The translations under genes and the position numbers were made by a program. Below, piece after piece: positions 1-58,387 of a DNA stretch of 58,387 bases. Numbering within the stretch: the stretch's first letter is position 1; every line of letters begins with the position of its first letter. The stretch is taken from positions 1 to 58,387 of the forward strand of contig NHEC01000063.1 of assembly GCA_002171655.1 (NCBI GenBank). The letters are read 5' to 3'. This DNA is from Planctomycetes bacterium TMED75 (lineage in GTDB: Bacteria > Planctomycetota > Phycisphaerae > Phycisphaerales > SM1A02). Below the pieces are notes generated by a model. The model saw nothing but the letters and a program-made list of their open reading frames with translations, was not told where the DNA came from and did not search any database.

Positions 1-78
1 AGCAGCGCGCTGCAGGCTGAGGAGCGTTGGCTGAAGATCGCCATGGTGAACCTTCCAAGTCAGGGTGTGGAACGGTGA
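1..78 (+). CDS. C-terminal end of an unidentified protein (partial)
   Basis: Reading from the first base, one plus-strand frame stays open for 25 codons and stops with TGA at 76-78. The peptide reads SSALQAEERWLKIAMVNLPS and onward, which looks like ordinary protein sequence. A strong hairpin follows 28 bases after the stop, as expected at a gene end. Too little is present to assign a family. That it is real is inferred from the open frame and the terminator. Confidence 0.45.
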   Translation, partial: SSALQAEERWLKIAMVNLPSQGVER

Positions 79-106
79 GGTCAGGAACGTCTTCAGAGTA
101 CAACAA

Positions 107-142
107 CACCGAGGCCGGAGCAGGTGCGCTCCGGCCTCGGTG
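107..142. terminator. Bidirectional terminator hairpin
   Basis: A perfect 15-bp inverted repeat (CACCGAGGCCGGAGC and its complement) encloses a 6-base loop. It lies between the stop of the partial plus-strand gene and the stop of the convergent minus-strand carbonic anhydrase gene. Neither side has a long T run, so it may act as a folded 3' end rather than a classical intrinsic terminator. Confidence 0.75.
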
Positions 143-163
143 AGAAATTAATGGGTGTTCAGA

Positions 164-850
164 TCACTGCTTGGTGATGGTGAACTTGCCTGATCCGAGG
201 TCCTGGACCCCGGCGATGATCTTGAGCTTGCCGCTCTTGACCGCCTCGGCAAGGACCGGGGATCGGTTGATCAGTTGCTCGATGCCCTTGTTGGCATTAC
301 AAGTCACGGCATCCGCGAGGTACTTGTTGGGATCCTTTGGATTTGAATCGAGTGTGCAGGGAACGATGATCTGATCGATGAGCATGGGAAGTGAACCCGG
401 AAGCTCGTTGGTGGTGTTGCGGAACTGGATTGCGGCTTCCACTGCTCCACAACTCGAGTGACCCATGATCACGATCAGCTTCGAACCCAGAACGGCTACG
501 GTGTATTCAAGACTTGCGACAACTTCTGGAGTGACGATGTTCCCCGCAATGCCGGTCACAAAGAGGCCACCAAGTGGCTGGTCAAAGCAGATCTCGGGTG
601 ATACGCGTGAGTCTGCACAGCGAATGAACGCGGCAAAGGGTGCCTGTCCGGCCGCAAGTGCGGGTCGTGCGGAAGGTGGGTTTGCTGATTCAGCCTTGTT
701 CTTGACGTATCGTTTGTTGCCGGCAACCAGCTCTGCAATTGCTTCGTCAGGGGTCTGCGGCAATTGAGTAGTCGTCGTTTCGGCCTTGGGTGCAAGTGCG
801 AGCCCGCATGCCATTGCTCCAGCCATCAGCAGTAAAGTGAGACGATTCAT
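164..850 (-). CDS. Exported beta-class carbonic anhydrase (paralogue 1)
   Basis: A 228-residue beta-carbonic anhydrase, which interconverts CO2 and bicarbonate. Zinc ligands and the catalytic dyad are visible as C78-x-D80-x-R82 (RCADSRVSPE) and H131-x-x-C134 (GHSSCGAVEAA). The N-terminus (MNRLTLLLMAGAMACG) is a signal peptide, possibly a weak lipobox, so the enzyme should act outside the cytoplasm, which is less usual for beta-type enzymes. The ATG at 850 is chosen because AGGAG lies 6 bases upstream; a longer GTG form from 925 would bury the signal peptide. A paralogue of identical length, with zinc residues at the same positions, lies at 5403-6089. Family certain; location inferred. Confidence 0.93.
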   Translation of the reverse strand: MNRLTLLLMAGAMACGLALAPKAETTTTQLPQTPDEAIAELVAGNKRYVKNKAESANPPSARPALAAGQAPFAAFIRCADSRVSPEICFDQPLGGLFVTGIAGNIVTPEVVASLEYTVAVLGSKLIVIMGHSSCGAVEAAIQFRNTTNELPGSLPMLIDQIIVPCTLDSNPKDPNKYLADAVTCNANKGIEQLINRSPVLAEAVKSGKLKIIAGVQDLGSGKFTITKQ

Positions 851-1341
851 TGTTTCTCCTAGTAATGGTATTGAAATTCCCTGCTTGCTCTGCACTCGAA
901 TGGCTTTCGTGTGCAGAGTTGTCACTGGCTTTGTCGCCGACTGGTTCTCGTTTGATTCTGCAAGTCGAGGTTCACAGTCACCGTCCTGGTCCAGCGCAGT
1001 CTATACGTCAGTGGTCTTGCTAGTTGACACTCGATGGAAGACCGAGGTCAATCACGAAACCGTTGTATCCGATCTCCAGTACCAGCGTCGCCGTGCGCCC
1101 GGAAGTGTGTCTCACGGAATGCAGTTGTTGTGTACCGTTGTGCCACAGTACTTGAAGTCGGGAGACAGCTGCTAAGCACTGTTTTTAAGGGGTTTACTCT
1201 CGTTTTTCCTTGCAGTACCGAAGGGTGGTGAAGCCCTTTTTCCTGAGTAGTTGACAATGAACTGTCATCTGCAGCGGGCGAATTTGCGATGCGAATTCAC
1301 CTGATTGGTTTTTCGAGACGTCTGCAGTCGTTGCTTCGAAC
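851..1341. other. Intergenic gap without a recognised gene
   Basis: About 490 bases between carbonic anhydrase 1 and the SDR gene. All frames give short, unconvincing products. Two weak structures are visible: AAGGG...CCCTTTTT near 1220-1240, and an 8-bp stem with one G-T pair and a 3-base loop at 1280-1298, which could be the folded 3' end of the sugar operon. It should also hold the carbonic anhydrase promoter, but I could not pick out a clear -35/-10 pair. Confidence 0.4.
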
Positions 1342-2208
1342 TCATGCAAAATCAAACAGGCTTTGTGGGTCAAGCCCTTGCTGGAGTCGTTGTGGTGGAA
1401 CCCATCCAACTTGATCGCGCAGTCGCTGGGTGCTTGCGACAAGGAGGTCTGAGTCTCCAGGTGAACGTTCTCGTTCTCCGAAGCCGAGGAGCCCGACGTC
1501 CGCACCCAGGGCCTTACTCATCCAGGTCGCTACGTCACGGATGGTGACCGCATGGCCAGTCCCCACGTTGACGAGCAACGGTGCTGACGGTGCGACGAAA
1601 AGCTGGGCGACCCTTTCCAGGGCTTCGCACACGTCGGAGACATGAATGAAATCCCTCGCTTGGCGGCCATCGCTCAAGGGGACGCGCTCTCCACGGCGGA
1701 GGGACTCAAGCAGCATTGGAAAGAGTCGATTGGGCTTCTCACCTGGGCCGTAGACCCCGAACAGGCGCGTGATTCTGACCGAAGGTCCGGAGGCGCTTGC
1801 CTGGTCAATGGCCATGCGGGTGACGGCGAGTTTCGATTCTCCGTAAGCGGTGGTGGGGTTGCACGGGCCGTCCTCACTTAGAACCCCGTCCGTGCCGTAT
1901 TCAGACATAGATCCCGCCAGCACTACCGGCAAGCCTGCGGGACAGGCCTCCAATAGGTTTCGTGTCATCGAGCAGTTCTCCTCGACAAGCTTCTGGTCCT
2001 GTGCTCGTTCATGAGAGACCCCTGCAGCAGCGAGGTGAATGATCACCTCGGGGTCATCTTGAATGAGTTGTGAGCTCAGCGCGGTTTGGTCGAACAAGTC
2101 AACTCTGGTGCGATCCCATCCAATGGCTTGATGTCCCTGTTCTCGCAAGTGGCTCATCATCGCACGACCGATGAAGCCGCTGCTTCCAGTGACGACGTAT
2201 CGGCTCAT
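1342..2208 (-). CDS. NAD(P)-dependent SDR epimerase/reductase for a CDP-sugar
   Basis: A 288-residue extended short-chain dehydrogenase. TGSSGFIG at residues 7-14 is the nucleotide-binding glycine motif, and S100 with Y122-x-x-x-K126 (AYGESK) is the catalytic set. It is the last gene of the CDP-sugar operon; its ATG overlaps the glycosyltransferase stop in ATGA. From its size and position after rfbF and rfbG, the likely job is reduction or epimerisation of CDP-4-keto-6-deoxyglucose, comparable to RfbJ/RfbS-type enzymes. That substrate is inferred; the sequence alone shows only a sugar-nucleotide SDR. Confidence 0.85.
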   Translation of the reverse strand: MSRYVVTGSSGFIGRAMMSHLREQGHQAIGWDRTRVDLFDQTALSSQLIQDDPEVIIHLAAAGVSHERAQDQKLVEENCSMTRNLLEACPAGLPVVLAGSMSEYGTDGVLSEDGPCNPTTAYGESKLAVTRMAIDQASASGPSVRITRLFGVYGPGEKPNRLFPMLLESLRRGERVPLSDGRQARDFIHVSDVCEALERVAQLFVAPSAPLLVNVGTGHAVTIRDVATWMSKALGADVGLLGFGERERSPGDSDLLVASTQRLRDQVGWVPPQRLQQGLDPQSLFDFA

Positions 2209-3401
2209 GGACTTGCCTTCTTGCCTCTGATCAATGCTTCATACATCGATTCGAGTTGCTCGGCCACTCGTTCCCAGGTGCAGTGGTCTTCGACCCAGTG
2301 GCGGCCTCGTTGTCCCATGGCCGTTCTTTCGTCAGGTGTCCGGCGGAGTAGCTTTCGCAATCCTTCCTCGACACCTGAAATCGAGGCCTCGACGACCTCG
2401 CCAGCTCCGGCGTCGCCGATCTCGTCCATGTGGCAAGGATGCGTGATGAGGACCGGAAGCTCAAACGCCATGGCTTCCAGAATGGCCATGCTGAACCCTT
2501 CCTGATGGGAAGTGAGTACAAAGGCGTCGGCCGCGTTGATCGGGATACGTCCTCGGTCTCCGGTGTACTCGGTGGTAATCACGACCTGATCCCTGAGATC
2601 CGATTCATTCGCTCGTTCTCGCATCCGTGCCTCATAGCTCGGATCCTGAGCAAGTGCAGCGATCAGCAGCCTGGCGTCGGGAAATTCTGATTGAATTCGG
2701 GCAAACCCTTCCAGCAGCAGGTCAACGCCCTTCTTCGGGTGCATGCGGCTGTAGAACAGCAGCAGGGGATGCTTTGCAGCAAGGATGGGAAAGGAAGCAT
2801 GGAGTTGTTCGATTCCTTCGCCGACTGTTCGTGAAAAGTCATCAAGATGGATCCCATTGGGAATAATGAACGGCTGGTACTGCAGTCCCAGGTCTGACGC
2901 CTCGTCCTGTTCTTCCTGCGTTCCGAACATCGCACCATCTGCTTGTTTGAGCATCCGGCCGGTACCGAACAGATTCCAGGCCACCCACTTCTTGAGCCGT
3001 GACTGAGTTCTGGAATAGCGGTCGAGCATTCCGTGGGAACTGATCACATAGGGAACCTTTGCGCGGTGGGCATGACGGGCGGCGGAAGCAATGCACTGTT
3101 CCCAGGTTCCATGAAGATGGAGTACGTCGAAGTCGGCGATGTGGCGGGCAAAGTGAGCCGAAAGTTCCGGGCTTCGACCCAGTGGGCCGTATCCGGTACG
3201 AGGGAACAGGTGGAGGGGTATGTTCGCTTCCTCGAGCTCGGGCCATCCGGCACGTGTGGCCTCTTCTTCACCCGGCCCGAAGCTGGCGAGGACCTCTGGG
3301 AACAAGCCACGCTGCCGCAATTCCAAGGCATGTCCGAGGACGACTCGCGGCGGTCCTCCGCGGCTTGGGTGCAGGTCATTGGTGAGGATGGCGATGCGCA
3401 T
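2205..3401 (-). CDS. GT4-family glycosyltransferase
   Basis: A 398-residue GT-B glycosyltransferase of family 4. The N-terminal domain opens with MRIAILTNDLHPSRGGPPRV, with the glycine-rich acceptor loop. The C-terminal domain has LFYSRMHPKKGVDLLLEGF and the E-x7-E region EGFSMAILEAMAFELPVL, which binds the nucleotide-sugar donor. No signal peptide or membrane helix is seen, so it should work at the cytoplasmic face. It sits 5 bases after rfbG and overlaps the SDR gene by 4 bases, so it probably transfers the CDP-deoxysugar made here, or a neighbouring sugar, onto a lipid-linked glycan. Donor and acceptor are unknown. Confidence 0.9.
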   Translation of the reverse strand: MRIAILTNDLHPSRGGPPRVVLGHALELRQRGLFPEVLASFGPGEEEATRAGWPELEEANIPLHLFPRTGYGPLGRSPELSAHFARHIADFDVLHLHGTWEQCIASAARHAHRAKVPYVISSHGMLDRYSRTQSRLKKWVAWNLFGTGRMLKQADGAMFGTQEEQDEASDLGLQYQPFIIPNGIHLDDFSRTVGEGIEQLHASFPILAAKHPLLLFYSRMHPKKGVDLLLEGFARIQSEFPDARLLIAALAQDPSYEARMRERANESDLRDQVVITTEYTGDRGRIPINAADAFVLTSHQEGFSMAILEAMAFELPVLITHPCHMDEIGDAGAGEVVEASISGVEEGLRKLLRRTPDERTAMGQRGRHWVEDHCTWERVAEQLESMYEALIRGKKASP

Positions 3402-3406
3402 CGGTG

Positions 3407-4510
3407 TCAGTGTCCGACGGCCCAGGGCAGCCTGAGCTCTCGAGCTCTGGACTCGTAGGCATCAATTTGACTCAGGCAGTTGGTGCGAGCCGAGCCTGGT
3501 TTCTCGTGCCAGCCTCGATACCAGTCCGCTGTAGCAGTCAGGCATTGGTCAAGCGACCAGGTTGGTTCCCAGTCCAGGTGGTGATAGGCCTTCTCCCAGG
3601 TGAGTGAGAGTAGCTTTGCTTCGTGGACGGCAGTGGGGTCGCTGAGATCTTCCCAACTTCCCGAGCCCCATGCGTCGATCATGCCTTCGACGAGACGCTG
3701 GACGTTGCACACGCTCTGAACCGCAGGGCCAAAGTTCCAACCGGTGGCGAAGCGGCCGCCGTCGGGTTCGAGCATCCGAGCGCCCAGTTCGAGGTATCCA
3801 CTCAGTGGTTCGAGCACGTGTTGCCAGGGACGGGTGGCCACCGGATTGCGCACCCCAATCGGCGTGCCGGCGCAGAGTGCGCTGATGCAGTCGGTCATGA
3901 TTCGATCTCGGGCCCAGTCGCCGCCACCGATGACGTTGCCGGCACGTGCCGAAGCCACACGGATCGGTCCGTTGGGATCAAAGAAGCTGCGCCGCCAGCT
4001 CGAAACCACGAGTTCCGTGGCTCCCTTGCTCATGCTGTAGGGGTCGCTGCCACCCATCGGATCCGTTTCTCGATACCCGTAGTCCCAGTTCACGTTTTCG
4101 TAGCACTTGTCTGAGGTGACCACCACCACTGAACAGGGGTGTCCAGCTCGCCGGACCGCCTCCAGAAGGTTGGCGGTGCCCATGACGTTGGTGTTCAGGG
4201 TGTCCAGTGGAGTTTCGTATGACTCGCGAACGATCGCCTGAGCAGCGAGGTGCAGGATGATCCTTGGCTTGGCATCACCAATAAGCGTTTCGAGCAACTT
4301 GGCGTCTCTGATGTCACCTCGATGATCGGTCAGTCCCGAACAGGCGTCGGCAAGGGTGCAGAGTGCCGGATCGGTGGCAGGGTCCAGTGCCAGGCCGATG
4401 GTTCGTGCGCCCAGCTGCTCCAGCCAGAGGGCGAGCCAAGAGCCCTTGAACCCAGTGTGTCCGGTCAACAGGACGTCAGTGCCCTGGTAGGCGCCGCCGA
4501 ATGAGCTCAT
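3407..4510 (-). CDS. rfbG: CDP-glucose 4,6-dehydratase
   Basis: A 367-residue extended SDR enzyme that converts CDP-glucose to CDP-4-keto-6-deoxyglucose. Seen: TGHTGFKGSW near residues 16-25, the HLAAQAIVRESY segment typical of the family, and Y158-x-x-x-K162 (DPYSMSK). The ATG at 4510 is chosen because it forms an ATGA overlap with the rfbF stop; an in-frame start at 4546 would overlap rfbF by 40 bases. Length and flanking rfbF make the assignment firm. It is the middle step of the operon, acting in the cytosol with bound NAD. Confidence 0.94.
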   Translation of the reverse strand: MSSFGGAYQGTDVLLTGHTGFKGSWLALWLEQLGARTIGLALDPATDPALCTLADACSGLTDHRGDIRDAKLLETLIGDAKPRIILHLAAQAIVRESYETPLDTLNTNVMGTANLLEAVRRAGHPCSVVVVTSDKCYENVNWDYGYRETDPMGGSDPYSMSKGATELVVSSWRRSFFDPNGPIRVASARAGNVIGGGDWARDRIMTDCISALCAGTPIGVRNPVATRPWQHVLEPLSGYLELGARMLEPDGGRFATGWNFGPAVQSVCNVQRLVEGMIDAWGSGSWEDLSDPTAVHEAKLLSLTWEKAYHHLDWEPTWSLDQCLTATADWYRGWHEKPGSARTNCLSQIDAYESRARELRLPWAVGH

Positions 4511-5295
4511 GCCCAGGTTCTCCACGGAGCGTTGCCGCTCTTCCACAGTCGGTTGAGGTGTTCCCAGTCACGCGCGGTGTCCATGCACTGCCAGAAGCCG
4601 TCGTGCTTGTGGAGCATCATCTGGCCGGATTGTGCGGCTGCTTCAAAGGGAGTGCGTTCCAGCATGGTTTCATCCGGTTCGTGAGCGAGGTAATCGTCGA
4701 TGAATGATCGGTCGATCATCATGAATCCGCCATTGATGTATCGGTCGGAGAACTGCGGCTTCTCCTGCATTTCAAGGACCTGATCGTCATCGAGTTTGAG
4801 CTCCCCGAAGCGGCCCGGTGGAATCACGCCGCTGATGGTGAGTTGCTTGCCGTGGTCCTTGTGGAAGGCTTCAAGGGCTTTCAGGTCGATGTCGCTGACC
4901 CCATCGCCGTAGGTGAGCAGGAACCTGTCACCGGTAAGGTAGGGCGCGACTCGTCGAACTCGTCCACCAGTGCCCGTCTCGGCGCCCGTCTCAGCAAGGG
5001 TGACCGTCCAGCCTTCTTCGGTGTAGGGGCCGTGGTATTCGATCTTCGGCGTGTGGCCGAGGGTCACGGTGACATCGGTATCCATCGACTGGTGGTTCAG
5101 GAAGTATTCCTTGATTCGCCAGCCCAGGTGACCAAGGCAGAGCACGAAGTCAGTATGGCCTTGTTCAGCGTAGGACTTCATGATGTGCCAGATGATCGGT
5201 CGGTCGCCGATCGGAATCATGGGCTTCGGGACCAGGTTTTCCGAGACTTCCCGTATTCGGGTTCCCTGACCACCACAGAGTATGACGACCTGCAC
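4507..5295 (-). CDS. rfbF: Glucose-1-phosphate cytidylyltransferase
   Basis: A 262-residue nucleotidyltransferase making CDP-glucose from CTP and glucose-1-phosphate. The N-terminus shows the G8-G9-Q10-G11-T12-R13 nucleotide loop and the VPKPMIPIGDRPIIWHIM stretch; the family's YGDGVSDID metal region is also present. Translation starts at GTG, 5295, with GGAG 8 bases upstream (the ATG-free start puts the glycine loop at the normal distance from the N-terminus). It is the first gene of a four-gene operon and is separated from upstream carbonic anhydrase 2 by a hairpin. Confidence 0.94.
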   Translation of the reverse strand: MQVVILCGGQGTRIREVSENLVPKPMIPIGDRPIIWHIMKSYAEQGHTDFVLCLGHLGWRIKEYFLNHQSMDTDVTVTLGHTPKIEYHGPYTEEGWTVTLAETGAETGTGGRVRRVAPYLTGDRFLLTYGDGVSDIDLKALEAFHKDHGKQLTISGVIPPGRFGELKLDDDQVLEMQEKPQFSDRYINGGFMMIDRSFIDDYLAHEPDETMLERTPFEAAAQSGQMMLHKHDGFWQCMDTARDWEHLNRLWKSGNAPWRTWA

Positions 5296-5361
5296 GTTGG
5301 CTTCTCCTCACGGTGGTGCCTGCCCGTGCACCATAAGTTGCTCTGGCGAAAATCGAACGGC

Positions 5362-5388
5362 AAGTACTGGAGGGCATGTCCAGTACTT
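5362..5388 (-). terminator. Hairpin after carbonic anhydrase 2
   Basis: A perfect 10-bp inverted repeat (AAGTACTGGA / TCCAGTACTT) with a 7-base loop lies 14 bases past the stop of carbonic anhydrase 2 and 66 bases before the rfbF start. It probably ends the carbonic anhydrase transcript and makes rfbF the head of its own operon. Confidence 0.65.
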
Positions 5389-5402
5389 CTCTCGGGAGCT
5401 CT

Positions 5403-6089
5403 TCACCCCATGTTCACTGTGAAGGTACCGGACTCGACGTCCTGTACCCCGGCAATGATCTTTATTTGTCGCATTTCAACTGCATCAGCAAGCACCTGAG
5501 AGCGAGCAAGCAGTTGTCCAACGCCCTTGCTGGCATTGCATTTCACCGCTTCAGCGATGTACTTCTCGCTTTGGGTGGGGTCGGCCTTCAGGGTGCAGGG
5601 GGCTTTGATCTGGTCTACAAGAATTTTCAGGGATCCAGGGAGCTGATCAGCCGTGTCGCGGTATTTGATGGCCGCTTCGACGGCGCCGCAGCCAGAATGG
5701 CCCATGACGACCACCAGCTTCGAGCCGAGCACGGCAACCGAATATTCAAGGCTCGCGGTGATTTCCGGGGTGACGATGTTGCCGGCTACAGCCGTCACGA
5801 ACAGTGTGCCCAGGGGCTGGTCGAAGACGATTTCTGGAGCCACCCGAGAGTCTGCGCAGCGAATGATGGCCGCAAAGGGGGCTTGGCCACGAGCAAGAGC
5901 GGATCGTGCGGATGGGGGGTTGGTCGCAGTGGTCTGGCCGTGAACGTATCGCGCATTGCCAGCGACAAGTTCTGCAATCGCCTCGTCAGGGCTCTGGGGG
6001 AAATGTGTCATGGTCGTGGTTGCTCCAGGGGCAAAGTCTGGATTGCAGGCGACTGCCCCTGCCATGATCAATAGAGTAAGGAGAATCAT
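5403..6089 (-). CDS. Exported beta-class carbonic anhydrase (paralogue 2)
   Basis: A 228-residue beta-carbonic anhydrase with the zinc/catalytic residues C78, D80, R82 (RCADSRVAPE) and H131, C134 (GHSGCGAVEAA), at the same positions as in the copy at 164-850. The two proteins align over their whole length without obvious gaps. The N-terminus MILLTLLIMAGAVAC is hydrophobic and ends in a possible lipobox (AVAC), so export and perhaps lipid anchoring are likely. ATG at 6089 has a modest GGAAG upstream. It is codirectional with the sugar operon but separated from it by a hairpin. Confidence 0.93.
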   Translation of the reverse strand: MILLTLLIMAGAVACNPDFAPGATTTMTHFPQSPDEAIAELVAGNARYVHGQTTATNPPSARSALARGQAPFAAIIRCADSRVAPEIVFDQPLGTLFVTAVAGNIVTPEITASLEYSVAVLGSKLVVVMGHSGCGAVEAAIKYRDTADQLPGSLKILVDQIKAPCTLKADPTQSEKYIAEAVKCNASKGVGQLLARSQVLADAVEMRQIKIIAGVQDVESGTFTVNMG

Positions 6090-6162
6090 TGGACTTCCAA
6101 AGAGATCATAGCTGGTGGGTAGTGCGACAAAATTACCAGCAGGGGTCTTTCTTCCAGTTCAC

Positions 6163-7611
6163 TCACTTTTGTGGGTAGGTCATCGACTTGATGTCGAGCA
6201 ATTCAGTCAGGCGGTCTTCCGAAATGATCCCGTGCTCGAGGCAGTATTGACGAATTGTCTGTCCGGTTTCGTGGCACGCCTTGGCGATTCGTGCCGACTC
6301 GTTGTAGCCAATCTCGGGGACCAGGGCGGTACCAAGCATCAGACTTCGTTCCACCAGCGCCTCGATCGATTCGGAGTTGGCTTCCAGGCCTTCAAGGCAG
6401 CGCTCGACGAGGGTCGTTGCGGAGTTGGCAAGGAGGTCGATGCTCTCGAGCATCGATGTCGCGGCCAGTGGCAGTGCGACGTTGAGGTTCATCAGTGAAC
6501 CCAGGCCGCCCATTCCCGCGAGGGAAATCGTGTTGTCGTTGCCAGCGACTTTCATGCAGACCTGCATCAGAGACTCGAGGATCACGGGGTTGACCTTGCC
6601 AGGCATGATCGAGGAGCCCGGCTGTACTGCGGGGAGCGAGAGCTCGTTGAGCCCGCATCGAGGCCCGCAGGCCATGAGCCGGATGTTGCTGGCGATCACG
6701 GACAGACTTACGGCAAGGGTCTTCACTCGTCCGTGTGCATCGACCAGTGAATCAATCGTCGATTGGGCTTCAAAGTGATTGCTCGCTTCCGAGAATTCCA
6801 ATCCAGTGGCCTTGGTCAACTCTGCGCACACCATCTGCCCAAATTGCGGGTGGGTGTTGATTCCAGTTCCCACCGCGGTTCCGCCGATCGGCAGATTCGA
6901 GGCGAGCTCCTGCATCGCTTCAGTCACCCGCCTGATGGAATGCTCGATCTGGGCGGCGAATCCCGAGAATTCCTGGCCGAGTCGAATCGGCGTGGCGTCT
7001 TGAAGATGCGTTCTGCCGATTTTTACGATGTGATCGAATGCCTCGGACTTGGCGAGCAGCGCTTTGTGAAGAACGTGAAGCGCGGGCAGTAGCTCATCTC
7101 GAATGAGCAATGCGCCGGAGACATTCATCGCAGTGGGGAAGGTGTCGTTGGATGACTGCCCCATGTTGACGTGGTCGTTGGGGTGGACCGGTTCATGTGC
7201 TCCGATCGGATTACCGGAGGCGATCGAGGCCAGGTTCGCCAGGACCTCGTTCACGTTCATGTTGGTTGAGGTTCCGGAGCCGGTTTGAAAGACGTCGACC
7301 GGGAAGTGCGCCATCGCTTCGTCGCGTTGGAGGGGGTCCTCCATCTGGCTGAGCATCTGCGTGCAAGCATTTGTAACCAGGGTCGCCCGCTGTTCGTCGA
7401 GTTTGTTCAATTCATAATTGGCGGATGCCGCGGCACGTTTCAGCAGAAGGAAGGCGTGGATGACATTCCACGTGACCGGCAGGCCCTTGACCTGGAAGTT
7501 CATGACGGCTCGTTGGGTGGTGGCTCCAAACAAAGCGCCGTGGGGGACTTCCATGCTCCCCATCGAGTCCTGTTCGGTACGGGTCTGAGTGTCTGGTGTC
7601 GAATCGTTCAT
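6163..7611 (-). CDS. fumC: Class II fumarate hydratase
   Basis: A 482-residue class II fumarase, interconverting fumarate and malate in the TCA cycle without an iron-sulfur cluster. Visible marks are RTEQDSMGSMEVP near the start, GQSSNDTFPTAM, KIGRTHLQDATPIRLGQE and the superfamily signature GSSIMPGKVNP in the mobile loop. Start chosen at ATG 7611, since FumC proteins begin 10-15 residues before TRxExDSMG; an alternative TTG at 7662 adds 17 residues. No good Shine-Dalgarno precedes either. Slightly longer than the E. coli enzyme. Cytosolic, apparently monocistronic. Confidence 0.95.
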   Translation of the reverse strand: MNDSTPDTQTRTEQDSMGSMEVPHGALFGATTQRAVMNFQVKGLPVTWNVIHAFLLLKRAAASANYELNKLDEQRATLVTNACTQMLSQMEDPLQRDEAMAHFPVDVFQTGSGTSTNMNVNEVLANLASIASGNPIGAHEPVHPNDHVNMGQSSNDTFPTAMNVSGALLIRDELLPALHVLHKALLAKSEAFDHIVKIGRTHLQDATPIRLGQEFSGFAAQIEHSIRRVTEAMQELASNLPIGGTAVGTGINTHPQFGQMVCAELTKATGLEFSEASNHFEAQSTIDSLVDAHGRVKTLAVSLSVIASNIRLMACGPRCGLNELSLPAVQPGSSIMPGKVNPVILESLMQVCMKVAGNDNTISLAGMGGLGSLMNLNVALPLAATSMLESIDLLANSATTLVERCLEGLEANSESIEALVERSLMLGTALVPEIGYNESARIAKACHETGQTIRQYCLEHGIISEDRLTELLDIKSMTYPQK

Positions 7612-7992
7612 GAGTGCTTCGCGATGGGTGTCTGGGTTCAAAAAGAGTCGTTGATTGGTCAAAAACGGAGTCCGAAAACCAAGTGAAAAACCATGTGAAC
7701 GAAAGGTGGAGATGGACCAGTTCCTGAGTGAGGGTCAGTATAAAACAAACAGGTGTTTCTGGCAGCTCGCCTGAGCTTGCTGGAGACTGCTTGGGGGATG
7801 TGTCTGAAGGTGGTTGCAGTCAAAGTTGTCAAAAGTCAGCAAAGGATCTTGTAGTTCATCGTTCTTCAGGAAGCATAGAGCTTGATGGTTCTGCCCGCCC
7901 ATGACCCCGTGCCGTCATGGGTGCCCTCGTCGGCCTGGCCAAATGCTTTCTGCGCTCATGCGAAAATACCCCAAACTGTGGAGATCAAGAAG

Positions 7993-9033
7993 ATGGTGAA
8001 AACTGACCCACGTCTCGGTTACGCTGGCCTCGGGCTTGCGGTCACGCTGAGCTGTGCGACATTGGTTCACGCTCAGGCAATCAACTGCACGGCTGACATC
8101 GATGGAGATGGTGCAGTTGGCGGGACCGATCTTGCGGGCCTGCTGGCTTACTGGTTGACAGACAATGCCGATGCCGATCTTGATGGAAGTGGCCAGGTGA
8201 ACGGGCAGGATCTAGCAACGCTCCTTTCGCAGTGGGGTCTTGATTGCGATGTCAATCCCTTCTGCGACTCGGTTCAGGTCGAGTACACCGACGACATGAT
8301 GGTCGTCAGTACCTCAGGACTCCCATGCCATGAAACCGGTCCCTTCGATGGTACGTACTTCGATCCCTATACCGGCCAGTACTGCTTCAATCCGAATACT
8401 CCGTCCAATCAGAATAATGTATGGATGATTCCGACAACGCCGACTCCGACCAACGCACCAGCTATCGATGTGCTCAATACCCTCGGCCCGATCGGGGTCA
8501 CGATCACCGGGGCGTCGTTCTACAACCCCTACGACGGGGGTGGCGTACCGGCGCCTGGCAACATCTGCATGGACTATTGCCAGGGACATGCCTCTCCAGA
8601 TGGCAGCTACCACTACCACCAGATGAGTCCCTGTTTCAACCAGAACGATGATCCCGACGGTCATTCCGGACTGATTGGATACGCCTTCGACGGGTATGCG
8701 GTCTATGGCTTGAACGATACCGGCGGCTCGCCACCCACGGATCTCGACCAATGCGGTGGGCACACCGACGCGGTTCGAGGTTACCACTACCACTTCCAAA
8801 GTGAATTTCCGTTCACCCTGGGTTGCTACCGCGGAGAGCCCGAGCTCTCAAACTTCGGGGGTGGCGGCGATGGCCCCGGCGATGGCCCTGGCGGCGGTGG
8901 TTGCTCCGGCTGTGCGGCCCTCATGATTCCCCCAAACGTCTGCAATTGCGTTCACACCACACCCGGTTACGAAGGTTGTTGCCTTGATTGGACGCCTGAT
9001 TGCCAGGCCTACGCTGATCAGTTCTGCAACTGA
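7993..9033 (+). CDS. Secreted YHYH-domain protein with N-terminal dockerin-like pair
   Basis: A 346-residue exported protein. A signal peptide occupies about residues 8-28. It is followed directly by two EF-hand-like dockerin repeats (DIDGDGAVGGTDLAGLL near 35-51 and DLDGSGQVNGQDLATLL near 62-78). A YHYH domain spans about 90-280 with two YHYH motifs (206-209, 264-267) and cysteines. A glycine/aspartate linker leads to a C-terminal cysteine cluster (CC..W.PDC....FC). Function of YHYH domains is unknown. Start ATG 7993 is taken because it places the signal peptide correctly; an upstream in-frame start at 7882 is unlikely. The dockerin at the N-terminus is odd: in the neighbours it is C-terminal. 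Confidence 0.85.
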   Translation: MVKTDPRLGYAGLGLAVTLSCATLVHAQAINCTADIDGDGAVGGTDLAGLLAYWLTDNADADLDGSGQVNGQDLATLLSQWGLDCDVNPFCDSVQVEYTDDMMVVSTSGLPCHETGPFDGTYFDPYTGQYCFNPNTPSNQNNVWMIPTTPTPTNAPAIDVLNTLGPIGVTITGASFYNPYDGGGVPAPGNICMDYCQGHASPDGSYHYHQMSPCFNQNDDPDGHSGLIGYAFDGYAVYGLNDTGGSPPTDLDQCGGHTDAVRGYHYHFQSEFPFTLGCYRGEPELSNFGGGGDGPGDGPGGGGCSGCAALMIPPNVCNCVHTTPGYEGCCLDWTPDCQAYADQFCN

Positions 9034-9089
9034 TTGAAGCTTTGCACGCTCGCTCTAACCGGCTGGCTGGCTCAAGCATACGGCCCAGC

Positions 9090-9123
9090 ACCGCCCGGTC
9101 CCTACTTGGATCGGGCGGTTTCT
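9090..9123 (+). terminator. Intrinsic terminator of the YHYH gene
   Basis: ACCGCCCG pairs with CGGGCGGT across a loop that can pair further (GTCC/GGAT), followed by TTTCTT. It lies 57 bases after the stop codon on the same strand and fits a Rho-independent terminator. Confidence 0.8.
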
Positions 9124-9212
9124 TGAGAAGTAGCCTGCCAACCGCCTGCGACTTGACTCTCGATACCGGGAGTGGTCAGCTGATGCGTGACTGAAGGATG
9201 TGGAATGATTTC

Positions 9213-9761
9213 ATGATCAGAGTTTTCTACTACATCACACTTTCTTGCCTTCTTTTCGGTTGTGCAGCACCACCTCAGTCGGTGCCGCTGCCCAAGGGTG
9301 ATCGTGATCAAGTCGTTGCCTTCGTATTCACGAGTGTGGATTGTCCAATCGCCAACGCCATGGCTCCGCAGCTGCGTCGCACAATCACGGAGGCAGAAAG
9401 CCTCGGCGTCAAGACCTACCTCGTCTACCCGCGCGTCGACATCACCGAGGAAGCGATGGCCACTCATGCACGTGCGTACGGCCTTGAAGCTGAAGCAATC
9501 GCCGATCCGAATAAGGTGCTGGTCACAGAACTTGGTGCGACGGTGACGCCGGAAGGCGTAGTGATCAAGTACGCCGCCGATGGTGACTATGAAATCTGCT
9601 ACCGGGGACGACTGAATGATCTGTATCCGTCGATCGGCAATCGAAGAGATCAGGCCAGTTGCCACGAATTCAGGGATGCAATCCTCGCCAGCCGCAGCGG
9701 ACAGCCGATTGCAACCCCCTTTCCACCGGCGATTGGTTGCATGATCGAGCGTGTGCCGTGA
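9213..9761 (+). CDS. Redoxin (thioredoxin-fold) lipoprotein
   Basis: A 182-residue protein with a lipoprotein signal (MIRVFYYITLSCLLFGC; lipobox LFGC) and a thioredoxin-fold body. TSVDCPIANAMAPQL is the redox-active segment with one cysteine rather than CxxC, and the later YRGRLNDLYPSIGNRR segment matches the planctomycete redoxin family. In many planctomycetes this domain is fused to a cytochrome c/copper-monooxygenase-like protein; here the next gene supplies those parts, starting at the last base of this stop codon (TGATG). ATG 9213 is preferred over 9198 because it gives a proper lipoprotein signal. Its partner and substrate are unknown. Confidence 0.82.
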   Translation: MIRVFYYITLSCLLFGCAAPPQSVPLPKGDRDQVVAFVFTSVDCPIANAMAPQLRRTITEAESLGVKTYLVYPRVDITEEAMATHARAYGLEAEAIADPNKVLVTELGATVTPEGVVIKYAADGDYEICYRGRLNDLYPSIGNRRDQASCHEFRDAILASRSGQPIATPFPPAIGCMIERVP

Positions 9762-11137
9762 TGGGTTCCGGTTTGCTCGTGAGTTTGTTGTGTTTTTGGC
9801 TTGGGTTCACCCAAGAGGACGGTGCAACCGCGGCTTCGGTACCACCCACCTGGGCTTCCGGTATCAAGTCACTGGTTACGGCCCACTGTGCCAGCTGCCA
9901 CCGCCCAGACGGTGCTGCCCCGTTTTCCTTGAACTCTCCGGATGACTTCCGCTCACGCCGCACCTTTGTGAGCCATGTCCTGAAGGAGGGGTTGATGCCA
10001 CCCTGGCTACCTACCAGTGGTGTGCCCCTCGAGAAAACGCGTGGGTTATCCACCGTTCAACGTGATCTGATGCTTGCCTGGCTCAAGGCGGGGTGCCCTC
10101 CAGGCTCAGTCGAATCAGACTCGCGAGGATCGCTGAATGAAGTGAAGCAAGGCATTTCCCCTCCAGCCCCCAAGTCACCTCCAGTCCTCAAACCAGCTCC
10201 GGGCGTGCTCCAGGAATCCCCGTCGATGACTCTGCGGATGAGAGCACCCTGGACAGTGCCAGCTGAAGGCGGAGTTCGCTGGTTCAAGGCAGAGCGCGAC
10301 AAGCGGACCTTCGTACTTCCAATTGAGAACCCTCGCCCCCTGCGAGTGCGTGCTCTGGATTATCAGAGTACAGCACCTCAAACTCTGGGTGCAGTCGCCT
10401 TGTCGGCTGATCCCAGTGGGGACGGTCGAACCATGGTCGATTGGGACGAGGAGCCAGGCAGCTACATGATGGCGGATATTCGCTCAGTGCCAGCTGGCTC
10501 GCTGGGCATCATCGGCCCTGGTGGAGGCCGATTGGAATATCCGAAAGGCTTCTATGTCCAGATTCCCATTGGTTCCGACATTCTCAGTGAAGTGCACTAT
10601 CGGCCACAGGGTCGCGACCGGGTGCTCGATGATCTGCTGGTCCTTGAGACTCTGGGCCCAGCCGAACGTGCTCGTCCCTTGGTGCCGGTGAATCTGATGG
10701 TACCCCGGGTCCGTCTGGATCCTGGTGAGCGCAAGCGCTTCGCCAATCAGCTGACCCTTCCCGTAGACATCGACCTTGTGGCAATGTCGCCACGAGCATC
10801 CAGGCGATGTGTCTCGTTGCTTCTTCAAGCGACGTTCCCCGATGCTCAAGCGCCCATCACGCTCCTCGAAGTGGCCGACTGGAATCCTCACTATCGATCC
10901 ACGCTGGTGCTTGAAAAGCCACTTAGATTGCCTGCAGGCACGGTGGTTCACTGCGCCTGGGGCTATGACAACTCAGCTGAGAATCCAAGAAACCCAGTCG
11001 TCCCGCCAGAAAAGGTGGATCTGGGCGCACGTTCGGGCGCGATGAATGTCCTCTTGATGTCCGCTCCGGTCAATCGGCCGGAGATCCGCCCGTTGCTTGA
11101 TTTCATAGAAGCGGAGTCACGACGAAATCGAGGGTGA
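9761..11137 (+). CDS. c-type cytochrome with monooxygenase-like C-terminal region
   Basis: A 458-residue protein with an N-terminal hydrophobic export signal, a heme c site C43-A-S-C46-H47, and M79 in GLMPPWLP as a possible second iron ligand. The remaining 350 residues resemble the copper-type-II-monooxygenase-like region of planctomycete redoxin/cytochrome fusions, including PKGFYVQIPIGS and the EVHYRPQG element. The His-His pair usual in that region is not seen; the corresponding stretch reads QTLGAVALS. Start 9761 overlaps the redoxin stop by one base, so the pair is translationally coupled. An electron-transfer role outside the membrane is likely; the loss of copper activity is inferred. 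Confidence 0.75.
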   Translation: MGSGLLVSLLCFWLGFTQEDGATAASVPPTWASGIKSLVTAHCASCHRPDGAAPFSLNSPDDFRSRRTFVSHVLKEGLMPPWLPTSGVPLEKTRGLSTVQRDLMLAWLKAGCPPGSVESDSRGSLNEVKQGISPPAPKSPPVLKPAPGVLQESPSMTLRMRAPWTVPAEGGVRWFKAERDKRTFVLPIENPRPLRVRALDYQSTAPQTLGAVALSADPSGDGRTMVDWDEEPGSYMMADIRSVPAGSLGIIGPGGGRLEYPKGFYVQIPIGSDILSEVHYRPQGRDRVLDDLLVLETLGPAERARPLVPVNLMVPRVRLDPGERKRFANQLTLPVDIDLVAMSPRASRRCVSLLLQATFPDAQAPITLLEVADWNPHYRSTLVLEKPLRLPAGTVVHCAWGYDNSAENPRNPVVPPEKVDLGARSGAMNVLLMSAPVNRPEIRPLLDFIEAESRRNRG

Positions 11138-11146
11138 TCTCCCGAT

Positions 11147-11785
11147 TCACGGCTTTGGGGCATCCTGCTTCCACGTGGTGAGCAGATGGTCCCCTGGGGT
11201 GGTGCTGATTCGAGCTCGAGGAGTGCGTGTCGTGTCGCTGAGTTCTATGAACGCCTCACCCGAAACCGTGGTTCCGCTGGACAGTCTTGGTAATCCGTTT
11301 TCATCAAAGAAATAGACCGCCGCATTCCCATCTTGTGGCCCGCCACTGGACATTCGCAGTCGCCCTTTTCCATCGAACTGCCTGAACCAGTGCTGTCCGG
11401 TTGCAGAGGTGACCGCGGCACATCGAAGGGTTCCGTCAGGAGCCAGCAACTGGAAGCCAGCCTCATTGTCGGTGAACGTGAATGCAGCGATTCTGGGTCG
11501 TCCCTGAGTATCGTAGACGTCCACCGATCCGGTTCCCTGGGTGTTGGTGGTGAGTGCGGCCCGCGGCGTACCATTCGTATCGAGGGTTTCAATGACTGCC
11601 GTACCGTCGTCCCTTACGCCAAGCCGGATTCGCACTCGTCCCTTCTGGTCGGTCAGTTCGATCGGCTTGCTTGCCAAGGAGGTTTCTTTGGATCCTGCAG
11701 TCTGTTCCTGATCTTGATCCGAGGCGGCGGCGAGGCCCAAGGCGATTCCTGCACCAAGGACGATGCAGCTCAGCGAGTTCTTCAT
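11147..11785 (-). CDS. Exported protein of seven tandem 23-residue repeats
   Basis: A 212-residue protein: signal peptide (about residues 1-22), short linker, then seven repeats of exactly 23 residues with no insertion (41-63, 64-86, 87-109, 110-132, 133-155, 156-178, 179-201), and an 11-residue tail. The repeat pattern is two beta-type hydrophobics, D-x-x-G-x-P/L-R, then a small/polar half, for example VDVYDTQGRPRIAAF. This predicts a regular beta-solenoid or similar stacked fold. I do not recognise a named family. The ATG overlaps the stop of the upstream UPF0173 gene in ATGA, so the two are co-translated. It converges with the cytochrome gene 9 bases away. Confidence 0.85.
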   Translation of the reverse strand: MKNSLSCIVLGAGIALGLAAASDQDQEQTAGSKETSLASKPIELTDQKGRVRIRLGVRDDGTAVIETLDTNGTPRAALTTNTQGTGSVDVYDTQGRPRIAAFTFTDNEAGFQLLAPDGTLRCAAVTSATGQHWFRQFDGKGRLRMSSGGPQDGNAAVYFFDENGLPRLSSGTTVSGEAFIELSDTTRTPRARISTTPGDHLLTTWKQDAPKP

Positions 11786-12462
11786 GAAATTGATTCCGTC
11801 TCTAGGGTTTGACCGGGTTCCAGGAATCTGGTCTCGATCCCTGCAGGGTTGAACAGCTGGTGATCGACCCGGATCGGATCCCACGTGTTGTAATGGCAGG
11901 GGATCACGAGACGGGGGCTGATCCATTCAGCGGCCATTGCCGCGTGCTTCGGTCCCATGGTGAAGCGATCGCCAATTGGCAGAATCGCGATGTCGGGGCG
12001 GTACAGAGTCTTAATGAGCTTCATGTCGCTGAAGAGTGCGGTATCCCCGGCAAAGTACGTTCGGTGCCCTCCCATGGTGATGACCGCACCCAGCGGATCT
12101 CCCATGTAGCGTCCTTGGAAGGATGAGGAGTGGAGGGCAGGGGTGAAGTCGATCGATCCGAATGGGGCCTGAATGCAGCCTCCGGTGTTGCCGGGTTCGA
12201 GGTCAGTGACCCCTTGTTCGCCAAGATAGGTCGTGATCTCATGAGTGGCGAAAACGGTGGCTTTGCACCGCAGAGCGATATTGGCTGCATCCGCCATGTG
12301 GTCCTCGTGGCCATGGCTCACCAGGATGTGGGTGCATTGAATGGCTTCGGCGGGCGTGGTGCACGACGGATTGTCGTCGTGAAACGGGTCCAGCAGCAAG
12401 CGATGAGTTCCATCATCAAGGAGGAACGTGGAATGTCCGTGGTAGGTGATCTTCAAGGGCAT
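11782..12462 (-). CDS. UPF0173-type metallo-beta-lactamase-fold hydrolase
   Basis: A 226-residue metal-dependent hydrolase. The binuclear metal motif H50-x-H52-x-D54-H55 (VSHGHEDH) follows MPLKITYHGHSTFLL, a typical opening of the UPF0173 group; YFAGDTALFSDM and the late VIPCHYNTW supply the remaining ligands. No signal peptide, so cytosolic. Substrate unknown in the family. It is the first gene of a two-gene unit with the repeat protein at 11147-11785, sharing an ATGA overlap; why a cytosolic hydrolase and an exported repeat protein should be coupled is not evident. Confidence 0.9.
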   Translation of the reverse strand: MPLKITYHGHSTFLLDDGTHRLLLDPFHDDNPSCTTPAEAIQCTHILVSHGHEDHMADAANIALRCKATVFATHEITTYLGEQGVTDLEPGNTGGCIQAPFGSIDFTPALHSSSFQGRYMGDPLGAVITMGGHRTYFAGDTALFSDMKLIKTLYRPDIAILPIGDRFTMGPKHAAMAAEWISPRLVIPCHYNTWDPIRVDHQLFNPAGIETRFLEPGQTLETESIS

Positions 12463-12518
12463 GTGCGATCCGGGGTTGAGGATTAGAGACGGTTGAGATT
12501 CAGACTGTGAAGGTACTT

Positions 12519-12552
12519 GAAAGCCCCACGCCTGGTGGGGCGTGGGGCTTTC
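12519..12552 (-). terminator. Hairpin after the metalloprotease gene
   Basis: A perfect 14-bp stem, GAAAGCCCCACGCC with its complement, closes a 6-base loop. It lies 45 bases past the minus-strand stop at 12598 and upstream of the UPF0173 gene. Stem strength and position fit a transcription end; the T tract is limited to the TTTC inside the stem. Confidence 0.7.
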
Positions 12553-12597
12553 AGAATCTCTCAGTGTGGCAAAGTCGAGTCAATCCTTCGTACTGAC

Positions 12598-14769
12598 TCA
12601 CTCGGGGCAGAATCCCCAGTTGCCAAGCACGATGGCAAGGTCCAGACCATTGACGGCCTGGTCATTGTTGAGGTCGCCGAGGACCCCCTGACCGCTCTGT
12701 CCCCAGGTGCCGAGAACGCTGGCCAGGTCAGTACCTCCGACGCTTCCATCGCCGTCGGTATCGGCAATGCAGTCGACCGGAGTTCCGTCGCAACTCAGTG
12801 CCACAAGCTTGAAGGCATCAATGCCTGCTTCAACCACGGAGCCTGGATCATTGTCCGTGGCCGTGCATCGGATACGAAGCCCACTGGTGACATTCACGTA
12901 GTCGCCAACCCGCCATGAGCTGGTGGTCCAGCCGGTCTGCGCGCTGTCGCCATTGGAGATCGCCGCGAGTTGACTCCAGCTGGATCCGGAGTCGCCACTG
13001 ATCTCGATGAGGAAGACATCATCGTATTCCGTGTTGTTTGCACTGGTGTTGTCGTACCACCAGGCCAGACTCAGTTCTGTATCGGGGCTTTCAACCGCAT
13101 AGATCGACGAAGTCAGGATCGTGGAACCTCCATCGATGTCCCTGGCGCATGCCGATGCCGAAATGCCATTTTCAGTGACCCAGCAGAACCCGCTGCCGTC
13201 CGCATCTCCACCCGGTGCGCTGCAGGTGTCCACGGAGGTGCTGTCGGTCGAAGGAATGGCTCGTTCCCAGCCACCGGCAGTCGCGGTCGTGGACACGGTC
13301 CATCCTGCTGATGTATTGAAGTCAACCAGGGCAATCTCTTCCAGGCTGTCGGCGACTGAGGCCGTGAAGGCTCCTGCGCTGGGGAGCCTTCGAGTGGTTC
13401 CCGAAGAATCGTCTGCGGTGAAGTACCAGGCAAGCTGGGCGCCACAGGGAAGTTCTGGCAGCGTCGCTGAGTAGACGCTGTTGCCCTGGTCCGTCAGAGC
13501 AACCGACTGGTTCAGGGAGCCGGTTGTGTAGTTCAGGCGGGCACTTCCGTCGACGTAACCATTGGATTCGATTTCGGTGATTCGAACACCGAGGGTGGGT
13601 CCGGAGGGAGAGACAAGCTCGGGGACTGATCCCGTCAGGCTCAATTCAATGAGCTGTACAATCGGTTCTGTCAGATCCGACCGGTAGTACTCTAGAGTGC
13701 AGCGCATTCTTCGGTTCTGGTCGGGAGTGAACTGCTCCATGCAGATGTCGTCGGAGTAGTCCATGTAGTTGTCATCGGGAACCGGCGTACTGCATGCCGA
13801 TCCGTTGCACCCGAAGGTCGGAGAGCCCTGGGGGGCGGTATCGCAGATGAGGTCGCCACCGGTCGTGCAGCTGCCGCTTTCGCAGCCTCCGTTGAAGGTG
13901 TGGTTCAGTCCCAGGTAGTGTCCCACTTCATGGGTCAATGTGCGACCAAGGTTGTAGGGAGAACCGATCGGTGCGTTTTCGCCGTAGGATTCCCAGAGCA
14001 CGACGACTCGATCCGAAGCGGAGCCGGGACTGCCGCACGCTGGAAGAAACGGTACGTAGCCGAGATTCCCCCCGGCAGTCGTGGTGTAGATGTTCATGTA
14101 CCGGGAGGGGTCCCAGTTCAGAGAATTGAAATAGTTGCCACCATCGTTGTACCAGGTGTCGTTGTTGGAAAAGGTGATACCGGTGGTGGGGTTGCCATCA
14201 GGGTCGACTTCCGCCAGGTAGAACTCGATCTGAGCGTTGTTTCCGTTGGCTCCGTTGGTACCGGCCTGAGCCTTGAAGTCCTCGTTGAGAATCCGAATCC
14301 CGCTGATCACTCGGTCCACAGGGATGTCGCCAAGAGTGCCTGAGCTATTTCGGATCACATGAACAACGCAGGGGATGCGCAAGAGTCCGACTGAAGGGTC
14401 GTACTGGGCGGTGGGGTTCGTGTTCGAACAGGAGCAGTCGGATGGAGGCGCCATGGCAAGGGCTCCGTCCAAGACCTCCTGAGCAGGCGCATGTGCGCCG
14501 CAGCGATGGTCGTTGTTTCCATTTGCTTCACGGTCACCGAAGTAGCCCTTCCAGCTTGTGAATCTTCGTCCCTGGAAGTGGACGGTACCGTCGTTTGTCT
14601 GCCAGGGCCGGTCACTGCTCAGCAGGCGGATCCGCTCGGTCGAGAGTTCGGTGGAGTCTGTTTTCTGACTGCTTGCATCGGGCTGGGCGAAGGCTGTAGT
14701 TGCGGTGAGGCACAGCCCCAGGGTGAGTCGCATGGTAGAGATCATCGACAGGCTCCAGAAACGTTTCAT
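12598..14769 (-). CDS. Secreted M43-type (pappalysin-like) zinc metalloprotease with dockerin
   Basis: A 723-residue exported protease. After a signal peptide (cleavage near residue 28, TTAFA-QPD) comes a pro-region, then a metzincin domain with H280-E281-x-x-H284-x-x-G-x-x-H290 and the Met-turn NYMDYSDD around M336. Paired cysteines around 296-327 resemble M43 enzymes. The middle third has beta-rich segments, including a jelly-roll-like stretch (about 500-660). The last 58 residues are a dockerin-like pair (DTDGDGSVGGTDLASVLG and DLNNDQAVNGLDLAIVLG). It should digest extracellular protein. Monocistronic, with a hairpin after the stop. Family assignment from motif; exact substrate unknown. 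Confidence 0.9.
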   Translation of the reverse strand: MKRFWSLSMISTMRLTLGLCLTATTAFAQPDASSQKTDSTELSTERIRLLSSDRPWQTNDGTVHFQGRRFTSWKGYFGDREANGNNDHRCGAHAPAQEVLDGALAMAPPSDCSCSNTNPTAQYDPSVGLLRIPCVVHVIRNSSGTLGDIPVDRVISGIRILNEDFKAQAGTNGANGNNAQIEFYLAEVDPDGNPTTGITFSNNDTWYNDGGNYFNSLNWDPSRYMNIYTTTAGGNLGYVPFLPACGSPGSASDRVVVLWESYGENAPIGSPYNLGRTLTHEVGHYLGLNHTFNGGCESGSCTTGGDLICDTAPQGSPTFGCNGSACSTPVPDDNYMDYSDDICMEQFTPDQNRRMRCTLEYYRSDLTEPIVQLIELSLTGSVPELVSPSGPTLGVRITEIESNGYVDGSARLNYTTGSLNQSVALTDQGNSVYSATLPELPCGAQLAWYFTADDSSGTTRRLPSAGAFTASVADSLEEIALVDFNTSAGWTVSTTATAGGWERAIPSTDSTSVDTCSAPGGDADGSGFCWVTENGISASACARDIDGGSTILTSSIYAVESPDTELSLAWWYDNTSANNTEYDDVFLIEISGDSGSSWSQLAAISNGDSAQTGWTTSSWRVGDYVNVTSGLRIRCTATDNDPGSVVEAGIDAFKLVALSCDGTPVDCIADTDGDGSVGGTDLASVLGTWGQSGQGVLGDLNNDQAVNGLDLAIVLGNWGFCPE

Positions 14770-14928
14770 CGTGGATTTGAGAGGCGTGGGGGGGTGAGGT
14801 AGGGAAACTCGGTTTTATGTAGGTTAAGAGCGTTCACTGGTTCCGGAAAGAATCAAGTTCCAGATTTGTCCGACAATCACCGGTCTGAGGCGGGGTCTCG
14901 CTCAGTTTTCGACATTATTCTGCCATAT

Positions 14929-16092
14929 ATGACCAAGAACCTGTCTGATCGTGAATTGCTACGCCACCTGGTTTCATATGACACCACCAGTGATCGCTCC
15001 CCTGCTTCACTCTTTGACTTCGTCTGTGACTACCTTGGTGATTCCTCCATACGGACCACTCGCATGGATTGCGGGGATGGCTATGAGAACGTGCTCTTCG
15101 AGTCAGGTCCCCCTTCCAGGAACGGTGAGGGTTGGATGCTTTGTGGTCACGTTGATACCGTTCCAGCCGAGGAGCCGGACTGGCTCAGCGATCCACTTGA
15201 ACTTGTCGAGCGTTCCGGCCGCCTGCATGCGCGGGGTGCGTGTGACATGAAGGGTTTCAATGCGATTGCCATGAATTTCCTCCGACTTCGAGCCCATCAG
15301 GGATTTGATCACCCGCTGGGCCTGTTACTCACGCACAGTGAGGAAGTTGGAACGATCGGCGCAGGTCACTTCGCACGTGATTGGCCGCGTGAGCGCATGC
15401 TCCCTCGGAATGTGATTGTTGGAGAGCCGACTTCTCTCAAACCGGTGCGAGGGCACAAGGGCCATCTGAGTTTTCGCATAACGCTCACCGGGCGTCCATG
15501 TCACACCGGTTTCCCGGCCGAAGGGATGAATGCCATCGAACTGGCATTACCCATGCTGAAGTGCCTCAAAGGGCTCCGAGAGCAATTGGTCGATGAACGA
15601 ACCGCGGAGAGTTCGCTCTTTCCACTCGTTCCCCATCCGGTCCTCAACGTCGTTCGGGTCGCCGGTGGGAGTGCGGTCAACGTCATGCCCGCATCCTGTG
15701 TGCTCGACGTCGGGGCCCGGTTGCTGCCTGGCCAGAGTTCCGATGAGTTTCTCCCCCGGCTGCACCGTTTGATAGCAGCGGCCGGTATTCCATGTTCTGA
15801 CTCTCCACTGGAAGGGCACTACAGCCTCGAGGTGATCAACGAAACCCCGTCCTTCTCAACCGCAGCGGATGAAGCCTTTCTTCAGGAGGTCTGTTCGATC
15901 AGTGGCCATCCCGAGGCGATTGGAGTCAACTACGGGACGGATGCCGGGCGACTCAAGCCCCTTGGTTGTCGTTGCGTTATCTTTGGACCAGGGGATATCG
16001 CTCAGGCGCATCGCGCCAACGAGTGGATCCCGATTGACGAATTCGAGCGAATGCCACACCTCTTGGGAGCACTCATTGACACGAAGCACTGA
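14929..16092 (+). CDS. argE: Acetylornithine deacetylase (M20 family)
   Basis: A 387-residue M20 metallohydrolase that removes acetate from N-acetylornithine in arginine synthesis. The di-zinc centre is visible: H74-x-D76 (GHVDTVP), D106 (RGACDMKG), E138-E139 (HSEEVGTIG), with the dimerisation domain (HKGHLSFRITLTGRPCHTG) between. Near the end, VNYGTDAG and FGPGDIAQAH carry the late ligands and substrate contacts typical of ArgE rather than DapE. ATG 14929 gives the family length; an upstream TTG at 14866 would add 21 residues. No Shine-Dalgarno is seen. No other arg gene is nearby. Other M20 deacylases remain possible. Confidence 0.87.
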   Translation: MTKNLSDRELLRHLVSYDTTSDRSPASLFDFVCDYLGDSSIRTTRMDCGDGYENVLFESGPPSRNGEGWMLCGHVDTVPAEEPDWLSDPLELVERSGRLHARGACDMKGFNAIAMNFLRLRAHQGFDHPLGLLLTHSEEVGTIGAGHFARDWPRERMLPRNVIVGEPTSLKPVRGHKGHLSFRITLTGRPCHTGFPAEGMNAIELALPMLKCLKGLREQLVDERTAESSLFPLVPHPVLNVVRVAGGSAVNVMPASCVLDVGARLLPGQSSDEFLPRLHRLIAAAGIPCSDSPLEGHYSLEVINETPSFSTAADEAFLQEVCSISGHPEAIGVNYGTDAGRLKPLGCRCVIFGPGDIAQAHRANEWIPIDEFERMPHLLGALIDTKH

Positions 16093-17467
16093 TTCACTGG
16101 TCGCTTTCCTCCGCGTACGCTGTCGATCCGGACTGGTTGGTATCACGGCACTGTCTCTGGCAATACTGGTGTCTGCTTTCGGTCCCATTGGCTGCGAGGC
16201 CGCCCAACGTCAACATCCGGTCGATCCTTCCACAATCGACACCTCGACGACACGTGGACTGATCGAGAAGCTTCAGGCGCAAAACGACACACCCGAAAAG
16301 AGCGACAATCTTCGCTATGTCGGGTTTCTCATCGCTGATTACGGGGCAAGTATGACCTCCCAGGTGGTCAACCGAATGCTCCTGAATGATGATCTGACTC
16401 CGGACCAACGAATCTGGCTTCAGGAGATCAGGATCGATATGGGCCGTGCCCTGATCGGCTGCGCGTCCAACAGTGATCCGGCTTCGAACATCTTTCAGGA
16501 ACTCTTCATCTATCGGATCGCTTACTTGATCGCGAAACGTGATGCGCCCGGGGTACTCAAGGGCAAGGAAGCGCCCCTCATCACGACGCTCCACGACTTG
16601 CAGGAACTGATTTGGAAAAAGGTGAGCCAGGGCGTGGAAGCCTCACTTGAGCCGCTGAACACGGATGTGAACACCTGGATGAAAGAGTACGGCAATCACA
16701 CACATCGATTTTGGTGGCCTCGGGAGATCGGTCTGCTGATGACGCTTGACAGCGTGAACAATCTTCAGTTCACCGGCATGCTGGCTTCCGTCGAGCGGGC
16801 CAATGAGGGCATCGATCGATTGGATAAGACGCTCGATACCTCCCAGTTCCTGCTTGAACGACTACCGATGCTTGCAAGCTGGGAGTTTGAGCTTGCGATG
16901 GCCAAATTGCTGGCGAATCCGATCGTTCAGAGCTTCACCCATTCTGTGGAATCGCTGTCAGGTCAGATGGTGAAGTTGCAAGGAACTCTGGGTACGACGG
17001 TCGGCTCACTCAACGTCCAGCTCGGAAAGTTCCGTGAAGCCATAACTTCGGACTTTGGATCGATGGCACAGGGAATCAACGCACTTTCCCAGATGCTTGC
17101 CGACAGTCGGGATCAGCTGTCTTCGGCGATGAACAAGTTAGGCAGTGAATTTTCCAGCCAAGGCATGGACATGGCAAAGCAGCTCGAGGCGGCCGGCACC
17201 GAGATCGGTAAGAGTTCAACTTCCTTGTCTGAAGTCCTCAAGCAGCTTGACCAGACTGTTGTCAGTCAGGAAAAAAAGGTTGAGCAGATGGTCGATGGAA
17301 TTCGATCCGAACTTTCCGGTCAGACGGATTCGATTGTAGATCGAGTCACCCTTCGAATCGGGATGGCAGTAGGCCTCGGCGTGCTTTGCTCATTGGTGAT
17401 CGCAGGCCTTCTCGCCATCATTGCTATCAGGTCCGGCGTCCTTGGCAGACCGCCTGGTGTGAAGTGA
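16076..17467 (+). CDS. Coiled-coil envelope protein, unknown function
   Basis: A 463-residue protein not assignable to a named family. It begins with an export signal or anchor (GLVGITALSLAILVSAFGPIGC, the C giving a possible lipobox), has a helical body, a long alanine/serine/glutamine-rich coiled-coil stretch in the second half (SMAQGINALSQMLADSRDQL and following), and a single membrane helix near the C-terminus (about 428-450) ending in a short basic tail. The layout resembles chemoreceptor-like or LapB-like stalks but has no signalling tip that I recognise. The TTG at 16076 is chosen because GGGAG lies 6 bases upstream and the frame otherwise runs far into argE; it overlaps argE by 17 bases, implying coupling. 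Confidence 0.7.
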   Translation: MTRSTDSLVAFLRVRCRSGLVGITALSLAILVSAFGPIGCEAAQRQHPVDPSTIDTSTTRGLIEKLQAQNDTPEKSDNLRYVGFLIADYGASMTSQVVNRMLLNDDLTPDQRIWLQEIRIDMGRALIGCASNSDPASNIFQELFIYRIAYLIAKRDAPGVLKGKEAPLITTLHDLQELIWKKVSQGVEASLEPLNTDVNTWMKEYGNHTHRFWWPREIGLLMTLDSVNNLQFTGMLASVERANEGIDRLDKTLDTSQFLLERLPMLASWEFELAMAKLLANPIVQSFTHSVESLSGQMVKLQGTLGTTVGSLNVQLGKFREAITSDFGSMAQGINALSQMLADSRDQLSSAMNKLGSEFSSQGMDMAKQLEAAGTEIGKSSTSLSEVLKQLDQTVVSQEKKVEQMVDGIRSELSGQTDSIVDRVTLRIGMAVGLGVLCSLVIAGLLAIIAIRSGVLGRPPGVK

Positions 17468-17495
17468 CCCTCATGTCGATTTTGCCAAAATAAGA

Positions 17496-17525
17496 AACGC
17501 CCGCGGTCGGAGACTCGCGGGCGTT
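17496..17525 (+). terminator. Terminator-like hairpin after the coiled-coil gene
   Basis: AACGCCCGCG pairs with CGCGGGCGTT across a 10-base loop, 28 bases after the stop. No T run follows, but placement between two plus-strand genes suits a transcript end. Confidence 0.6.
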
Positions 17526-17676
17526 CAAGTGTGCGATGCATGCATCGCTTCCAAAGCATGGTCTCTCTCGCTCGCTTTTGCAAGTTTTGCAACTAAAAAA
17601 ACATCGTCATGTATCAGGCATCGCTGTCGGTCCCATTTAATTCCCCCCTTGCATCTCGAGCGTGTAGGCTGTTGGG

Positions 17677-19128
17677 ATGAACACTCTTCTTCTGTGCGGG
17701 TTGGCCTTCCTTTCCGCTTGCCAGGCTGCGCAAGACGCGGAATCATCGGCCGTTTCTCCAAACATCGTGGTTTTCTTTACGGACGATCAAGGATGGGGTG
17801 ATCTGAGCTGTCAGGGATCCCCGGACATTTCCACCCCAAACATTGATCTACTTGCCGAAGAAGGAGTTCGGTTCACGGACTTTTACACTTCCCAGCCGGT
17901 CTGCTCCGCAAGTCGCAGTTCATTGCTGACCGGGTGCTACGCGAACCGCCTTGGAATTTCGGGAGCGCTGGCTCCTTCAGCCACCATTGGTCTCAATCCT
18001 GATGAAGTCACCATCGCGGAAGTCTTGAAGCCCGCAGGCTACGCTTCGGCCTGCCTGGGGAAGTGGCACCTTGGCCATCTCCCCGAGTTTCTTCCGGTGC
18101 GTCAGGGCTTCGATCTCTATTCCGGGATTCCGTACTCCAACGACATGTGGCCGGGCCATCCTGAATCACCCAAGGCCTGGCCACCACTTCCCTGGTATAC
18201 GATTTCACACGGTCAGGCCACTCCGGTGGTGGAACTCGTCGACGATCTTGATGATCAGGATCAGATCACCCGGAGGATCACCCGGGAGGCGGTTGCGTTC
18301 GTGGATGACCACGCGGATCAACCCTTCTTTCTCTACGTTGCGCATTCAATGCCGCACGTACCACTGGGGGTCGGGCCGCAGTTCAGGCAATCCACTCGGT
18401 ATGGACCTTACGGCGACGTCATTCGCGAAATCGACTGGTCGGTGGGCCAGGTGCGTGCCGCGCTTGAACGTCACGGGATCCTGGACCGCACCTTGCTCAT
18501 CTTCACCAGCGACAATGGTCCCTGGCTTTCCTATGGGGACCACGCAGGAACCACTGGGGGGCTCCGTGAGGGAAAAGGCACGACCTACGAGGGTGGGGTG
18601 CGCGTTCCCATGGTCGCCCGGTACCCTGCCTTGATTCCTGCTTCAAGTACCTGTTCCGAGCCCTGCATGACCATCGACCTGCTTCCGACGATTGCCGAAC
18701 TCACGGGGACCACCGAGAATCTCGGGCCTCTTGAGATCGACGGGCGGAGTATCGTCCCACTGCTGGCGGGAGAGGCTGGTGCAAGGACGCCCCATGAAGC
18801 GCTGTACTTCTGGTACCACAAGGGAGATCTCGAATCGATGCGCGCCGGACGCTGGAAGCTGCACTTCCCACACGGCTACCGCACGATGGCAGGGCGGCCT
18901 GCCGGAAACAACGGTATACCCGGAAGATACGTCTACGGCGTCCGGACGGATCTCTCGCTCTACGACCTCGTCGAGGACCCGGCTGAGTCGGTCGACCTGT
19001 CGGCAGCTCATCCGGAGGTCGTGCAACGCATGATGGCGATGGCACAGCTCAAGCGGGCTTCCCTGGGTGATCGTCTGACCGAGACCGTGGGGGTCGATGT
19101 TCGCAGTCCAGGGCGGGCCGATCCGTGA
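17677..19128 (+). CDS. Arylsulfatase-family lipoprotein sulfatase
   Basis: A 483-residue type I sulfatase. The lipobox LSAC (C15) suggests lipid anchoring. Metal-binding D36-D37 (FFTDDQGWGD) and the formylglycine signature C76-S-A-S-R80-SSLLTG are intact, as are GKWHLGH and the later TSDNGPW segment. C76 must be oxidised to formylglycine for activity; no maturation enzyme is encoded in this window. The protein should cleave sulfate esters from polysaccharides or other substrates, a very common trait of marine planctomycetes. Start ATG 17677 has only a weak upstream TTGGG. Downstream trpA starts 53 bases later but seems unrelated. Confidence 0.92.
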   Translation: MNTLLLCGLAFLSACQAAQDAESSAVSPNIVVFFTDDQGWGDLSCQGSPDISTPNIDLLAEEGVRFTDFYTSQPVCSASRSSLLTGCYANRLGISGALAPSATIGLNPDEVTIAEVLKPAGYASACLGKWHLGHLPEFLPVRQGFDLYSGIPYSNDMWPGHPESPKAWPPLPWYTISHGQATPVVELVDDLDDQDQITRRITREAVAFVDDHADQPFFLYVAHSMPHVPLGVGPQFRQSTRYGPYGDVIREIDWSVGQVRAALERHGILDRTLLIFTSDNGPWLSYGDHAGTTGGLREGKGTTYEGGVRVPMVARYPALIPASSTCSEPCMTIDLLPTIAELTGTTENLGPLEIDGRSIVPLLAGEAGARTPHEALYFWYHKGDLESMRAGRWKLHFPHGYRTMAGRPAGNNGIPGRYVYGVRTDLSLYDLVEDPAESVDLSAAHPEVVQRMMAMAQLKRASLGDRLTETVGVDVRSPGRADP

Positions 19129-19181
19129 GTGGTCTGATTCAAAGGGCATGTGCTTGAGTATTCACGAGTAAGATTGCGTAC

Positions 19182-19967
19182 ATGAACAGGGTGAACAAGG
19201 CATTTGAGAAGGCCCGTGATGAAGGCAGGACGGCGTTGATGCCGTACCTCACCGCAGGGGACCCTCCGGGGCCGGGGCTTGCAGAACTCATCAAGGCGCT
19301 CGATGGGGCCGGAGCGGATGTGATCGAGATCGGAATTCCCTTCTCCGATCCCATCGCCGATGGTCCCGTGATCGCTTCGGCCATGCATCGCGCCTTGGAG
19401 CGCGGTGTCACGCCAGAACACGTCTTTGATCAGATCCAAGCGTCCCGGGAGAGCGTCGAAGCGGCATTGGTGGCAATGGTGTCGGTGTCGATCGTGACCC
19501 ACATCGGAATTGATGAATTCATTGATCAGGCGCGCGCCAGTGGGCTCGATGGACTGATTGTGCCGGATGCGGACCTCGATGACTTCAGCCCGCTCGCTGA
19601 AGCGTGTGCGCGTTCGAACCTGGTGCTCATTCCCCTGATCGCTCCCACCACCAGCGTCGAGAGGCAGCAGGTCATTGCGCGTGAGGGCTCGGGTTTTCTC
19701 TATCTACTCGCCAGAGCTGGTGTGACTGGAGAGCGTGCCGACGCACCGGACGTCTCCGAGCGAATCAAGGCACTACGAAATCTCACGGATCTGCCAATCG
19801 GGGTGGGGTTTGGCATATCGACGTCGGACCATGTGCGAGCAGTCGGTGAACATGCGGACGGCGCGATCATCGGGTCCGCGCTGGTTCGTGCGCTCAGTGA
19901 GGCACATCAAAGCCGACAGGACGTTGCCGCGGTTGCCGCGGGATTTGTCCGTTCGCTTCGTGCTTGA
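19182..19967 (+). CDS. trpA: Tryptophan synthase alpha chain
   Basis: A 261-residue TIM-barrel enzyme that releases indole from indole-3-glycerol phosphate and passes it to TrpB. The catalytic pair E49 (VIEIGIPFSDP) and D60 (PIADGP) is present, as are the substrate-binding TAGDP loop and the phosphate-binding GFGIST region. Length is normal. ATG 19182 lies in ATTGCGTACATGAAC with no Shine-Dalgarno, so it may be leaderless or weakly led. trpB is not adjacent, so the trp genes are dispersed here. It converges with lexA 13 bases after its stop. Confidence 0.95.
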   Translation: MNRVNKAFEKARDEGRTALMPYLTAGDPPGPGLAELIKALDGAGADVIEIGIPFSDPIADGPVIASAMHRALERGVTPEHVFDQIQASRESVEAALVAMVSVSIVTHIGIDEFIDQARASGLDGLIVPDADLDDFSPLAEACARSNLVLIPLIAPTTSVERQQVIAREGSGFLYLLARAGVTGERADAPDVSERIKALRNLTDLPIGVGFGISTSDHVRAVGEHADGAIIGSALVRALSEAHQSRQDVAAVAAGFVRSLRA

Positions 19968-19980
19968 CGCGGCCTGATGC

Positions 19981-20601
19981 TCAGTAGCGGCGCAGAACGC
20001 CGATCACGACCCCTTGGATTTGGCAGTCATCGACGATGATCGGATCAAAGTCTGAGTTGGCCGGCTGCAGTCGGATTCGGCCGTCCTTTTCCTTGTAGAA
20101 CGTCTTCAGAGTCGATTCGCCTTCCGGTAGCAAGGCAACGACACGTTCTCCGTTGCGCGCCGTCTGCCTTCGTTCGACGATGACATAGTCCCCACTGAAG
20201 ATCCCTTCGTCTTGCATCGAGTCTCCCTCGACCTGCAAGGCGAATGTCGCGCCGACACTGCCTGTCCTGGGACCGAAGAACGACTCGAGATTGAGCGACT
20301 CATCATCCTGCATTCGCTCGATGGGGTACCCCGCGGCAATCCTGCCGACAAGTGGGAAACTTATTCCATCGTGCATCTCGTCGGGCAGGGCATAGTCTTC
20401 AGCAATCGATAAAGAGCGTGCCTTGTTCTTGTCGCGGTTCAGGGCGCCCTTTTTGATCAGGGCTTCGATGTGTTCGAACACCGTCACTCTGCTCACTCCG
20501 AGTTCGTCGGCGAGTTCCTGCATGGTGGGCGAGATCCCATGCGTCATTCGTGCGTCTCGGATCAGTCGGAAGATCGTTATCTGCTTTGGAGTCAAGGACA
20601 C
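19981..20601 (-). CDS. lexA: LexA SOS repressor
   Basis: A 206-residue LexA. The N-terminal winged helix (TPKQITIFRLI...SPTMQELADELGVSRVTVFEHIEAL) binds operator DNA; self-cleavage falls between A90 and G91 in RIAAGYP; S128 (GDSM) and K166 (TLKTFYKE) form the catalytic dyad. RecA-stimulated cleavage de-represses SOS genes. The start is GTG at 20601 with GGAGG 8-9 bases upstream, which decides it. The recognition helix differs enough from E. coli LexA that a different operator is expected; I could not identify a clear SOS box upstream. Confidence 0.95.
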   Translation of the reverse strand: MSLTPKQITIFRLIRDARMTHGISPTMQELADELGVSRVTVFEHIEALIKKGALNRDKNKARSLSIAEDYALPDEMHDGISFPLVGRIAAGYPIERMQDDESLNLESFFGPRTGSVGATFALQVEGDSMQDEGIFSGDYVIVERRQTARNGERVVALLPEGESTLKTFYKEKDGRIRLQPANSDFDPIIVDDCQIQGVVIGVLRRY

Positions 20602-21079
20602 GGGTGGAACCCTCCATGCGGGTGGAAAGGATGGAACAGATGTCGTCTGTCGTACGGGCAGTCAATGGTCGGCGGTCGATTCGGCCACCTTGTTGGCGGC
20701 CCTGCTCGGTGAATGTGAATCCGCCTGCACCCGATGGGAGGTCCGCTGTGGACAGCGAGGAGCGTCGACTGTCGTGAGCCGTGACCTCCGTACGGGTTCG
20801 GGTTTGCAAGCAAGAATGGACGGATTCAGGTGAACTGGCGGGTTGCGTTGCGGACAGGGTCGCGGGAAGACGGAGTCGCGTTATTCCAAGCACCCAATCG
20901 AAAAAGCTGGTTCGCACTGGTCGCATGGGGGCGTCTTCGCTGTTTCTGGACGATGGCTGAACCGAAGCCGGGTGGACCGCGGTCAATGACCCTCCGCTGG
21001 CAACGTATTCGACCTGATAAGTTCCTCCGGGCCCCAGTGAGACCAGCGGTGGAATTGGGTTGGACGTGGACTGATTCAT
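20399..21079 (-). CDS. Possible short gene upstream of lexA (uncertain)
   Basis: An open frame of 226 codons beginning MNQSTSNPIPPLVSLGPGG, with GGAG about 10 bases before the ATG. The first 90 codons look protein-like and favour G/C at third positions. The frame runs about 200 bases into lexA in another register, so the 3' part cannot be taken at face value. Either the real gene ends earlier through an undetected frameshift, or it is non-coding. No family recognised. A gene immediately upstream of lexA would be a candidate for SOS control. Confidence 0.25.
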   Translation of the reverse strand: MNQSTSNPIPPLVSLGPGGTYQVEYVASGGSLTAVHPASVQPSSRNSEDAPMRPVRTSFFDWVLGITRLRLPATLSATQPASSPESVHSCLQTRTRTEVTAHDSRRSSLSTADLPSGAGGFTFTEQGRQQGGRIDRRPLTARTTDDICSILSTRMEGSTRVLDSKADNDLPTDPRRTNDAWDLAHHAGTRRRTRSEQSDGVRTHRSPDQKGRPEPRQEQGTLFIDC

Positions 21080-21098
21080 GGAAAGAAGACTCCGGGCC

Positions 21099-21128
21099 CC
21101 TCATGGCGCTTCCTCCGGCGCCATGAGG
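21099..21128. other. Inverted repeat in the lexA / aminotransferase gap
   Basis: CCTCATGGCGC and its exact complement flank 8 bases (TTCCTCCG), an 11-bp stem. It lies in the 766-base gap between divergent lexA and the aminotransferase gene, just upstream of the doubtful ORF. It may be an RNA hairpin or a protein-binding palindrome; the long spacer is more like a hairpin. Apart from this and the doubtful ORF, nothing else is recognisable in 20602-21367. Confidence 0.5.
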
Positions 21129-21367
21129 AGTGGGGGGTGTGTGGCCAGCTCCGCAGGCCAAGTACGTCACGATCTGGACACCGTGACGTTGTTCATCTGA
21201 CCATCTTGTTCGGTAGATGTCAGGCATCTTCAGTACTTTTTGTTCGGGATCTGTACGGAATACGGTTCGCAATTCTCTCAAGCCCCTTTCTGCCAGTGAC
21301 TTAGTGCTTACGGCATCGTGTTGTTGTTCCGGATGATCTCCTTGGATCCTCGCGCTATCGTGCACGA

Positions 21368-22576
21368 ATGACCAGTTCAGCCGATTTCATCCCAGCTCCG
21401 ATTCGCCCCCCGCTGTTTGGCAGCGAGTGTCGGCCCTTGTGGTTGCTGGATCCCGAAATTCATTTTCTCAACCATGGCTCCTTTGGCGCAGTGCCACGTT
21501 CGGTTCTTGAGGTTCAGAATCGCTGGCGAGAACGCATCGAACATCGCCCGGTTGAGTTGATCGACCGTCGGATGCCTGAACTTCTCGAGCTCTCACTCGA
21601 CAGTGCGATGGATTTCGTGAACGGGATCCCTCACTCCTCGGGGTTTGTCGTGAATGCAACAAGCGCCATCAATGCCGTGGTGCGGAGTCTGAACTACGCA
21701 CCAGGCGACACGATCGCAACCACCAGCCACGTCTACAATGCGGTACGTAAGACGCTTCAGTGGGTGGCACGCCGTGATGGAGCACTCTACGAGGAGATTT
21801 CGCTTCCTTTGCCGGTCACATCCAGCGAAGATCTTCTTGATCGCGTACTTGAATCGATCCCCCGTAACACCCGTCTTCTGGTGATCGACCAGGTGAGCTC
21901 TCCGACTGGTTTGATCTTTCCGATCGAATCGATACTCGAACAGCTCCGACCCAGGGGGGTCCAGGTCATGATCGATGGTGCGCATGCTCCGGGCATGCTC
22001 GATGTCGATGTGCGTCGCTACCTCGATCTCGGCGCGATCGCCTGGACTGGAAACCTGCACAAATGGTGTTTCGCGCCCAAAGGATGCGCCTTGCTTGGGG
22101 TTCACCCCGATCTGGCTTCCCGGATTCAGCCCACCACCATCAGCCACCACGCTGAAGACTTGTTTGCTCGGCGGTTTCAATGGCAAGGGACTGCAGATTT
22201 CACACCCTGGCTTTCAGTTCCTGACGCCCTGGCGTTTGGCGAAGCCACCTTTGGCTGGGATGCTCTGACGGATGCCAACCACCGTCTGGTCACCTGGGCT
22301 CACCAACTGCTTTGCCACTGCTGGGCAGTGGATCCGGTCAGTCCTCTGGACGGCTCGATGATCGGTTCGATTGCCACGGTACGTCTTCCGGGCAGACTCC
22401 GTGAACGATTTGAGAACGCCGCATCGCTGCAGGCGGCTCTCTACGACCATTCGAGAATCGAAGTCCCGGTGATGGACTGGAGCGAGCAATGGTTCATCAG
22501 AGTCAGCGCGCAGGCGTACAACACCCCAGAAGACTACCGTGCGCTTGCTGAGGCGGTCTCCACGCTCGCAGGCTGA
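21368..22576 (+). CDS. Class V PLP-dependent aminotransferase (isopenicillin-N-epimerase-like)
   Basis: A 402-residue fold-type I PLP enzyme. Residues 31-43 (IHFLNHGSFGAVP) are the typical opening of the isopenicillin-N epimerase/class V group; D203-G-A-H (cofactor ring contact) and the Schiff-base lysine K232 (GNLHKWCFAPKG) are intact. Cytosolic, no signal. The group includes epimerases, desulfurases and aminotransferases; without context I cannot name the substrate. ATG at 21368 has no clear Shine-Dalgarno. It converges back-to-back with the HEAT-type gene (stops adjacent at 22576/22577). Confidence 0.85.
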   Translation: MTSSADFIPAPIRPPLFGSECRPLWLLDPEIHFLNHGSFGAVPRSVLEVQNRWRERIEHRPVELIDRRMPELLELSLDSAMDFVNGIPHSSGFVVNATSAINAVVRSLNYAPGDTIATTSHVYNAVRKTLQWVARRDGALYEEISLPLPVTSSEDLLDRVLESIPRNTRLLVIDQVSSPTGLIFPIESILEQLRPRGVQVMIDGAHAPGMLDVDVRRYLDLGAIAWTGNLHKWCFAPKGCALLGVHPDLASRIQPTTISHHAEDLFARRFQWQGTADFTPWLSVPDALAFGEATFGWDALTDANHRLVTWAHQLLCHCWAVDPVSPLDGSMIGSIATVRLPGRLRERFENAASLQAALYDHSRIEVPVMDWSEQWFIRVSAQAYNTPEDYRALAEAVSTLAG

Positions 22577-23521
22577 TCACGGACCGGAGGATGGAACGGC
22601 AGTCGATGACTGTCGGAGCTGGTCTGCGCGCTTTCGTATCGATTCCTTGCGGAGCGCTTCGCGCCGTTGCGCTTCCTTCAACGGCAGATAGGTATTCTGG
22701 TGCCACTCGTGCCATTGATTGACGTCGTATCCCAATGCGCTGGTGTCAATCCCGGAATCTCGAGTGCTTAACTGGACCAGGGCTCGATGAACCCCCTCAC
22801 GGCAGACCAGGCGATCCCGGCTTCCGGCCGCAACCGCAAACCCTTCGTTCACCGTGCTGACCACGGGTTGGTACGCGACGGTGCCGACTCCGAATACAGG
22901 GATCAATCCAGAGACGTAGGTGAACTGTCGGCCACTGCTGATGAGACCGCCGCCAGCGAAGGATTCCGTACGGTTGCCTTCGACCAGGACAATCTGGGTG
23001 TTGATCAGCAATGGAATGGCCTCAGTGACCTCCAGCAGATTCACCAGTCGCGCCGCATTCGCCACGATCGCCTGGTTGGAGTGGCGGAGGCTACCATCGA
23101 GAACCTGCAAGACTTCGGCGCCTGCGGGGCGACCAAGCCGAAGACTCGCTTCATATTGAAGCCGGGAATCCTTGGCATGGATGGCGGTCCAAGCGAGGGC
23201 GGCCTGACCAGCCGATCCCTGGTTCTTGAAATGATCAAGCATGGCCAGTCGTACATCATCGTCTGAATCATGAAAGCGTTCGATCATCGGTTGGTAGGCA
23301 GCGGGGTTGGTGATCGATCGGATCTGCTGAATGCCTGCTTGGCGCACTGCGGTCGACCGTGCGGAATGAAAGTGCTCTCGCTTGATCCGATCGAGCTCGG
23401 CGCCCCAGTCCGTGACGGTGGAGGGAAAGGGCTTCGGACAGAGCGTGCGTGTTTTTGCTGGGCTGATTCCAATGACGAGGGGTGAAGTCACCGCAATGAG
23501 CAGTATTGTTGGGATCAACAT
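22577..23521 (-). CDS. Exported HEAT-repeat-like protein, unknown function
   Basis: A 314-residue protein with an N-terminal hydrophobic export signal (MLIPTILLIAVTSPLVIGIS). The middle (about 60-180) is built of helical pairs such as YQPMIERFHDSDDDVRLAMLDHF, characteristic of HEAT-type repeats. A glycine-rich beta segment (about 195-245) follows, then a charged helical tail rich in Arg/Gln/Lys. No catalytic motif is seen. Similar proteins with HEAT repeats are frequent in planctomycete genomes, mostly of unknown role. Adjacent to, but not in operon with, the SPOR lipoprotein (117-base gap). Confidence 0.7.
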   Translation of the reverse strand: MLIPTILLIAVTSPLVIGISPAKTRTLCPKPFPSTVTDWGAELDRIKREHFHSARSTAVRQAGIQQIRSITNPAAYQPMIERFHDSDDDVRLAMLDHFKNQGSAGQAALAWTAIHAKDSRLQYEASLRLGRPAGAEVLQVLDGSLRHSNQAIVANAARLVNLLEVTEAIPLLINTQIVLVEGNRTESFAGGGLISSGRQFTYVSGLIPVFGVGTVAYQPVVSTVNEGFAVAAGSRDRLVCREGVHRALVQLSTRDSGIDTSALGYDVNQWHEWHQNTYLPLKEAQRREALRKESIRKRADQLRQSSTAVPSSGP

Positions 23522-23638
23522 GAATCAGCTCTTCCTGGATGAGGGGGGCAATCCCTGATGCCGAACCCCGACTTCCGACTGAGGTCTCTACGCAGAAGAG
23601 CGGATTCTAGATCCCACAGCCTCTGCGAAACAATGGGA

Positions 23639-24412
23639 TCAGAGGCGGGCAACCTTCGTTACGAAGGTCTTCTCATCACCGAGTTGGCGACGAGTCATTT
23701 CCGCATCGGTTCGATTGGAGAAATCACCGATCTGGACCGCGTATCCAGAGGTGCCTCGGACTGTGGTGGGAACCACTTGGGCGGGGCCGATAGACCAGTT
23801 CCGGCCGATACTGGAAAGCTGCTGAGCTCGAGTGACAGCCCGCAATCGATCGGTATAAAAACCACCCTGGATGGTGAAACGACCCGGCGTGATTGATTCC
23901 AAGTCATCGGTGTCGGCGAGGCGGAGTCTTGCCGCTTCAGTGGCTCCCGCGGCCTCATACGCCAGGCCTGCACGGTGGCGGGCTCGAGCTGCGTCGGATC
24001 CAGACAGGAGGTCCGCGGCCCGATCGTAGGCCTGAGCGGCGGAGAGGGGGTCCCCGTCCTCCAGAAGCAGGGTGCCAAGCGAAACGTTCGCACGCCCCGC
24101 AACCCGTTTGTCTGAAGACGATGTCGCCTCTTCAAGCAAGGACCGTGCGGTGACTGGTCGGTTCAGTTTCATGGCTGACAGGCCGGCCACGTACGCTGAT
24201 TCGGATTTCTGGGTACCCGTTGCCTCCAAACGTGCCTTTCGGGCTTGGTCGTAGGCACTTTGGTACCTGCCAGCCTCGTAGGCGGAGATCGCCGGCTGGA
24301 GCGAGACCGCTCGAGTGCTGCCGCATCCGAAGAGGGCCCCCAGGGTCGCCAGGAGAATGAGCGATGTCAGTACCCGGTGTCCGGTAGTCCAGAATAAGCG
24401 AGGTCGGGGCAT
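23639..24412 (-). CDS. TPR-type lipoprotein with SPOR domain
   Basis: A 257-residue lipoprotein (lipobox LFGC near residue 30). Residues about 40-165 form TPR-like helical pairs (AISAYEAGRYQSAYDQARKAR; GTLLLEDGDPLSAAQAYDRAADLL). The last 75 residues (GRFTIQGGFYTDRLRAVTRAQQL to the end) look like a SPOR domain, which binds peptidoglycan strands lacking stem peptides at the division site. The likely role is in envelope or division-site organisation. The ATG at 24412 lies only 20 bases from the divergent ATG of the acyl-CoA synthetase, so both leaders must be very short. Confidence 0.8.
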   Translation of the reverse strand: MPRPRLFWTTGHRVLTSLILLATLGALFGCGSTRAVSLQPAISAYEAGRYQSAYDQARKARLEATGTQKSESAYVAGLSAMKLNRPVTARSLLEEATSSSDKRVAGRANVSLGTLLLEDGDPLSAAQAYDRAADLLSGSDAARARHRAGLAYEAAGATEAARLRLADTDDLESITPGRFTIQGGFYTDRLRAVTRAQQLSSIGRNWSIGPAQVVPTTVRGTSGYAVQIGDFSNRTDAEMTRRQLGDEKTFVTKVARL

Positions 24413-24432
24413 GTGACGTATCGTACCGAGTC

Positions 24433-25908
24433 ATGAAGGACCTTGGGACACGTATTCGCTTGAACCTGCTTCGCTCACCCCTGAGGCGAGTCGTCGTCGA
24501 CGACCAGCGCACTTGGCGGGGCGTCATCATGTGGCTGCTTTCCAAGCACATCGGCAAAGCCATACGGGAGACCACGGATGCGCAACGAATAGGAATCATG
24601 CTGCCAACCTCTGGTCTTTTTCCGGCGTCTCTCATCGCGGTCTGGGGAGAAGGGCGTACCGCGGTTCCGCTCAACTACCTGCTTTCAAGAGATGACCTCA
24701 AGTACGTCGCCCGTGACGCAGGCCTGGATGCGGTGATCACGGTCGACCAGATGATCGACTTCGTGGGCGGGCTGCCCGAAGGGCTCACTCCAATTCGCCT
24801 GGAGTCATTGAAGCTCGGGATTCCACCGATGAAGCGTGCACGGAATTGTGCTCAAGAGGACACCGCCGTCATCCTCTACACCTCAGGAACATCAGGAAAG
24901 CCTAAGGGAGTCATGCTTTCCCATGGAAACCTCACTGCCAACGTCGAGCAGGTCCGGACCTGGGCGAAGTTCAGTCGTAAGGACGTGCTCATCGGAGTGC
25001 TGCCTCAGTTTCACTCCTTCGGCATGACCGTCCTGACACTCATGCCGTTGTCAGTGGGATGTGGGGTGGTTTATTCCGCACGCTTCATACCCAAGAAGGT
25101 CCTCGAACTGATCCGTAAGCACCGCCCCACGGCGATGCTTGGGATTCCCGCGATGTACAACGCACTGAGAATGCAAAAGAAGCTCTGTGCGGACGATGTC
25201 GAGTCCCTCCGGTATTTAGTTTCAGGGGCGGAGCCACTCAGTGACGCGGTGTACGACTCGTTCAAGGAAAAAACCGGTCGCGAAATCTGTGAGGGCTATG
25301 GGCTCACAGAAACCGCCCCCGTGACGAACTGGTGCCTACCCTGGGAGAATCGACGGGGGACCGTTGGGCGATTCCTGCCGGGAATTGAATGCCGAATCGT
25401 CTCCGAGGAGGACGGCTCGATTCTTCCGTCCGGACAGGATGGGGAAGTGCGAATCAAGGGCCCCAACGTGATGCAGGGCTACTTCAATCTTGAAGAAGAG
25501 ACGCGCGCCGTCTTCGATGAAGACGGTTTTTTCCGTACCGGTGACATGGGCCAGCTTGACGCTGATGGGTTCCTCGCAATCACCGGTCGAATCAAGGAGA
25601 TGCTCATCATTGGTGGTGAGAACGTCTTTCCCCGAGAGATCGAGGAGGTTCTCAACGCTCATCCCTCAATCAAGGACTCTGCGGTCATCGGGCAATCGGA
25701 TCCCAGCCGTGGCGAAGTAGCGCTTGCTTTCGTGGAGTTGGCGGACGATGCCACATTTGATGCCACCGAACTGCGCAGTTTCTGTCGCGATCGACTCGCA
25801 CAATTCAAGGTTCCGCGTGAAGTCCGCTGCCTCGAAGCCCTTCCGCGTAATGCGACCGGCAAGATCGTCCGCCGTGAACTTTCACCTGATACACCCGGAA
25901 TCGAATGA
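24433..25908 (+). CDS. AMP-forming acyl-CoA synthetase (long-chain type)
   Basis: A 491-residue ANL-superfamily enzyme that activates a carboxylic acid with ATP and joins it to CoA. The P-loop-like YTSGTSGKPKGVMLSHGN, the aromatic/GYGLTET motif (CEGYGLTETAPV), the adenylate-binding GFFRTGDMGQLDADGF and the C-terminal catalytic lysine in NATGKIVRREL are all present. Size and motifs fit long-chain fatty acyl-CoA ligases; chain-length preference cannot be read. No membrane helix. The peroxiredoxin gene follows after 61 bases on the same strand and may be cotranscribed. Confidence 0.9.
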   Translation: MKDLGTRIRLNLLRSPLRRVVVDDQRTWRGVIMWLLSKHIGKAIRETTDAQRIGIMLPTSGLFPASLIAVWGEGRTAVPLNYLLSRDDLKYVARDAGLDAVITVDQMIDFVGGLPEGLTPIRLESLKLGIPPMKRARNCAQEDTAVILYTSGTSGKPKGVMLSHGNLTANVEQVRTWAKFSRKDVLIGVLPQFHSFGMTVLTLMPLSVGCGVVYSARFIPKKVLELIRKHRPTAMLGIPAMYNALRMQKKLCADDVESLRYLVSGAEPLSDAVYDSFKEKTGREICEGYGLTETAPVTNWCLPWENRRGTVGRFLPGIECRIVSEEDGSILPSGQDGEVRIKGPNVMQGYFNLEEETRAVFDEDGFFRTGDMGQLDADGFLAITGRIKEMLIIGGENVFPREIEEVLNAHPSIKDSAVIGQSDPSRGEVALAFVELADDATFDATELRSFCRDRLAQFKVPREVRCLEALPRNATGKIVRRELSPDTPGIE

Positions 25909-25969
25909 ACACCGGTCGGATTATCCGATCTCCCCATTACCTACCAGCTTTCAAGGAATCTCTCGACTC

Positions 25970-26437
25970 ATGAGTCTTCAAGTCACTGACACAGCCCCCG
26001 CGTTCACCCTCCCCGAAGCACCCGGTCAGATGATCGACGTTGGTGCCGCTTTTGATGACGGCCCAGTGGTGTTGCTGTTTTTTCCGTTCGCTTTCAGTTC
26101 GGTCTGCACGACCGAATTCTGCACGATTGCAAAGGATTGGTCTGAGTGGTCCGGCCTTGGTGCAAAGGTGTTCGGCATTTCCGTGGACTCCGCCTTCGTG
26201 GTCCAGAAATTCAGGGAGATCGAACAGCTGCCGTTTTCAATCCTCTCCGATTTCAACAAGGACGTCTGCCGAGAATATGGAGTGCTGCACGACGATGAAT
26301 TCGGTCAGAAGGGCGTCTCGAAGCGTGCTGCCTTCGTGGTTGATCGGTCAGGAAAACTCACCTACGTCTGGGTCAGTGAAGATGGTGGAGTGCAAGTTGA
26401 CTTTGCCGGCATCAAGGCCGCGGTTCACGAGGCCTGA
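25970..26437 (+). CDS. Peroxiredoxin (AhpE/BCP-like)
   Basis: A 155-residue thiol peroxidase. The peroxidatic motif P39-x-x-x-S43-x-x-C46 (FFPFAFSSVCTTEFC) is intact, with C51 four residues on and another cysteine in KDVCREYGV; R in the late conserved position (SKRAAFVVDRSGK) completes the site. Start ATG 25970 gives the family's usual N-terminus (VTDTAPAFTLPE); a longer frame from 25724 overlaps the synthetase and is not credible. AAGGAA lies rather far upstream. It reduces peroxides using an unidentified thiol donor. Cytosolic. SGNH gene follows 36 bases later. Confidence 0.92.
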   Translation: MSLQVTDTAPAFTLPEAPGQMIDVGAAFDDGPVVLLFFPFAFSSVCTTEFCTIAKDWSEWSGLGAKVFGISVDSAFVVQKFREIEQLPFSILSDFNKDVCREYGVLHDDEFGQKGVSKRAAFVVDRSGKLTYVWVSEDGGVQVDFAGIKAAVHEA

Positions 26438-26473
26438 TCAAAGAGTGTCTGAGCTGAAACGGAGTCAAGCCCG

Positions 26474-27295
26474 ATGAGTGTCATGCCGCCACGTACCGGT
26501 CCTGATCTTGGTGAGAATTCTTCCCCTGCCCCAGTGCGCCGGCCGGTCCTGCTCGGTGCGGCTTTCCTAGCGTTGGTCTGCGGCTTTGTCGGTATCTTCG
26601 TCGGCCTTTCGATTGGGGGCCTTCGTGAAGTGCGCAACACCGCTCAGATCAGAGCCGACCCGGTCGCGGCAGAGATCATCATTCCCTCGCTGGAATCCTC
26701 GGATTCGCGACTTGTGCTTCTGGGCGATTCAAGAATTGCACAATGGGCGCCCCTTCCGGAATCTGAAACCTGTTCCACGGTCTCCATTGGCGTCGGTGGC
26801 CTCACCGCACCACAGCTTGCAGGCTGTCTTGGTCTCTACGGCGGAGACCTTTCGGGGCGTACTGTTCTGGTTCAGATCGGAATCAATGACCTCAAGACGA
26901 TCGGGTATTCCGACCGATCCCAGGATGAAATCGTTGAGGCGACACGAGAAGCGATTCAAGTGATTCGTGATCGATTGGTCGCTGCGGGCGCGGACGTCAG
27001 GATCATGACCATTCTGCCTCCAGGTTCGGTGCGCCTCGCTCGGCGGGTGATTTGGACACCTCGAATCAATCAGGCAGTCGCGGGGATGAATGCCGCACTG
27101 CGTCAAGGCGAGATCGTTCCCGCCAATGAAGTGCTTGATCTGGGAGGGGTGCTTGGTACCGAGGAGCAGGTGGACCCCGCCTACTCGAAGGATGCCTTGC
27201 ATCTGAATCCCGAGGGATACGAGGCGCTTTCGAAGACCCTGCGCACTTCACTTCCGGATGTCTTCGGCGAGCAGAGTGAGTTACCGGCGGACTGA
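26474..27295 (+). CDS. Membrane-anchored SGNH/GDSL-type hydrolase
   Basis: A 273-residue protein with one N-terminal membrane helix (VLLGAAFLALVCGFVGIFVG) and an SGNH hydrolase domain outside. LLGDSRIAQW (block I Ser), the Gly in block II, IGINDLK (block III Asn) and DALHLNPEGY (block V Asp/His) are all visible, so the catalytic triad is complete. Such enzymes de-esterify acetylated sugars, lipids or peptides. The end runs towards a convergent gene of the same superfamily (27311-28321), 15 bases away. Substrate unknown. Confidence 0.85.
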   Translation: MSVMPPRTGPDLGENSSPAPVRRPVLLGAAFLALVCGFVGIFVGLSIGGLREVRNTAQIRADPVAAEIIIPSLESSDSRLVLLGDSRIAQWAPLPESETCSTVSIGVGGLTAPQLAGCLGLYGGDLSGRTVLVQIGINDLKTIGYSDRSQDEIVEATREAIQVIRDRLVAAGADVRIMTILPPGSVRLARRVIWTPRINQAVAGMNAALRQGEIVPANEVLDLGGVLGTEEQVDPAYSKDALHLNPEGYEALSKTLRTSLPDVFGEQSELPAD

Positions 27296-27310
27296 TCTTG
27301 TGAAGCATGT

Positions 27311-28321
27311 TCAGGGGACTGTCGGGGAAGTGGTGCTCGCTGCTTCATCGCCTCCATTGGACTCCAGTGACCAGGCCTGCACGGCATCTACGATCTCCTC
27401 AGCCAGCAGCTCCTGGCCGCGTTGGTTGAGGTGGATGTCGCCGAAGTAGATCTGATCCCCCTTGTCACGTTCGTGTTGGTAGCGAGGAGCCAGTCTGTAG
27501 AGAGGGATCGATCGCTCCCGGGCCAGCGCTTCGATTGCCTGGGCCCTGGGATTCGATTCCGCGCTGAGTTCGCTTCCACGCGGATGAAGGAAAATCTTGA
27601 AGTCCGCACCCGAAGCGGCGATGAGTTCATCGATTGCTTCCATCTCGGGTCTGGTCGTGAATTCGAACTCCTCTGTTTGGCTGGGGCCGATCTTGCCCGA
27701 GCCAGGGCTCATCGATTTTATTTTTTCCACCAGGTAAGGCATTGCATAGCGGCCGACAAGTTCCTGAATGGCCAGCAAGGGCTTGCTGTCAGTCATCGCC
27801 TGGGTAACGCCGAGCTGAACGTCATACTTTGGCGCATCATCGACCTCTCCGGTATGGGAGACCAGGATCACCAGGTCTGCGTCGAATGTCCCAAATCGCC
27901 TGAGGTATTCCAACTGATTCGCAGGACCCCAGCTTCCCGCGGAAATATTACCGATGACTACCGGCTGACCGAGTTTGTCTTCAAGTATTGTGCGGGCGAC
28001 TTCCGTGGCCAACTCCGACTGGTCGAGCGCGCTGCCGCCGTTGACGACGCTGTCGCCGATGACCATGACCCGTACTTCCTCGGGATCGGTCTTTGTCTCC
28101 GAAAAATCATCCGATCGCATTGAAAAAGCGTTGTAATCCACTCTGTTGCCGAAGCGCTGGTACTCCCCAGGCTCGGCAAAGTATTCAATCTTCGGATCAA
28201 GCTGCCAGAGAGGTGGATCGCCCAGGCCGATACCGAAGCGCACCAGGAGTTCTGCCGAGATCAGGGCGACCAAGCCACAGCCAATCAACCAAAAGATGAT
28301 GAGCTGTCGTCTTGACTTCAT
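27311..28321 (-). CDS. Membrane-anchored SGNH-like protein (AlgX/acetyltransferase-like)
   Basis: A 336-residue protein with an N-terminal membrane helix (LIIFWLIGCGLVALISAELL). Block I is VIGDSVVNGG; a second block GNISAGSWGPAN, SHTGEVDD in the block III area, and DIHLNQRGQEL with the catalytic Asp-His complete an SGNH-type site. The N-terminal spacer before GDS and the DIHLN ending resemble SGNH domains linked to exopolysaccharide acetylation or export. No glycan genes are adjacent, so the role is open. Possible partner or counterpart of the convergent SGNH gene. Confidence 0.78.
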   Translation of the reverse strand: MKSRRQLIIFWLIGCGLVALISAELLVRFGIGLGDPPLWQLDPKIEYFAEPGEYQRFGNRVDYNAFSMRSDDFSETKTDPEEVRVMVIGDSVVNGGSALDQSELATEVARTILEDKLGQPVVIGNISAGSWGPANQLEYLRRFGTFDADLVILVSHTGEVDDAPKYDVQLGVTQAMTDSKPLLAIQELVGRYAMPYLVEKIKSMSPGSGKIGPSQTEEFEFTTRPEMEAIDELIAASGADFKIFLHPRGSELSAESNPRAQAIEALARERSIPLYRLAPRYQHERDKGDQIYFGDIHLNQRGQELLAEEIVDAVQAWSLESNGGDEAASTTSPTVP

Positions 28322-29139
28322 GAGTGCTGGGGGGTCCGATTGAGCGATTAAGACATGTATCAGTGTAGTGTTTCGGTGACCAAAAGATGCAACGGCGTTT
28401 CAACCAGGAATCCGTTTGTTTTTTCGGTCTCGAACGATCCGAATACAGCTGAATCTCTGATGATGTCTCCTCGATCGAGTGCGGTGGACTTGTTGCACGT
28501 ACTCTATCATTCCAAAGCGACAGCCTCCCTCCCCCAAGTGCTCAGGCACACTGCTGGAGGATGGGTTCGGTTGATTGCTCAGCTCGGTTCGATGAGCCAG
28601 TACCGGCCGCGTGCGGGTGTGGATCACATCCGACACGGTTCGATTCCCGAATGAGAGGCTTCCTGGACTCAAAGCTCAGAGATGTGAACGGAGTCGCCTT
28701 GCAGCAGCGGTTGGTGGAGTTTGACTTCGAACAGATTTGCTGGCAGGTTCCTGATTGGCACATGGTTGCTTTTTTTCCGTTGGGCGTGCTGATTTCGGTG
28801 ATGAGCCCTTGATCGTCCCTTCATCCCAGCAAGTGAATGCCTGTTGCGAGAAGCGTTGAAAATGTGCGATTTGTTCTCGCCAGGCTCGATGAAACTCAAT
28901 TCAAACGACTGTATTATGAAGTCAGTGTCAGTGGTCGGCCTTCTTGGTGGAATCGCCATTTCTTGATCGGAGTTTGCATTGGATTTCAACGAAACCGCCC
29001 CTGTCGATGTTGGAGGCGCTAAAGTGCTGAGAATGAATCTCAACGAATTGCTTCGCTTGGAAGTAGTTCTCTTGAGTCCTTCACTGTTGTTGAAGGCGAA
29101 CAGCGGAAATGAACCCTTGGACCTCATCGGAGCGCTTGC
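28322..29139. other. Gene-poor stretch with no recognised feature
   Basis: About 818 bases between the SGNH gene and flavodoxin. The longest frames (83-172 codons) have low-complexity, arginine/serine-rich products, lack good ribosome sites, and contradict one another on opposite strands. No tRNA, repeat or mobile-element end was seen. Base composition looks lower in GC than the flanks. It could hold decayed coding sequence, an RNA gene or a long regulatory region; nothing in the sequence decides this. Confidence 0.4.
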
Positions 29140-29679
29140 GTGAAATCGGCATTGATTTATGGATCCTGTACTGGAAGAACCTGGCACGTCGCAGAGCTCA
29201 TCGTCGAGGCACTGAAGCCTGAGATCGAGGTCGAGCTCATAGACGTCAACAAGATCGGAGCATCCGATCTGAACAACTGGGATTTCATTATTTCCGCCAT
29301 TCCCACCTGGGACGTGGGGGAGCTCGAGTACGGATGGAGCGACGTCTACGATGACTTAGACGGCGTCGAGCTTCGTTCTTCGATCGCGATGATCGGAGTC
29401 GGAGATCAATGCTCCTATGCTGACACCTACCAGGACGCCATGGGTATTCTCTACAAGAAGTTCCTTGAATGCGGCGCGACCGGCGGTATTGGATTCACTT
29501 CCACAGATTCCCATGAATTCGATGCTTCGCTTGGAGTCATTGATGGTCTGTTCTGCGGCCTTGCCATCGATGAAGACACCCAGGACGATCTCACGGAGCC
29601 TCGTATTGCGGAATGGGCAGGGCAAATTAAGAAAGAATGGCCCTCCATCGTTCAGCGTCACGAACAGGCTGTCGGCTGA
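29140..29679 (+). CDS. Long-chain flavodoxin
   Basis: A 179-residue flavodoxin, a soluble FMN electron carrier that replaces ferredoxin, often under iron limitation. The phosphate loop YGSCTGRTW at residues 7-15 begins directly after the first strand, and SAIPTWDVGELEYGW plus GVGDQCSYADTYQDAMG hold the two isoalloxazine-flanking loops; the insertion in the last strand marks the long-chain type. Start is GTG 29140 with GGAG 7 bases upstream. MarC follows 65 bases later on the same strand. Iron regulation is plausible from family knowledge but no Fur box was identified. Confidence 0.92.
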   Translation: MKSALIYGSCTGRTWHVAELIVEALKPEIEVELIDVNKIGASDLNNWDFIISAIPTWDVGELEYGWSDVYDDLDGVELRSSIAMIGVGDQCSYADTYQDAMGILYKKFLECGATGGIGFTSTDSHEFDASLGVIDGLFCGLAIDEDTQDDLTEPRIAEWAGQIKKEWPSIVQRHEQAVG

Positions 29680-29744
29680 ACAGTTACGCTGTTCCAACGA
29701 GATTGAAACTGCTGGCCTGAAAGACCAGTGGGGGAAGCTGCTCT

Positions 29745-30440
29745 GTGGAACTAGGCTCACTGTTCATTTCAGCGTTTATTTCTCTTTTGGTGATCACAGA
29801 TCCATTCGGAATGGTTGCAGTCTTTCTTGCGATCACTGATGGAGATGACCCCCGCTGGCGCAATCGGCAGTCTCTGAAGTGTGGAATCTATGTGACGATT
29901 CTGCTGCTGGTCTTCTTCCTCGCCGGCACCTACATACTCCAGTTCTTTGGTTTTACCATTCACGCAGTCAACATCACCGGCGGTCTCATCATTGGCGTGA
30001 TCGGTTGGCAGCTTCTCTTTCCCAAGGATCAGCGAAAGGTCACCAAAGCCGAGCATGTCGAGGCGCAGGAAAAAAAAGATGTCTCATTTGTCCCTCTGAC
30101 CATGCCGATTGTGGCCGGGCCTGGCGCAATTTCCGTAGTGGTGACCGCTGCGGTGAAAATCACTCAATCTGAAGACAGTCTTATCGAGTGGCTGGTTGTT
30201 GGGTCAGTCATTCCGATCATTGGGCTTCTGACCTGGCTTTGCTTTCGCTTCGCTCCCGCGCTGCTTCGCTTTCTTGGCAAGGCGGGGCTCAATGCCATGT
30301 CACGAATCATGGGATTCATTGTTCTCTGCATTGCAGCAGAAATGATGATCCAGGGCCTTGTGGGAGTTGCGTACCAGCACTTCATAGACACACCTCAGAA
30401 GACCTCTCTTCTCCTGTACGGTCTTGATTACCTCGTCTGA
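29745..30440 (+). CDS. MarC-family integral membrane protein
   Basis: A 231-residue protein with six predicted membrane helices and the family's marks: an opening FISAFISLLVITDPFGMVAVFLAIT, a central PLTMPIVAGPGAISVVV, and a second-half repeat ending in SRIMGFIVLCIAAEMMIQGL. MarC proteins were once linked to multiple antibiotic resistance, but this was not upheld; their transported substrate is unknown. GTG start at 29745 is supported by GGGGAA about 8 bases upstream. It may share a transcript with flavodoxin. Confidence 0.9.
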   Translation: MELGSLFISAFISLLVITDPFGMVAVFLAITDGDDPRWRNRQSLKCGIYVTILLLVFFLAGTYILQFFGFTIHAVNITGGLIIGVIGWQLLFPKDQRKVTKAEHVEAQEKKDVSFVPLTMPIVAGPGAISVVVTAAVKITQSEDSLIEWLVVGSVIPIIGLLTWLCFRFAPALLRFLGKAGLNAMSRIMGFIVLCIAAEMMIQGLVGVAYQHFIDTPQKTSLLLYGLDYLV

Positions 30441-30630
30441 GGAGTACCGGTCTCCAGGAACAGGCTGGCCATTCAGTTCTATCGCACTCGTTGCCTCATT
30501 CAGTCTGCCAGCTTTGACCCGGATTTGATCCAAGGCAGGATGTCCTCTGCAACGACTCGCCATGAGGGCGAGCGAACTGCCATCAAACTTCTGATTTCGA
30601 GCCCTTCAAAGACGACTGTACGGATCAGCT

Positions 30631-31668
30631 TCAGCCCGTCCAGGCGGCCAGGAGTTCAGTGAGGTCCAGGCCATTGGTTGCTCCGTCCCCATTGATGTCG
30701 CCTTGTGCATTACTGGGTCCCCACACTCCAAGTAGGAATGCAAGATCGAGTGCGTTCACTTTTCCGTCCTGGTTGAAGTCCGCTGCCGGTGGAGGATCCT
30801 CCGTGACAATTGCATCGAAGAAGTCCCACACCTGGATCGTCGCATTGATGTCCATATTGCCAGACTGTCCTGGCCAGTCGTGCCCTCCGCCGATCACAAG
30901 GTAATACCAGAGGCTCGGAGGATTTGGTCCCAGGTACTTGTCCAGTCGAACGGTGCTGCCATCCGACGGGTCAATGTCGGACAGCACCTGACTGTTGACG
31001 AACGGCGTCTGGAGCAGGTCCGCCCAGAACGACATCGTTTCAGGGATTGATCTGTACGCGCCCCATCCTCCACTGTTGTTCATGTCTCCGTTGTAAAGGG
31101 TTACGGAGTCGGCGGTGCCGTTCATCGAGATGATCGGTCGAATCACATCGGGATTGCAATTGGTGAAGAGGGAGTCCAGCATCATTCCAATGACTGGGCC
31201 GAATCCCTTGAATGTCTCCGATTCTCGGCAGGCCAGCTGAAAGCACATTTCGGCACCATTTGAAAAGCCGGTCACAAAGGTGCGATCCGGATCCAATCCA
31301 TGTACTTCTTGGAGGTGGAGAGCGAGCGCGGTGAGAAATCCATCATCATCGATGTCGAATTGTCCATGAAAGGCGTAGTCGACATCCCAGAACCGGTTGT
31401 TCCACTGGTCACGCGTGCCATTTGGGCATGCAACGGCAAAGCCTCGCTCATCCGCAAGTTCGGTCCAACCGAAATTGCTGATCATGTCGTTGTTGGATCC
31501 GCTGTATCCATGAAGAGCCAGTACCAGGGGCGCTGATTCGGGCAGGTTCTCCGGCAGATGGAGTCGGTATTCCCTTTGGAGGCCGTCGTGCATGAAATCG
31601 ATGTTCTGTGCATTGACCGCACCAGGCACCAGTCCGAGCAAGATCGAAATTAGGATGGTTTGTCTCAT
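30631..31668 (-). CDS. Secreted PHB-depolymerase/feruloyl-esterase-like enzyme with dockerin
   Basis: A 345-residue exported alpha/beta hydrolase of the LpqC/esterase-PHB-depolymerase group. Signal peptide ends at about residue 20. The oxyanion region ALHGYSGSNND, nucleophile S136 (GFSNGAEM), the DIDP acid region and the GGGHDWPG histidine make a complete triad. Residues 297-343 are a dockerin-like pair (DFNQDGKVNALDLAFLLG; DINGDGATNGLDLTELLA). It probably cleaves ester bonds in polysaccharides or polyhydroxyalkanoates outside the cell. The divergent transporter begins 113 bases away. Substrate uncertain between polyesters and acylated glycans. Confidence 0.88.
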   Translation of the reverse strand: MRQTILISILLGLVPGAVNAQNIDFMHDGLQREYRLHLPENLPESAPLVLALHGYSGSNNDMISNFGWTELADERGFAVACPNGTRDQWNNRFWDVDYAFHGQFDIDDDGFLTALALHLQEVHGLDPDRTFVTGFSNGAEMCFQLACRESETFKGFGPVIGMMLDSLFTNCNPDVIRPIISMNGTADSVTLYNGDMNNSGGWGAYRSIPETMSFWADLLQTPFVNSQVLSDIDPSDGSTVRLDKYLGPNPPSLWYYLVIGGGHDWPGQSGNMDINATIQVWDFFDAIVTEDPPPAADFNQDGKVNALDLAFLLGVWGPSNAQGDINGDGATNGLDLTELLAAWTG

Positions 31669-31781
31669 AAATTCAGTCTACGTCACTTGCAGGAAAGGCC
31701 CGATTGCGGGTTTGAAAAACCTGAAAAAATGCTAAAAGCAGGCCCGAGGTCTTTGGATAAACCCGAAGTACTCTTTCTTGT

Positions 31782-33077
31782 ATGAACACCGACGAACTCA
31801 CCAAGGCTGCGACAGATGAATCAGGAGTCATCCTGGTCTCGATTATCTTCATCATCTGCTACGTCGCACTTGCAATCGGTCGGATTCCCGGACTGCGGAT
31901 CGATCGTGCGGGGATCGCATTGGTGGGTGCGGCAGCGATGCTGGCCACTGGTTCGATGGAATTTCACGATGCGATGACTCAGACCGATTGGTCCACGGTC
32001 ATCACATTGATGGCCTTGATGGTTATCGTCGCCCAATTGACGCAAAGCGGTCTGACCATCAAGGTCGCCACGAAGATCATCCCCAAACGACTTGGGCCAA
32101 GGCTCACCCTGCTCTTGGCGATGGCTTCGTGTGCAGTGGCCAGCGCACTCATCACGAATGACGTCGCGATTCTCGCCTTCACCCCGGTATTGCTGCAAAG
32201 GCTCGATGCACGGGGGTTTCATCCAATACCATTTCTCTTGGGATGCACCTTCGCCGCAAACATAGGTTCTGCTTCGACGATCATCGGCAATCCGCAGAAC
32301 ATGATTTTGGCCGGCGCGTTCGACGTCTCATTTACCCGGCACCTTGCCTGGTCGATCGTGCCGGTACTGGCGGCCTTCTTCGTCGCATGGGGGACCATCG
32401 TCCTCTTCGGCGAGAAGCTTCAAAATCCGATCCATCTTCCCAAGGAAGGGCGACAGGCCTTTGAAGAGTCGACCTACCGGACCCGTTCCGCTCCATCTCA
32501 GTTTCACCCGATTGCAGCGTCCCTGGGTGTGGCTGGACTGTTGGCGGTGATCGTCTTGTTTGTGATGCCGATATCGCGCCCAGTGAGTGTGCTTTGCATC
32601 GCGGCGATCATTCTGCTCAATCGTGTGTATTCCACCGATGCCATTCTGGGAAGAGTGGACTGGAGTTTGCTGGCGCTGGTCGTCTCGCTGGGCGTAGTGG
32701 TCAACTGCTTCAACACCACGAGTATTCCGTCCGAAGTGGTTCAGCGGCTTGGTACGTATGGAGTTGATTTTAGTTCAGGCTGGCAGATGACCATTGCGGT
32801 CACGATCCTGGGGAATCTGGTCAACAATATTCCAGCGGTGCTCCTGCTGATCAAGGTCGTCCCTGCTCATACTCCGGATGCCGGGGTCATCCTGGGGGTT
32901 GCAAGCACATTTGCCGGTAATTTCATAGTCGTGGGGAGTCTCGCAAACATGATCATGGTTCGCGAAGCGGGAAAACACGGAATCATCATTAGTTTCTGGC
33001 GCCATGCTCGAATGGGAATACCTGTGACACTCCTCTCCCTGGGAATATTGCTGCTTTGGATAGCATTTGTTGGGTGA
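31782..33077 (+). CDS. SLC13/ArsB/CitM-type ion transporter
   Basis: A 431-residue membrane protein with about eleven hydrophobic helices and the inverted-repeat plan of the ion-transporter superfamily (ArsB, NhaD, CitMHS, DASS). ALITNDVAILAFTPVLL and GSASTIIGNPQNMI in the first half and NLVNNIPAVLLLI with ASTFAGNFIVVGSLANMIM in the second are the paired re-entrant loops (NP/N-rich) that bind the transported ion. Substrate could be arsenite, sodium, dicarboxylate or another anion; no ars gene adjoins. ATG 31782 has no Shine-Dalgarno. A tRNA follows 209 bases later. Confidence 0.85.
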   Translation: MNTDELTKAATDESGVILVSIIFIICYVALAIGRIPGLRIDRAGIALVGAAAMLATGSMEFHDAMTQTDWSTVITLMALMVIVAQLTQSGLTIKVATKIIPKRLGPRLTLLLAMASCAVASALITNDVAILAFTPVLLQRLDARGFHPIPFLLGCTFAANIGSASTIIGNPQNMILAGAFDVSFTRHLAWSIVPVLAAFFVAWGTIVLFGEKLQNPIHLPKEGRQAFEESTYRTRSAPSQFHPIAASLGVAGLLAVIVLFVMPISRPVSVLCIAAIILLNRVYSTDAILGRVDWSLLALVVSLGVVVNCFNTTSIPSEVVQRLGTYGVDFSSGWQMTIAVTILGNLVNNIPAVLLLIKVVPAHTPDAGVILGVASTFAGNFIVVGSLANMIMVREAGKHGIIISFWRHARMGIPVTLLSLGILLLWIAFVG

Positions 33078-33221
33078 TCCGGGAGGCAGCTGCGGGGGCT
33101 TCCCTGCGTGCATGACTGAATCGTCCCTTGGCGGTTCTTGGAGCGGCGACCTGCAGTTCCCCCTCACCAGCACTGCTCGCATAGTGTCTCCAGCAAATTC
33201 ATATTGGCGGATCGGACAAGC

Positions 33222-33250
33222 GAGACAAATGGTCCTCGACGCACTACTAT
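33222..33250 (+). promoter_or_regulatory. Candidate sigma-70-type promoter for tRNA-Gly
   Basis: GAGACA (4 of 6 matches to TTGACA) and TACTAT (4 of 6 to TATAAT) are separated by 17 bases and lie 36 bases before the tRNA 5' end. A small hairpin (CTGAGG/CCTCAG at 33262-33276) lies between them and could guide processing. Matches are partial, so this is a suggestion only. Confidence 0.35.
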
Positions 33251-33285
33251 GGAACTTCCTCCTGAGGTTTCCTCAGAGTGGCTTT

Positions 33286-33358
33286 GCGGGTGTAGCTCAG
33301 TTGGTAGAGCGTCAGCCTTCCAAGCTGAATGTCGAGGGTTCGAGCCCCTTCGCCCGCT
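33286..33358 (+). tRNA. trnG: tRNA-Gly (anticodon UCC)
   Basis: A 73-base cloverleaf: acceptor GCGGGTG/CGCCCGC (one G-T pair), D arm GCTC AGTTGGTA GAGC, anticodon arm TCAGC CTTCCAA GCTGA with anticodon TCC at 33319-33321, five-base variable loop, T arm with loop TTCGAGC, discriminator T. CCA is not encoded. It reads GGA and, by wobble, GGG glycine codons. A short GC hairpin at 33421-33435 may mark its transcript end. Confidence 0.97.
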
Positions 33359-33942
33359 TTTACAGGCACCATTCGTTCAACTCAAGCGACCGATGGTTCT
33401 GTTTCCCATGTCGGAGGTCTGCCGCCGCAGGCGGCTCCAGCTCCGCACTGAAAGTATGTACCGAGCATGATTTCCTGGGGAAGGCTGTATTCGACGCTTG
33501 CCATAGGAGACTGCATTCACAGCTCGTGGGCACTGGGGCACCGTGGTTCCGTTTTGATCAACCCTCGCGATCTGTTTCAACTGTCCGGCCTCGATCTTGA
33601 TCGAACCCCGTCGAGCCTGAAGAAGTCGCAGCGAGTTCGCCTGTTTGGTTCCGACGCATCATCGCCAGCGTGACGATCGCCCTGAACATATCGATGCGGG
33701 TCGAAGCGACAAGTGGATTAGCAGTCCAGATCGTGGAGAGGCGGCCAACTGGAATCGGTCTGGTCTGATTGTCACCTGATCAGTCTCATGGAAAATATCG
33801 AGTATGCCCAGGCAATTCTTCACTTCTCCGTATGCCTGCTCGTTCAGGTGCAATCGAATTGACGTAGCCGAGTTCAGTTGCAAGACTCATGAGGAAGATT
33901 GTTTTCGCTTGACTGGAATTCCTGTTTCAGGAATCACTGCAG
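33359..33942 (+). other. Intergenic leader region of crcB without other genes
   Basis: About 580 bases between the tRNA and crcB. Candidate frames look non-coding. GCCGCC-GCA-GGCGGC at 33421-33435 is a compact hairpin. Just before crcB, ATTCCTG-TTT-CAGGAAT (33918-33934) forms a stem whose 3' arm includes AGGA, the only possible Shine-Dalgarno for the ATG at 33943. A fluoride riboswitch was looked for and not found. Confidence 0.45.
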
Positions 33943-34380
33943 ATGACACTGGTTCTTGCCATTCCGCTGGTCATGATTGGTGGCTCATTCGGAGCGATCT
34001 GTCGTTTTCTCGTACAGGGGTTCATCGCTTCTTCAACCCGGCTTCCAGGCTGGTGCGGCATTCTCGCGGTTAATCTGCTCGGCAGCTTTCTCATAGGGCT
34101 TTCGGTGGCCTGGATCGGGGGTGACCTTGCGGCTCTTCGGCTCAGCAACCTCTCACCCGCCGCTCGTGCGACCGAGACGATAGAACTGGGCGAACTGTTG
34201 GCTTTCAGCGCAGTGGGTTTTTGTGGGGCGTTCACCACATTCAGTTCATTCTCCCTTGACAACTTTTTTCTGGCGATTGAAAACCGCTGGCATCTTGCCG
34301 TCAATCTTGTGGTGTCAGTAGTGGGTTGTTATTTCGCGGTGTTGGGCGGATGGGCGCTCGGAAGCCTGGCGGTCACGTGA
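33943..34380 (+). CDS. crcB: CrcB fluoride channel subunit 1
   Basis: A 145-residue Fluc/CrcB protein with four membrane helices that exports fluoride as part of a dual-topology dimer. Family marks: GGSFGAICRF (residues 13-22), N44 in AVNLLGSFLIG, and GFCGAFTTFSSFS (92-104), containing the pore-lining phenylalanine and threonine. A 20-25-residue hydrophilic insert sits between helices 2 and 3 (about 62-85). Its stop overlaps the start of a second crcB (GTGA), so the functional channel is probably a heterodimer, as in paired CrcB1/CrcB2 systems. Confidence 0.92.
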   Translation: MTLVLAIPLVMIGGSFGAICRFLVQGFIASSTRLPGWCGILAVNLLGSFLIGLSVAWIGGDLAALRLSNLSPAARATETIELGELLAFSAVGFCGAFTTFSSFSLDNFFLAIENRWHLAVNLVVSVVGCYFAVLGGWALGSLAVT

Positions 34381-34916
34381 AAACCTTCATTCTCATCCTT
34401 GGAATTGGCTTTGGCGGCGCACTCGGTGCCTTGCTTCGGCACCTGATCGGATACCTCGCTCACAACGTCATCGGCCTTTCGGAATTCATCGGAATCATGA
34501 TCGTCAACGTGCTCGGTTGTTTCCTCATCGGGGTTCTCTTCTTCTGGATCGAGTACGTCTTCAACCGAGACCTCCCGAGCCGCATGTCTCGATCAAAGCT
34601 GTCCGAACCGCTGGCTGCGAGCGGCTGGTGGCCTCAGGATGACCCGACCGCCCCGGTCGTGCGGGAGTTTGAAAAAGACGTGAAGGCTCAGCTGATCTCT
34701 GGCATCTTGATCACCGGCCTGCTGGGGGGGATGACGACTTTCAGCCTGTTCAGTCTCATTTCGATGCAGCTCGAGGATGGAGGGCACCATTTGAGTCTGC
34801 TGATCAATGTACTGGGCAGCATTGCAGGTGGTCTGCTGGCCACTTGGCTGGGCCTCAGACTTGGGCAGTCGATCGTGCTTCGGTTGCCTGGGGGGGCGCA
34901 GAGCACGAGCTCGTGA
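34377..34916 (+). CDS. crcB: CrcB fluoride channel subunit 2, with long loop
   Basis: A 179-residue CrcB. GGALGALLRH (13-22), N44 in IVNVLGCFLIG and GLLGGMTTFSLFS (114-126) are the conserved elements, so pore residues are kept. Between helices 2 and 3 it carries an extra hydrophilic segment of about 45 residues (62-106, with WWPQDDP and many charges), making it clearly longer than the family's usual 120-130. GTG start at 34377 overlaps the crcB1 stop by 4 bases, indicating coupled translation and a heterodimeric channel. The role of the loop is unknown. Confidence 0.9.
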   Translation: MKTFILILGIGFGGALGALLRHLIGYLAHNVIGLSEFIGIMIVNVLGCFLIGVLFFWIEYVFNRDLPSRMSRSKLSEPLAASGWWPQDDPTAPVVREFEKDVKAQLISGILITGLLGGMTTFSLFSLISMQLEDGGHHLSLLINVLGSIAGGLLATWLGLRLGQSIVLRLPGGAQSTSS

Positions 34917-34934
34917 ACTTGCGGCCGGCTCGAA

Positions 34935-35162
34935 TCAGCCACCCTGTGGGCGGTGCATCTGAGTTCCGCCTCCGCCTCCGGCACCCATTGACCGAGTCCC
35001 CGTCTTATTCGCGGCAAACTCCGATCGCATGCCTCCCCGGGGCAGGGGTTTGTCCTCTGACGACGAATCTTCACGATTCGCCTGTCGACGAGCTTCCGCC
35101 GATTTCTTCTTCTTGAAATCACGCATCTTCTTCTTCTGTTGCTGAAGCTTCTTCTTGGACAT
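34935..35162 (-). CDS. Small lysine-rich basic protein
   Basis: A 75-residue protein. The N-terminal 30 residues are a highly basic helix (MSKKKLQQQKKKMRDFKKKK), followed by a charged middle and a Gly-rich, Pro-ended tail. No signal peptide. A strong AAGGAG 6 bases before the ATG argues that it is translated. It could bind nucleic acid or ribosomes; no family is recognised. It converges with crcB2 (18-base gap) and lies 77 bases downstream of the MATE/ANK-like gene on the same strand. Confidence 0.7.
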   Translation of the reverse strand: MSKKKLQQQKKKMRDFKKKKSAEARRQANREDSSSEDKPLPRGGMRSEFAANKTGTRSMGAGGGGGTQMHRPQGG

Positions 35163-35239
35163 GGGGGACTCCTTCGCGCAGGGGCAATTTGCTTTCCAGA
35201 ACCCACTCTATCGTTGGTTCGGTTCGGAACCAATCACAT

Positions 35240-36574
35240 TTATTCGTTCTGAGTATTTGATCTCTGCTGCTCGAGACCATGGCTGGTGCACCTCAGCCAG
35301 AGCCATGCCGTCTGGGCCAGGTTTCCCAGGGTCGTGGCGACCATCACCACCGTGATCCCATGGGGGGGGCTCGACCAGACACCAACCACGATCACCACCA
35401 AGGTGACCAGTGCGTAGATAGCGACCGATTCCGTGATGAATCGGGTCCGGTGGGCGTTGACGATCACCCCCTGGTAGTACGACTGGAGAAAGGTCATCAG
35501 GGGGATGGGGAGAGCAATCCAGATGTTCGTCAGGCCCAGTTCAACCAGCTTTGGCTTCAACCCAATGATCTCCCCGAACCAGATCTGAGCAATCCAGGGG
35601 AGTGAGAGCAGTGCAAGCAGGCCAGAGAAGGCTCCACCCATCATCCAGGCGAACCGTCGAAGTGCTCGACGAGATTCTGGACGGGTGCAGTAACCGATGA
35701 CTACCTCGTTGTAGCCAACTCCCGGGCTGCGACAAAAGAAGACCAAGCCACTCAGTGGAGCCCAGATTGCCAGGGACGTCACTGCATTGGGCATTCGATC
35801 GATTCCCGCGGCTCCAATTGGTTGCATGGCCAGTTGCAGAAAAGGGGTCATTGCGAGTGGGATGTAGAACTTCCAAAGTGCACGGCCGCGTACTACACGG
35901 GAGTTGATCGGATTTTCCAGCAAGGCTCCATGGAGAACCGGTCGCACACGTATTCGGGCATAGATTGCTTCTGAAATCGTACTCACTGAAAGGGCGGCAC
36001 CCGCAAGCAGTGCGCCTTCGATCTGGATCATCCAGCCAACGAACAGGACGAAAATGGTCGTGATCAGTCGAACCCCGGTACCAACCGCGACGGCACTGCG
36101 TTGGCCGAAACGAATCAGAACTCCCTGATGGAAGCGTCGGTCGGCAATGGCCCAGGTCCAGGGGAGCATCAGCATGAAGCCCATTCGAGCTGGCTCTATG
36201 ACTTCTTCTGGCATGTCCAGTAGCGGTACAAGGACCAGGTCGTAGAGGGGGGTGAATGCAAAGGCCACGTGGAGAAGGGTCATGACCAGAGCAGTTCGCA
36301 TCATGAAGCGCTTGAGGACCTGATAGGCCTCTGCATTGGTGCTGAGCGCGGTTGACGCAGCGAGCATCATGATGACCGGGGCTTCAACCAGCAGGGCAAG
36401 AGGGAAGACCACTCCTCCGAATGCCGCCAGTTGGATGGTCTGGTCTGGGAGCCGAGCCACCACGGAGCTGATCATCGGGAGTTCGATACCCATCAACAGC
36501 CAGCTCAAGGCAAGTGGCCACCACGCGGAAGTGATTCCCCGCAGGCTCGCAGAATGATTTCGTTCGCTGGTCAA
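35240..36574 (-). CDS. Polytopic membrane protein, MATE/ANK-like
   Basis: A 444-residue protein with about twelve hydrophobic helices in two similar halves. The two half openings (SAWWPLALSWLLMGIELPMISSV and WKFYIPLAMTPFLQLAMQPIG) are like those of the MOP flippase superfamily, and the WxPLA..xxxxxxP pattern also recalls the vertebrate ANK/ANKH transporter. A flippase or exporter role is likely; substrate unknown. It starts 38 bases after the RND permease stop on the same strand and could be the fourth gene of that efflux operon. Confidence 0.65.
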   Translation of the reverse strand: MTSERNHSASLRGITSAWWPLALSWLLMGIELPMISSVVARLPDQTIQLAAFGGVVFPLALLVEAPVIMMLAASTALSTNAEAYQVLKRFMMRTALVMTLLHVAFAFTPLYDLVLVPLLDMPEEVIEPARMGFMLMLPWTWAIADRRFHQGVLIRFGQRSAVAVGTGVRLITTIFVLFVGWMIQIEGALLAGAALSVSTISEAIYARIRVRPVLHGALLENPINSRVVRGRALWKFYIPLAMTPFLQLAMQPIGAAGIDRMPNAVTSLAIWAPLSGLVFFCRSPGVGYNEVVIGYCTRPESRRALRRFAWMMGGAFSGLLALLSLPWIAQIWFGEIIGLKPKLVELGLTNIWIALPIPLMTFLQSYYQGVIVNAHRTRFITESVAIYALVTLVVIVVGVWSSPPHGITVVMVATTLGNLAQTAWLWLRCTSHGLEQQRSNTQNE

Positions 36575-36612
36575 GGTGTTTTCAGTGCGCGGCGCAGTGG
36601 GGGGGTGAGTGG

Positions 36613-39600
36613 TCAGGATTTCGCCGAGACTTCATCCATCTTGTGTTCATCATCGTTCTCACCAAGCAGCCAGATTCGCAATCGGATGGCATCATCAAGC
36701 ACCAGGTAGAGCGCGGGGACGATGAGCAAGATGATGAAGGTTGCAAAGATGATTCCGAACGCGATGGAGATCGCCATGGGTATCAGGAAACGAGCCTGAA
36801 CCGAGGTCTCGAAGATCATCGGCAGCAGCCCGCAGAAGGTGGTCACGCTGGTGAGCAGGATTGGCCTAAAGCGACGTGCTCCAGCGGCACAGACGACACG
36901 AGCTGTCGGCCACTCTGGATTCTTCCGTCGATAGTCATTGACCGTTACCAAGAGGACCAGCGAGTCATTCACCACGACGCCCGAGAGTGCGACGATGCCA
37001 AACATGGAGATGATGCTGATGCCGTATCCCATGATAAGGTGTCCGATGATCGCCCCGATGATGCCGAATGGAATCGCACTCATCACGACCAATGGCTGGC
37101 TCCAGCTGCGAAAAGCGATCGCAAGAAGTGCGTAGATAACGAACATTGCATAGGCAAATCCGGTCCCCAGGCTGGAAAGGGATTCCCACTGCTCTGACTG
37201 TTCACCCTCGAAGCTCCAGGTGAGTCCTGGAAACTGACGGACCAGAAGAGGCATCGCGTCGTCTGCAAGTTCGGTGACCACTGCATTGCCGGTGGTGACT
37301 GACGGATCAATGTCCGCAGTGACTGAATTCACCCTTCGGCCATCGGTGCGATAGATCGAGGTGTAGGCGCGCCCTTCGGTCACATCCACCGCTTCAGCAA
37401 GCGGAATCTCGGTTCCATCTGGAGCACGAAGCAGGAGGTTTTCCAGTGTGTGCAGGGTCGTCCGCTCCGATTCGGGGAGTCGAACCATGACTCGTATCTC
37501 GTTACGACCCCTCTGCTGTCGAAGGGCCTCTGCACCAAAGAGGTAGCTCCTGGTCTGACGCGCGAGCTCCATCGAATCCAGGCCGAGACTGCGGGCTTCC
37601 TGAGTCAGTTCGTAATTCAGCTGTGGCTTCCCTCGAGCGACACCGGAGTCAATACTTGATATCCCAGCGTACCCTCGCAGGATGTCTGCCAACCGAGTGC
37701 TGGCTGCGTCGAGAAGCGTTGGATCGCGATGGCTCAACTGAACGTCTATTGCTGCACCTGACGGTCGCCCTATCTCGCTGGTGAACGATATGCTTTCAAC
37801 TCCCGCAAGTTCGCCGGTCTGTTCGCTCCAGGCTTGACTGAACTCGCGGGCCGAAAAGTTACGCTCGGATTCGGGGACGAGCTCGACTCTGAGGCCGAAA
37901 AGGTTGGTGCTTCCGCTGCTGGAGCGAGAAATCGGCCCGCTGCCGCTGACGCGTCCACCGCTCACGGATTGGACGTTCTTTATCACGGAGTCTCCACCAA
38001 ATTCCTGGATCGTAGTCTCCAGCGCAGTACGGACCTGGCCCTGAACTTCGAGCGTGCGTTCGTATGGAACGCTCACTGGCAGCCGCGCGTTGACTCTGAT
38101 GTAGTCAGCATCGATGGCGGGCAGGAACGTGAACGGAAGCCAGCCTCCGATCACCATGCTGACCGAAAGCGCGAGCATTCCAGCGCCGATCGAAATTGTC
38201 AGGTAATGCTCTCTCGTCGCGAGGCGTACCACTGGGGTGTAGACAGTATTGATGAATCGGCCAAGCGCTCGACTGAAGTAGTCGGATGGCAGTGATACCA
38301 GGCGCCAGAACAGAGTGCGACGAGGGGAGTGGGCGAGGTGTGCCGGTAGGACGAAGATCGATTCGACAAGGGAGATCAGGAAGACGGATATCGCCACCGC
38401 AGGGATCTGCAGGAACAACCGACCGCTTGCGCCCGGGACGAACAACATCGGAGCGAATGCAACCATGTTCGTCAGAACTGCAAAGGTCACGGGGCCCGCG
38501 ATCTCTCGCGCGCCTTGAACCGATGCTTCCAGGGCCGACATCCCTTGTTCTCTCTTTTCATAGATGTTCTCGCCGACAACGATGGCGTCGTCCACGATGA
38601 TCCCCAGTGTCACGATGAACGCAAAAAGCGAGATCATGTTGATGGAGGCTTCAGTTGAACTGAGAAACAGGAAGGATCCGAGGATGGAAATGGGGATGCC
38701 GAGGGTGACCCAGAAGGCAAGCCGGGGTTCGAGGAAGAGTCCCAGCATCAACAAGACCAGCAACAGGCCAAGTATCGCATTGCGCAGGAGCAGGTTGATT
38801 CGGTCTCGGTAGGCGATTGATTCATCCTGGATGATCTCTGCGGTCATTCCAGGCGGAAGTTCGGGTGCGAGTTCAACCAGATATTCAGTGACGGCGTCTG
38901 AAATCGATATCGGGGATTCGGATCCAACCCGGTACACGTCAACGGTGGCCGCAGGCATCCCATTGACTTGATTGTCTAGGTTCACGTCCTGAAAGCCGTC
39001 GTTGATGGAAGCCATCTCGCCCAGCAGGACCACCGATCCGTCAGGATTGGCGATGATTGGAATATCCGCAAACTCTCGACCGTAGTCGCGTCGCTCGGTC
39101 GTGCGAATCAAGACTTCACCGGCATCAGTCTTCAAGCTGCCGGCGGGAATCTCGACCGCAGAGCTTTTGATTCTCCGGGCGACTTCGGTAGGCGTGATTC
39201 CGTAGGAACGAAGAGTGTCGGTGGAGATCTCCACTGAAATCTCAAGGCCCTTGGATGAACCGAGTTCGGTCAGGGTGATGTCGTCTCGTATCGACAGTTC
39301 GTCCTGAATGAGCTCGGCCATGTCCCGCAAAATCTTTTCCGAATACGGCCCGTAGATTCCAAGGGTGACGACCTTGTTTCTATTTTCTAGAAGTGAGACG
39401 GTGGGGCGTTCGACATCCTCGGGAAAGGTCACGATCCGATCGACCGCATTCTTGACGTCCTGAAGTGCACGATCGATGTCCGCAGAGGCGAGCAGCTCGA
39501 TACTGACCGAGCCCCGGCCCTCGCCTGCGGTCGAAGTGATCCGCTTGACTCCCTCGATGCCCCGGACCGCATCTTCGGTGACCATCAGGATGCCCTTCTC

Positions 39601-39801
39601 CGTCTCCTCAGGGCTCGCCCCGGGGTAGGGGATGGATATCCCGATCACATCGAGGGAAAATTCAGGAAAGACCTCCTGTTTTATGCTCAATGCTGAATAG
39701 AACCCACCCAGCAGAAGTGCGAGCATGAGCAGATTCGCTGCCACGGGGTGGCTGGCCATCCAGGCGACCGGGCCACGGTACTTGGACTCTTGAGGACTCA
39801 C
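36613..39801 (-). CDS. RND efflux permease (AcrB/MdtB-like)
   Basis: A 1062-residue inner-membrane RND pump with the usual two-fold plan: helix 1, a large periplasmic porter loop (about 45-335), helices 2-6, helix 7, a second porter loop, helices 8-12. D404-D405 (GIIVDDAIVVGENIYE) in helix 4 are the proton-relay aspartates, so it should be active. PEFSLDVIGISIPYPGASPEE is a typical first-loop opening. Operon order, reading the minus strand, is outer membrane factor, adaptor, permease, each pair sharing an ATGA overlap. Substrates are likely hydrophobic drugs, detergents or lipids (HAE-type) rather than metals. Confidence 0.94.
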   Translation of the reverse strand: MSPQESKYRGPVAWMASHPVAANLLMLALLLGGFYSALSIKQEVFPEFSLDVIGISIPYPGASPEETEKGILMVTEDAVRGIEGVKRITSTAGEGRGSVSIELLASADIDRALQDVKNAVDRIVTFPEDVERPTVSLLENRNKVVTLGIYGPYSEKILRDMAELIQDELSIRDDITLTELGSSKGLEISVEISTDTLRSYGITPTEVARRIKSSAVEIPAGSLKTDAGEVLIRTTERRDYGREFADIPIIANPDGSVVLLGEMASINDGFQDVNLDNQVNGMPAATVDVYRVGSESPISISDAVTEYLVELAPELPPGMTAEIIQDESIAYRDRINLLLRNAILGLLLVLLMLGLFLEPRLAFWVTLGIPISILGSFLFLSSTEASINMISLFAFIVTLGIIVDDAIVVGENIYEKREQGMSALEASVQGAREIAGPVTFAVLTNMVAFAPMLFVPGASGRLFLQIPAVAISVFLISLVESIFVLPAHLAHSPRRTLFWRLVSLPSDYFSRALGRFINTVYTPVVRLATREHYLTISIGAGMLALSVSMVIGGWLPFTFLPAIDADYIRVNARLPVSVPYERTLEVQGQVRTALETTIQEFGGDSVIKNVQSVSGGRVSGSGPISRSSSGSTNLFGLRVELVPESERNFSAREFSQAWSEQTGELAGVESISFTSEIGRPSGAAIDVQLSHRDPTLLDAASTRLADILRGYAGISSIDSGVARGKPQLNYELTQEARSLGLDSMELARQTRSYLFGAEALRQQRGRNEIRVMVRLPESERTTLHTLENLLLRAPDGTEIPLAEAVDVTEGRAYTSIYRTDGRRVNSVTADIDPSVTTGNAVVTELADDAMPLLVRQFPGLTWSFEGEQSEQWESLSSLGTGFAYAMFVIYALLAIAFRSWSQPLVVMSAIPFGIIGAIIGHLIMGYGISIISMFGIVALSGVVVNDSLVLLVTVNDYRRKNPEWPTARVVCAAGARRFRPILLTSVTTFCGLLPMIFETSVQARFLIPMAISIAFGIIFATFIILLIVPALYLVLDDAIRLRIWLLGENDDEHKMDEVSAKS

Positions 39802-41111
39802 GATGGAGCATCCTCGACGACTTGACTGCTCTCTCCAGCCGACTCCGTTGGTGTGCCTGAGCTGATCGATTCAAGAGTCTCAAGCGGCATGCCGGAGATT
39901 GCGATGCCAAGGGGGCTGGTGATGATCTGATCCCCGGGTTCGAGGCTGGCCTGCACCAGGACCGTGTTCGTTCGGCCAAGGATGACTTCGTAGCTGCGAA
40001 CCGCAAGGCGTCCGGAATCGTCCATCACCCAGACCGTATCGTTCTCCTGGAGCACCGAACGCGGCAACTCGAGTACGTCTTCAAGTTCCGGGCCTTCGAT
40101 GTCCACACGGACGTAGCTTCCCAGGAGAAGTCTTCCTCGACCAGGGACCCCTTCACGATTGAGTGGGTCGAGGATCTCGATAATGACCTTTGCCAGTCGT
40201 CCGGTTCGTTCTACCTCGCCCGCAAGGCGAGCCACGCGGGCCTGGCGTGTAAGGGTACGTCCCTCTCCCAGTTCCAAACTGATGGTGGCCCTTGAGTTTC
40301 GAGCGGGATCTTCGGGGTCGATTCGGATCATTGGAAGCTTGGCCAAGGGGATGGAAGCGATGACTTCGAATTCATCCGTTCCAACCAGGGTCGCGATGGT
40401 CGCCCTGGGGGCGACGATCTGTCCGAGTTCGATTGAATCATTCAGTACCAGCGCATTGAATGGAGCTCGAATGGTGGTTCGGTCCAGATCCAGTTGAGCC
40501 AGTTTGAGCTTTCCTCGAGCCGCGGCCAGCATCGCTTCCGCTTCACGCTTTTGAGGTTCCTTGCGAGCGAGCTGCTCCCCGATGTCGGTGGACTCGATGG
40601 AATCTCCGATCAGCTCCCATTCTCGCTGCGCAACAAGACTGCTGGCCTCGGCAAGTTGGAGATTCACCTCTGCATTGGCAATGTCTGCCTTGCGTTGTTC
40701 CAACGCGAGTTCGAAGTCGAGGGTGTCAATCTGAAGCAGGATGTCATTCTTTGCAATCAGGCCACCGGGGATCAGGTCGGGTGCAATGACACGAATTTCG
40801 CCGCCGACCTGCGGCTGCAGAGCCAGCAAGCGGTGCGGTTCAATCGTACCGAAGCCGGTGATTGTCGCTCGGTCGTTCTGGGGCACTGGTGTCATGGTCT
40901 CGACCAACGTAGCCCGCTCGGGGACCTCGACCCGAGGAGGAGTCGGACGCGAGCCGATGAGAAGCAGGCACCCATATCCTGCCGCCGCAATCACGATCAG
41001 GGGAAGCAAGAATCTGAAGAATGCAACCACCCTTCGAACTACGACAGGGGGCCTGCGAGATTCGGAGGGTGGGGGCGTGGGGGAATTTTTGTATTCAGAT
41101 GAAGTAGTCAT
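39798..41111 (-). CDS. RND efflux periplasmic adaptor (HlyD/MFP family)
   Basis: A 437-residue membrane-fusion protein that joins the RND permease to the outer-membrane channel. A cytoplasmic Pro/Ser-rich start is followed by one membrane helix (FRFLLPLIVIAAAGYGCLLL). Then come a lipoyl half-motif (LQPQVGGEIRVIAPDLIPGG), a coiled-coil hairpin (LALEQRKADIANAEVNLQLAEA to the AMLAAARGKLKLAQ region), the second lipoyl half (TTIRAPFNALV) and a beta-barrel domain. Start ATG 41111 forms ATGA with the outer membrane factor's stop. No lipobox, so it is a helix-anchored adaptor. Confidence 0.92.
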   Translation of the reverse strand: MTTSSEYKNSPTPPPSESRRPPVVVRRVVAFFRFLLPLIVIAAAGYGCLLLIGSRPTPPRVEVPERATLVETMTPVPQNDRATITGFGTIEPHRLLALQPQVGGEIRVIAPDLIPGGLIAKNDILLQIDTLDFELALEQRKADIANAEVNLQLAEASSLVAQREWELIGDSIESTDIGEQLARKEPQKREAEAMLAAARGKLKLAQLDLDRTTIRAPFNALVLNDSIELGQIVAPRATIATLVGTDEFEVIASIPLAKLPMIRIDPEDPARNSRATISLELGEGRTLTRQARVARLAGEVERTGRLAKVIIEILDPLNREGVPGRGRLLLGSYVRVDIEGPELEDVLELPRSVLQENDTVWVMDDSGRLAVRSYEVILGRTNTVLVQASLEPGDQIITSPLGIAISGMPLETLESISSGTPTESAGESSQVVEDAPS

Positions 41112-42544
41112 GTTCGTGGAAGCGAGTCCTGGCGTTGGAGGGTGGTGGAGTCGCTGAGGCTCACCCCTGGTTCAAGTACTCGAAGCCAGTTGCCACCCAG
41201 GGCGAGGTAGAGGCTCGCACGTGTAGCCAACAGTTCCTTGCGAACCGTGACCTCCCGTCTCTGAACACTCTGCAGTGCCTGTATGGCGGTAATGACATCA
41301 AGGTATTCATTCTGACCATTTGCGTAGCTGAATCTGGCCTCTGCCAGAAGTGCGCTGGCGATCCGGATCTGTTCTGTTATCTCATCCAACAGCTGTATCT
41401 GGTTTCGTTCCCTGTCGATGGCATCTTTAATTTCACGCAGGGCGATGAGGAACTTCTCACTGAAGGATTCGAGCTGTTCAAGCAGGATCGCTTTCCGGCG
41501 ATCAACCTCGGCACCACGTCGATTCGCATCGAAGACTGGCTGCAGGAAACTGCCTCCGAGACTCGAGAGCGTGTCATCGAACAGGCTTGAAAGGCTCGGG
41601 GAATTGAATGATGACTCGAGTGAAAGACGAATCGTGGGGAGCATGTCAGCAATTGCCGCGGCAACCTCGAGATCGGAAGCGGCAAGTCGCTTGTAGGCTG
41701 CACGCAGATCGGGACGGCTCTCCAGAAGGTCGCGTGGGGCGGGAAGCTCGGGAAATTGCGGAAGGGGCGGAAGCACCGGATTGGGCAGCAGCTCGACCGG
41801 AAATTGCGGGGCGTGTCCAAGAATCACAGCCAGCTGGTTTCGAGTCACCTCGAGGAAGGAGAGCACCGTAGGGACTTCCGACTCCACTTGAGCGAGCTGC
41901 AATCGCTGTTGCAAGACTCCGAGTGCACTCCCGATTCCACTTCCGTAGCGCCGCTCGACCACTTCGAGCTGGTCGCGCGATGATTGAATCTGTTCCTCGA
42001 GCACCTCCAGCAGCTGTTCCTGTTCTTGAATCGTGAACCAAAGATCGACCACCGTGCCTGAAAGCAGCAAGGCGGTCTGCTCGGCATCATCACGGGTCGC
42101 CGTGGCCTGCAGGCGCGCGGCTTCAGCTCGATTCGCGATCTTCTGCCAGAGATCGACTTCCCAGGTGAGAGCCAGTCCCAGGCGAAAACGGTTGTTGTAG
42201 AGGGTGTTTCCGTCAAGGTCGGTGCGCTGTCGATTGGCACTACCGTCCAGGTTCACTTCAGGATAGATGGGGGCACCGACGATGGTGGCGGTGGCCATGG
42301 CCTGATCGAGTCTGGCCCAGGCCTGCTTCAAGTCGAGGTTGCCCACGAATGCCTGAAGCATCGTCTCATTGAGGCCGGGGTCATTGAAAGCCACCCACCA
42401 GTGGTCTGGAATCACGACCTGGGGTCCTGGAGAGTCGAATGATTCCGGCATCTCGACCGCGGGCATTCGGAGGTCATCGAGCTCATAGGGCGTACAACCA
42501 CTCAGCAGCAGCAAAGTGATGAGAATGGGCCAACGTCGCCTCAT
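41108..42544 (-). CDS. Outer membrane efflux lipoprotein (OprM/TolC family)
   Basis: A 478-residue outer membrane factor. The lipobox LLSGC near residue 16 matches OprM/NodT-type lipoproteins. Two long alternating helix regions with Q/A/E heptads (around 120-260 and 310-450) make the periplasmic tunnel; DPGLNETMLQAFVGNLDLKQAWARL is the usual first helix. ATG 42544 is preferred, with GGGA about 10 bases upstream, because it gives the signal peptide; a frame from 42622 would add 26 residues before it. First gene of the efflux operon. Confidence 0.92.
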   Translation of the reverse strand: MRRRWPILITLLLLSGCTPYELDDLRMPAVEMPESFDSPGPQVVIPDHWWVAFNDPGLNETMLQAFVGNLDLKQAWARLDQAMATATIVGAPIYPEVNLDGSANRQRTDLDGNTLYNNRFRLGLALTWEVDLWQKIANRAEAARLQATATRDDAEQTALLLSGTVVDLWFTIQEQEQLLEVLEEQIQSSRDQLEVVERRYGSGIGSALGVLQQRLQLAQVESEVPTVLSFLEVTRNQLAVILGHAPQFPVELLPNPVLPPLPQFPELPAPRDLLESRPDLRAAYKRLAASDLEVAAAIADMLPTIRLSLESSFNSPSLSSLFDDTLSSLGGSFLQPVFDANRRGAEVDRRKAILLEQLESFSEKFLIALREIKDAIDRERNQIQLLDEITEQIRIASALLAEARFSYANGQNEYLDVITAIQALQSVQRREVTVRKELLATRASLYLALGGNWLRVLEPGVSLSDSTTLQRQDSLPRT

Positions 42545-42698
42545 TGAGTTGAGTTCCCAGATGTCCCCGAAATCGGTCTTCCACGATCGAATCAGATATT
42601 CTAGTCGGTTTTGATCCACCAAGTGGAGCGTCAGGCATCGAGATGGAACCCTGTTGAGACCTTGTCAAGACCGCTCGGCCCCCTGCAGGCAGAGCCTT

Positions 42699-42735
42699 CC
42701 CCGGTGTTTGGGGATTGATTCAAACACCCCAGGGG
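42699..42735 (+). other. Strong stem-loop upstream of the small ORF
   Basis: GGTGTTTG (42703-42710) pairs exactly with CAAACACC (42721-42728); flanking CCCC and GGGG extend the stem past a 3-base bulge. CAAACACC recurs at 42783-42790, so an alternative pairing partner for GGTGTTTG exists about 60 bases on. It may be a folded RNA leader or a transcript end; function not known. Confidence 0.5.
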
Positions 42736-42841
42736 TCGATAACCAGAAACCCGCAGCAGAAGTTGACGCACCTGTTGGCAGGCAAACACCATGCACCCGG
42801 CCGAAAATTCCTCGACTAGAAGATCCGCGCAGGAGGTGGTC

Positions 42842-42919
42842 ATGAAGAAGCAGAGCATGCGTCTGATGAGCCAGACTGCTGGAACCAACAGTTTTGCGCC
42901 TCCCGTGGAGAGAACGTGA
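42842..42919 (+). CDS. Small ORF with strong ribosome site (25 codons)
   Basis: ATG at 42842 opens a 25-residue peptide, MKKQSMRLMSQTAGTNSFAP and five more. AGGAGGTG ends 3 bases before the ATG, close to a perfect Shine-Dalgarno (spacing slightly short from the core). It is too short to judge by composition. It sits between the efflux operon and the ABC-F gene, 470 bases before the latter. It may be a leader peptide, a genuine small protein or chance. Confidence 0.3.
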   Translation: MKKQSMRLMSQTAGTNSFAPPVERT

Positions 42920-43392
42920 GACGTGCATCTGCTCAACGGTCCCGCCCCTGGCCCAGGACACATCGGCAGCTGGTGCAGAACGTCCCAGTGAATGCAGGTT
43001 GAACAACAGTCCGAATCCGGGAAGTGATCGATCTGATACTCCAAGGACCCAGTACAACACTGCATTGGGGGCGTACGTCCCAATTCAAACAGAGAGGACT
43101 GGATTGAACTGACCAACGGGAGCGTGGATCGAGAGCCGGCTGAGGGCGTTCGCCAGAATGACATACGCTGCACGGGTTGGCGGCTGTGTATTCAATGAAA
43201 CAGATCAGTCGACGCAACATGGCCGTGATCGGCAACCTCAGGACATCGAGAAGTGTGCGGTTGATTTCGTATCACGAAGTTGAGCGATGAGCCCCGGGTC
43301 AGAGCGTTCGGTTGAGGCTAACATAGTCAGTACTTTTCTTCGCTCTGATCGTCGGCAGCACTATTTGGTGCCTGTGGGACCGCACTGTACAT

Positions 43393-45252
43393 ATGGCGAC
43401 ACTTCTTACCGCTCGTGATCTATCTAAATCTTTCCCTTCGAATGAACTGTTCAACGGGGTTGGTTTTCACATTGAGGAAGGCGAACGCCTGGGACTGATC
43501 GGGCCCAATGGAGCGGGCAAGTCGACATTGCTCAAGATCCTCGCAGAGCTTGAACCTCCTGATACCGGGGAATTGATCCACCGCAAAGGCTTGACCATGC
43601 GATACGTGGCCCAAGATGATTCCTTTCCCGAGGGGGCAACTCCACTTTCGGTGGTCACTGAAGCATTGAGCACTCTGCTACCCGATGAGCTCGATCGACA
43701 CACCAAGGCATCGATTGCACTTTCCAAACTTGGCTTCGAAGATCCAGCGCGGCCGGTGTCCTCGCTTTCCGGGGGATGGCAAAAGCGTCTTTCGCTGGCC
43801 TGCGCGTTGTCTGCAGAACCTGACCTGCTCTTTCTCGATGAACCCACAAATCATCTGGACATGGAAGGAGTCCTCTGGCTCGAGAACTTCGTTCGGCACT
43901 CCCGCGCGGCGATGGTCTTCATTACTCATGATCGCGTTTTTCTCGAGCACACCGCGGAGCGCATTGTGGAACTCTCACCCGCTTATCCAGGTGGCACCTT
44001 TGAAGCCAAGGGCAACTACAGCGAATTCCTCCGCCGCAAGGATCACTTTCTCGAAACCCAGTCCCAGGCCGAGGCGGCACTTGCCAACAAGGTCCGAAGA
44101 GATACCGCCTGGCTTCGCCAGGGCATTCAGGGTCGCCAGACTCGAAACAAGACCCAAGTGGAGCAGGCGCAACGCCGACGTTCGGAACTCAAAGCCACCA
44201 AGGGGCGAAACACGGCCCCGAGGCGGACTGCCCAGATCGATTTCCAGGCGACGGAGCGAAAGACGAAACGCCTGCTCTCGCTCCACTCGGTGCGCAAGAG
44301 CATGGGCGACAAGATGCTCTTTCAGTCACTGGACCTCGTACTGACCCCCGGTCAGCGCCTGGGCTTGCTCGGGGTCAACGGTTCGGGCAAGACCACGCTC
44401 CTTCGATTGATGTCAGGTGAGCTTGAGCCTGATTCCGGAACCATCAAGCGTGCAGCCGATCTACGAACGGTTGTTTTCAGTCAGCATCGTGGGACTCTTG
44501 ATCCAACTCAGACACTGCAGGAAGCGCTTTGTCCGGTCGGAGACACCGTTGACTACCGAGGAAAAATGCTCCATGTGACCGGTTGGGCTCGAAAGTTTCT
44601 CTTCGAACCTGACCAGCTTGCGACGCGGGTGGAACTTCTCTCCGGTGGAGAACAAGCTCGGCTGCTCATTGCGAACCTGATGCTTGAGCCGGCTGATGTT
44701 CTCTTGATGGATGAGCCGACCAATGATCTGGACATTCCCTCCCTCGAGGTTCTCGAGGAGGCCATGCTCGAGTTCCCAGGTGCGCTGGTGCTCGTTACCC
44801 ACGACCGCTTCATGCTGGAACGGGTCACCACCGAGCTCATCGGACTTGATGATGCTGAAGGGTTCAAGCACCTCCCGGATATGGCCCAATGGCTTGATTA
44901 CCTGCGCAAGCGCAAGAAGACTGCGGCTCCTCGGAAGCAGGACTCCAATTCGCCCAGGGATTCGCAGGCGGGCTCGAAATCCAGTAACTCCCAATCACCT
45001 GGTGCCAGCGCTCAGAAAAAGCTTGGGTACATGCAACAACGAGAATATGACTCGATGGAGCAGAGCATCCAGGAGGCTGAAGTGGAAGTTCAACGTATTC
45101 GAGAGCTCACGGCAGATACCAAATTGCTTGCTGATCACGTGCGTGCGACCAAGCTCTTCAAGGAACTTCACGATGCGGAGGCGACTGTGAAACGTCTCTA
45201 CGATCGATGGGAGCAACTCGAATTGATGCGAGGCGGAGAGGCGGGGGGGTGA
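43393..45252 (+). CDS. uup: ABC-F family ATPase, Uup-like
   Basis: A 619-residue protein with two ABC ATPase domains and no membrane helices. Walker A motifs are GPNGAGKST (37-45) and GVNGSGKTT; signature motifs LSGGWQKR and LSGGEQAR; Walker B LLFLDEPTNHLD and VLLMDEPTNDLD. The linker between domains and the C-terminal coiled-coil tail (about 520-610; QREYDSMEQSIQEAEVEVQRI) identify the Uup subgroup, which binds ribosomes or branched nucleic acid. Start ATG 43393 gives the standard N-terminus; no Shine-Dalgarno seen. Confidence 0.92.
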   Translation: MATLLTARDLSKSFPSNELFNGVGFHIEEGERLGLIGPNGAGKSTLLKILAELEPPDTGELIHRKGLTMRYVAQDDSFPEGATPLSVVTEALSTLLPDELDRHTKASIALSKLGFEDPARPVSSLSGGWQKRLSLACALSAEPDLLFLDEPTNHLDMEGVLWLENFVRHSRAAMVFITHDRVFLEHTAERIVELSPAYPGGTFEAKGNYSEFLRRKDHFLETQSQAEAALANKVRRDTAWLRQGIQGRQTRNKTQVEQAQRRRSELKATKGRNTAPRRTAQIDFQATERKTKRLLSLHSVRKSMGDKMLFQSLDLVLTPGQRLGLLGVNGSGKTTLLRLMSGELEPDSGTIKRAADLRTVVFSQHRGTLDPTQTLQEALCPVGDTVDYRGKMLHVTGWARKFLFEPDQLATRVELLSGGEQARLLIANLMLEPADVLLMDEPTNDLDIPSLEVLEEAMLEFPGALVLVTHDRFMLERVTTELIGLDDAEGFKHLPDMAQWLDYLRKRKKTAAPRKQDSNSPRDSQAGSKSSNSQSPGASAQKKLGYMQQREYDSMEQSIQEAEVEVQRIRELTADTKLLADHVRATKLFKELHDAEATVKRLYDRWEQLELMRGGEAGG

Positions 45253-45263
45253 ATGCCCTTGTC

Positions 45264-45617
45264 CTAGCCTGCCGGAACCAAGACGATCCGATCAGCCACG
45301 AAGACAGCATCCCGGAGCTGACCCGTTGCTTCGGCCGGTCGGATGGCATTGCATAAACCATCGGCTGCGTGGGCATCGCCGTGGTCATCAATTGAACTTC
45401 CGGAAACGTAGTAGGCCTGGCCATCAAACCGTACCGCGAGGGTGCATCCCTGCCCGGGAAGGTCGAAGAGGCATTGACCGCATCCTGCCTCCACGACCCG
45501 GGATGTGACGGTTTCGTCGCGGCTGGAACTGATGGTCGGTGAGTTCCGTTCGCAAGCGACGAAGGCCAGGCTTGTTCCGAGGATGAGGGCGGTCCTGAAA
45601 GTGATCGAAGCGTTCAT
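45264..45617 (-). CDS. Cysteine-containing lipoprotein, DUF6370-like
   Basis: A 117-residue lipoprotein: lipobox FVAC near residue 22, then VEAGCGQCLFDLPGQGCTLAV, a beta strand with GQAYYVSG, and DDHGDAHAADGLCNAIR. This cysteine/DDHGDAHA pattern matches, from memory, the DUF6370 family of uncharacterised bacterial proteins. The C-G-Q-C pair and H/D cluster suggest metal binding, which is inference. It starts 27 bases from the divergent FAD enzyme gene and ends 11 bases from the convergent uup stop. Confidence 0.72.
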   Translation of the reverse strand: MNASITFRTALILGTSLAFVACERNSPTISSSRDETVTSRVVEAGCGQCLFDLPGQGCTLAVRFDGQAYYVSGSSIDDHGDAHAADGLCNAIRPAEATGQLRDAVFVADRIVLVPAG

Positions 45618-45644
45618 ATCTCAAGCGTACATCACCTTGGGGAT

Positions 45645-46934
45645 ATGAGCACATTGTCTCCGGTGGATTACCATATCGGTATGAACGAATCTGAATCAAG
45701 CCTGCCAGTTGTGGTCATCGGTGCCGGGTTGGCCGGACTGAGCTGTGCACGTACGTTGGTCTCCCACGACGTTGATGTCCTGGTGGTTGAAGCATCAAAT
45801 CGCGTCGGTGGTCGATTGGGAAGCCGACGAGTCAATGGTGTCAGCTGCGAGCTTGGGTTCCAGGTGTCGATGTCCAACTACACCAGCCTCGAGTCCCTGG
45901 TCCCACGTCAGGAGCTGCCTCGCCATGCATTCGTATCTGGCGCCGTCGTGGTGGAACAGTCTGGCCGGTGTCCGATCATCGATCCGCGCCGTGCACCCCT
46001 CTCCGCTTTCGCACCCTGGTGGCGCGGCCTGGTCGGAATCCGGGATGTCATCGGAGTGGCTCGCTGCCGGTCATTCGCTCGAAAACCACGTCAACGCCAT
46101 CTGGGCCAGTCAACCGAAGAACTGATGGCAGAGCTTGGCTTCAGTGAGCGCTTCAAGGAGTCGTTTCTGCGCCCGTTCTTCGGAGGCGTCCTGTTGGATG
46201 AGGGATTGAGCGCACCGGCAGTACGCTTCTTGTCCGCATTTGATCGATTTGCCCATGGGGCTGCGGAGCTTCCTGATGGAGGAATGCAATCCTTGGCCGA
46301 CGCCATGGCGCGGCCCCTGGCCGCGCGCGTCCGCTTGAACCAAACCGTCGAGTCGATCCAGAGCAATCAGGTCACCCTCCGCGACGGGACTCAGCTGGCC
46401 GCCCGGGCAGTCGTCCTGGCACTGCCTCGGCCAGAGGCTTTACGATTGCTCGGTCGTCGGGAAGAGCCCACTCAGGAGGCGTGGCATGGGACCATGTCGG
46501 TCCATCTGCTCGCTGATTCCATCCTTCCTGTCGGTCGATTGATCTACCTCAATGGACGCGGCTGTGGTCGGCTGAATCTGGTGTGCTGTCCAAGCCTCGT
46601 CGCTCCTGGAATCGCCCCTGAAGGAACCACTTCGATCCACGCAAGTCTTCGACCGGGTCTCTTTCCCGAACTTTCAAAGCATGATCCCGAGCGATTCATT
46701 CGAGAGATCCGTGAGGAAGCGGGTTCGATTCTGGGAGTCAGCTGCGATGGCTGGGCGCACGTCACCACCACCGTGGTTCCCCACGCCTTGCCCCGGCGTA
46801 CTTTCGATCCCCAGCTCGAGGAACTCCCCGAAGGTGTGGTGGTCGCGGGTGACTGGTTCAGCACGCCTTCTATCGAATCTGCGGTTCAGTCCGGCATCAA
46901 TGCCGGCATAGAGCTCGCGATCGACTCACGATGA
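45645..46934 (+). CDS. FAD-dependent amine-oxidase/phytoene-desaturase-like enzyme
   Basis: A 429-residue flavoprotein. VVVIGAGLAGLSCARTL is the dinucleotide-binding site and VVEASNRVGGRLGSRRVNG the adjoining FAD contact of the NAD(P)-binding Rossmann amine-oxidase group; near the end, GVVVAGDWFSTPSIESAV is the second FAD segment. The group covers protoporphyrinogen oxidases, desaturases and amine oxidases, so substrate is open. ATG 45645 is used; ATG 45681 would shorten it by 12 residues and is nearly as plausible. A hairpin follows the stop. Confidence 0.82.
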   Translation: MSTLSPVDYHIGMNESESSLPVVVIGAGLAGLSCARTLVSHDVDVLVVEASNRVGGRLGSRRVNGVSCELGFQVSMSNYTSLESLVPRQELPRHAFVSGAVVVEQSGRCPIIDPRRAPLSAFAPWWRGLVGIRDVIGVARCRSFARKPRQRHLGQSTEELMAELGFSERFKESFLRPFFGGVLLDEGLSAPAVRFLSAFDRFAHGAAELPDGGMQSLADAMARPLAARVRLNQTVESIQSNQVTLRDGTQLAARAVVLALPRPEALRLLGRREEPTQEAWHGTMSVHLLADSILPVGRLIYLNGRGCGRLNLVCCPSLVAPGIAPEGTTSIHASLRPGLFPELSKHDPERFIREIREEAGSILGVSCDGWAHVTTTVVPHALPRRTFDPQLEELPEGVVVAGDWFSTPSIESAVQSGINAGIELAIDSR

Positions 46935-46940
46935 AAGAAA

Positions 46941-46969
46941 CATCCCTCGATGCCGAGCACCGAGGGATG
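46941..46969. terminator. Bidirectional terminator between convergent genes
   Basis: CATCCCTCG pairs with CGAGGGATG across an 11-base loop, between the FAD enzyme (plus) and the dockerin protein (minus). On the minus strand TTTCTTTC follows the stem, so it serves that direction best. Confidence 0.75.
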
Positions 46970-47001
46970 AAGGTTTCAATCAATGAGTTGTTGCCGCGCG
47001 A

Positions 47002-47997
47002 TTACGGGCAGACGAATCCCGAGTAGCAGACTTCTCCGCTGTAGAAGATGCCCGCCAGGCTCGCGCAGTTGGACTGGGTCGTCGTCGTGCAGGAGCCGTT
47101 GGCCTGACAGCAGGCACCGGAAGGATCCTTGGTGCCACCGAGGTCGTCATCGCAGGGGCCCCAGGCGCCGAGGAGGATGGTCAGGTCCGTCGGGCCGGTG
47201 GTGCCATCGTCGTCGAGGTCGGTCTCACTCGTGCCCCAGCCACCCAGCAGGATGGTGAGGTCCGTGGGACCGGTCTCGCGATCACCATCGAGGTCGGTGA
47301 GGCACGGGGTTGCCGGCTCGGGAGTGGGCGTGAAGGTCACGGCGAATCCGCATCGGTTGAAGATCTTCGCATCGTCGATCTGGAAGCCCCATGCGAACGT
47401 CATCGAGCCATCCTCGCGGATCTGGACCGGGGCATCACCGACTTCGAGATTCTCTGAACCATCGAGGCGAGTGAAGAAGTAGTCGACGCCCTGGACCACT
47501 TGGATGATGCCAGCTGATCCACCGCATCCGTTGACGCCGTCAACGGGGAACAGGGGGTTCTCGTAGCCGTTGCCGAAATCGAGGACGAACCGGTTGGCTT
47601 CCTGGATTCCAGTAGCGGTTTCTACGAAGAGGGGTTGACTTTCAGAGATGAACGGCGAGCCATCCTGGGTTTGCGCGATGACGGTCACCGTGACGGTGCC
47701 ATCCGCGTTACCGGTGCGAGTGGCGCTCATGACCTGGACGGTCGGAGTGGGTGCGCCACCAATGAGGCTGGCTGCCTCGTACAGGGGAACTGGTCCACCG
47801 CCGACTACTGGAGTAAATGGGTTTCCCGTGAATGGCAGGTTGACTGCAAGGGGGGTGGCGCCAAGGGGCGCTGTGAACTGGTCACCGAGGAGTACCAGTG
47901 CGGTGCCGCCTGCATAGGTGTCCTCTGCAACCGCGTTCATGGTCACACCGGCAGTAGTGGCGATCACCGAAGACAGGGCAAGTGCTCGAAGGGTCAT
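47002..47997 (-). CDS. Secreted dockerin protein with GACC cysteine module
   Basis: A 331-residue exported protein. Signal peptide to about residue 24; a beta-rich domain of unknown family (about 25-225) with one disulfide candidate pair (C158/C216); a dockerin-like pair at 234-282 (DLDGDRETGPTDLTILLG; DLDDDGTTGPTDLTILLG); then a C-terminal module, 294-330, with GACC...GSC....NC......G..C.....C. The two dockerin halves are almost identical to each other, suggesting recent duplication. Related GACC modules occur in the proteins at 52582 and 54228. Role unknown; likely extracellular or surface-bound. Confidence 0.8.
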   Translation of the reverse strand: MTLRALALSSVIATTAGVTMNAVAEDTYAGGTALVLLGDQFTAPLGATPLAVNLPFTGNPFTPVVGGGPVPLYEAASLIGGAPTPTVQVMSATRTGNADGTVTVTVIAQTQDGSPFISESQPLFVETATGIQEANRFVLDFGNGYENPLFPVDGVNGCGGSAGIIQVVQGVDYFFTRLDGSENLEVGDAPVQIREDGSMTFAWGFQIDDAKIFNRCGFAVTFTPTPEPATPCLTDLDGDRETGPTDLTILLGGWGTSETDLDDDGTTGPTDLTILLGAWGPCDDDLGGTKDPSGACCQANGSCTTTTQSNCASLAGIFYSGEVCYSGFVCP

Positions 47998-48226
47998 ATC
48001 TCTGTATCTCCTGTTAAGAGTACTGGCTGCTCTTTGCGGAGTAACCAGACAGTGCGTTCTTTCTTTCAGTTCTCAAAGTAGCCCATAAATTGGGGTTATG
48101 AACCTGAAAGCCCGCATTGCGGGAAAATTACAGTTATTCCCTCCTAAATCAGGCACCGAAAGTAGGCACGTGGTTCGTGTTGAGTCGATAAATTAGCTCT
48201 ATAAACCCCTTCATGGAGCTCTATCA
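47998..48226. other. Divergent promoter region
   Basis: A 229-base gap between divergent exported-protein genes. CCCGC-ATT-GCGGG near 48111-48123 followed by AAAA is a small hairpin. TTGAGT and TATAAA elements occur near 48180-48206 but with only 14 bases between them, shorter than usual, so I do not call a promoter firmly. Confidence 0.3.
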
Positions 48227-48472
48227 ATGGCACATTCGAGAATGACTCTGCTGACTGTTTCCGGGCTGACGGCCCTCTCACTGGTGATTGGCTGCAAGAC
48301 CCACACCGAGTCTGACGCCTTGATCGGGGCCGGTGCCGGCGTCACGGCAGGCGCACTTATCGGAGGCCCGGTCGGGGCTGGCATTGGAGGTGCGGTTGGT
48401 GCGGGCTCTGGAGCACTGATTGGAAGCGAGCAGGATAAGGGCGAGAAGAAGAACGAAGAAGACGACGAGTGA
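48227..48472 (+). CDS. Glycine-zipper lipoprotein
   Basis: An 81-residue protein: lipobox VIGC near residue 23, then a glycine-zipper membrane segment (ALIGAGAGVTAGALIGGPVG and onward, about 31-66), and an acidic/lysine-rich tail ending EEDDE. GGAG lies 8 bases before the ATG. Such short glycine-zipper lipoproteins occur widely in outer membranes as packing or stabilising elements. Monocistronic. Confidence 0.82.
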   Translation: MAHSRMTLLTVSGLTALSLVIGCKTHTESDALIGAGAGVTAGALIGGPVGAGIGGAVGAGSGALIGSEQDKGEKKNEEDDE

Positions 48473-48802
48473 ATCCTGGCCTTCGAGTCCTCGACATCGC
48501 TTTCCATCGTCAAGATCTATAAAACGACTGTTTTATCGCCCACGGCGTGGTGCTGTTCACTGATCGTTGCCTCAGGTTGGCCGTTCTGTTCTGGCCTGAG
48601 GATCGGGTCTGCCCTAGTGGCTGGCATGGTTCAGGCAAGCCTCGTTTGAGGTCAGGTGATCTGGGTAAATTCAATCCACTCCGGAATTTGAACTGGAACT
48701 CTCCTCGAAAAAAACTAGCTTCGAAGAGTTCCAGTAAACAAGTCCGTCCTTCCCGAAACCGATGATTCGGGGGTGGGCACCCTCCGGTGGAGTGTTCGAG
48801 CC
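48473..48802. other. Gap with AT palindrome upstream of the large dockerin protein
   Basis: A 330-base gap. The only structure is ATAAAAC-GACT-GTTTTAT at 48519-48536, a perfect 7-bp inverted repeat 47 bases after the glycine-zipper stop. It could be that gene's terminator (T-rich 3' arm) or an operator. A GTG at 48773, in frame with the next gene, is not taken as its start. Confidence 0.4.
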
Positions 48803-51800
48803 ATGACGAAGATCATCAGCATTCGTGCGATGTTGTGCCTGTTTCTTGCCCTGACCTTCTCGCAGATTGCCGCCAACGGCGGTGGTGGAGGCGGTACTGA
48901 TTGCGATGCGGCCACAGGGGCGGACGTCATTGTTGGTGACCTCTACGACGTCACGGACTACGGGAGCGTTGGTGACCGATCGGCCTTCGCGGTTGGTACC
49001 TATTCATGCAACATCGGAACTGAGCCACTGGAATGGATTTCATCCAACAACCTGCATCCAGTCATCAGCCAGAACCTCTACCAGATCAAAGACGGTTCAA
49101 TCAAGCAGCTCGGCCAAAGCTGGCTCAAGCATGGCTTCTTCGCCTTGCAGAACAATCTCTGCTGTCCGACGTGCGACAGCGGAAGTTCCAGCTATCTGGG
49201 GGTTGGGTGCGCGGATCCCTACAGTGCCGGGCTCAATGGCTCGCAAACCGGCCTCGGTCCGAAATTCGAGGTGAATCCGCATACCGGCGTCTATCCCTAT
49301 CCTGCCACCGACCTCAACAACACTGGCAACTCCATCTACAAACGTCTGCAGGCCCGACACTCTGACCTAGCGCAAGGCGGTCAGTTTGTGGTTGAAGGTC
49401 AGTACATCGCACAGGACGACGCCGCTTCCGGGAACCAGAACAACAATTCCTCGTGGCGACCCGTGGGGATTTCAGGCAGCGGAACCAACTGGAGCATGTC
49501 TCTTCAAGGGTCCACTCAGCGTGAAGATCCCGCAATCAGAGCCTGGAAGTACTACGACGATTCCGTGGAACTGGTTGATCATCAGCTGCAACAAGACGGC
49601 CTGGTCATCGTCGGAAGCAAGGTCATTGAGAACAGTACCGGCAGCTGGACATATGAATATGCGATCCAGAACCTCAACAGCGAACGCGCAATTCGAAGCT
49701 TTACGGTTCCGATCACTCCCGGCGCCAACGTCAACAACCTCGGATTTCACGATGTCGACTACCACAGTGGAGAGCCATTCGATACTGCCGACTGGTCCGC
49801 TCAAGTCACCAGCAACTCTGTGCAATGGACAACTGATACCTATGCGTCAAACCCTGATGCAAATGCCCTGAGGTGGGGCACCCTCTACAACTTCAGCTTC
49901 ACTACGGATGCCTCTCCGGACAACGGATCGGTATTGCTTGGCCTCTTCAAGCCCGGTCCCGGACCAGATGTGGAGTCCGTCCTCATTCAAACTCCGGGAG
50001 GAACGATCGGTTTCATCGACTGCAACGGGAACGGCACCTCCGATTTCGACGACATTTCGTCTGGAGGCAGTTCTGACTGCAATGCCAACTCGGTTCCCGA
50101 CGAGTGTGAAGGTGTGGAGGATGGTCTGCTCCCCCTCGAGCCGGTGGCCAGCGGTCTCAGCTTCCCCACGCACTTGAGCTCACTTCCAGGGGACGCCGGA
50201 CGTCTCTACCTCACGGAATTAGGTGGACTGATTCGATACGAAGACCCCTCCAGCGGTGCTTCTGGGGTGTTTCTTGACATCACAGATCGAGTCAGTGTGG
50301 GCAGTCATCGGGGGCTGCTGTCGATGGCCTTTGATCCTGAGTTCGGAAGTACCAACAACCACTTTTTCGTCTCCTATACGGACTCAAGCGGTGATTCCGT
50401 GATCTCAAGGTTTACTGCAAGCAACTTGAGTTACACGAACCCTGGCTCAGAGTTCACCTTGCTCTCGGTGGCTCAGGACGCCGCCATCAACAACGGTGGG
50501 GGACTTGCCTTCGGGCCCGATGGCAAGCTGTACGTTGGGATCGGTGACGGTGGTATCAGTGGTGATGCCAATCGGCGCAGCCAGGATCCGCAGAATCTCC
50601 AGGGCAAGATCCTTCGTCTGGACCCCGACAACGCACCAAGTTTCATTCCCACGGACAACCCATTCGTGGGAAACCCCGCGGTAAGGGACGAAATATGGGC
50701 TCTGGGCGTACGCAATCCCTGGCGGTTCAGTTTCGACGGAAATACCGGTGATCTGTGGATCAGTGATCCGCAAGCTCAATCCGATGACGAAGTCAACGTC
50801 GAAATGGCCGGCAGCGGTGGCGGTGCGAACTACGGATGGAACTGCTTTGAAGGTGATGCGTCGTACGATTCGAGTGGTTGTGGCAATTCGGCACAATACG
50901 TCTTTCCGACTTTTCGACACACCCTTTCTGCGGGCAACTGTTCAATCATCGGGGGGCACGTCTACCGAGGCTGTTCGATTCCTCTGCTCAGTGGGCGTTT
51001 TGTCTACGCCGATTACTGCTCGGGGAGAGTGTATTCATACAACCCGGCGGATGGTTCGATCGAGGACCACACCGAAGATCTGGGATGGGAGAGTGCCCTT
51101 GGTTCAATTCTCTCGATCGGACGCGATACCGACGGTGAGCTCTATCTGGTTTCTGACTCGGGCGGGATCCATAGAGTGATCCCCGAAGTCATCGGGCCGG
51201 TGTGTGGCAACGGCATCGTCGAAGAAGGTGAATCCTGCGACGATGGCAATGAACTCCCAGGAGACGGTTGTTTTCAGTGTGCCGAAGAGACGGGTTCCGA
51301 CCTCTGTGAAACGGCATATGAAGTGGTGCTCGGTGACAACCTGTTCAATACCAGTTCGGCCTCCGCGGAACTGGCGGACCCCAGTGATGAACTCTGCCAG
51401 GGCACCTATCTGGACTGGCAGGGAAGTCGTGATGTCTGGTTCACATTCAATCCGACACTCAGTGGCGCACTTTCACTTTCGACTTGTGATGGCGGGTCCT
51501 ACGACACGTCTCTGGCTCTGTACCAGGGTGATTCCTGTTCCCAGCTGGTTCTGGTCGCCTGCAATGGAGATGGCTCTGGGGAATCAGGCTGCCAGGCCTA
51601 CTACTCTCGTATCTCCAACTTCTCAGTCGATGCGGGTGAGTCGTACTGGATTCGACTGGGCGGGTACAACGGCGAAGCGGGCGCAGGTACGCTCAGTGTC
51701 TCCTACGCTTCACGGGGGATTGACTGCAACAAGAACGGCATCGAGGATGCATTGGACCTCGCTGAAGCTCTGAGTTTCGACTGCAATGCCAATCTCATTC

Positions 51801-52396
51801 CTGATGAGTGTGACATCCAATCCGGGGTTTCCGTTGACTGTGCTGGCGGGCCGATCGGCGACATCGCAGCGGGGGCCATGCTTCTTTCAGCTAACTGCGC
51901 TGGGTGCCACAACGTCGATGGCTCTGGTGGCAAGACCTGGCCTGGTCCCAGCATCCGCAACAAGACCCGCACCATGATCGCATCAATGGTTTATTCCCCA
52001 ACCGATCACCCGGGTGGGTCCTTCGATCAATTCACTCAAGATGACCTTGCGGATCTTGAGGCTTACCTCGCTGACGGTGGATCTGGGGCTCGTCCGGATG
52101 GCATTCCAGACAGTTGTCAAAGTTCACCTGACTGCAATGAGAACGGTATTTCCGATGCCTGTGAACTGGGTTCTGGTGCGCAAGTTGACCAGAATTGGAA
52201 CGGGATCCCCGATGCCTGTGAGTCTAATAACTGCCCGGCCGACCTCGATGGCAATGCCGTAGTGGACGGTATGGATCTGTCGATCGTCCTTGCATCCTGG
52301 TCAACCGATGGCGATGGCGACATCAATGGAGATGGGACGACCGATGGAATCGACCTTGCCCAGATCTTGGGGACCTGGGGGGTCTGTGCTCCGTAA
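48803..52396 (+). CDS. Large secreted PQQ-sugar-dehydrogenase/cytochrome c fusion with dockerin
   Basis: A 1197-residue exported multidomain protein. Signal peptide (to about 25). Domain 1 (30-410), beta-rich and unrecognised. A DCNxNGxxD linker. Then a soluble glucose/sorbosone-dehydrogenase-like six-blade propeller (about 440-795; SFPTHLSSLPGDAGRLYLTE, GLAFGPDGKLYVGIGDGG, ALGVRNPWRFSFD). A Cys-rich CGNGIVEEGESCDDGN repeat (801-830), a pre-peptidase-like beta domain (about 832-975), and a heme c site C1032-A-G-C1035-H1036 follow, with more DCNxNG linkers. A C-terminal dockerin pair (DLDGNAVVDGMDLSIVLA; DINGDGTTDGIDLAQILG) ends it. ATG 48803 gives the signal peptide. It may oxidise sugars and pass electrons to its own heme; PQQ use is inferred. 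Confidence 0.85.
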   Translation: MTKIISIRAMLCLFLALTFSQIAANGGGGGGTDCDAATGADVIVGDLYDVTDYGSVGDRSAFAVGTYSCNIGTEPLEWISSNNLHPVISQNLYQIKDGSIKQLGQSWLKHGFFALQNNLCCPTCDSGSSSYLGVGCADPYSAGLNGSQTGLGPKFEVNPHTGVYPYPATDLNNTGNSIYKRLQARHSDLAQGGQFVVEGQYIAQDDAASGNQNNNSSWRPVGISGSGTNWSMSLQGSTQREDPAIRAWKYYDDSVELVDHQLQQDGLVIVGSKVIENSTGSWTYEYAIQNLNSERAIRSFTVPITPGANVNNLGFHDVDYHSGEPFDTADWSAQVTSNSVQWTTDTYASNPDANALRWGTLYNFSFTTDASPDNGSVLLGLFKPGPGPDVESVLIQTPGGTIGFIDCNGNGTSDFDDISSGGSSDCNANSVPDECEGVEDGLLPLEPVASGLSFPTHLSSLPGDAGRLYLTELGGLIRYEDPSSGASGVFLDITDRVSVGSHRGLLSMAFDPEFGSTNNHFFVSYTDSSGDSVISRFTASNLSYTNPGSEFTLLSVAQDAAINNGGGLAFGPDGKLYVGIGDGGISGDANRRSQDPQNLQGKILRLDPDNAPSFIPTDNPFVGNPAVRDEIWALGVRNPWRFSFDGNTGDLWISDPQAQSDDEVNVEMAGSGGGANYGWNCFEGDASYDSSGCGNSAQYVFPTFRHTLSAGNCSIIGGHVYRGCSIPLLSGRFVYADYCSGRVYSYNPADGSIEDHTEDLGWESALGSILSIGRDTDGELYLVSDSGGIHRVIPEVIGPVCGNGIVEEGESCDDGNELPGDGCFQCAEETGSDLCETAYEVVLGDNLFNTSSASAELADPSDELCQGTYLDWQGSRDVWFTFNPTLSGALSLSTCDGGSYDTSLALYQGDSCSQLVLVACNGDGSGESGCQAYYSRISNFSVDAGESYWIRLGGYNGEAGAGTLSVSYASRGIDCNKNGIEDALDLAEALSFDCNANLIPDECDIQSGVSVDCAGGPIGDIAAGAMLLSANCAGCHNVDGSGGKTWPGPSIRNKTRTMIASMVYSPTDHPGGSFDQFTQDDLADLEAYLADGGSGARPDGIPDSCQSSPDCNENGISDACELGSGAQVDQNWNGIPDACESNNCPADLDGNAVVDGMDLSIVLASWSTDGDGDINGDGTTDGIDLAQILGTWGVCAP

Positions 52397-52444
52397 AACG
52401 ATCGCTCGAATGGCGAAGCGTCCGATCATTAACCCCTGCTGTAA

Positions 52445-52450
52445 TATAAT
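52445..52450 (+). promoter_or_regulatory. Consensus -10 element
   Basis: An exact TATAAT in an AT-rich pocket (GTAATATAATTTAAAAGG), 132 bases before the beta-helix gene start. No good -35 lies 17 bases upstream (TCCGAT region), so it is a partial promoter match. Confidence 0.4.
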
Positions 52451-52581
52451 TTAAAAGGATTCATGGTTTTTGTTTCCGGAGTTCATTGAACAGATTACTG
52501 TTGCTCTGCGTAAAGGATTTCACCCGAATCCTCTGTAAACACAACTTCTCCCTGCTCAGCGCAGGACTGAAAGATGAATCC

Positions 52582-53844
52582 ATGAATCACAAGTCCGCAG
52601 CGACCATCCTCTGTTCACTCGCGATGGGACTGCCAGCAATGGCGGATACCATCCATGTTCCAGCCGGTGGAGACATCCATGATGCCATCCAGGCGGCTTC
52701 TCCCGGTGACACCATTCAGCTGTCCTCGGGCCATTATTACATTTCCTACCCACTGAACACGGTTGGTAAAGAGATCACCCTGCAGGGCGCAGTGCCTTCC
52801 CCCGGTGTGACTCGCCCAAACGATTCCTGGCCGAGCACGACCATTCATGCAACGGGTCCATGGCCGGTACTGCACATGACCTTTGGAGAAACAGCTACTT
52901 TTCAGTACCTGCACATCACCAACGGCCGTTCCTTCGATCTTGGCTCTGGTGGGGGGCTTGAGATCGTCGACTCCAATGCAGTCGTCAACGCCTGCAAGTT
53001 CGATTTCAACATTGCCTCGGAGCGTGGTGGAGCGATCGCGGCGCTCAACGGAAGTACTGCGGTCATCACCAATTCATATTTTTCCAAGAACAAGTCGATG
53101 ATCAACGAAGGCGGCGCAGTCTTTGCCGACAAGTCGTCGGTCGCAAGTGTCGAAGACAGCGTGGTTTGTGGCAACCTCTACAACCCCGCCCTCTGCTCGG
53201 CTGGGACCAGCCAACTCAGTGGGACCGTTTCGGTCAGTGGGAGTGAAGTGAGCTGCTTTGGATGCTCCAACTTCGCCATTGGAGATCTGAACAAAGACGG
53301 ACACATCGATGGTGCCGATCTCACGGTGGTCCTGAGTGCCTGGGGCAGTTCCCCGGCAAGCTTTGGGGCATGCTGCCATACGACGGATTCAGGAATCGAA
53401 ATCTGCACCCTCACCTACGCAGACACGTGTACGGTGTACGGCGGAATCTTCTACGAAGGTAGTTCCTGCGAAGATGCAGCCGTGATGTGTGGCGGTCAAC
53501 TGGCGTCAGCCAATTGCGCGCTTCCCAACCGCTATGGAGCATGCTGCTTTCAAAGAGACGGTTCGACCAATTGTGGCACGATGACCTGTGCAGATTGCCT
53601 TCTGTTGAATGGTACATTTTACCCAGGAGTCACCGAGTGCAGTCTGCTCACGAGCTGCGTCACCGGCCCCGTCGTTTCTTGCTGCGGTTGCAAGGGAGTA
53701 ATCGGTTGTCAGCTCCTGCCGCAAGCACAGTGCACCGGGGCCGCATGCACCAATCCAGCCACTGGAGCGCCTGGAGTCCCGCTTTCAGCCGGTTACGCCT
53801 GCAACAACCTTCCACCAGCCAGTGTGAACCCTCTTTGCCAGTAG
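52582..53844 (+). CDS. Secreted right-handed beta-helix protein with half dockerin and GACC modules
   Basis: A 420-residue exported protein. Signal peptide ends at about residue 21 (LPAMA-DTI). IHVPAGGDIHDAIQAASPGDTIQL is the classical opening of a pectate-lyase-like beta-helix; coils continue to about 225 with GGGLEI..GGAIAAL..GGAVFAD turns, as in polymorphic outer-membrane-type proteins. Only one dockerin half is present (DLNKDGHIDGADLTVVLSAWG, about 235-255). The rest (262-420) is cysteine-rich: two FGACC/YGACC modules and two smaller CC segments. ATG 52582 is chosen over an upstream TTG (52486) because of the signal peptide. Function unknown; adhesion or polysaccharide binding possible. 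Confidence 0.82.
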   Translation: MNHKSAATILCSLAMGLPAMADTIHVPAGGDIHDAIQAASPGDTIQLSSGHYYISYPLNTVGKEITLQGAVPSPGVTRPNDSWPSTTIHATGPWPVLHMTFGETATFQYLHITNGRSFDLGSGGGLEIVDSNAVVNACKFDFNIASERGGAIAALNGSTAVITNSYFSKNKSMINEGGAVFADKSSVASVEDSVVCGNLYNPALCSAGTSQLSGTVSVSGSEVSCFGCSNFAIGDLNKDGHIDGADLTVVLSAWGSSPASFGACCHTTDSGIEICTLTYADTCTVYGGIFYEGSSCEDAAVMCGGQLASANCALPNRYGACCFQRDGSTNCGTMTCADCLLLNGTFYPGVTECSLLTSCVTGPVVSCCGCKGVIGCQLLPQAQCTGAACTNPATGAPGVPLSAGYACNNLPPASVNPLCQ

Positions 53845-53887
53845 TTGCATCCGAGTGACTCGGCACTCAGACAAAAGTCAAACACTC

Positions 53888-53923
53888 ATCCCCCTCGGCC
53901 ACCTGGTCGGGGGGGATTTTTTT
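53888..53923 (+). terminator. Intrinsic terminator of the beta-helix gene
   Basis: ATCCCCC pairs with GGGGGAT, with CGGCCA/TGGTCG stacked inside, followed by seven T residues (53917-53923). It lies 44 bases after the stop. A textbook Rho-independent terminator. Confidence 0.92.
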
Positions 53924-54227
53924 ATGAATCTTACTGTGCTTGTCAGCGGTATAACGTTCAAACCGTCCAGGTCCTCCATCCGATATCGTTCCACTTTGCA
54001 AAAACAAGGACACATAAAAACGCCACTTTGGCACATTTAGATCTATTTACTGGCACAGGTGGTCTTCGTCGTTTAGCTTGAAGACGTACCACCACGTGTA
54101 TTGGTGGGTGTTCCCTCTTTCTACGCAACCAATGGAAACAGTTAAAAAACGCCATGGTTGAGGCCTGAGGGGCCATGTTGGACTCAGTTTTTCATGATCA
54201 AGAAGAGTTGACTCGGAGGAATTCTCA
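53924..54227 (+). promoter_or_regulatory. Structured 5' region of the 642-residue protein gene
   Basis: A 304-base non-coding stretch between a terminator and a strong GGAGGA ribosome site (54215-54220). ACCACC at 54088-54093 can pair either with GGTGGT at 54058-54063 (extended by GTCTTC/GAAGAC) or with TGGTGG at 54102-54107, so two hairpins exclude each other. CAACCA near 54126 can pair with TGGTTG near 54155. This looks like a folded leader. No clear promoter hexamers found. Confidence 0.4.
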
Positions 54228-56156
54228 ATGACTTTCATTAAGAGACTTTGTCTCACAAGCGTCGCAGCAGCGATGTGTATCAGCGCCGCGCAGGCGCAGC
54301 AGGAATGCGTTGATTCATTCAACGTGGCCGGATCAGACCCAGAAGTCGGCGAATGCTGGACTGACGGATCTGGTTACTTCTACGTCACTTGGACGGGCGG
54401 ATGCCTGGCTGTCACCATCGACGGTCAAGACGTAAGCACCCTCGGCTTTACCGAATTGTTCTACTACACAGGGTTTGAGCCCGGCGAAACCCTTACCACG
54501 TTGGAAGTCGTCTTCGAAGACGGCGGAATTGCCACATTGGGCGCCGAAGTCACTAACGACTGCGTCGCGGCTGTCTGCGGAGACGGCGTCTGTGGAGTGG
54601 GCGAAACAAACGAAAACTGCCCCGACGACTGTGCCGCTGGCGAATGCCCAACAGGCCAGGTCGCTGACTGTGACGCTTCCGGCGAATGCTGGACCGAACT
54701 GTGGATCGGCGACGGATACTGCGACGGCACTGCCCAGCAGTACGGAGCTGACCTCTGCTGCTATGAGCTTGACGGTGGCGACTGTACTGAAGCCGATTGT
54801 GCACCTGCAACCGGCGCTTGCTGCGTCGACGGCGTCTGCACCCAGACCCTTCCCGATGACTGCGGAGGCAGCTTTGTCGGCGGTTCATGCGACAGCTTCC
54901 CCTGTGGATTCACTGAAGGCTGCGCAGATGTCGATGACCTTCCCTGCGACCAGTCCCAGGACACTTCCGGTTGTGCTGAAGGCCTGTGCTGCTCCACTGT
55001 CTGCCTGATCGACAGCCTCTGCTGCGAAGACATCTGGGACAGCTTCTGTGTCGAATATGCCTCCGCCGCGTGCGGATCTGGTGGCTGCCCTGTCGGCGAA
55101 GTCGCTGACTGTGACGAATCTGGCGAATGCTGGACCGAACTGTGGATCGGTGACACCTTCTGCGACGGTAGTGCCCAGCAGTACGGTGCCGACCTCTGCT
55201 GCTACGACAACGACGGTGGTGACTGTACTGCCGAAGAATGCGAAGCAACTGTCTGCGGAGACGGCGTCTGCGCACCAGGTGAATCAGCCGCTACCTGCCC
55301 CGATGACTGCGATGCAAGCGATTGCCTCACCGTCTCCGGTACCAGTGGTGAAACAGACACTGATGGCGACGGAAGTCCTGATGCCTGCTTCGCCGATCCC
55401 GCGACCGGTGCTGCCACTGGCTACATCGAGTTGACCTGGGAAGGCGGATGCACCGCTTCGACCATCGAATTCGTTGGTCTCGGAACCCTCGGCCCCGGAG
55501 CGTACGCCAGCGGCGTCCTCGTCTACGGCCTGGGTGATGCACCCATCTGCTACGACACCATTGTCACCTTCGATGATGGCTCAATCGCCGATACCATCAA
55601 TGTCTGCACCGTCTGCGGCGAACCCGCCGTCTGTGGTGATGGCATCTGTGCTGTCAGCGAAAGCTTCGACACTTGCCCCGAAGACTGCGTCGAAGGCGGA
55701 TGCCCAACTGGTCAGATCCTTGACTGTGATGGTTCCGGCGAATGCTGGACCGAGACCTGGATCGGTGACACCTTCTGTGATGGTGACACTCAGGATTACG
55801 ACGCCAACCTCTGCTGCTACGAACTTGACGGCGGTGACTGCACCGCTGAACAGTGCGCTGGCACTGGTGATCCCACCGGTTCCTGCTGCGTCGGTAGCTC
55901 TTGCTCCGTGACCACTGAAGCTGATTGTGGTGGCGAGTGGGTCAACGGCGGATCGTGCGACGCTGACACCTGTGCAGCTGCTTGCCCAGCTGACCTCAAT
56001 GGTGACAATGAAATCGGTGGTCAGGACCTGACCATCCTTCTTGCCGCCTACGGTGGCGACTGCACTGATTGTGCTTCCGACCTCAACGGCGACGGCGGCG
56101 TTGGCGGTCAGGACCTCACCATCCTCCTCGCGGTGTACGGAACTACCTGCGAGTAA
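54228..56156 (+). CDS. Secreted cysteine-rich modular protein with LNR-like repeats and dockerin
   Basis: A 642-residue exported protein with about 11% cysteine. Order: signal peptide (to 24); domain A (42-115, ..TWTGGC...); CGDGVC motif 1 (117-135); LNR-like unit 1 (140-186, WIGDGYCD..DLCCYELDGGDC); GACC unit (196-226); CC-W-FC unit (232-282); LNR-like 2 (287-333); CGDGVC 2 (343-361); second domain A (395-462); CGDGIC 3 (469-487); LNR-like 3 (492-538); GSCC unit (549-582); dockerin pair (585-641). LNR-like repeats bind calcium in Notch-type proteins. Codons strongly favour C endings and a GGAGGA site precedes the ATG, suggesting high expression. Role unknown; a surface structural protein is plausible. 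Confidence 0.83.
   Translation: MTFIKRLCLTSVAAAMCISAAQAQQECVDSFNVAGSDPEVGECWTDGSGYFYVTWTGGCLAVTIDGQDVSTLGFTELFYYTGFEPGETLTTLEVVFEDGGIATLGAEVTNDCVAAVCGDGVCGVGETNENCPDDCAAGECPTGQVADCDASGECWTELWIGDGYCDGTAQQYGADLCCYELDGGDCTEADCAPATGACCVDGVCTQTLPDDCGGSFVGGSCDSFPCGFTEGCADVDDLPCDQSQDTSGCAEGLCCSTVCLIDSLCCEDIWDSFCVEYASAACGSGGCPVGEVADCDESGECWTELWIGDTFCDGSAQQYGADLCCYDNDGGDCTAEECEATVCGDGVCAPGESAATCPDDCDASDCLTVSGTSGETDTDGDGSPDACFADPATGAATGYIELTWEGGCTASTIEFVGLGTLGPGAYASGVLVYGLGDAPICYDTIVTFDDGSIADTINVCTVCGEPAVCGDGICAVSESFDTCPEDCVEGGCPTGQILDCDGSGECWTETWIGDTFCDGDTQDYDANLCCYELDGGDCTAEQCAGTGDPTGSCCVGSSCSVTTEADCGGEWVNGGSCDADTCAAACPADLNGDNEIGGQDLTILLAAYGGDCTDCASDLNGDGGVGGQDLTILLAVYGTTCE
54645..55841 (+). repeat. 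Three spaced coding repeats (LNR-like units)
   Basis: Units at 54645-54785, 55086-55226 and 55701-55841, each 141 bases (47 codons), encode nearly the same peptide. Units 1 and 2 share long identical DNA runs, for example GAATGCTGGACCGAACTGTG. Spacing is uneven because other modules are inserted, so this is module duplication within a gene and not a tandem array. Confidence 0.85.
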
Positions 56157-56204
56157 ATGGGTGAATGGGTTCGGCTCGTCCGACCCCTTTCCGTGTACTT
56201 TCCG

Positions 56205-56235
56205 CCCCCCGCTCGCTTGCGAGCGGGGGGCTTTC
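56205..56235 (+). terminator. Intrinsic terminator of the cysteine-rich gene
   Basis: CCCCCCGCTCGC pairs perfectly with GCGAGCGGGGGG across TT (12-bp inverted repeat, real loop slightly larger), followed by CTTTC. It is 48 bases after the stop. Confidence 0.88.
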
Positions 56236-56310
56236 AATTTTGACCAATACCCACACTGTTCCTGACTGCTTCGGGTCACTTTTTTTCTGGGCTTGGTCTA
56301 TGCTTCACTC

Positions 56311-57648
56311 ATGAACCCAGTTTCAACCTTCACCATTTCACTAGCGCTCACCACCTCACTCTGCTCGACTGCCAATCTGAGTGGGCAGGACGACACGACT
56401 TCCGGGCTTCACCACGCCTCTCCCGAGCAACGCGAATACACCCAGCACGCCATGCTTCTGGCACATCCGGCGCTTGAAGGCAGGCTGCCTGGATCACCGG
56501 GCATCGCTGCCGCGGAGCAGGCGATTGTCACCAGCTTCCAATCCTCCGGATTCAGACCGGCCTTTGGAAAGAGTTATCGTCAACCATTTGAATTCAAGCA
56601 GGGGGGAGTCTTTGGAAACCGGTCTGATGCACAGATCGTTACTGGGGTGAATGTGGGGGCCACACTTCCTGGAACAGGAGCCTTGCGCGATCAGTGGGTG
56701 GTCCTTGGGGCTCACCATGATCACATTGGTTTCGGAGCCTTCGGAAGTCGCTCCACGGCAGAGGTCGGCCAGGTCCACGAAGGGGCTGACGACAACGCCT
56801 CCGGAACCGCCGCTGTCATGCTCGCTGCTCGACTGCTTGGCGAACGTTTCACGCAGAAGGCCGACTCGACACCTGGCGAAACACCACGCCGATCAATCAT
56901 GGTTGTGACTTTCAGTGGTGAAGAAAGCGGGCTCAATGGCTCTCGCTACTTCGTAGAACACTCCCCAATTCCAATCGAGCAGATCGACCTGATGGTGAAT
57001 CTGGACATGGTGGGAAGGCTGGTCGAGAACAAAGTCCAAGTGTGCGGCACCCAAAGCGCCAATGTGCTTCCAGAGCTTGTACAAGCAGCAGCAGAGGGCA
57101 TTGACATCATTCCGGTCCTCGCCACGGGGCTGACCTCACGAAGTGATCATGCCTCTTTTTACCGTGAGCAGGTTCCCGTTATTTTCATGACCGAAACGGT
57201 ATTTCCTGACGAATACCACACCCCGGAGGATGAGGCGTGGAGACTCAACTTCACTTCGGCAACTGAGGCGGCACGCCTTGCCGCAAACATAGTCCTCATG
57301 GCGTCGCTTTATCCCAAGCAACTGGAATGGCAGGAAGTTCCGGGGTTTGAGACTGCTGAGGGAGGGCCATCCATCTCTGACATCAAGATTCGATTCGGCA
57401 TCAAGCCTGGCAACTACGGCGATACCGAGCCGGGCGTTCTGGTGTCCGGAGTCTCTTCAGGCACCAGCGCTGAGGAAGCTGGAATCATGACAGACGACCT
57501 GCTCACCGCCTGGAACGGAAACCAGATCATCGGCGTCCGCGAATGGATGCTCATGATGGCGGAACATGAACCCGGCGATATCGTCACGGTGACTGTTCTT
57601 CGAAACGACGAATCATTGGATATCCCGGTGATGTTAAAGCCTCGTTAG
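56311..57648 (+). CDS. Secreted M28-type zinc aminopeptidase with PDZ domain
   Basis: A 445-residue exported peptidase. Signal peptide to about residue 26. The M28 co-catalytic zinc site is complete: H and D in VLGAHHDHIGF and EGADDNASGTA, Glu-Glu in FSGEESGLNGS, Asp in NLDMVGRL, and a late His in YHTPEDE. Residues about 350-445 form a PDZ domain (VLVSGVSSGTSAEEAGIMTDDLLTAW), which may recognise peptide ends. It should trim peptides in the periplasm or outside. ATG 56311 is chosen over 56293 to give a clean signal sequence. Monocistronic. Confidence 0.9.
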   Translation: MNPVSTFTISLALTTSLCSTANLSGQDDTTSGLHHASPEQREYTQHAMLLAHPALEGRLPGSPGIAAAEQAIVTSFQSSGFRPAFGKSYRQPFEFKQGGVFGNRSDAQIVTGVNVGATLPGTGALRDQWVVLGAHHDHIGFGAFGSRSTAEVGQVHEGADDNASGTAAVMLAARLLGERFTQKADSTPGETPRRSIMVVTFSGEESGLNGSRYFVEHSPIPIEQIDLMVNLDMVGRLVENKVQVCGTQSANVLPELVQAAAEGIDIIPVLATGLTSRSDHASFYREQVPVIFMTETVFPDEYHTPEDEAWRLNFTSATEAARLAANIVLMASLYPKQLEWQEVPGFETAEGGPSISDIKIRFGIKPGNYGDTEPGVLVSGVSSGTSAEEAGIMTDDLLTAWNGNQIIGVREWMLMMAEHEPGDIVTVTVLRNDESLDIPVMLKPR

Positions 57649-57725
57649 AATGAATCACCGATCCACCCTCACCACGAAGCTGCACCATCAATACTGATGA
57701 TTCACCACAGACCAGGGAGAAAACC

Positions 57726-58316
57726 ATGCCACTTACTTACGTACTTCATCGAATGGCACAGGCATCAATAGCCTGTTGCATACTTGCCATTTCTGGCTGC
57801 AACATTGCCCCAAAGGAAGTTGACGCCGAATCATTCGATCAGAAGTCCGAAGAACTCGTTGAAAAACTATCCCAGGAGAACCCTGGTCTGGCATCGATGT
57901 TCCAGGACGCCTACGGCTATGCCGTCTTTCCTTCAGTCGGTCAGGGTGGTTTCATCATCAGTTCCGGGTGGGGGCATGGCGCGGTCTATCAAGGCCAGCA
58001 ACGAATCGGCTACGCGCTCATGTCACAGCATTCGATCGGCGCCCTAGTCGGGGGCGACAAATGGTCACTCCTGATGTTCTTCAATTCCGAAGGGGCTCTG
58101 AAGCAGTTCCAGGAAGGCAAGTTGGCGGGAAATGCCACCGCCAACTACGCAATTGGAGACTCAGGCAATAATGCCGGAACTAACTATGCCAAGGACGTCG
58201 TGGTGAAGCGTGTCGATCCCGCTGGAGCAATGGTCAATGCTTCCGTCGGCTTCAGCAACTTCAAATACGAGTCAAATGCTCAGGCTGCCGAGAACTGGAA
58301 GAAGAAGTCGGATTGA
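57726..58316 (+). CDS. SYLF (Ysc84-like) lipid-binding lipoprotein
   Basis: A 196-residue lipoprotein with lipobox ISGC (C near residue 25) and a SYLF domain: AYGYAVFPSVGQGGFIISSGWGHGAVY, followed by a GxxxxxSxG core and NASVGFSNFKYES. SYLF domains bind phosphoinositides in eukaryotes; bacterial forms are envelope lipoproteins of unknown role. GGGAGA 5-8 bases upstream of the ATG fixes the start. The domain is complete and ends before the window edge. Confidence 0.88.
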   Translation: MPLTYVLHRMAQASIACCILAISGCNIAPKEVDAESFDQKSEELVEKLSQENPGLASMFQDAYGYAVFPSVGQGGFIISSGWGHGAVYQGQQRIGYALMSQHSIGALVGGDKWSLLMFFNSEGALKQFQEGKLAGNATANYAIGDSGNNAGTNYAKDVVVKRVDPAGAMVNASVGFSNFKYESNAQAAENWKKKSD

Positions 58317-58387
58317 AACAGATCCGATCGTGCCCTTGAAAGCACAGGTTCCCTCCAGAAAACAACTCGCGCCCGGCATGATTGCCG

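What the first reader, a model, noticed from the sequence alone, without database searches (positions are those of the whole stretch)
11147..11785. Seven gapless 23-residue repeats in an exported protein
Residues 41-201 divide into seven units of exactly 23 residues with no insertion or deletion, each with a D-x-x-G-x-P/L/V-R turn. Such strict periodicity implies a regular solenoid or stacked beta fold. I know no named family with this repeat, and it is co-translated (ATGA) with a UPF0173 hydrolase.
Basis: partly seen in the sequence, partly recalled or inferred. Interest (0 to 1): 0.6.

Follow-up and report, generated by a model that had tools for sequence, protein, structure and literature searches.

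The report
Exported single-layer beta-sheet repeat protein
A small exported bacterial protein is built from seven equal 23-residue pieces that are predicted to zip up into one long, thin, open protein sheet, a shape known mostly from engineered proteins, and it belongs to an unnamed repeat family found across its phylum.

Summary
The gene at 11147-11785 (-) encodes 212 residues with seven gapless 23-residue units (0 of 5000 shuffles reach the observed periodicity). Two of the seven turns depart from the stated D-x-x-G-x-x-R motif.

The protein is not a beta-solenoid. AlphaFold2 gives a confident, strictly regular run of antiparallel hairpins (pLDDT 88; an 11-unit relative 94). The best PDB matches, by fold and independently by sequence, are engineered OspA variants with extra hairpins, whose central sheet is a single layer without a hydrophobic core.

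Relatives with 4 to 18 gapless units (one of 21 with a single break) occur across the window's order and phylum, and on Nitrospirota plasmids. Many carry an N-terminal coiled coil and membrane anchor. No Pfam, NCBIfam or PHROG family covers them. The UPF0173 overlap is real and conserved in one orthologue from another genus, but two same-genus genomes keep UPF0173 without the repeat gene, so the pairing is not obligate.

Best explanation: a natural, extracytoplasmic single-layer beta-sheet rod. One face is uncharged (0 of 49 positions); the other carries an invariant arginine ladder. It probably works as a spacer or binding platform. The fold is well supported; the function is inferred.

The parts
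11147..11785 (-). repeat protein gene, 212 aa, seven 23-residue units
   Evidence: orthologue L002 53% identical over 173 residues; synonymous excess against it
11720..11785 (-). N-terminal hydrophobic signal or anchor (residues 1-22, MKNSLSCIVLGAGIALGLAAAS)
   Evidence: read from sequence; no lipobox seen; signal predictor not available (inference)
11594..11662 (-). unit 1 IELTDQKGRVRIRLGVRDDGTAV
11525..11593 (-). unit 2 IETLDTNGTPRAALTTNTQGTGS
11456..11524 (-). unit 3 VDVYDTQGRPRIAAFTFTDNEAG
11387..11455 (-). unit 4 FQLLAPDGTLRCAAVTSATGQHW (A for the turn D)
11318..11386 (-). unit 5 FRQFDGKGRLRMSSGGPQDGNAA
11249..11317 (-). unit 6 VYFFDENGLPRLSSGTTVSGEAF
11180..11248 (-). unit 7 IELSDTTRTPRARISTTPGDHLL (R for the turn G; least conserved in the orthologue)
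11782..12462 (-). UPF0173 metal-dependent hydrolase; its stop overlaps the repeat gene's start as ATGA; neighbour, probably not an obligate partner

Best explanation
The protein is exported across the cytoplasmic membrane and folds into one continuous, open antiparallel beta-sheet in which each 23-residue unit is one beta-hairpin: a strand (positions 22-4), a DxxGx turn, a strand (10-16), and a second turn with D19-G20. Seven hairpins would give a ribbon of about 15 strands, roughly 7 nm long. It works like the central sheet of Borrelia OspA, extended in tandem as in the engineered OspA 'peptide self-assembly mimics'. The faces differ: positions 1, 3, 10, 12, 14, 16 and 22 form an uncharged, mostly hydrophobic face. 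Positions 2, 4, 9, 11, 13, 15, 17, 21 and 23 form a polar face with an invariant Arg11 ladder. The likely role is a rigid extracytoplasmic spacer or binding platform whose length is set by copy number. The uncharged face probably pairs with a second sheet or a partner. Shown: repeats, family, conservation, predicted fold. Inferred: export, face assignment (from strand spacing, not coordinates), pairing and role.
For: Period 23 far beyond chance. AlphaFold2 pLDDT 88.4 / pTM 0.74, 15 strands, constant 6/7-residue strands and 5-residue gaps through the array, no helix; 11-unit relative pLDDT 94.4 with the same pattern. Foldseek: the 18 best PDB hits are all OspA or PSAM entries (engineered or mutant), best E 3.4e-11, query TM up to 0.81 to 2fkj; 2fkj is also the top hit for the 11-unit model, E 1.9e-13. 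Independent sequence hits to engineered OspA in the same 23-residue register: phmmer 4.9e-7, profile 1e-6. Relatives vary in copy number in 23-residue steps. Uncharged face 0/49 charged against 32% on the other face; hydropathy difference 0/20000 permutations. Units are conserved position by position in the orthologue (55% identity between matching units, 26% among units of one protein), with third-position and synonymous excess.
Against: The 11-unit model superposes less well over its full length on OspA (query TM 0.59, rmsd 10 A), so long arrays may curve. Foldseek also finds MORN and Rhs hairpin arrays, with lower scores, and hairpin repeats match each other readily. A strongly hydrophobic face is unusual for a stable lone sheet. 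No function or localisation is shown. Two same-genus genomes lack the gene, so it is dispensable there.
Confidence: 0.65

Rival explanations
1. The units form a curved shell or spiral of hairpins, as in Rhs/YD-repeat proteins and teneurins, perhaps enclosing a cargo.
For: The turn (Y/F)DxxGRxR resembles the YD repeat; RHS_repeat is the best weak Pfam match to consensus-like relatives (E 4.8e-4, below cut-off); Rhs chains appear among the Foldseek hits.
Against: Query TM only 0.17-0.25 to Rhs and teneurin chains against up to 0.81 to OspA; seven hairpins are too few to close a shell; no RHS core domain was matched.
Confidence: 0.12
2. It is a MORN-type hairpin array, working as a membrane-associated or dimerising rod.
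For: MORN repeats are also hairpins of about 23 residues (own knowledge); MORN1 structures are Foldseek hits (query TM 0.39-0.56) and viral MORN proteins reach 0.68.
Against: No MORN Pfam hit to the window protein; MORN_2 only weakly in two relatives, below cut-off; no YxGxWxxG pattern; OspA scores better.
Confidence: 0.1
3. It is an accessory subunit of the UPF0173 hydrolase, co-translated so that the two act together.
For: ATGA overlap; the same order, with adjacent genes, in the only orthologue found, in another genus.
Against: Same-genus G002 and G003 keep UPF0173 without the repeat gene; other family members inspected have other neighbours; the hydrolase has no evident export signal in its sequence.
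Confidence: 0.08

Closest known systems
Engineered OspA with tandem hairpins (peptide self-assembly mimics; PDB 2fkj, 2oy7, 3cka, 3eex)
   Same: 23-residue hairpin units, single-layer antiparallel sheet; best sequence and fold matches in the PDB
   Different: Engineered, and the sheet is capped by two globular domains (PMC3776556); here natural, uncapped in the model, 4 to 18 or more units in relatives
Natural Borrelia OspA central sheet
   Same: Single-layer sheet of hairpins in an outer surface protein (PMC12183334)
   Different: Short central sheet between two globular domains; wild-type entries score much lower (1osp query TM 0.38) and were not among the listed sequence hits; common ancestry not shown
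CPAP/SAS-4 TCP domain (PDB 4by2)
   Same: Natural, uncapped single-layer sheet of repeated hairpins, turns often with a PDG motif; binds a proline-rich peptide along one edge (PMC3776556)
   Different: Eukaryotic centriole protein; fold match weaker (query TM 0.51); both faces solvent exposed
MORN repeats
   Same: Tandem hairpins of similar length; moderate fold match
   Different: Different motif; no Pfam match above cut-off
Rhs/YD repeats
   Same: (Y/F)DxxGRx turn; weak Pfam RHS_repeat match in relatives
   Different: Rhs arrays form large closed shells (own knowledge); query TM 0.25 or less

Membership tests
OspA-type single-layer beta-sheet fold | Consecutive antiparallel hairpins in one continuous sheet | tested here: met
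   Predicted only:
OspA-type single-layer beta-sheet fold | 23-residue hairpin unit in register | tested here: met
   Profile alignment to 3eex and others in a 23-residue register
OspA lipoprotein family (as homologue) | Significant match to natural OspA including its globular caps | tested here: not met
   Significant sequence hits are the repeat-extended OspA variants only; no OspA Pfam hit; no cap domains in the model
MORN repeats | Pfam MORN match above cut-off | tested here: not met
Rhs/YD repeats | Pfam RHS match above cut-off | tested here: not met
   Window RHS E 0.23; relatives RHS_repeat 20.9 bits against cut-off 22
Rhs/YD repeats | Closed shell around a cargo | tested here: inconclusive
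   Low TM to Rhs chains; coordinates not available for curvature
Unnamed 23-residue DxxGxxR repeat family defined here | Three or more contiguous units scoring above the shuffled maximum | tested here: met
   Seven units, (score threshold 5, shuffled maximum 3.6; profile built from the same proteins)
Unnamed 23-residue DxxGxxR repeat family defined here | N-terminal coiled coil plus membrane anchor (seen in many relatives, not taken as required) | tested here: not met
   By eye: the window protein has only a short hydrophobic N-terminus

The most novel reading that the evidence does not exclude
Bacteria of this phylum use covalent, genetically length-tuned amyloid mimics: open single-layer beta-sheets that pair through their uncharged faces into two-layer cross-beta ribbons outside the cytoplasm, acting as rigid spacers or matrix elements.
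Probability: 0.25. Interest if true: 0.7.

Novelty: new variant of a known kind. Interest (0 to 1): 0.45.

Why it matters
[quoted passage not shown] A natural bacterial family with 4 to 18 gapless units, in the same 23-residue step as the engineered variants, would show that such sheets are extended freely in nature. It would supply ready-made length series for studying sheet stability, pairing and amyloid-like assembly, and would name a repeat now annotated only as hypothetical protein.

Tried and rejected
Beta-solenoid reading: rejected by the model and by Foldseek. Flagellar FlgE_D2, Por_Secre_tail and PHROG hits: weak or below cut-offs, taken as chance. Viral origin: no relative in viral contigs (one pattern set each) or phage records. 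Antibody chains in the PDB sequence search: weak, taken as chance. Conserved gene neighbourhood for the relatives: none evident from longest-ORF maps of ten loci (ORFs not assigned to families). Literature searches for this repeat returned nothing relevant. Promoter and terminator scan: nothing.

Full report
Observation. The gene at 11147-11785 on the minus strand encodes 212 residues. Sequence self-similarity peaks sharply at lag 23 and again at 46; no shuffle of 5000 reaches it. The seven units have no insertion or deletion. Five of seven keep the full D-x-x-G-x-[PLV]-R turn; unit 4 has A for D and unit 7 has R for G. The final R of the motif is present in all seven.

It is a real, constrained gene. 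One orthologue was found, in another genus of the same family (G010, L002, 53% identical over 173 residues), with the same seven units in the same order. Matching units are 55% identical, whereas units within one protein average 26%, so the array is old and each unit is held separately rather than freshly duplicated. Differences fall by codon position as 53, 41 and 102, and 50 of 70 single-difference codons are synonymous.

Family. Searches in 400 genomes of the order gave matches in 49 (E <= 1e-5), and in 392 genomes of the phylum in 32 (E <= 1e-10). Among the proteins recovered from the first two searches, copy number varies in 23-residue steps: gapless arrays of 4, 5, 6, 7, 8, 11 and 18 units, and one of 21 with a single break. 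Some more distant hits are less regular, and the 18-unit proteins are close relatives, several from one genus. Many relatives share a layout absent from the window protein: an N-terminal coiled-coil-like stretch, a hydrophobic segment, and a conserved FDxITCKxWxVVDKDGKxRI lead-in (read by eye). Related proteins also occur on Nitrospirota plasmids and one Isosphaeraceae plasmid, annotated hypothetical. No Pfam, NCBIfam or PHROG family describes the window protein; Pfam gave relatives only sub-threshold or isolated chance-like matches.

Fold. With an alignment of relatives fetched by the search for related loci (A6), AlphaFold2 gave pLDDT 88.4 and pTM 0.74: strands of 6 and 7 residues in strict alternation with 5-residue gaps and no helix. 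An 11-unit relative gave pLDDT 94.4 and the same pattern. In the PDB the 18 best fold matches are all OspA or PSAM entries, engineered or mutant; 2fkj aligns with query TM 0.81. The sequence search, independent of the model, also puts engineered OspA first (4.9e-7; profile 1e-6 in register). Wild-type OspA is weaker, and the caps are absent here, so this is likeness of fold, not shown common ancestry. CPAP's TCP domain is a natural precedent for an uncapped single-layer sheet and binds a peptide along its edge (PMC3776556).

Faces. On that assignment one face has no charged residue in 49 positions in the window protein and in its orthologue, the other has about a third charged, and permutation within units never reaches the hydropathy difference. 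Identity to the orthologue is 49% on the uncharged face and 63% on the other; I did not test that difference for significance. An uncharged face suggests pairing with a second sheet or a partner, which is inference.

Neighbour. The ATGA overlap with UPF0173 is real and the gene order is kept in the orthologue, together with the M43 peptidase and the convergent genes. In same-genus G002 and G003, UPF0173 is present and no repeat gene follows it. The gene was therefore probably lost there, and the hydrolase does not need it.

Verdict. An unnamed, widespread repeat family with a confidently predicted OspA-like single-layer sheet; function open. Interest is moderate: the fold type is known, but a natural tandem series of it in bacteria was not found described in the library searched.

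Noticed in passing
window 12598-14769 (-) and 7882-9033 (+): An M43-type peptidase with a dockerin-like C-terminal match (below cut-off) and a YHYH protein with a Dockerin_1 match above cut-off lie near the repeat gene.
   Followed up: partly
L059, L066 compared with L040, L045: Repeat proteins from records titled Chitinophaga pinensis and Limnohabitans are identical to those in genomes that the search tool places in the window's own family, so those record names look mislabelled.
   Followed up: partly
L079 3835-4495: The Manganitrophus GAC2 plasmid copy does not read through as one frame and is annotated as two hypothetical proteins, while L078 has an intact one; both lie beside CusA-type efflux genes.
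   Followed up: no
L059 2666-5166: Several repeat-protein genes stand in tandem, suggesting local gene duplication.
   Followed up: no
L076, L077: UPF0173 is kept without the repeat gene in two same-genus genomes; in L076 the convergent cytochrome-like gene follows directly, in L077 a formamidopyrimidine-glycosylase-like gene does (read from sequence).
   Followed up: yes
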